Assembly: GCA_020846885.1 (NCBI GenBank)
Contig: JADLDC010000164.1
Coordinates: 1-32,180, forward strand
From: Acidobacteriota bacterium
GTDB lineage: Bacteria > Acidobacteriota > Blastocatellia > Pyrinomonadales > Pyrinomonadaceae
Length of the DNA stretch: 32,180 bases
Reading direction: 5' to 3'
In this document: in pieces, positions 1 through 32,180 of the stretch
Numbering within the stretch: the first letter of the stretch is position 1
How the letters are laid out: each line of letters opens with the position of its first letter
Made by a program: the position numbers and the translations under genes
The notes under the pieces: model-generated
Database searches by the model: none
Seen by the model: only the letters and a program-made list of their open reading frames with translations
Told to the model about the DNA's origin: nothing

Positions 1-1232
1 TCCGCGACAAAACGATCGCCGCGGGATTGCTGGAAGGTTATCGTTCGGTCCTGCCGCACGGAGTTTATCCGGTCGCGTTCCTGTTTGTCGATGTGCCTGT
101 CGAAGAGGTTGACGTAAATGTCCATCCGGCAAAGACGGAAGTGCGCTTTCGTCGGAATGAGGCCGTCAAGGATGTGATAGCCGAAGCGGTCCGCGGTTCG
201 CTTGCCAGCGCCGGTGTGGTACCTGAAGTTGATACGGACGCCGCTGCTGGGCGTGCAGCCGCCGCGTCGAACGGCGCCGACGCTCAGGTCGGGTTTGCCG
301 CGGGCGCCGAGCCGGTAAAGGATGATACTCTTTCCGATACCAGAGTTATCCAGCCCGTAATTTCGTTTGATAACGGACAGAATGAAGCCGCTTCGGGCAT
401 CGACGACGTGCTGATCCCGCCGCAGCTTTTTGCCGGCCGTAACGGTTCCGGGCCAGGCCCGGCGGCAGACGCGTCTGCCATGCTTGATTCGTCGGCCGAT
501 TTTGAACGGGCCGCCGAGATCCGAACGGACAGCAGCGAACCTGAGACTGACGAGCGGGGCATTCCGCCACACGATCAGTCCTTTGTATTTGAAGTGCCGC
601 CGCTGAACTCAGCGGCAAGGCTGGTCAAACCGGCGGAAACAGAGAATCTGGCAACGTCGAAGATACGGCCGCTTGCCCAGCTGCACGACAGTTTCATTAT
701 TGCGGTTGACGACGAAGGCCTGCTGCTTGTCGATCAGCACGTGGCGCACGAACGGATACTGTTTGATAAATTTCGCAAGAAAGAGACCGAGCGACCGATC
801 GAATCGCAGAACCTTCTGCTTCCGGAAACGGTCGATCTGACACCGGCCCAGGCTGAGGCGTTCAAGCTGGTCGAGGATCACCTCTCGGAGCTAGGATTTG
901 GCCTAATGCAGCTTTCCGGCCGGACTGTTGCGATAAAGTCGATCCCGACGGACGTGCCGCCGGCGGAGGCGCGGAACCTTTTTGCCGAAATACTTGATGC
1001 GATCGAGGTCGAAAAACGCGGTTCTGCCAAAGCCTCCCTGCGAGACAATATTGCCGCAAGCCTGGCATGCAAGGCGGCCGTCAAGATCAATATGAAATTG
1101 ACGCTCGAAAAAATGCAGTGGCTGATCGACAGGCTGCTGCTGACATCGTCGCCGACCACGTGCCCGCACGGCCGGCCGGTCATACTGCGGCTGACGATGA
1201 AGGACATAGAACGCGGTTTTCACCGAACATAG
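1..1232 (+). CDS. mutL: DNA mismatch repair protein MutL, C-terminal part (5' truncated by window edge)
   Basis: Open from the window edge: RDKTIAAGLLEGYRSVLPHGVYPVAFLFVDVPVEEVDVNVHPAKTEVRFR; C-terminal LHDSFIIAVDDEGLLLVDQHVAHERILFDK is typical of MutL. Confidence 0.95.
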   Translation, partial: RDKTIAAGLLEGYRSVLPHGVYPVAFLFVDVPVEEVDVNVHPAKTEVRFRRNEAVKDVIAEAVRGSLASAGVVPEVDTDAAAGRAAAASNGADAQVGFAAGAEPVKDDTLSDTRVIQPVISFDNGQNEAASGIDDVLIPPQLFAGRNGSGPGPAADASAMLDSSADFERAAEIRTDSSEPETDERGIPPHDQSFVFEVPPLNSAARLVKPAETENLATSKIRPLAQLHDSFIIAVDDEGLLLVDQHVAHERILFDKFRKKETERPIESQNLLLPETVDLTPAQAEAFKLVEDHLSELGFGLMQLSGRTVAIKSIPTDVPPAEARNLFAEILDAIEVEKRGSAKASLRDNIAASLACKAAVKINMKLTLEKMQWLIDRLLLTSSPTTCPHGRPVILRLTMKDIERGFHRT

Positions 1233-1235
1233 GAT

Positions 1236-1373
1236 ATGCACGAAATGAGCGATAAAGTGCCGTCAACCGAACGGCCCGATGCATTCTGGCATCGTGTTTA
1301 TTTTGCGGTTGTGATAGTAACCGTTTTTGTGATCGCTGCCCTGTGGGCGTTTTCCAAGTACTTCTCGACTTAG
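1236..1373 (+). CDS. Small single-TM protein (45 aa)
   Basis: MHEMSDKVPSTERPDAFWHRVYFAVVIVTVFVIAALWAFSKYFST*; one hydrophobic helix, 3 bp after the mutL stop; below the ORF-track length cutoff. Confidence 0.55.
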   Translation: MHEMSDKVPSTERPDAFWHRVYFAVVIVTVFVIAALWAFSKYFST

Positions 1374-1384
1374 CGCCAAAGAGT

Positions 1385-1489
1385 TTCTTCTTCGTGGATA
1401 TTCGTGTCATCTTTCGTGCAATTCGTGGTTCCGGTTTTGCCCCGAACCACGAAACGCACGAAATGGAAACACGAAGATCCACGAAAAGG
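1385..1489. repeat. CACGAA-rich imperfect palindromic repeat, copy A
   Basis: TTCTTCTTCGTGGATATTCGTG...TTCGTGGTTCCGG / CCGAACCACGAAACGCACGAAATGG...CACGAAGATCCACGAAAAG; arms are reverse complements with scattered mismatches. Confidence 0.85.
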
Positions 1490-1556
1490 GCCCCGAATAT
1501 ATCGCTTGGGAAAAAACGAAATTGAAAGTTGAACAGCGCGTTTCTATACCTATTGC

Positions 1557-3233
1557 ATGAAACTTCTCGATTGGGCGGTCGTCGTCGCATATCTCGTTTA
1601 TGTGATCTGGGACGGCATTCGGATGACAAAGCACAGTGACAGCAAGGAAGGCTATTTCCTTGCGAACCGAAGCCTGCCGTGGTGGGCCGTCGGGCTGTCG
1701 GTCATGGCGACGCAGCTTTCCGCGATAACGCTGGTTGGCACGACCGGCCAGGCATACAGCGACGGGATGCGGTTCATCCAGTTCTATTACGGCCTGCCGT
1801 TCGCGATGATAATCCTTTGCGTCACGGTCGTGCCTTTCTTTCATCGGGCAAATGTTTTTACGGCGTATGAGTATCTGGAAAAACGTTTTGATGTACGCGT
1901 CCGCACACTGACGAGCTTTTTTTTCCTGATCTCTCGCGGGCTTGGCGTCGGCACTATCATCTCCGCCCCGTCGATCGTTCTTTCGATCGTCTTTGGCTGG
2001 AACCTGATCGCTACTATTTTTGCGATCGGGCTTTCGACGACCGTTTACACGGTCTTCGGCGGTGTTCAGGCGGTTACCTGGACGGACGTTAAACAGATGA
2101 TCGTCATCTTCGTCGGTTTGGCCGTCTGTTTTGTCGTTATTTTATGGAGCTTTCCCGCCGGCGTCTCGCTCTATGACGGACTGCATCTCGCCGGCTCGCT
2201 TGGAAAATTGAATACGGTCGATACGAGTTTCAGCCTGACTGAAAAGTACACGATCTGGTCGGGATTGATCGGCGGACTGTTTCTGATGCTCGGCTATTTT
2301 GGCTGCGACCAGAGCCAGGTGCAGCGATTTTTGACAGCAAAGTCGGTTGACGAAGGCCGCACGTCGCTGCTGATGAGCGCGTTTCTAAAGATACCGATGC
2401 AGTTTTTTATACTGCTGATCGGCGTAATGGTCTTTATCTTTTATCAGTTCACGGCACCGCCGATCGTTTTCAACGCGGCCGAGGTCGCCAAGGCGGAAAA
2501 CGACCCGAGATTTCAAACCATCGAGCGAAATTTTGCCGAGGCTCACGCAACGCGACGCGACGCCGCGATCAACTTTTCCGAAAAGCCTATAGCGGAATTT
2601 CGGCAAGCGTATGCCGAATCCGATCGAGCGTTCAACGATACAAGAAAGGAAGCCGTCGCCTACATCAAAGAGACCAGCGACAAGAGTTTTAACGACGTGA
2701 ATTATGCCTTCCCGACGTTCATTCTCCAAAATATGCCGATGGGTGTTATCGGCCTTTTGATCGCCGCGATATTTGCCGCCGCGATGTCGTCGATCTCGGC
2801 CGAACTGAATGCACTCGCCACTGCAACGACCATCGACTTTTACCGCCGCCTCTACGCACCCGAAGCAAGCGACGCGCATTATGTCGCGGTCGGACGCATT
2901 TCGACATTTATCTGGGGAATTTTCGCCTGCATTGTCGCGATATTTGCAACCAACCTCGGCTCGCTTATCGAGGTAGTAAACAAATTCGGCTCGTTCTTTT
3001 ACGGCTCGCTCCTCGGCGTTTTTGTGTTGGCGTTCGTCGTGAAGCGGGCGCGAGCGCGAGGTGCATTTTTCGGGCTGCTGTTCGGCATCGCCTCCGTCTG
3101 GATCGCAAGCTGGTACACAAATATTGAATTCCTCTGGTTCAACGTCATCGGCTGTCTGGTCACGGTCATCGCAGGCTATCTGATCAGCCTGACAGAGAGT
3201 AAACGCAGAGACGCGGAGACGCAGAGTTTATGA
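1557..3233 (+). CDS. Sodium:solute symporter (SSS family)
   Basis: 558 aa multi-TM protein; [56 protein letters not shown] and [18 protein letters not shown] are SSS signatures. Confidence 0.92.
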
Positions 3234-3313
3234 TGCTAAAAGCGCCAAATGGCAAGAGATATTTAACGACAATACTGACGATCTTCCTCTGCGTCTCCGC
3301 GTCTCTGCGTTTA
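3200..3313. repeat. Perfect 27-bp inverted repeat (arms 3200-3226 and 3287-3313) across the SSS/PIG-L gene junction
   Basis: TAAACGCAGAGACGCGGAGACGCAGAG ... CTCTGCGTCTCCGCGTCTCTGCGTTTA are exact reverse complements. Confidence 0.97.
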
Positions 3314-5965
3314 GAAACCCTAGCGCAGATAAAGCCGGTTTACGACCAGGGAGCGCTTGGGCTTGGGCGATTGCTTAAACGTCTGAACACGACCGCGAGC
3401 GCGATGATGATCGGCGCTCACCCGGACGATGAGGACACTGCTTTGTTAGCCTATCTAGCTCGTGGCGAAAATGCCCGCACGGCTTATCTTTCACTAACCC
3501 GCGGCGACGGGGGCCAGAACATCATCGGCCCGGAGCTGGGCGAAGCCCTCGGCGTTATCCGAACGGAAGAACTCTTGCAAGCACGAAAACTCGACGGCGC
3601 CGAGCAATATTTTACGCGCGCGTACGACTATGGATTTTCAAAGACCTTGGCCGAAGCGAAAGAGAAATGGGATGAAAAAGTGATCCTTTGCGATGTCGTT
3701 CAGCGGATCAGGCTGTTTAGGCCGCTGGTCGTCATATCCCAATTCACCGGCACTCCGGCCGACGGGCACGGGCAGCATCAATATGCCGGATATATCACGC
3801 CGCTCGCGGTAAAGGCGGCGGCCGACCCGAATCAATGCACCAACTCCGGCGGGCCGTGGCAGGTGCGGAAGTTTTATGTCCGTCACGGCTTTCGCTCCAC
3901 GGGCGAACCGGGTTTGCGCATCAATACGGGCAAGTACGATCCGATGCTCGGCCGCAGCTATTTCGAGATAGCAATGGAAGCCCGAAGCCAGCACCGTTCG
4001 CAGGAGCAGGGCGTACTTGAGTTGAAGGGCGACCAGTTTTCCGGTTTGAATCTGGTCGAAAGCGCGGTGCCAAGAGTTGAAAATGAAACAGGAATTTTTG
4101 ACGGTATCGACACGTCATGGACAGGGATCGTAAAGACCTACAACGCCGATAAACCGGTGAGCGATTATACAAAACGACAGCTTGCATTAGTGCAAACTTT
4201 GGTTGCTAAGGCGCTCAAGGAGTTTAACCCTTCTGATCCAAGCGGAACCTTAAATAATTTGCTTGCCGGACGAAAAGCGGTCTCCGACCTTCAACAGAGT
4301 TATTTTTCCGAACGGCCGACGGAACAACAGCGCAAATCTGATGAAGAACGGCAAGTCAATGAATCCGGCGTGACGTGGGCGATTGTACCTGCTTGGGGCG
4401 ATTTGCATGAAGCCGTTCGGTTGGCGGCGGGCATCCGAATCGATGCGTTGGCGGAACGGGAAACCATCGCGCCCGGAGATGACCTCCAAGTAGCCGTCAA
4501 GGCCTTTTTCCCGGCGGACTCGCGCATAAAGATAAAGCATATCGGACTCGAAGCGCGATGGTGCAGATCGTATCTTCCGTCCTATTGTCCTGAGATCGCA
4601 ATCGCGAAATCTGAAGAACCGAAGGTTCAGACGGCCGCATCTTTTCGGCGAGAAAGCGCCAACCAGACGGCATATTTCAATGTTTCCGCAAAAGGGCTTC
4701 GGGAACCGACACAGCCTTACTGGCTCGTAGAACCGAGAAGATCCGATCTTTACCAATGGACGACCTTCAACTATGGTGACAGCGGCATGCCTTTCCAGAC
4801 GAAACTGCTTTCGGCGACGGTTTTGGCGGAAATTGATGGGGCGGGGTTCTCGATCACGCAGCCCGTCGAATATCGCTATGCCGATGACGTTCGCGGCGAG
4901 ATTCGCCGCGATGTCGTGGCCGTTCCATCGCTTTCGGTCAGCCTTGATCAGGATATGATCCTTTTCCCGATCGGCAGGGAAGCGTATAAGCGCCGTGTTG
5001 TGATGACGATAGTCAATAATTCGGCGAAGCTAATCAGCGACAAGGCCAGTCTCGATCTTCCGGGCAGCAGCTATTGGAAAGCCTCACCAACTGAGGCCAA
5101 CTTTACTTTAAGGGCAGGCGAAAAGACTAACATCGCGTTCGATCTGACAGTCAACAGCCAGGAGGAAGCCGGCGTTACTGAAATAGGAGCCATCGCATAC
5201 GCCAACGGACGGGCCAATAGCGAGGAAATGAGGGTAGTCGCCTATCCTCACATCCAAACGCATCGCTTTTATCCCGCCGCGGAGACGAAAGTGATCATCA
5301 TGGATTTGAAAACCACGCCTGTCAAAGTCGGCTACATCACCGGCAGCGGCGACCGTGTGCCGGAGGCGATGAAGCAGATGGGTTACGGCGTCGAGACGAT
5401 CGATGAACGAACTTTGGCGTCGGGTGATCTTTCAAAATACGATGTGATCGTTGTCGGCATTCGTGCTTATCAGGTCAGGCCCGATGTTGTGGCGAATAAC
5501 AAGCGGCTGCTCGATTTTGCGAATGCGGGCGGGACGCTGATCGTCCAGTATCAGCTTCCGGGATATACTCAGCAAAACCTCGCGCCGTTTCCGGCACAGC
5601 AGGGGCCGCGGGTTTCGGATGAATTGGCAAAGGTTACGATCGTTGATCCAGCCAACCCGATTCTCAATTTGCCGAACAAGATAACCGACAAAGATTTCGA
5701 AGGCTGGGTGCAGGAGCGCAACCTTTACAATTTTTCGACGATGGATGCGAAGTATGTTGGGCTATTAGAATCGCATGACGCGAACGAGGCCGAAAACAAA
5801 GGCGGCCTGGTCGTCGCGGATGTAGGAAAAGGGAAGTATATCTACTGCAGCTATTCACTTTTCCGCCAACTCCCGGCTGGCGTACCGGGAGCGTATCGGC
5901 TGCTTGCGAACATGCTCGCCTATTCAAGTAAAAATAGGCGGCCATTGCAGAAGCCCGCGCGTTAG
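3230..5965 (+). CDS. PIG-L family (LmbE-like) deacetylase, secreted, with C-terminal extension
   Basis: 911 aa; [37 protein letters not shown] motif; N-terminal signal-peptide-like segment; overlaps the SSS stop by 4 nt (ATGA). Confidence 0.9.
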
Positions 5966-6206
5966 AGGCCGTGTCAAATGCTTAAAATCCCGTAGGGATC
6001 TTGTGAAAATAGCCCACCGATTTATCGGTGGGAACGAATCACAGGTTTCCCGGTAGTCCCGCAGGGACGGTTGAAAACCAGTAAACATCGCCATTTTCTG
6101 TCGTCCCTACGGGACTCGGACCGCGTTGAAATTTTCCCCCACCGATGAATCGGTGGGCTATTTTCGGCCGTCCCTTCGGGACAAATACGTTGTTTTGACA
6201 CAGCCT
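5966..6206. mobile_element. 241-bp MITE-like element: TIRs, six hairpins, 6-bp TSD
   Basis: TIR AGGCCGTGTCAAA (5966-5978) / TTTGACACAGCCT (6194-6206), 12/13 match; flanked by CGTTAG at 5960-5965 and 6207-6212; hairpins 5987-5999, 6013-6032, 6056-6068, 6103-6115, 6138-6157, 6170-6182. Confidence 0.85.
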
Positions 6207-6240
6207 CGTTAGCAAGGTCTTGATCTCCAACGTCCGTAAT

Positions 6241-6264
6241 AAGCCCGCGCTGACCCGCGGGCTT
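6241..6264. terminator. GC-rich hairpin, possible bidirectional terminator or repeat remnant
   Basis: AAGCCCGCG-CTGACC-CGCGGGCTT; perfect 9-bp stem without a clear U tract. Confidence 0.45.
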
Positions 6265-6296
6265 CCGCATGGATAAGAGATCCGTCCCTAAAAGCG

Positions 6297-6476
6297 CTAG
6301 GTAAGGACAGGGTCCATTAACGACTGCTTGATGCGGTTTTCGACATCCATGATATACAACACCTTGTCGTGATCTTCCTCAGTGTTGTACTTTTCGGTCA
6401 GGTCAGTGAAAAGATGTTCGAGCGAGATGAGTACCCGCTGTTTTACTTCGTTTTTATCAGTTTCAGACAGGGCCAT
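6297..6476 (-). CDS. Conserved-looking small protein (59 aa)
   Basis: MALSETDKNEVKQRVLISLEHLFTDLTEKYNTEEDHDKVLYIMDVENRIKQSLMDPVLT*; AAGGAG ahead of ATG; just below the ORF-track cutoff. Confidence 0.7.
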   Translation of the reverse strand: MALSETDKNEVKQRVLISLEHLFTDLTEKYNTEEDHDKVLYIMDVENRIKQSLMDPVLT

Positions 6477-6531
6477 ATTGTTTCTCCTTAACTTAGGGAA
6501 CGCTAGCGGCCCGCATCTTTTGCCGTAACCG

Positions 6532-7038
6532 CTACTCTATGACGACCAATAGGTCTCCGGCCGAAACGGTTGTTCCTTCCGCGACCTTCATCTCTTTGAC
6601 GATGCCGTCCTTGGGCGCCTTTAGCTCATTCTGCATCTTCATCGCTTCAACCACGATCACACCGTCTCCCTTTTTCACCTCGGCACCAGCCTCAAGCAGC
6701 AGCCTGACAACTTTTCCGGGCATCGCCGTTCTTAACTCCGCCGCTCCGTCCGCGTGATCGGCACGATCGCCCGAACCGCGAAGACGTTTTGGGTCAATGA
6801 GAGTAATTGCCAAAGAATGTCCGCCGGTTTGTACGAGGACAGGCTGATCTGGTTTGGCTCGCGGCGAGACAAAAACTTCGGTGATCTTGCCGTTGTTCTT
6901 AAATAGATAAACGCCTTTTTCTGGTTCCGAAACTTCGAGTTCGTACTCGCGGCCGTCAACGCAGGCGAATGCTTGATCGCCTTCACGTCGGATCTCGACC
7001 TCGTGTTTTTCATCGCCGACTTGGGCTTGGAGTTTCAT
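6532..7038 (-). CDS. Biotin/lipoyl-attachment domain protein (biotin carboxyl carrier-like)
   Basis: Start trimmed from the track ORF to MKLQAQVGDEKHEVEIRREG; biotinylation motif VVEAMKMQNELKAPKDGIVKEM. Confidence 0.88.
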   Translation of the reverse strand: MKLQAQVGDEKHEVEIRREGDQAFACVDGREYELEVSEPEKGVYLFKNNGKITEVFVSPRAKPDQPVLVQTGGHSLAITLIDPKRLRGSGDRADHADGAAELRTAMPGKVVRLLLEAGAEVKKGDGVIVVEAMKMQNELKAPKDGIVKEMKVAEGTTVSAGDLLVVIE

Positions 7039-7039
7039 T

Positions 7040-7315
7040 TTAACTTTCAGACCGCGTCGAGTACTCAGATTGGGGTTTTTTGTTACGTCTCTGTTCCAAC
7101 CACCAAATAGCCAAGCCACCCAGGAATCCAAACGTGATCGCGATGATGACCGTCGAGACCTTGACCTGCACAGGATCACCAAACACCCAGTCTCCGAATA
7201 CGCGAGCCAGCAGTTGGCTGATCGTGAAAACGACGGTCATCCAAGCAACAAAAGGCCACTTGGTCTTGGGTCGAATCTTGCCTAAGCGGTATCTCTTTTC
7301 TTCAGGCAATGGCAT
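7040..7315 (-). CDS. Small membrane protein (91 aa)
   Basis: MPLPEEKRYRLGKIRPKTKWPFVAWMTVVFTISQLLARVFGD...; two hydrophobic segments; directly upstream of the biotinyl-domain gene. Confidence 0.7.
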   Translation of the reverse strand: MPLPEEKRYRLGKIRPKTKWPFVAWMTVVFTISQLLARVFGDWVFGDPVQVKVSTVIIAITFGFLGGLAIWWLEQRRNKKPQSEYSTRSES

Positions 7316-7345
7316 TAGAAGTCACAAATTATTCAGCCGAAAACG

Positions 7346-7470
7346 GGAGAGCCCTTACTACGTGCGGGCTTCTGCATCGTCTGTCTTCCGCCTTCTGGAC
7401 TTGATCGAAGAAACCGGTCGCTACCGCTCTCGGTTCTGACATCGTCATTCCGCACTCCGCACTCCGCACT
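7346..7470. repeat. Cluster of three short interspersed repeat types
   Basis: (i) AGCCCTTACTACGTGCGGGCTTCTGCAT, (ii) GAAACCGGTCGCTACCGCTCTCGGTTCTGAC, (iii) ATTCCGCACTCCGCACTCCGCACT; (ii)+(iii) recur in inverse orientation at about 16356-16421. Confidence 0.75.
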
Positions 7471-7474
7471 CATG

Positions 7475-8134
7475 TTATGCCGTTTGCGAATCGCCTTTTA
7501 CCTTGTTTGGCTGCGGTGTGACCCGCAGATAAGGTTTTACTTCCTTCCAGCCGGCCGGGAATTTTTCTTTTGCGTCTTCGTTTGAGATCGACGGGACGAT
7601 AATGCAGTCGTCGCCGTCTTTCCAATTTACCGGCGTTGCGACGTTGTAATTTGACGTCAACTGCAGCGAGTCGATCACCCGAAGCACTTCGTCAAAATTG
7701 CGGCCGGTGCTCGCCGGATAAGTGATCATCAGCTTGACCTTTTTATCCGGCCCGATCACGTAAACCGAGCGGACGGTCAGCGCGTCGTTAGCGTTCGGAT
7801 GGATCATATCGTAAAGGTCCGAAACCTTCCGGTCCGAATCCGCGATCATCGGAAAGTTAACGGCCGTTCCCTGCGTTTCTTCGATATCCTTTTCCCAGCC
7901 GATATGCGAATCCAGCGGGTCAACGCTCAGCCCCATTACCTTGACATTCCTTTTGTCGAATTCAGGTTTTAGCTTTGCGGCCATGCCGAGTTCGGTCGTG
8001 CAGACCGGCGTGTAATCCTTCGGGTGCGAGAAAAGCACGCCCCAGTCGCTGCCTAGCCATTCGTGAAAATTTATCTCGCCCTGCGTAGTTTGAGCGGTGA
8101 AATTCGGTGCTTCGTCACCAAGTCTGATAGACAT
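7475..8134 (-). CDS. Peroxiredoxin, 1-Cys Prx6-like
   Basis: 219 aa; LFSHPKDYTPVCTTELGMAAKL, long C-terminal domain WKDGDDCIIVPSISNEDAKEKFPAGWKEVKPYLR. Confidence 0.93.
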   Translation of the reverse strand: MSIRLGDEAPNFTAQTTQGEINFHEWLGSDWGVLFSHPKDYTPVCTTELGMAAKLKPEFDKRNVKVMGLSVDPLDSHIGWEKDIEETQGTAVNFPMIADSDRKVSDLYDMIHPNANDALTVRSVYVIGPDKKVKLMITYPASTGRNFDEVLRVIDSLQLTSNYNVATPVNWKDGDDCIIVPSISNEDAKEKFPAGWKEVKPYLRVTPQPNKVKGDSQTA

Positions 8135-8194
8135 AACAGAGGTCCTCCTTTTGTCTGGATCACTCAGTATAGCAAATGGCGGCGGGGCAATGCA

Positions 8195-9514
8195 TCAGGC
8201 AGCGGCCGGCTCGTCGAAGTGCCCGTCCCGCGGCGCGGCCGGCCGAACCCGGAGAATACCGAGCTTCTTTTCGTCCGCCTGCAAGACCTCGATATCCAGG
8301 CCGTAATACGAAAGCTTTTCGCCAACCTTCGGCACATAACCAGCTTCGCTTGTTACCATTCCCGCGATCGTCGTAAAATCATCGTCCTCGATCTCAAGGT
8401 CAAAGAGCCGTTCGATCTTATCAATGGCCGTCGAGCCGAGCACATCCCAATATCCGTCCGAGCCTTCGACGATCTCGATGATCTCTTCTTCTTCGCTGTC
8501 TTCATCCTCAATTTCGCCTACGATCTCTTCCAAAATGTCCTCAACGGTCACAATGCCCGCGACGCCCCCGTATTCATCGATAACAATGGCAAGCTGTACA
8601 TGGCCGATCTGCATTGCCTTCAGCAGTTCCGCCGCCGGCTTGGTCTCCGGGACAAAGAACGGGTCACGAAGAATAGAATCGATCCTCTCATGTTCCTTTC
8701 CCTCTGCCCATGCCTGGAGCAGGTCGCGAACATAGATCACACCCTCTATGTTATCGATATTGTCGCGATAGACGGGCAGCCGCGAATACTTTTCTTCGAC
8801 CATCAGCTGCCGGGCCGCGATGATCGTCGATTCGACGGGGATGGCGCAGATCTCGGTCCGCGGCGTCATTATCTCGTCAGCGCGCGTTTCGTTGAATTCC
8901 ACGAGCGATTCGATCATCTCGCGCTCGTTCTCTTCGATGATGCCTTCCGCCTCGCCGACTTCCATCAGGGCGTGAAAGTCGTCGGCGTAATCCTCCGATC
9001 GATCATCGGCGGCATCGGGTGCGACTGTCGCGTCGATACGCGCGGTTTCCTTTGGGGCAAAGAATCCCGCGAACGGCCGCGTTATCACCGCCGCCGCGCG
9101 GTAAATCGGCCCGGCAACAGGCAGCAGCAAAAGCAGGCGCTGTTCCGGATCACTTCTAACAAGCATGCGCGGGATTATCTGCCGGAAAATGGCGGTTGAC
9201 GCTCCCGCGGAGGCCAAGGCGAACAGGACCAGAACGGCACGGTCATCGCCGGCAAAGCGTAACGCGATCATCGTCAGAGCGACCGTTACAGAAATGAGCA
9301 GGATCTGTATGGCCGAGCTCAGGACGAAACGAAAACGCGGCCGGTCATCCAGGATATCTCTAAGGGTCTTTGCCGATTGCGGTTTGCTTTCTTCGGTCTC
9401 GCTTGCAAGGCGGCGCAGGCCAAGGTCGGAGAGGTAGGAGAATGCCATATCCACAGTTGCCAGAAATGTCATGGCAATCAGGAGGCACGCGGCTATGACT
9501 ATCTCAATTTCCAT
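8195..9514 (-). CDS. CNNM/CBS-domain (hemolysin C / CorC-type) membrane protein
   Basis: 439 aa; N-terminal TM block, FAGFFAPKE, MIESLVEFNETRADEIMTPRTEICAI, AIVIDEYGGVAGIVTVEDILEEIVGEIEDE. Confidence 0.93.
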   Translation of the reverse strand: MEIEIVIAACLLIAMTFLATVDMAFSYLSDLGLRRLASETEESKPQSAKTLRDILDDRPRFRFVLSSAIQILLISVTVALTMIALRFAGDDRAVLVLFALASAGASTAIFRQIIPRMLVRSDPEQRLLLLLPVAGPIYRAAAVITRPFAGFFAPKETARIDATVAPDAADDRSEDYADDFHALMEVGEAEGIIEENEREMIESLVEFNETRADEIMTPRTEICAIPVESTIIAARQLMVEEKYSRLPVYRDNIDNIEGVIYVRDLLQAWAEGKEHERIDSILRDPFFVPETKPAAELLKAMQIGHVQLAIVIDEYGGVAGIVTVEDILEEIVGEIEDEDSEEEEIIEIVEGSDGYWDVLGSTAIDKIERLFDLEIEDDDFTTIAGMVTSEAGYVPKVGEKLSYYGLDIEVLQADEKKLGILRVRPAAPRDGHFDEPAAA

Positions 9515-9575
9515 CTTCTGCTGACTGAATCAGATAGTATTTTTCCGTCGTATGAAAAGCAAGTCCTTTGCCCTT

Positions 9576-9812
9576 GCAGTAGTGCATCAGTTTGCATTAT
9601 CTTGCCGCGGAGCGGCCCGAATATGGTAGCCAGATGCGAAGCTTCTGGTATGCATATTTGAAACGTCTCGTGCGTGGAAGACGCACGGCGGTCAAAAGGT
9701 TCCGCATCTTCAATGCGGAGTTCCATCGCCGCCCACAGTCCAGAGGTTTCACCACTGGCAACCCTCTCTCAGCCGCTTTGCGGCAGATAATTTCAAACTG
9801 ATGCACCACCGC
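9576..9812. mobile_element. ~237-bp multi-hairpin MITE-like element
   Basis: Terminal inverted repeats GCAGTAGTGCATCAGTTTG (9576-9594) / CAAACTGATGCACCACCGC (9794-9812), 2 mismatches; hairpins 9604-9616, 9630-9648, 9670-9686, 9702-9718, 9740-9758, 9772-9784 in mirror order. Confidence 0.75.
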
Positions 9813-9823
9813 TATTGCCGTCG

Positions 9824-11335
9824 CTAGATCAAGGTGTTCTTCCAACTGCGGCCATCGCGGCCGATCATGTCATCTGCCTCGGCCGGGCCCCACGACCCGG
9901 CGGTATAGTTTGGAAAACTTCGTGCGGGGATCGCGTTCCAAACATCAAGGATCGGCGTCACGACACGCCAGCCGGCCTCGACCATATCCGCACGCTGAAA
10001 AAGCGTGGCGTCACCGATCATGCAATCGTACAGCAGCCGTTCATAGCCCGTTGATATCTGTTCGCCAAAGTGATCGGAATAATTAAAGTCCATATCCACG
10101 GCCCCGATCTTTACTATCGGCCCCGGGATCTTTGCTCCAAAATGCAGCGTAATTCCTTCGTCCGGCTGTATATGGATCTCTATCCGGTTCGTCGTCAGCC
10201 GTTCGACCGGCGTGTCGCGAAAAAGCATTAGCGGCGCCTGCTTGAACTGAATAACGATGCTCGTGTGCTTTGCGGCAAGCCGCTTACCGGTCCGCACGTA
10301 AAACGGGACGTCAGCCCATCGCCAATTGTCTATCTCGAACTTTAAGGCCGCGTACGTCTCGGTGTTCGAATCTGACGCGACCTTTTCCTCGCTGCGATAA
10401 CCCGGCACGGCCTTTCCGTCGATCGCCCCCGCGGCATATTGTCCGCGGACGGCGCACTGCAATGCATCTTCCGGCGAAAACGGCTGGATGGCCTGAAGTA
10501 TCTTTACCTGTTCGTTGCGTACCGAATCGGCATTGAACGACGCGGGCGGTTCCATGGCGGTGAGCGTGACAAGCTGGAAAATATGATTCGGGACCATGTC
10601 ACGCAAGGCGCCGGCCGAATCATAATATCCGCCGCGCTGTTCGACGCCAAGTGTTTCGGCTACCGTTATCTGGACATGATCGACAAAATTGCGGTTCCAG
10701 ATCGGTTCAAAGACGCTGTTGCCGAAACGGAAGACCATTATGTTCTGCACCGTCTCTTTCCCTAGATAATGGTCGATGCGGTAGATCTGGTCCTCGTTCA
10801 GGATCTTCAGCAGGTCCGCGTTCAGTTTTTGCGCCGAGGCCAGATCGCGCCCGAACGGCTTTTCGAAGATGAACCGCCGCCAGTTGCCATTCTCACTGCG
10901 GCCAAGACCGTTCTTTACGATCTTCTTTGCGACATTGGCGAACATCGAAGGCGGGATGGCCATGTAATAAAAGAAGTTCGGCGGAATGTCGTTCGCGTCG
11001 CAAACATCGCGGAGCATGTCCTTGATATCAGCGAACAATTTCTTGTCGTCATCGAAATCGCCGCCGGTGTAGTAGGTGCGGTCGCAGAACCACTTTATCC
11101 CATTTTCGTCCGCCTCCTTTCCGGCAAATTCCTTGAGGTCGGCGATCATCTGATCACGGAATTCGTCAGACAGCATCTCCTGGCGGCCCACGCCGACAAT
11201 GGCGAATTTGTCCGGGAGATGCCCGTCCTTGGCAAGATTGTAGAGCGCGGGAAAAAGTTTGCGTTTTGTCAGATCGCCGGTCGCCCCGAAAATGACCATG
11301 ACGCAAGGATCAGCGGTTTTGTCAGCACCTGCCAT
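9824..11335 (-). CDS. zwf: Glucose-6-phosphate 1-dehydrogenase
   Basis: 503 aa; [55 protein letters not shown]. Confidence 0.97.
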
Positions 11336-11459
11336 AATCTGCTAAAGCAAAAGATTAACATAGAGATGACGGCAAAGCTTTATCGCGCGCGGCGAACCAT
11401 GCCGACCGGGGCGCAAAACTGAAGGAGCTTTCCGCAATGTTTCAGTGAAAAGTCGGCAG

Positions 11460-11564
11460 TTCTTTTCGTGCATTTTCGTGTCTTGCTTCGTGCCTATCGT
11501 GGTGAAGGGGAAAACCCAACCACGAAAAGCACGAAACAAAATGCACGAAAATGCACGAAAAGAA
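11460..11564. repeat. CACGAA-rich palindromic repeat, copy B
   Basis: TTCTTTTCGTGCATTTTCGTG ... CACGAAAATGCACGAAAAGAA: perfect 21-bp outer arms, imperfect inner arms; same motif grammar as 1385-1489. Confidence 0.9.
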
Positions 11565-11606
11565 TTGAATGCTTTGAGACAATTTGGTTGTGCCAATGAC
11601 AGGAGT

Positions 11607-12032
11607 TTAGCCTTCAATATTCAAAGTTTTTCTAAGTTCGAGTTCCCGAGCGTTCATTTCACCGCTATCGGTTTCGTGATCGTAGCCGCAGAGATGCAGA
11701 ACGCCGTGGAGCATGAGCTGCTTGATCTCTGTCTCAAGCGAAAGGCCGTTTTCATTGGATTGCTTTGCCGCTTGTTCGACCGAAATGACAATATCACCAA
11801 GGTTATTTTTGTCCGGGTCAAATTCGTCCGGTTCATTTGGAAAAGAAAGAACATCGGTCGTCGAATCCTTTCCGCGGAAAAGTTTATTCAACTCCTTCAT
11901 CCGCCGATCGGAAACGAACGCGACCGAAAAATGCCGCATTGCGATATCCTCGACAGTTGCCGTCAATGCAGCCGCGAATCCGTTGAACGCCGAAGCCTCG
12001 ATCTTAACTTTTCGTTGGAGATTGACGATCAT
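11607..12032 (-). CDS. ybeY: Endoribonuclease / rRNA maturation factor YbeY
   Basis: 141 aa; HGVLHLCGYDHETD metal-binding motif; KDSTTDVLSFPNE. Confidence 0.95.
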   Translation of the reverse strand: MIVNLQRKVKIEASAFNGFAAALTATVEDIAMRHFSVAFVSDRRMKELNKLFRGKDSTTDVLSFPNEPDEFDPDKNNLGDIVISVEQAAKQSNENGLSLETEIKQLMLHGVLHLCGYDHETDSGEMNARELELRKTLNIEG

Positions 12033-12456
12033 CTAAGCCTTTCAAAATCCTCAATCGCGGAAACGCAGCCTTAAAGATACGGTTATCAAAGGTCAGCAAC
12101 GCATATCCATGTTCGTTGGCATGCGCTCCAACGATAAAGTCCGTTACGAGACGTTTAGGTTCCGGTTGCTTTTGTTTGCGGCGGCGAACCGAATATCCAT
12201 GATTTGCTTTCGCCGCGCTTCGCCAAATTTTCTCATCGATAACCCAGTCGATCGCAATTTCGGTATTGTTCAGAAACGTCTCGACCATCTTCTCCGTTCG
12301 CCCCTGGTAACCAAGTAGTTCGGCAAAAACGGCGCCGCAGATCACGAGGGTTCCTATGGCAGCGACATCATCGAGTGCGTTCTGGGCACGCGAGTTTAGG
12401 GCATCGGAGGAATTCCACAACGCGATGAGTACATTTGAATCGATGGCGGTTATCAT
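12004..12456 (-). CDS. PIN-domain toxin (VapC-like)
   Basis: 150 aa; MITAIDSNVLIALWN, FAELLGY, LVTDFIVGAHANEHGYALLTFDNRIFKAAFP; 4-nt overlap with the upstream AbrB-type gene. Confidence 0.88.
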   Translation of the reverse strand: MITAIDSNVLIALWNSSDALNSRAQNALDDVAAIGTLVICGAVFAELLGYQGRTEKMVETFLNNTEIAIDWVIDEKIWRSAAKANHGYSVRRRKQKQPEPKRLVTDFIVGAHANEHGYALLTFDNRIFKAAFPRLRILKGLDDRQSPTKS

Positions 12457-12719
12457 TCAACACTCGGATCGTCAGGATCAAACCCGCGCATTTCTCTGAC
12501 GGCCTTGATAACAGCGTCAAGCCCCGGTCCGATCCCCGGCGTCCCGATTCCGCGATACTTGGCAAAAGGACTTTCTTTCCTAACCGGCCGAACCGTTATC
12601 TCGTGGTCGTCGTTCTTTTCAAATCGGATCTTGTCGCCCGGTTTTACGCCCAATTCTTTACGCACTTCCAACGGAACGGTTATCTGTCCTTTGCTGGTTA
12701 TTTTTGCTTCTATTTCCAT
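12453..12719 (-). CDS. SpoVT/AbrB-type antitoxin (VapB/MazE-like)
   Basis: MEIEAKITSKGQITVPLEVRKELGVKPGDKIRFEKNDD; start moved from 12731 to 12719 because GAGG lies about 6 nt upstream of this ATG. Confidence 0.87.
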   Translation of the reverse strand: MEIEAKITSKGQITVPLEVRKELGVKPGDKIRFEKNDDHEITVRPVRKESPFAKYRGIGTPGIGPGLDAVIKAVREMRGFDPDDPSVE

Positions 12720-12731
12720 TCCGAACCTCAT

Positions 12732-12762
12732 TCCTTACCTTAACACAAGTTGTCCTTACCTT
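12732..12762 (-). promoter_or_regulatory. Two 10-bp direct repeats 21 bp apart, candidate TA operator
   Basis: TCCTTACCTT at 12732-12741 and 12753-12762, immediately upstream of the antitoxin start. Confidence 0.5.
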
Positions 12763-12888
12763 GAAGAAGTAATGGCCTGGCTTATCAAGATGATTCAATT
12801 GCTGTTGACGTGATGCTTCGTTTTCTTGATGCCTTCTGAATACACCTCAAAATCCGAGTTGTTCACGACGAGGATCATCTAACGAGGG

Positions 12889-13125
12889 TTACTTCAGCCC
12901 CATATCTTTGCTCTTTCCGTAAAAATGCCTTAGCAAAACTTCTGCGAGAGCGGCGGATCCGGTATTTGAATGGTGCTCGCACATGTACAACGTGTCGAGA
13001 GCGAGCTGCTTGTCTTCGCGGAGCGCGGATGCAAATTCTTCCCAGTCGGCACGCATACCTCGATCAAACAGCGAATCTATCGCCGTTCGGGTCCACTTTT
13101 CATCTTTTAGATTACGGTGTTTCAT
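12889..13125 (-). CDS. Hypothetical protein (78 aa)
   Basis: MKHRNLKDEKWTRTAIDSLFDRGMRADWEEFASALREDKQLALDTLYMCEHHSNTGSAALAEVLLRHFYGKSKDMGLK; co-directional with phoH. Confidence 0.6.
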   Translation of the reverse strand: MKHRNLKDEKWTRTAIDSLFDRGMRADWEEFASALREDKQLALDTLYMCEHHSNTGSAALAEVLLRHFYGKSKDMGLK

Positions 13126-13177
13126 TCTTCTCTTTGATCAGAATTTTCACAGATAACTCTTTCCCGATCTCGCGGCA

Positions 13178-14158
13178 TCACGTAGTTGTTCTGGTATCTC
13201 GATCTTCATTTGTCCCGTGGTTTTCATACGCCTTCACGATCATCTGCACCAGTTTATGCCGGACGACGTCTTTGTCTGTGAAATAGACAAACTCGATCGC
13301 GTCGATGTCGTTAAGCACAACTTCGGCTTCTTTTAGACCGCTTCTTTGGCCGCGTGGGAGGTCGATCTGGGTCTTATCGCCGGTTACGACGGCTTTTGAG
13401 CCAAAGCCGATGCGCGTGAGGAACATTTTCATTTGTTCGCTCGTCGTGTTTTGGGCCTCGTCGAGAATTATAAAGGCATCGGCCAGCGTGCGGCCGCGCA
13501 TAAACGCGAGCGGGGCGATCTCGATAATGCGTTTTTCGAGCATCTTTGTGACGCGTTCGCTATCCACCAAGTCGAACAACGCATCGTACAAAGGCCGCAG
13601 ATACGGATCGACCTTGTCCTGAAGATCGCCCGGCAAAAAGCCGAGCCGTTCGCCGGCCTCGACCGCCGGCCGCGTCAGTATGATGCGGCTGACCTGTTTC
13701 TTAAACAGAGCATCCACCGCCATCGCCACCGCCAAAAAGCTCTTACCCGTGCCGGCCACGCCGATCCCAAAAACAAGATCGTTCTTCGCGATAGCATCAA
13801 GATACTTTCGCTGGTTCGCCGTTTTCGGAGCGACCTGCTTTTTGCCCGACGGATTGAACCGCGCCTTTAGAAAATGGTCTTTTAAACTATACGCCCGGTC
13901 TTCAGCGATCTGTTTGAATGCGTCACGCAGCTCTTTGTCCGTAAAGGTATTTCCTTCGGCAAAAAGGTCGGTGAAATCCCCTAGTATTTGCTCGACAGTC
14001 CTTATATCCTGCTCGTCGCCGTCTATGAGAAGCTCGTTCCCACGCGCTCCTATATTTACGTCGAGCAGCGATTCAAGGTATTTGATGTTTTGATCCTGTA
14101 CCCCGAAAAGGGTGTTGAGGCCTTGCGGCGGAAGCTCCAGTTTTCGTCGATTGCTCAA
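13178..14158 (-). CDS. PhoH-family ATPase
   Basis: 326 aa; [95 protein letters not shown]. Confidence 0.96.
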
Positions 14159-14262
14159 ATTCTTAGCGGATACCTGCAGTTTCAGTTGAATTTATTAGTT
14201 TGAGGCTACTAGAACCTGAACGCACTGTCAATCAGTTTGCGCAACGCAGACGCCCTCGGCGG

Positions 14263-14279
14263 TTGGCACGGGTCTTGCA
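14263..14279 (+). promoter_or_regulatory. Sigma54 (RpoN) promoter, -24/-12
   Basis: TTGGCACG-GGTC-TTGCA matches YTGGCACG-N4-TTGCW with exact GG-N10-GC spacing; 65 bp upstream of the ATG at 14344. Confidence 0.8.
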
Positions 14280-14343
14280 CCTCGACCTGTATAGGCAGAA
14301 TGGTTGTATCAGAACGGTTCACATGGGGAGGTATTCTCAATTT

Positions 14344-14562
14344 ATGGTCAGTATTTTTATGAATTACGACAAGCCGGATCACAGGCGGATCTTGATCGGG
14401 CCGCACACGACCAGCCCCGGAACGCGGGAAGAATCCGCGATCGTCCGCAATTCGCCGCGTCCTATCATTGAGGTCAGGCAAACCGAGATCTATACGAAGG
14501 CCCGCCAGATATTCACGCGCGGACGCAGAGCCTCACTGGTGCGCGGTTCAGAGATCGTTTGA
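14344..14562 (+). CDS. Hypothetical small protein (72 aa)
   Basis: MVSIFMNYDKPDHRRILIGPHTTSPGTREESAIVRNSPRPIIEVRQTEIYTKARQIF...; GGGGAGG upstream; first ORF after the sigma54 site. Confidence 0.5.
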   Translation: MVSIFMNYDKPDHRRILIGPHTTSPGTREESAIVRNSPRPIIEVRQTEIYTKARQIFTRGRRASLVRGSEIV

Positions 14563-14580
14563 TCGAAAAAGGAGGGAATT

Positions 14581-14772
14581 ATGCCGGAAAGGAAAGACGG
14601 AACAAGCAAGTATACAGCAAAACAGGAACGCAAGGCAGACCATATCGCAGAGGGCTACGAGAAAAAGGGCGTGTCCGAAGACGAAGCCGAAAGGCGGGCC
14701 TGGGCAACAGTAAACAAACAAGACGGCGGCGGCAAGAATCCGGGCGGCTCCGGGCGTAAAAAGTCCAAATAA
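14581..14772 (+). CDS. Small basic stress-type protein of the kind often annotated 'plasmid stabilization protein'
   Basis: MPERKDGTSKYTAKQERKADHIAEGYEKKGVSEDEAERRAWATVNKQDGGGKNPGGSGRKKSK; AGGAGG ahead of ATG. Confidence 0.8.
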   Translation: MPERKDGTSKYTAKQERKADHIAEGYEKKGVSEDEAERRAWATVNKQDGGGKNPGGSGRKKSK

Positions 14773-14807
14773 AACCGCAAACGCTTAGATCCGGGAGGGA
14801 GACAAAA

Positions 14808-15065
14808 ATGAAGAATATTTTAGCACTATTAGGAGGCCTCGGCGTCGGCGCGGCCCTGATGTTTCTTTTCGACCCAAAGGGCGGCAACCGCCGCCGGGCG
14901 CTCATCCGTGATAAGGCTGTGGGACTCTCGAACGACGTCCGGGAAACGGTAGGCAAGCGCACCCGCGACCTCAGCAACCGGGCAAAAGGAATGCTGCATG
15001 AGGCCAAGTCCATGATGCCCGATATCAGCTCGGAACGGCCGGAGAGCGCCGAACGTTCGTTTTGA
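14808..15065 (+). CDS. YtxH-like small membrane protein (85 aa)
   Basis: MKNILALLGGLGVGAALMFLFDPKGGNRRRALIRDK...; GGGAGGGA RBS. Confidence 0.75.
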   Translation: MKNILALLGGLGVGAALMFLFDPKGGNRRRALIRDKAVGLSNDVRETVGKRTRDLSNRAKGMLHEAKSMMPDISSERPESAERSF

Positions 15066-15154
15066 GCGATAAAGATGTCGGCCGCACTGGCGGCTGGAAA
15101 TGAGACAGACGTGCGGGCCGTTCGCCCCGGGCCGCTAAGAGGGAGCCTTGTATT

Positions 15155-16339
15155 ATGAAGATCACGAACCTTATCAAAAAGCTCGGAGGCCGTGAGCCTG
15201 ACGGCTATCCTTTCCTTAGCGTTTACCTGAACGCCGAATCGAACAGTACGGGCCGCGAAGACTATCAGGTCTGGCTGAAAAAGAGCCTTTCCGAACAGGC
15301 ACGGACGTACAAGGAGAATCCCGAAGAAGCGGAACGCTTTGAGAACGCCGTCCGAAAGATCAACGATTTTGTCGGCGGCGCCGATGTTGCTTCAAATGGC
15401 ATTGCAATTTTTGCGAGCCTCGGCGATGGATCGATATTCGAGACGGTCGAATTGGATGTACCGTTTCGCCAAAATCGATTTTTTGCGTACGACCGTCCGT
15501 ATATTTTCCCGCTTGCCCGTGCCGTTTATCAGCATCCGCGCTATGCCGTGCTTTGGGCCGACACGAACAAGGCCGATATCTACATTTTTGATGGAGAGGA
15601 CCGCATTCGAACGGACAAGCGTGCAAATGAAAAGGTCGAGAACATACAGAACGTCGTAACGAATCGAACACAGGTCGGCGGCTGGTCGCAGGGAAGATTT
15701 CAGCGGCATATCGATAATTTCCATCTTCATCATGCAAAGGAGGTCGTCGGCGAATTAGAAACATTGATCCGCGAGAAAGGTATCGACAAACTCGTCCTTT
15801 GCGGCGACGAAGCCGCGATCATGCCCGTCCTTCGCCCGCAGCTTTCCAAGGCGGTCGAAGAAAAGGTGATAGCGGTGATCAATCTGAGCCAGTACGATTC
15901 GCCCGAAGAGATCCGCAAGCGCACGCTCGATGCGGTCGGGATAGAAAACGCGGCGGCCGATCTTGAAAAGGTCAATGACGTCAAGGACGCGGCTCGTGCG
16001 GCCGCCGGAATGGGAACGCTCGGGGTCGCCGACACGCTTGCCGCTCTTGCGAATGGGCAGGTACAGGAACTGGTCATCAGCGCCGATATCGACGCGATCG
16101 GATACGGCGAGAACGAGGTCGAAGCTATATTGGAACACTACCGGCCGGGCGACGGGACCGCACCGGTCGAGAGGCCGCCGATGGTTCGATTTGCCGGCGA
16201 GATAGCCGATCAGCTTGTCCTGCGGGCATTGAATACGGACGCGAAAGTGACGCTGATCGAAGACGATTCGCTCCTAAAAGATACCGGCGGCGTAGGTTCG
16301 ATCCTGCGATACAACATGAACGCATCGGCATCAGGATAA
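15155..16339 (+). CDS. baeRF (bacterial/archaeal eRF1-like) family protein
   Basis: 394 aa; TQVGGWSQGRFQRHIDNFHLHHAKEV motif in the position of the eRF1/Vms1 GGQ-type loop; VLCGDEAAI; three-domain arrangement. Confidence 0.75.
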   Translation: MKITNLIKKLGGREPDGYPFLSVYLNAESNSTGREDYQVWLKKSLSEQARTYKENPEEAERFENAVRKINDFVGGADVASNGIAIFASLGDGSIFETVELDVPFRQNRFFAYDRPYIFPLARAVYQHPRYAVLWADTNKADIYIFDGEDRIRTDKRANEKVENIQNVVTNRTQVGGWSQGRFQRHIDNFHLHHAKEVVGELETLIREKGIDKLVLCGDEAAIMPVLRPQLSKAVEEKVIAVINLSQYDSPEEIRKRTLDAVGIENAAADLEKVNDVKDAARAAAGMGTLGVADTLAALANGQVQELVISADIDAIGYGENEVEAILEHYRPGDGTAPVERPPMVRFAGEIADQLVLRALNTDAKVTLIEDDSLLKDTGGVGSILRYNMNASASG

Positions 16340-16355
16340 AGCCAGGCCTCTTCAA

Positions 16356-16512
16356 GTGCGGAGTGCGGAATGCGGAGTGCGGAATGCAGAAGTCAGAACC
16401 GCGAGCGGTAGCGACCGGTTTCTTGCTCTCGCCGGAGCCCAGTCGCTACCGCTCCCGGTTCTGACAAAGGAGAGGCCCAGTCGCTACCGCTCCCGGTTCT
16501 GACAAAAGGAGA
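16356..16512. repeat. Short repeat cluster: (GCGGAGTGCGGAAT)n plus three TCGCTACCGC/GGTTCTGAC units, the last two in tandem (period 38)
   Basis: GTGCGGAGTGCGGAATGCGGAGTGCGGAATGCAGAAGTCAGAACCGCGAGCGGTAGCGACCGGTTTC, then GCCCAGTCGCTACCGCTCCCGGTTCTGACAAAGGAGA twice (16437-16474, 16475-16512). Confidence 0.85.
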
Positions 16513-16517
16513 AGATC

Positions 16518-17417
16518 ATGCCTGCACCAGCCAAAAAGAGAACAACACAGCACGACGAACAGCCGCGATCGCCAATGCCGCCGCAGAAGCAGCCGCGGCC
16601 CGGCATTGAGGCAAAGATGCGGCCGCGGCCGGAATTCCTCGCGCCGAATTATAAGGGCGCCGAAAAGCTAAAAGGCAAAGCTGCGATCGTAACCGGCGGC
16701 GATTCGGGCATCGGCCGCTCAGTAGCGGTGCTTTACGCCCGCGAAGGTGCCGATGTCGCAATCGTCCATCTGCCCGCCGAAAAAAAGGACGCGGCAGAAA
16801 CAAAGGCATTCGTTGAAAAAGAAGGCCGCCGGGGCATTACCATTTCCGGCGATGTCAGAGATCCGAAATTCTGCAAACGTGCCGTCGAAAAAGCGTGGAA
16901 AGAATTTGGCCGTCTCGACATTCTTGTCAACAACGCCGCGTTCCAAAAGCATCAGCAGTCGATCGAGGACATTACCGACGAGCAGTTCGAAGAAACCTTT
17001 CGGACAAATATTTTCGGCTATTTTTATATGGCAAAGGCCTCGTTGAAACATCTTCCCGAAGGCGGCGTGATCGTCAACACAGGTTCGATCACCGGGCTTG
17101 AGGGAAGCAAAGAGCTGATCGATTATTCTGCGACAAAAGGCGCGATCCATGCCTTTACAAAATCGCTTGCCCAAAGCCTTGTCGATAAAAAGGTCCGCGT
17201 GAACTGCGTTTCGCCCGGCCCGGTCTGGACGCCGCTCAACGTCGCCGACAAAGAACCCGAAGACGTCGCCCAACACGGCGCCGACACCCCAATGAAACGC
17301 CCCGCCCAGCCCGAAGAGATCGCCCCGGCATACGTCTTCTTCGCATCCGACGCCGATTCAAGCTACATCACCGGCGAGGTCCTAACCCTACTCGGCGGCG
17401 AAACCCGGGCAGCGTAA
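16518..17417 (+). CDS. SDR-family oxidoreductase (general-stress type, YghA/GSP39-like)
   Basis: 299 aa; KAAIVTGGDSGIGRSVAVLYAREGADVAIVHLP, LVNNAAFQ, YSATKGAIHAFTKSLAQ. Confidence 0.93.
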   Translation: MPAPAKKRTTQHDEQPRSPMPPQKQPRPGIEAKMRPRPEFLAPNYKGAEKLKGKAAIVTGGDSGIGRSVAVLYAREGADVAIVHLPAEKKDAAETKAFVEKEGRRGITISGDVRDPKFCKRAVEKAWKEFGRLDILVNNAAFQKHQQSIEDITDEQFEETFRTNIFGYFYMAKASLKHLPEGGVIVNTGSITGLEGSKELIDYSATKGAIHAFTKSLAQSLVDKKVRVNCVSPGPVWTPLNVADKEPEDVAQHGADTPMKRPAQPEEIAPAYVFFASDADSSYITGEVLTLLGGETRAA

Positions 17418-17435
17418 CGGCCTTTCCAGGTTCCG

Positions 17436-17955
17436 GTCAGAACCACCTGCGGTAGCGGGTGGTTGAAGATCATGCCGACACTGTCAGAACCACCTGCGGT
17501 AGCGGGTGGTTCAAGATCGGGCCAACGTGTCAGAACCACCTGCGGGAGCGGGTGGTTGAAGATCTTGCCGCCGTGTCAGAACCACCTGCGGTAGCGGGTG
17601 GTTGAAGATCGGCCGACGCGTCAGAACCACCTGCGGTAGCGGGTGGTTGAAGATCGTGCCGACACTGTCAGAACCACCTGCGGCAAGCGGGTGGTTGAAG
17701 ATCGTGCCGACGTGTCAGAACCACCTGCGGTAGCGGGTGGTTGAAGATCATTGGCCCCGATACCCGGAGCAACGAAAAGGCTCTTCGCTTTTGCTTGACA
17801 TATCTCGTTGTCGTGTTCAACCACCCGCTACCGCAGGTGGTTCTGACAAGGCTAAACCACCCGCTGACGCAGGTGGTTCTGACAAGCTTCAACCACCCGC
17901 TGACGCAGGTGGTTCTGACAAGCTTAAACCACCCGCTACCGCAGGTGGTTCTGAC
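17436..17955. repeat. Composite palindromic cassette 1: 7 direct units, core, 4 inverted units
   Basis: GTCAGAACCACCTGCGGTAGCGGGTGGTTGAAGATC starting at 17436, 17483, 17529, 17575, 17620, 17667, 17714; core TTGGCCCCGATACCCGGAGCAACGAAAAGGCTCTTCGCTTTTGCTTGACATATCTCGTTGTCG; inverted AACCACCCGCTACCGCAGGTGGTTCTGAC ending at 17847, 17883, 17919, 17955. Confidence 0.95.
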
Positions 17956-18042
17956 AAGAATTACGGTGCTTCTCCCGCACCCGTAAGGTGAGACGACACA
18001 ACACGACGAGTGCGCGAAAGATCGGAACGGCCAGACGATAGG

Positions 18043-19059
18043 TCACGGATTGGCCACCATTAACCAACCGTTGACGGTATCGCCTGGGCCGATGGCAGTA
18101 GCCGATCGGTTCCTGATACAAAAGCCCACAGTGTACGTGCCGGCCGGGAGTTCGACGACGGCGCTCGCACTGAAATTCGAAAGCTGCACCGGTTTATGAG
18201 CGGCGAGGAAATTATTATCGAGAAAGTTGTTGATCGTTCCGCCGGCGGCCTGATAACACAGTCCGTAGTCAAATACCTCGCCCGGTTGTGTGCCAGGATT
18301 CGACAGGATCGAGGCGCTGGCCGCTCCGATCAAGCGCTGACCGTCGGTCAGGGTCACGCTGACCGTCGGCCCAGCAAAGAGGTACGAGGAGTTGTTCGGA
18401 AATTGAGTTATAATGGGTCCTGCAAAGGGATAAAGGCCAACAATAATTCCTGAACCGCCGGGCCCTTGAGGACCTTGTGGACCTGCCGGTCCCGTTGTCC
18501 CTGTCGGCCCCGCCGGCCCGATCGGCCCTGCCGGCCCGGTCGTTCCTTGCGGCCCAGCCGGTCCCGTTGTTCCTTGCGGACCTGTCGGCCCCGCCGGCCC
18601 CTGTGGCCCAGCGGGGCCTGTCGTCCCTTGCGGACCTGTCGGCCCTGTCGGTCCCTGGGATCCGGTCGGCCCCTGCGGCCCAGCCGGTCCCGCTGGACCG
18701 GGAGGTCCCTGTGTCCCGATCGTAACGTCAATTGACGCAAATGACGGCGTATAGCCGTTCACGCGTAATTTGTACGACCCCGGTCCCAGGATCGTCCCCG
18801 GAAGTACGTCGGCCACGACCAAAGTACCGTTGTTGCTCACGACCCTCAGCGCTATGCCATTTATGAGGACCTGTCTGGCGGCCTCGCCGCGGACGGGCGG
18901 CAGGGCGGGGAAATTTGCGCCGTAGATAAGAAAAGTTTGCGGGAGCGTCGCATTAAACTGAACTTCGACCCGATCTATCTCTGGGGCCTGTGCCATAGCG
19001 GAAGCCGCCAAGCTCGCAGCCAGCAAAAATGAGACGAACAAATTTTTCATAATGTACAT
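18043..19059 (-). CDS. Secreted collagen-like (Gly-X-Y) repeat protein
   Basis: Signal peptide [24 protein letters not shown]-like N-terminal region, about 29 G-X-Y triplets ([20 protein letters not shown]...), C-terminal globular domain; AGGAGG upstream of MYIMKN. Confidence 0.9.
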
Positions 19060-19292
19060 TGAAAGGATCCTCCTGATCGGCAAGTGAACCGCAAAGCCCG
19101 AAGAGCGAAAGGTATGTCTCGTGAGTTTGATAATAATCGTTCCGCAACGGTCGCGAAGACAAGCTGCTACGGCCTAAGACCGTTTTCCAATGCTCACGGA
19201 CAGCCTGTTGGATACGACATTCTGACGAAATTGTCCGTAATCTGGAATACCAAGCCCGATGCGTCGCCGTGTATGCCGAGAAATGTTGCCGT

Positions 19293-19508
19293 GTCAGAAC
19301 CACCTGCGGTAGCGGGTGGTTGAAGATCGTGCCGACGCGTCAGAACCACCTGCGGTAGCGGGTGGTTGAAGATCATTGGCCCCGATACCCAGAGCAACGA
19401 AAAGGCTCTTCGCTTTTGCTTGGCATATCTCCTTGTCGCGTTCAACCACCCGCTACCGCAGGTGGTTCTGACAAGGCTAAACCACCCGCTAACGCTCTTG
19501 TTTCTGAC
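19293..19508. repeat. Composite palindromic cassette 2: 2 direct units, core, 1 intact + 1 decayed inverted unit
   Basis: Units at 19293 and 19339; core ATTGGCCCCGATACCCAGAGCAACGAAAAGGCTCTTCGCTTTTGCTTGGCATATCTCCTTGTCGCG; inverted units ending at 19472 and (decayed) 19508; 56-bp left module 19237-19292 shared with cassette 3. Confidence 0.93.
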
Positions 19509-19905
19509 GCTTTCTTATAATACCGCCGACGGTTACTGTTTCGCGTAGGTTTAGTATGAGTTGGCCTTCGTTTGTCAGTTCGGGGCGGAGGAAGCGTTCG
19601 GTGGTTGGGACGCGGATGTTGTAGTGGCGGCAGAAGGTTGAGGCGTGGATGCCGAAGCCGTTGCCGGGCAAGCGGCGAACGGGGAAGTGTTCGGCGAATC
19701 GGTCGTATGCCGGCTGGACGGCGATCTGGTCATCTTCGCGGCTGTAAAAAAGCGCGACCGCCTTTGGGCTGCCGAGCAGTTCGTACATCTTTCGGTTCAG
19801 AAAGAGCTTGCCGCGGAAATTGATAGTGACGCGCGGTTCGAGCGATTGCCCAAACGCATTCGCCGGCCCGCCGCGGAATTTTTCCCATTTTCTGTCAAGC
19901 GTCAT
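19489..19905 (-). CDS. Conserved-looking hypothetical protein (138 aa)
   Basis: MTLDRKWEKFRGGPANAFGQSLEPRVTINFRGKLFLNRKMYELLGSPKAVALFYSREDDQIAVQP...; AGGAGG upstream of ATG 19905 and a -35/-10 at 19963-19991; the upstream extension of the track ORF runs through cassette 3 and is rejected. Confidence 0.75.
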   Translation of the reverse strand: MTLDRKWEKFRGGPANAFGQSLEPRVTINFRGKLFLNRKMYELLGSPKAVALFYSREDDQIAVQPAYDRFAEHFPVRRLPGNGFGIHASTFCRHYNIRVPTTERFLRPELTNEGQLILNLRETVTVGGIIRKRQKQER

Positions 19906-19962
19906 AATTTCGATGTTCCTCCTGGGAGTGGACGTTTGTGCTGAATACGGCACAGTGTTGCA

Positions 19963-19991
19963 AGAATAGCACGATTGTTTCAAGAATGCAA
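19963..19991 (-). promoter_or_regulatory. Sigma70-type promoter for the 138-aa gene
   Basis: On the minus strand TTGCAT - 17 nt - TATTCT. Confidence 0.5.
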
Positions 19992-20244
19992 CAAGGTTTT
20001 TATCGTGTGTTGGGTAAGCCTGAAATTTTGCTGAAGGATGCCGCCGTTCCGTTTCTAAGGAATTCGGGACATATAGATGAACTCGCGGGTTTTGCCGAAT
20101 ATCGACTGATCTCGCCAAGAGGGCCTTGCGCGGCCATAATTCGCCGTTTTTTGAGGCCGGAAATGAAGCCCTCTTGTCCAACGGTTCTGTAATCTGGAAT
20201 ACCAAGCCCGATGCGGCACCGTGTATGCCGAGAAATGTTGCCGT

Positions 20245-20458
20245 GTCAGAACCACCTGCGGTAGCGGGTGGTTGAAGATCGTGCCGACGCGTCAGAACCA
20301 CCTGCGGTAGCGGGTGGTTGAAGATCATTGGCCCCGATACCCGGATCAACGAAGGTCGTTTGTTTTTGCTTGGCATATCTCCTTGTCGCGTTCAGCCACC
20401 CGCTACCGCAGGTGGTTCTGACAAGGCTAAACCACCCGCTACCGCAGGTGGTTCTGAC
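20245..20458. repeat. Composite palindromic cassette 3: 2 direct units, core, 2 inverted units
   Basis: Units at 20245 and 20291; core ATTGGCCCCGATACCCGGATCAACGAAGGTCGTTTGTTTTTGCTTGGCATATCTCCTTGTCGCG; inverted units ending at 20422 and 20458; left module 20189-20244. Confidence 0.94.
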
Positions 20459-20466
20459 ATGCGTGA

Positions 20467-22143
<1,677 letters not shown>

Positions 22144-22210
22144 GGAGAGGCCGTCATCTGGCTGGCGGGTCTAACTTGCAGACACGCCGGCGACACGCCT
22201 GCGTTCCGAT

Positions 22211-22609
22211 ATGCTGAAACTGGAAATAGTAACACCCGAACGACGGGTAGTAGATGAAACGGTCGATTCGGTAACGGTTCCGACCCTTTCGGGCGAAGCC
22301 GGAATTCTGCCGAATCACGCGCCGCTTATCTCGGCCCTAAAGCCGGGCATTTTGAGCTTCACTAACAAGGGTACAACAGAACGGCTTGCCGTGGCTGGAG
22401 GCTTTGTCGAGGTCAGCTCCGATATGGTCTCGGTGTTGACGGACGTCGCCGATGCTGCTGCTGACGTGAATATTGAGACTGCTCGGGCAGAGCGGGACGC
22501 GGCCGAAAAGGCCCTGGCAGCTAATTCGGCAAAAGCCGTCGAGGAGACCGAGGCGTACAGGGCTGAACTTGATCTTGCAAATGCCAGGCTGCAGCTTGCC
22601 GGACGTTGA
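22211..22609 (+). CDS. atpC: ATP synthase F1 subunit epsilon
   Basis: 132 aa; MLKLEIVTPERRVVDETVDSVTVPTLSGEAGILPNHAPLISALKPGIL; directly follows atpD. Confidence 0.96.
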   Translation: MLKLEIVTPERRVVDETVDSVTVPTLSGEAGILPNHAPLISALKPGILSFTNKGTTERLAVAGGFVEVSSDMVSVLTDVADAAADVNIETARAERDAAEKALAANSAKAVEETEAYRAELDLANARLQLAGR

Positions 22610-22628
22610 ACGGTAGGGTCATTAGAAA

Positions 22629-22664
22629 AGGGGCCGTCCGAAATGGGCGGCCTCTTTGCTTTTT
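22629..22664 (+). terminator. Rho-independent terminator after atpC
   Basis: GGGGCCGTCC-GAAAT-GGGCGGCCTC followed by TTTGCTTTTT. Confidence 0.75.
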
Positions 22665-22922
22665 GCCCTGTCCTTCCGATCCCAACCCACGGCAGATGCA
22701 GCGAGAGATATCAAGATTCCTTTTGTTGGTGGTATTGGACGCTGAGGAGCGCGGACCTGGACCACGGCGTCAACGCAAACAGGCCGCAAAATGCGGGAAT
22801 AAGATGTTCTGCACCATACGCCGATGCGTCGGATCGGATACGGCGGGGAATTTCGGTTTCCCTGGACCGTTGTTACCGCGCGGGTGCCGGGAACGCCGGC
22901 AGTTATTGTACAATCTTGTGAG

Positions 22923-24314
22923 ATGAAGGAACCCTTGCTTGCCGCCTTATTTGAAGATCTTGCGCCGCGTGCTATGACGGTGTCGGAGCTTAATTCTGAC
23001 ATCCGAATAGCGCTTGAGCGCAGGTTTTCAAATGTTTGGGTCGAAGGTGAGGTCGTCAACTTTCTGGAAGCAGCGTCCGGGCACTGGTACTTTTCGCTTG
23101 CGGATGGAAATTCATTCATCAAGGCAACATGCTTCAAAAACCAGAATTATCGAATTCGCTTTATGCCGTTTGACGGCCTTCAGGTCCAATGCCGCGGCCG
23201 GATAACAACATATGAGAAGCGGGGCGAGTACCAGTTAAGCGTTGACTCGCTTGAGCCGATCGGCGAAGGTGCCCTCGCGGTCGCGTTCGAACAGATAAAG
23301 GCCAAGTTACTGCGTGAGGGGCTGTTTAATGACGACCTCAAGCGTCCCCTGCCGCACTTCCCACGTCGCGTCGGCGTTGTGACATCTCCCGACGGAGCGG
23401 CGCTTCATGACATCCTACAGGTTTTGGACAGGCGGGCGAGGTCGGTCGACATCGTCCTCATTCCGACACAGGTCCAGGGCGAAACGGCCGGCCGGCAGAT
23501 CGCGGATGCGATCAGGCTCGTTAATCGGTTCTGCGATAGCTGCCTGGAGCATGAACGGATAGATGTGCTGATTGTGGGCCGCGGCGGCGGCTCCGCCGAA
23601 GACCTGTGGGCATTCAATGAAGAACAGGTCGCCCGGGCGATACGGGCTTCGAATATTCCGATCATATCTGCGGTTGGGCATGAGGTAGATATTACGATCG
23701 CAGATATGGTTGCCGACCTTCGGGCGCCGACCCCATCGGCCGCCGCGGAGATAGTTGCGCAGAGTGAGCGCGAGGTTATGGGACGGATCGGCCAATTCTC
23801 CCGCGATCTTGTTCGGCAAATGGAGTACAAAATGATCGGAGCACGCAGCGATCTTCAGTCTTTGGAGATGGCTGCTGTATTTGCGGAGTTTCCAGGACGG
23901 CTAAGGGAAAAGCGGCATTGCGTGGAGCAGTTGGCTACGGGTTCCCAGATAGCTGTCAGTGCTAGACTGGCGAAACGGAACGAGGTTTTTGGTGCTGTGA
24001 CGGGCCGCTTATCGCCCGCGCGGCTTGCGGCGGCGGCGGCCAAAAGCTCAAAGCGGCTTTCGCTCCTCAATTTACGGGCCGAATCTGCGGCTGTCGGAAT
24101 AACCGGCGGCCGAAGCGCGAACCTTGCGAGCGCGATGGCCCGGCTGAACGCCCTATCGCCGCTTGGCGTTTTGACACGAGGTTATTCGATCACGCAAAAA
24201 ACAAGCGGCGAGATAGTGCGTGATCCGCATCAAACGAGCGTGGGCGAGCAGTTGAGAATCACGCTCGCCGGCGGCAAGATCGAAGCCGAAGTCACCCGAA
24301 AAGCCGATCTATAG
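22923..24314 (+). CDS. xseA: Exodeoxyribonuclease VII large subunit
   Basis: MKEPLLAALFEDLAPRAMTVSELNSDIRIALERRFSNVWVEGEVVNF...; GVVTSPDGAALHDILQVLDRR; GRGGGSAEDLWAFNEEQVARAIRAS; start trimmed from 22824. Confidence 0.95.
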   Translation: MKEPLLAALFEDLAPRAMTVSELNSDIRIALERRFSNVWVEGEVVNFLEAASGHWYFSLADGNSFIKATCFKNQNYRIRFMPFDGLQVQCRGRITTYEKRGEYQLSVDSLEPIGEGALAVAFEQIKAKLLREGLFNDDLKRPLPHFPRRVGVVTSPDGAALHDILQVLDRRARSVDIVLIPTQVQGETAGRQIADAIRLVNRFCDSCLEHERIDVLIVGRGGGSAEDLWAFNEEQVARAIRASNIPIISAVGHEVDITIADMVADLRAPTPSAAAEIVAQSEREVMGRIGQFSRDLVRQMEYKMIGARSDLQSLEMAAVFAEFPGRLREKRHCVEQLATGSQIAVSARLAKRNEVFGAVTGRLSPARLAAAAAKSSKRLSLLNLRAESAAVGITGGRSANLASAMARLNALSPLGVLTRGYSITQKTSGEIVRDPHQTSVGEQLRITLAGGKIEAEVTRKADL

Positions 24315-24327
24315 GAAGGAAAAGGGA

Positions 24328-25095
24328 TTGGGGAAGAACGTTGTTGAGATAGAAAAACAGGCAGTGTCCGCTAAGGGGCTCGATATATTTGGCGCTCATA
24401 CGGACCTACGGCCCGGGAAGCGAAGCACGCTGCGGACCATTTTGGCTACCGCCGCAGCCACTGTTTTGATAGTGGGTGCGATCGCTGGGATCGGTGCATT
24501 TTTTTATTGGCGGCATTTGGAATCGACACCGCAATACACGCTTGCTTTGATCATTGACGCGGCCAAGCGAAATGATGATAAGACCGTCAACGAACTGGTC
24601 GATATCGATGCGGTCGTCGACGATTTTCTGCCCCAAATAACTGGAAAGGCAGTAGAACTCTATGGCCGCAATCTACCGCCGGACACCCTTGAGCGGGTTG
24701 AGCAGATAGCCGCACCGGTTCTACCCGCGGTCAAGCAGCGTGCGCGGGAAGAATTGCCCGGTGCAATCCGGAAAAAGACCGAAACTTTTGGTAATGTGCC
24801 GTTCGCCGCTATGGTCGTCGGAGCAGACACTTACCTTGATATCAAGGTTGAGAAAGATCAGGCAATGGTACAAAGCAAGGTGCCGGATCACAATTTTGAG
24901 GTACGTATGGTCCGATATGGCCAAAGATGGAAGATCGCAGGCCTCCAGGATGACGAGCTTGCGACCCGCATTGCCCAGCATATCGGCCAGGAAGTGATCG
25001 CGATCGCCTCAAACGGCGGCGACTCAAAACAAAGCTTGCTCGGCGTAAAGAACATTAATGAACTCCTTCGCCGGGCGGAAGAGATCTTCAGATAA
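24328..25095 (+). CDS. Membrane-anchored DUF2939-like protein
   Basis: 255 aa from TTG; one TM segment ([25 protein letters not shown]), then [34 protein letters not shown]. Confidence 0.75.
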
Positions 25096-25097
25096 AT

Positions 25098-25322
25098 ATG
25101 GCAAACACTTTCGAAGCGTCACTGACTGAATTGGAACGAATAGTAAGGCAGTTGGAAGACGGCGATCTTGCGCTGGAAGAAAGCCTGAAGCTGTTCGAGG
25201 ACGGCGTCCGTCTTTCGCGCGAATGCCGCGAACGCCTCACAAACGCCGAGCGGCGGATCGAGGTGTTGATGAAAGAACCCGATGGGACGATCAGCCTGGA
25301 GCCGGTTCAACCCGTGGAATGA
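25098..25322 (+). CDS. xseB: Exodeoxyribonuclease VII small subunit
   Basis: 74 aa; [53 protein letters not shown]. Confidence 0.95.
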
Positions 25323-25332
25323 AAATTCTATA

Positions 25333-25593
25333 CTACCGCGTTGCCGTCATAAGGGCCGCCAGGGCGGCGAACATAACGACCACAAGGCCAAGGACCACGA
25401 AGGCCAAAGCAACTGTGTAGAGAACAATTCCTGAGGTATTTTCCTTGCCTGACTTTCCGTTGTACGCCTTTCCGCAGCGGGGACATTTAACATGCGTCAG
25501 GATCTTTGGCCCTAAAACTCCGCCCCACCACGTGAAGCGGACCTTTTGGGCTGTTGTACCACCGCATTCCGGGCACGGTGCATAAGTGTTCAT
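25333..25593 (-). CDS. Zinc-ribbon membrane protein (86 aa)
   Basis: CPECGG...CPRCGKAYNGK zinc ribbon and a TM segment; 4-nt overlap with the upstream peroxiredoxin. Confidence 0.7.
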   Translation of the reverse strand: MNTYAPCPECGGTTAQKVRFTWWGGVLGPKILTHVKCPRCGKAYNGKSGKENTSGIVLYTVALAFVVLGLVVVMFAALAALMTATR

Positions 25594-26147
25594 GGTTTCG
25601 GCGGGGTGACGACGAGTTTCTTTTCAAGGATGCTGCATGTTTCCAGTGTACTCGTCGGGTCTATGGCCATGCTGTCAACGACGACCTGCTGTATCTTTCC
25701 TTCTTTGTCCACTACGAAAGTCGCCCGCCTGCCGTATCCGGCCGCCTCATTATAAAGCCCGTAAAGCTTGGTCACGCTTCGGTCCCAATCGCTCAGCAGC
25801 TGAAACGATGTTACCCCGATCTTTTCAGCAAACGCTTTGTTCGAAAACCGCGAATCCATGCTGATGCCGAAAACCTTTGTATTGGCCGCTTCAAATTTGG
25901 CTATACCAGCCTGGTAAGCCTGCAATTCCTTAGTTCAGCCGCCGGTGAACGCGAACACATAAAACGCCAGAACAACATTGCTCTTGCCGCGAAAGTCGCT
26001 GAGTTTGACCTTTTGCCCGGCGGTGTCACTCAATGTGAAATCAGGGGCCTCGTCGCCCACCTTTAATTTTATTGGTGCTGGGGCCTGGGCAGTGGTAGCG
26101 ATATAGAACGAGGCTACGATCATTGCCGCGAGAAAAATCCGTTTCAT
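25590..26147 (-). CDS. Peroxiredoxin (AhpC/TSA) selenoprotein, TGA at 25935-25937 read as selenocysteine; signal peptide
   Basis: Two track ORFs (26147-25935 and 25925-25590) are the same frame split by one TGA: ...[73 protein letters not shown]...; TGA lies at the peroxidatic Cys position. Confidence 0.88.
25899..25920 (-). promoter_or_regulatory. Bacterial SECIS-like hairpin
   Basis: Minus strand GGCT-TACCA-GGC-TGGTA-(U)-AGCC; 9 bp stem with one bulged U, loop starts with GG; loop begins 23 nt after the TGA. Confidence 0.75.
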
Positions 26148-26228
26148 ATCGGGATCTCCAATTAAAAAGTAAAAGCCGCCTATCCAGCTATCGCAAGATC
26201 AGCGGCATTTAGCTTAGCGCAGTTTAGT

Positions 26229-26933
26229 TCAATCCCGTGAACTGAAAATGCTCAAAATATACCAAAACAGAAGGGCAATGCTGGCAAAGAGTGTCAGCGA
26301 CGCTGCCACGTGCTGGTTGGTATTGTATCGGTGCATTACGTTCGAGGTGTTATACAAGATCGCGGTTCCCGCAAACGCGACCATCACGAACGCGAATACA
26401 CTCCCGAGCGAAAAGCCGAAGATCAGGCTTGCCGCTATAAACCCAAGGGCCGCAAATCCGCCAATAGCCAGGATCGGGCCGAGAAAGCTGAAGTCGGTCC
26501 GCGTCAAAAAGACCGTTGCCGTTATCCCTAAAAAAAGGCCCAGTGTCACAATGCCGGCCTTCGGTATCACGCTGGCATCAGAATAGACCGCGGCGATGAA
26601 TATCAGCGGTACGAATATGACCGCCTCGGCCAGGACGTATAACCCGAGGCCCAGATACTGCATTGCCGACGACGTCTGGGAATTTGCCCACCAATTGGCC
26701 AGGAATGAGATGCCCATAAAGGCGCCCAAAACGATTAGCCACGAAAATCGTCCGCCGAGCATGGTCATCGCGATATCGTCGGCGTATCCAGACGCAAAGA
26801 TCGCAAATTCGATCCCGACAAAGGCAAGGATGGCCGCGGCAAGCAGAAGGTATGTCTTCCGAATGAACTGAGCCCTTGCAGAAGGAGCGGCATCAGCCGC
26901 AGACGCACCGAATGAGGTTGTAAAGTTTTCCAT
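26229..26933 (-). CDS. Bax inhibitor-1/YccA family membrane protein
   Basis: 234 aa, about 7 TM; FIRKTYLLLAAAILAFVGIEF ... ILYNTSNVMHRYNTNQHVAASLTLFASIALLFWYIL. Confidence 0.93.
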   Translation of the reverse strand: MENFTTSFGASAADAAPSARAQFIRKTYLLLAAAILAFVGIEFAIFASGYADDIAMTMLGGRFSWLIVLGAFMGISFLANWWANSQTSSAMQYLGLGLYVLAEAVIFVPLIFIAAVYSDASVIPKAGIVTLGLFLGITATVFLTRTDFSFLGPILAIGGFAALGFIAASLIFGFSLGSVFAFVMVAFAGTAILYNTSNVMHRYNTNQHVAASLTLFASIALLFWYILSIFSSRD

Positions 26934-27179
26934 ATAGGTAACAGTGGCTTAGATGGCCCACCAGCGGCAGACGTTTGCAGCAAAACTATTCGACAGGCGG
27001 CCGCCGGTTCCCAACTGTACTGGCACTTGTCGAACAGTATACATCAGAACACAAGAAAAGGGCCCGCGACCTTGCATATCTCGGGACCAATTCAAACTAG
27101 GCCTCTTCCGCAAATTGTGGTGTCCGGGCCGGGTGATCGGCCGCAGCGGTAAATCGCTCGAAGCTCCTGAGACATCGGT

Positions 27180-29507
27180 TCAGTGCAGGGTTATACTGTC
27201 ACTGATCGATCGGCCGTCTCGCGGTTGGCCGTCGTCGTCCGCGATTTGCTCGGATGGCAGCCATTGCGGGCGTTTGTAAAGAAGCTCTTCGGTTTCCTCG
27301 CGGCCCTTGGGTTTTGCCAACAGATATCCCTGGCCGTAATCACACCCCAAATTCTGCAGTACAGCGAGTTGCGGCTTGGTCTCGATCCCTTCCGCGATAA
27401 CGCGCATTTTAAGATTCTTCGCCAGTGAGATCACGGTTTGAAGGACTTCGGAATCCTCACCGTGCTCGCCAACCCGGTTAACGAACGAACGGTCGATCTT
27501 TAGCGTATCGAAAGGAAGTCGGTGCAGCACACTCAGGCTTGAGTACCCGGTACCAAAATCGTCAATGCTCAGCTGGACGCCTATCTCCTTGAGCCGGCCG
27601 AGAATATGTATCGTGTGCTCTGCATTTTCCATCGCCGTGCTTTCGGTTATTTCGAGCTTTAGTGTTCGGGCCGCAACTCGCGAGGACTGGAGTGCGCCGA
27701 CGACATCGTCGATCAGCAGGTTTTTTGTCAGATGTTTGCCAGAGATGTTGACGCTGACCACCAGGTCGCGATATTCGGGCGCGATCTTTTGCCATTCGGC
27801 CAATTGACGGCAGGATTCGTGAAGGATCCAGATCGTTATTGGAAGAATCAGCCCTGAATCTTCGGCGATAGGAATGAAGCGGAAAGGCGGGATCATTCCC
27901 ATCTTTGCGTGATGCCAGCGAAGCAATGCCTCAAAGCCGATAAGCCTTCCGTCCGTCAGCGAGACGATCGGCTGATAATGCAGGCTCATCTCATTTCTTT
28001 CGACCGCATGCCGCAGGTCCATTTCAAGCCGAATGCGTTCGAGAAAGCGATCACGCATCTCGCGATTGAATACGGCCGGGCCATCGTTCTTTTCCTTTGC
28101 GAAATGCATTGCAATGTCAGCGTCGCGAAGGATTTCTTCGGGCGTGTCATATTCCGGATCGGACGGTGCGATGCCAATATTCAGGTCTATGGTGATGCTG
28201 TGGCCGCCAAGCGAAAAGGGCTGCGTCAGGCTCTTGTAGATCCTTCGCGCGACCTTCTGCGCCTTGTCGGCGTTCGGAAGGTCACGGAGGATGATAGCGA
28301 ATTCATCTCCGCCAATGCGGGCAACGACATCGCCCGGGTTCAGCATTCGGATAAACCTTTTTGCGGCCACGACCAGGACCTTGTCGCCGATCGTATGGCC
28401 CAGCGAGTCGTTGATATCCTTAAAGCCTCGAATGTCGAGGAACAATACCTGGAAAGCGATCGAACTGTCCGCCTTGCTCTCCTCGATCATTCGTCGAAGC
28501 ACATCACCGAAATTCTTTCGGTTCGCAAGTCCGGTCAGCGAATCATGCAATGCCGCGTGCTGAAAATCACGTTCGCTTTTGCGAAGGGCAATGTTCGCCT
28601 GTTCTTCCTTTGAGAGGGCCAGCTGCAGCTGCGACGCATGGCTTTCGGCTTCGAGCCTTCGTTCGCGCTCAGCCGCGGCCTTGGCACGCTCGGCTTCTTC
28701 GACTTGGGCAAATGCCGTGTTCACCTCGCCGATTGACTGGCGGTAACTTAGGAAAGCGACCGCAATGGCCAGCAATGCTGTAGCCGCGGTGATGATGTCG
28801 CCGTAGTTAACGAGTTTGAAAACTATCCCTGCCAATCCAATACCGACGATCTGGGTCATCGAACTTGAAAAGCAATATTTTTTCCACGTTTCCCAAAGGC
28901 TCTCGCCCGTCTTTAGTGTGTGAAAGATCGCGGCAAACGACGAAGACATCATGAACTGCGATAGGCCGAGTACGCCAAGGAGCGTGATCAGATGCTGCGT
29001 TTTCTCGGGCGTAAAGTCAGGGCCGGCGATGCCCTGGACGATCAGCAGGACAATGAACGTGGTCGTTGTCGCTAGAATGTTGATCGCAATGTTCGTCGGG
29101 ATCATCAGCGGCCCCCAAGGATGGCCGGACCGTTTTAGATAAAGACAATTTGCCAAGGTTTCAACTGCCGCAAGGATGATCGCCCCTTCACCTCCGTACA
29201 GAAGAAATGCAAGAAAGATCAATGAGTCGGCAAAGCTTATCGCGAATCTCGAACGAGGCAGCGTCAGAGTGACGTGCGGAGAGGCCAGTGCTGCGAAGGC
29301 CAGCACGAAAAGAAACCCCCAGCCTATCGTTGTCCGCGGCAGGTTCGCAACGGCGTACACAAGACAAAGCGCTCCTAAACCGATCACCACTACCTTGACG
29401 GAAGTCGAGAATCGTTCGCGGTTTACAACCTGCGCATTATCGAAGGTTTTGCTGGACATCTGAGGCAGACTTCTGCTACAAGGAGGGAGGTGCTGTAGGC
29501 CAAACAA
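27180..29507 (-). CDS. Membrane GGDEF-EAL protein (c-di-GMP turnover)
   Basis: 775 aa; N-terminal multi-TM sensor; ARIGGDEFAIILRD; EAL-domain GFEALLRWHH, DDFGTGYSSLSVLHRLPFDTLKIDRSFV. Confidence 0.95.
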   Translation of the reverse strand: MFGLQHLPPCSRSLPQMSSKTFDNAQVVNRERFSTSVKVVVIGLGALCLVYAVANLPRTTIGWGFLFVLAFAALASPHVTLTLPRSRFAISFADSLIFLAFLLYGGEGAIILAAVETLANCLYLKRSGHPWGPLMIPTNIAINILATTTTFIVLLIVQGIAGPDFTPEKTQHLITLLGVLGLSQFMMSSSFAAIFHTLKTGESLWETWKKYCFSSSMTQIVGIGLAGIVFKLVNYGDIITAATALLAIAVAFLSYRQSIGEVNTAFAQVEEAERAKAAAERERRLEAESHASQLQLALSKEEQANIALRKSERDFQHAALHDSLTGLANRKNFGDVLRRMIEESKADSSIAFQVLFLDIRGFKDINDSLGHTIGDKVLVVAAKRFIRMLNPGDVVARIGGDEFAIILRDLPNADKAQKVARRIYKSLTQPFSLGGHSITIDLNIGIAPSDPEYDTPEEILRDADIAMHFAKEKNDGPAVFNREMRDRFLERIRLEMDLRHAVERNEMSLHYQPIVSLTDGRLIGFEALLRWHHAKMGMIPPFRFIPIAEDSGLILPITIWILHESCRQLAEWQKIAPEYRDLVVSVNISGKHLTKNLLIDDVVGALQSSRVAARTLKLEITESTAMENAEHTIHILGRLKEIGVQLSIDDFGTGYSSLSVLHRLPFDTLKIDRSFVNRVGEHGEDSEVLQTVISLAKNLKMRVIAEGIETKPQLAVLQNLGCDYGQGYLLAKPKGREETEELLYKRPQWLPSEQIADDDGQPRDGRSISDSITLH

Positions 29508-29776
29508 AGTTTAACATTCCTTGATCAGAAAATACAGCAAAAAATGAAGGCTGGTCCAACCGAAATGTATACAAAATAACCACATTCCGAGTGTATACCT
29601 GATAATCAGTCCGCTAACTGTTGTTAAGACAATACTTACATGTCGGACAAGCGACGACTGGCAACAAAATATACAGTTTTCGCCCGAACCATATTTTGGG
29701 ATCCTAGCGGTTTGCTTCGACTGTAACTAGTTGTAAAAGCACTAGTTATAAGAATATTGATCTGATGTCTGATTTG

Positions 29777-29793
29777 TGGCACGGAGGTTGTAT
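29777..29793 (+). promoter_or_regulatory. Sigma54-like promoter with non-canonical -12
   Basis: TGGCACG-GAGG-TTGTA: consensus -24 box; -12 is GT instead of GC at the right spacing; 55-60 bp upstream of the GILVTG gene. Confidence 0.45.
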
Positions 29794-29847
29794 TTAGGGA
29801 GGGCAGGTCGGAGCGAAAGGCTCAAAATTAAAACCTGGAGAAGAAAA

Positions 29848-30144
29848 ATGAAAAACATCAAAAACATCGTCGCAGCATTCCTGATCGTCACTTTCCTCAG
29901 CGTCAGCACCTTCGCAGGTGACGGCATCCTCGTTACCGGCAGAGACGGCATCCTCGTTACGGGCGTAGCGGCAGAGCCGACACCCTGCACGGCGTCAGCG
30001 GTAGACGGCATCCTCGTAACGGGCCGCGACGGCATCCTGGTAACAGGCTTTGCGGGGATCCTTGTCACGGGCTTCACCGGAATTCTAGTGACGGGATTGA
30101 CGGGCACCAGCACCTGCCGCGGCGGCCTGCTCATCAGCGACTAG
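29848..30144 (+). CDS. Secreted GILVTG-repeat peptide (98 aa)
   Basis: MKNIKNIVAAFLIVTFLSVSTFAGDGILVTGRDGILVTGVAAEPTPCTASAVDGILVTGRDGILVTGFAGILVTGFTGILVTGLTGTSTCRGGLLISD; GGAG RBS; start trimmed from 29776; followed by a terminator. Confidence 0.85.
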   Translation: MKNIKNIVAAFLIVTFLSVSTFAGDGILVTGRDGILVTGVAAEPTPCTASAVDGILVTGRDGILVTGFAGILVTGFTGILVTGLTGTSTCRGGLLISD

Positions 30145-30252
30145 TAACAAATACGACGCTTCTCTTCAGTGAGCCAAACGGCTTCCACCGAGCGGGACTG
30201 GACAAGTCCAACGAAGAAAAAAACTTGGGTAGATGTCGTCCTTGGACCTCAA

Positions 30253-30287
30253 GCCCGCCGAATCGCTCGGCGGGCCTTTTTTGTTTT
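30253..30287 (+). terminator. Rho-independent terminator
   Basis: GCCCGCCGA-ATCGC-TCGGCGGGC followed by CTTTTTTGTTTT. Confidence 0.9.
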
Positions 30288-30295
30288 GTAATACC

Positions 30296-31492
30296 TTAGC
30301 CGATCGCACTTTTTCCTGAATGGACGGGTGCGAGTGTTCGCAGGGCATCAATCGACTTTGAGAGCACTTCGAGTACTCGGTCAACGTCCTCCCTGGTATT
30401 CGCCCTCCCAAAACTGAACCGGATCGCACCGCGGGCGAGTTCATCCCCGCGGCCGAGGGCGCGGATGACTGGCGAAGGTTCGAGCGACCCTGACGAACAA
30501 GCAGAGCCGGTCGAGACCGCAATTCCCTGCATATCCAGATTGATCAAAAGCCCCTCGCCTTCTATTCCGCGAAACGAGATGTTGGCAATATTCGGCAGCC
30601 TTTGGGCCGGATCGCCGTTGAGAAGTGATCCCGGGATATTTTCCAGTACAGATCCTTCTAACCGGTCTCGAAGGCGGCCCAGACGGACCGATTCTTCTCC
30701 GAGCTGTTTTCCGGCGATCTCGCATGCCGCACCAAAAGCAACGATAAGCGGCACCGGTTCTGTTCCGCCGCGAACGCCCCGTTCCTGGCGGCCGCCGATG
30801 TTCTGCGGATGCAGGCGTACGCCGCGTCTGACGTATAAAGCTCCGATGCCTTTTGGTGCATTGATCTTATGGGCCGACGTCGAAAGCAGATCGCAGCCGA
30901 TCTCTTCGACATCGACGGCGATCTTTCCGGCCGCCTGAACGGCGTCGGTGTGAAACCATATCTTTCTTCCACCGGCCCGTAGCTCGCGGACAAGTTTTCC
31001 TATTTCCTGCACCGGCTGTATCGTACCTATCTCATTATTTGCGATCATCACCGAGACAAGTATCGTCTCCCCGCGAATTGCCGCTCGAACATCTTCGATC
31101 TTTACAATGCCGTTATCGTAAACCGGCAAATAGGTAACGGCAAAGCCCTGTTTTTCAAGGTCTTCGCAAACATTTTTGACCGATGGATGCTCGATGGATG
31201 ATGTGACGATATGCGGCGGCCCTGTTGTGCGGTTTCGCGACACAAGTCCGCGAACAGCAAGATTATTGGCTTCGGTGCCGCCGGATGTAAATACGATCTC
31301 GTTCGGCCGAGCGTTGATCAACCCGGCGGCCTGATGCCTCGCTTTATCGACAGCCCCTTTGGTTTCCTGGCCAAAGAAATGGATGCTTGATGCGTTGCCA
31401 AACTTTTCGGTCAGATAAGGCATCATCGCGGCCAGCACATCCGGATCCACCGGCGTTGTGGCGCTGTTGTCGAGATATATCCTTCGGAACAT
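30296..31492 (-). CDS. Cysteine desulfurase (NifS/IscS-type)
   Basis: 398 aa; MFRRIYLDNSATTPVDPDVLAAM, FTSGGTEANNLAVRG, STSAHKINAPKGIGALYVR, GSACSSGSLEPSPVIRALG. Confidence 0.96.
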   Translation of the reverse strand: MFRRIYLDNSATTPVDPDVLAAMMPYLTEKFGNASSIHFFGQETKGAVDKARHQAAGLINARPNEIVFTSGGTEANNLAVRGLVSRNRTTGPPHIVTSSIEHPSVKNVCEDLEKQGFAVTYLPVYDNGIVKIEDVRAAIRGETILVSVMIANNEIGTIQPVQEIGKLVRELRAGGRKIWFHTDAVQAAGKIAVDVEEIGCDLLSTSAHKINAPKGIGALYVRRGVRLHPQNIGGRQERGVRGGTEPVPLIVAFGAACEIAGKQLGEESVRLGRLRDRLEGSVLENIPGSLLNGDPAQRLPNIANISFRGIEGEGLLINLDMQGIAVSTGSACSSGSLEPSPVIRALGRGDELARGAIRFSFGRANTREDVDRVLEVLSKSIDALRTLAPVHSGKSAIG

Positions 31493-31667
31493 TTCTTTAT
31501 TTTAGATCAGCAAGGGCGTACGCACGAAACCGCCATGCCCGATGATCAATTCTGCGGAATACACGCAGCATGGCTGTGGCTTCTACGGTTAGATGGTGTG
31601 GATGCAACCGTTTCAGCGTGTTTTTAGATGTCATAAGCTGGCTCATGTTACGGGGAGCGAACTTTAT

Positions 31668-32180
31668 GACATTACTTTGCAAAGGATTTATTTATTGCGT
31701 TTGCCTATTTCTTTTTGCCGGGCTTGTTCTCGGGCAGGAACGGAGGTATGAGGATAAAACAGAGTCGCCCTATTTTTTTGTACAGGGCGACCCGGCCATT
31801 GACCGGCTGCCGCTCAAGAGCACCAACGTCAACATTGCGGTTTCGGGCGTTATCGCTGATGTGACAGTCGTTCAAACATATCGCAACGAGGGGACAAGGC
31901 CGATAAACGCGACCTACTTGTTCCCGGCTTCGACCCGGGCAGCAGTCTATTCGATGCGGATGCGTATTGGGAACCAGTTGATCGTCGCAAAAATAAAACA
32001 ACGCGAGGCGGCGAAGCAGGAATTTGAGCAGGCAAAGAAAGAAGGCAAGAGCGCCTCATTGCTTGAAGAGAACAGGCCGAATGTTTTCTCGATGAAGCTG
32101 GCCAATATGATGCCGAACGATGATGTTGAGATCGAGCTGCGTTATACCGAACTGCTGGTGCCGACTGACGGCGTTTATCA
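31668..32180 (+). CDS. VIT-domain secreted protein (3' truncated by window edge)
   Basis: MTLLCKGFIYCVCLFLFAGLVLGQERRYEDKTESPYFFVQGDPAIDRLPLKSTNVNIAVSGVIADVTVVQTYRNEGTRPINATYLFPASTRAAVYSMRMRIGNQLIVAKIKQREAAKQEFEQAKKEGKSASLLEENRPNVFSMKLANMMPNDDVEIELRYTELLVPTDGVY; VIT pattern; GGGGAG RBS. Confidence 0.88.

Follow-up and report, generated by a model that had tools for sequence, protein, structure and literature searches.

The window, a 32,180-nt stretch of contig JADLDC010000164.1 from an Acidobacteriota bacterium, belongs to a genome assembly (GCA_020846885.1) of 3.47 Mb that is 79% complete. An ORF at 29848..30144 on the forward strand (stop codon included) encodes a protein of 98 aa, which reads MKNIKNIVAAFLIVTFLSVSTFA followed by GDGILVTGRDGILVTG and ends in GLLISD. 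A putative Sec/SPase I signal peptide, recognised by eye, spans aa 1-23 (29848..29916, +) with cleavage between STFA and GDG, and AF2 predicts a helical segment in this region (aa 4-22, pLDDT ~77). The rest of the chain carries two Cys residues, at positions 47 and 90, and six copies of the hexapeptide GILVTG, which start at aa 26, 34, 54, 62, 70 and 78 (29923..29940, 29947..29964, 30007..30024, 30031..30048, 30055..30072 and 30079..30096, all +) and show octad spacing in the central block. The six copies, the two Cys and the signal peptide had been described in an earlier note made from the letters alone and are borne out by the translation and the by-eye prediction, as is its remark that copies 1 and 6 share no codon (GGC ATC CTC GTT ACC GGC versus GGA ATT CTA GTG ACG GGA). 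The note overlooked a seventh, variant unit at the C-terminus, GLLISD (30124..30141, +), which represents a second unit type ending in SD that recurs in many orthologs. For the mature chain AF2 gives no fold and no strands (pLDDT <50), although it is a poor test for amyloid. A search of the window's own genome with the GILVTG pattern returned GIFVTG as the sole extra match, and in three genomes searched for the related hexamers GIIIDN and GIIINN no second protein contained them.

The precursor gene is preceded by a sigma54 -24/-12 promoter match, TGGCACGGAGGTTGTA (29777..29792, +), and by an inverted repeat, TAACTAG-N11-CTAGTTA (29724..29748), which is likely to be the upstream activator site. 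A TGG[C/T]A-N6-TTG box lies upstream of the precursor in all 47 members examined, and in 34 of these the -24 box is itself preceded, at a distance of 51-54 nt, by a TAA..TTA dyad (shuffled mean 3.0, maximum 9). Judged by a -24/-12 box of the form TGGCAC-N5-TTG with an upstream activator site, the precursor genes appear to be sigma54-dependent. Single-sequence folding places a short hairpin, GAGC-GAAAG-GCTC, in the 5' UTR (29811..29823, +), with similar hairpins in most members when each is folded singly, and a stem followed by a T run, resembling an intrinsic terminator, can be read downstream (30253..30284, +). No known RNA family scores above its gathering score at the precursor locus (suhB, 21.7 of 41 bits). 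Elsewhere in the window, at 6138-6183 (+), an Acido-Lenti-1 RNA scores 53.1 bits (gathering score 37), and the start of an ORF that by eye looks VIT-domain-like (~31668-32180, +) runs off the window end. Similar sigma54 boxes also precede other genes, among them some whose translations look by eye like type IV pilins, a small cytochrome-like protein and a secreted protein rich in Gly. A perfect box stands before a type IV pilin-like ORF (L143, G000:C151) of the window's own genome.

The window precursor is flanked by a class-V aminotransferase (cysteine desulfurase-like) gene and by a divergently oriented membrane GGDEF-EAL gene of 759 aa (27180..29459, -), which is proposed as the receptor on the basis of Pfam matches (GGDEF 5.5e-41, EAL 7.2e-76), adjacency and co-occurrence. 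Its N-terminal membrane domain (aa 1-245; 28725..29459, -) matches no Pfam family. The AF2 model of aa 1-301 has a mean pLDDT of 81, and the best coherent PDB matches of the predicted sensor domain in Foldseek are ECF S-components (RibU, ThiT, BioY and PanT; target TM ~0.5-0.65, probability up to 1.00, E ~0.04, that is, >0.001). The domain is therefore predicted to resemble S-components, a ligand-binding and receptor fold. A simple EAL-motif check is failed by 6 of 34 sensors.

The gene pair is conserved. The GGDEF-EAL gene adjoins the precursor gene in most loci of several genera, and in genus g21 it is kept while a different gene of 618 aa takes the precursor's other side. The two genes are about 4 kb apart in one genome (G082) and on separate contigs in three (G026, G084, G092). 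When sensor orthologs are defined by E <1e-80, a cut-off with a clear gap from paralogs, 48 of 165 genomes have both genes, 4 only the peptide, 7 only the sensor and 106 neither (Fisher p=4e-29, with relatedness ignored), and the association also holds within Pyrinomonadaceae outside the window's genus (p=3e-10, genome relatedness again being ignored). Variant peptides are present in three of the seven sensor-only genomes. Sensor orthologs in G105 (C77, L282), G016 and G106 have no recognisable peptide or sigma54 box alongside, and they may be second copies or eavesdroppers. In a partial Mantel test, distances between hexamers follow those between sensors beyond what the catalytic domain accounts for (partial r 0.22), but the control correlations of signal peptide and spacers are stronger and more positive, so that the result gives no evidence of specific hexamer-sensor coevolution and was discarded.

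Sequence searches of Pfam, NCBIfam and PDB yielded no relative of the precursor, in line with the earlier failure to recognise a named family, and nothing was found in the literature on the motif or on sigma54 peptides in Acidobacteriota. In whole-genome searches, orthologs occur in 36 of 41 species of the window's genus and in 52 of 165 genomes of its class, all of them Pyrinomonadaceae like the window, and a sample of 297 genomes from the phylum added no further family. The named relatives are mostly metagenome assemblies. Precursor length is 85-109 aa in 47 members, and the 33 distinct members follow one plan, in which the signal peptide is followed by 0-2 units, a Cys, 2-4 units, a second Cys and 0-3 units; none of the 33 has more or fewer than two Cys. 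The unit formula is G-hydrophobic3-x-x, near-uniform inside one protein and variable among species: GIIVAG, GIIIAG, GIIIDN, GIIINN, GILVSD, GIIITD, GVVIGG, GIIVFG and GIIIAK occur in the window's genus, and GIIMSG, GILVTF, GVIVNL and GIVPVG in other genera. The hexamer is not strictly private to a species, because several species share one (GIIVAG, in 6 of the 33 members). The C-terminus of the precursor is an exact unit end in 38 of 47 members. The spacing between units ranges from 0 to >30 residues, and the two unit types appear in differing orders, which makes a fixed fold unlikely. A fixed octad beta-solenoid was ruled out by these variable gaps together with the lack of strands in the AF2 model.

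Among the 33 distinct members, units differ at 1.04 of 6 positions within a protein and at 2.47 between proteins; 2000 shuffles gave no value lower than 2.25. The uniformity of units within a protein is not due to chance. At positions with the same residue, codon identity is 0.55 among copies of one protein versus 0.48 between unrelated members, which indicates that the copies are old, and neighbouring copies are no more alike in codons than remote ones. Copies resemble each other at 81% inside the units versus 19% in the flanking residues. Since synonymous sites are near saturation and the spacers are unrelated, selection acts on the hexapeptide. The earlier proposal, made for the window's gene, that older repeats are maintained by selection on the peptide thereby finds support throughout the family, and its argument against recent DNA duplication agrees with the codon and spacer data, by which such an origin of the repeat was ruled out. 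The family is thus a clear example of several copies in one small protein that have kept the same amino acids although their codons have drifted apart. L004 and L007 are very close sisters: three of their four copies show an I/L change at the third position of the unit, and nearly all the rest is identical. In the six-species clade to which they belong (L004, L005, L007, L010, L012, L013), 16-18 of 18 signal-peptide codons, within the first 60 nt of the CDS, are identical, whereas in the cysteine desulfurase gene next door no more than ~0.43-0.53 of the codons are retained between the more distant pairs. The beginning of the mRNA may therefore be under an additional constraint.

Reduced forms of the locus are informative about the product. 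In one genome assembly (G147), the usual place of the precursor beside the sensor and the sigma54 box holds no long precursor and instead contains two ORFs, each with an RBS and each encoding MKGIIVVG by the same sequence (ATG AAA GGA ATC ATC GTA GTT GGC TAA). A congener (G146) has a 97-aa precursor, and among 165 genomes the mini-ORF pattern was seen next to this sensor alone. Another genome (G008; L281, L135) has two tandem precursors that lack a signal peptide and carry the units GIIVSD, GMLVSD and GIIVFG with FSR/FAK spacers, and in G110 the precursor is only 52 aa. Taken together, the mini-ORFs, the leaderless tandem and the 52-aa form are most simply read as pointing to the hexapeptide itself as the product.

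We consider it modestly probable that the gene encodes a multi-copy precursor (once leaderless) of a hexapeptide signal, which is sensed by the neighbouring c-di-GMP enzyme. RNA polymerase with sigma54, together with a putative activator on the conserved dyad, would transcribe the gene; the chain would presumably be exported by Sec, and proteases would free several copies of the hexapeptide, GILVTG in the window's species. The divergent GGDEF-EAL protein might then bind the peptide through its S-component-shaped membrane domain and alter c-di-GMP, and hence behaviour, for example a surface-bound or motile way of life. A quorum function of the hexapeptide is conceivable. This reading draws on what was observed, namely conserved repeats, a sigma54 box, a precursor and a sensor gene that stay paired and co-occur, and the reduction in G147, as well as on a predicted sensor fold. 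A signal precursor is favoured because unit spacing and order vary and species use different hexamers, because two MKGIIVVG ORFs are all that is left of the gene in one species, because the conserved partner is a receptor-like c-di-GMP enzyme, and because AF2 gives the mature chain no fold. Several points count against it. A consensus protease site was not seen around the units, no dedicated exporter was seen adjoining the precursor gene, and the leaderless forms would have to leave the cell in another way or act inside it.

The main rival, less likely than a signal precursor and on our estimate improbable, is a subunit of an extracellular fibre or matrix, in which identical beta-branched hexapeptides would pair as amyloid- or silk-like strands within and between molecules while the c-di-GMP neighbour controls matrix formation. 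Of the two functions suggested in the earlier note, the signal precursor is accordingly preferred to this amyloid or matrix peptide. The I/V/G-rich hexamers, the Sec signal, the two constant Cys, the linkage to a c-di-GMP enzyme, and the type IV pilins and Gly-rich secreted protein behind similar sigma54 sites would all suit a fibre. CsgA and FapC, the functional amyloids, are likewise small secreted proteins with several beta-prone repeats. The present family differs from them in its irregular spacing and its mini-ORF forms, and it has no above-cut-off match to the curlin or Fap models (best for the window, FapA with 14.8 bits against a cut-off of 100; none in 32 members). A fibre is also hard to reconcile with a species in which only MKGIIVVG is made, with proline inside the unit GIVPVG or Lys in GIIIAK, and with the absence of strands in AF2, with the reservation on amyloid noted above.

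Rather less probable still is that the protein acts whole, its uncut chain or free C-terminal unit docking in the sensor domain as a multivalent ligand or antagonist. Such a partner would account for the conserved pairing with the sensor, and most members do end in a unit and keep two Cys able to form a loop, but the identity of several copies, the mini-ORFs, the 52-aa form and the leaderless forms would be left unexplained. A hydrophobic peptide toxin or bacteriocin with species-specific units, its GGDEF-EAL neighbour sensing membrane stress, is very unlikely: the peptides are indeed short, hydrophobic and species-variable, but the units are short and in many species uncharged, and a conserved immunity or export gene was not seen alongside. 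That the repeats are a DNA-level artefact, either a recent tandem duplication or a functionless mutational by-product, is scarcely credible and is contradicted by the ortholog data. The octad spacing of the central block and the slightly higher codon identity within than between proteins would fit, but synonymous sites are nearly saturated, spacers are unrelated, and conservation extends throughout the family to promoter and partner.

With regard to known systems, the proposed multi-copy signal precursor resembles Rap-Phr and other RRNPPA systems with duplicated propeptides, in which a small Sec-exported precursor holds several pheromone copies of 5-8 residues, the copies are more conserved than the spacers and the receptor gene adjoins (PMC11343458, PMC9765709). 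A Phr propeptide can contain as many as 8 copies of its pheromone, and conservation is higher in the pheromones than in the stretches that separate them (PMC11343458). The window's protein of 98 aa, with its by-eye signal peptide, falls within the 10-100 aa of Sec-exported RRNPPA propeptides (85-109 aa in 47 members), but no cytosolic TPR receptor of 250-500 aa is adjacent at the window locus. In RRNPPA systems the pheromone is re-imported to meet a cytosolic TPR receptor in Bacillota, while here a membrane GGDEF-EAL partner and a sigma54 promoter are found in Acidobacteriota and no sequence relation is shown. By analogy, the precursor system would work like peptide pheromones without being a member of RRNPPA. 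Leaderless communication peptides, such as SIP with RopB, have 8 residues (PMC10518010). Likewise, the G147 mini-ORFs directly encode a hydrophobic peptide of 8 residues without a signal sequence, unlike the window's gene, which has a leader; but they occur in one species only, as duplicate ORFs, with a long precursor in most relatives and a GGDEF-EAL protein rather than an RopB/Rgg-type receptor adjoining. S-component folds have been described in receptors that carry GGDEF and EAL domains, as well as in 5TMR kinases (PMC11109136). The present partner, with its predicted S-component-like membrane domain joined to intracellular GGDEF and EAL output domains, would be similar, whereas S-components have vitamins and similar small molecules as ligands, and a peptide ligand is not mentioned in the consulted parts of that paper. 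The family also departs from AgrD/AIP, since the neighbours include no AgrB-type protease and a Cys near the C-terminus for a thiolactone, immediately before the last unit, is found in only 18 of 47 members. Fungal alpha-factor-type precursors are multicopy secretory pheromone precursors with clear Kex2/Ste13 sites. They share with the present family several near-identical, species-variable copies per secretory precursor, but sites of this type are absent here.

Most known oligopeptide pheromones come from Gram-positive bacteria, and few of the c-di-GMP enzymes that have membrane sensors can be assigned a ligand. Whether these loci form a new peptide signalling system of the Gram-negative Acidobacteriota, with sigma54-driven, multi-copy, species-tuned hexapeptide precursors, rarely leaderless 8-codon ORFs, and an S-component-fold receptor that sets c-di-GMP within one protein, seems to us nearly an even question, leaning slightly to doubt. 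The hexamer would then serve as an address that varies around a constant G-I-I core. If this is true, Acidobacteriota, which are abundant and hard-to-culture soil bacteria, gain a signal that is readable from genomes and testable as synthetic peptides of six residues, and an orphan S-component-fold GGDEF-EAL receptor gains a candidate ligand.

Repeats are also found in large secreted proteins (~1000-aa frames; L014, L016, L019-L024, L027, L028), which may be peptidase-like and which carry many N-terminal units of GITLTGAD, GIATTGAD or GIATTGVD. In seven genomes, an upstream sigma54 box was not found for them and the codon identity of their copies is 0.32-0.49; the upkeep of the repeats is similar to that in the precursor family.
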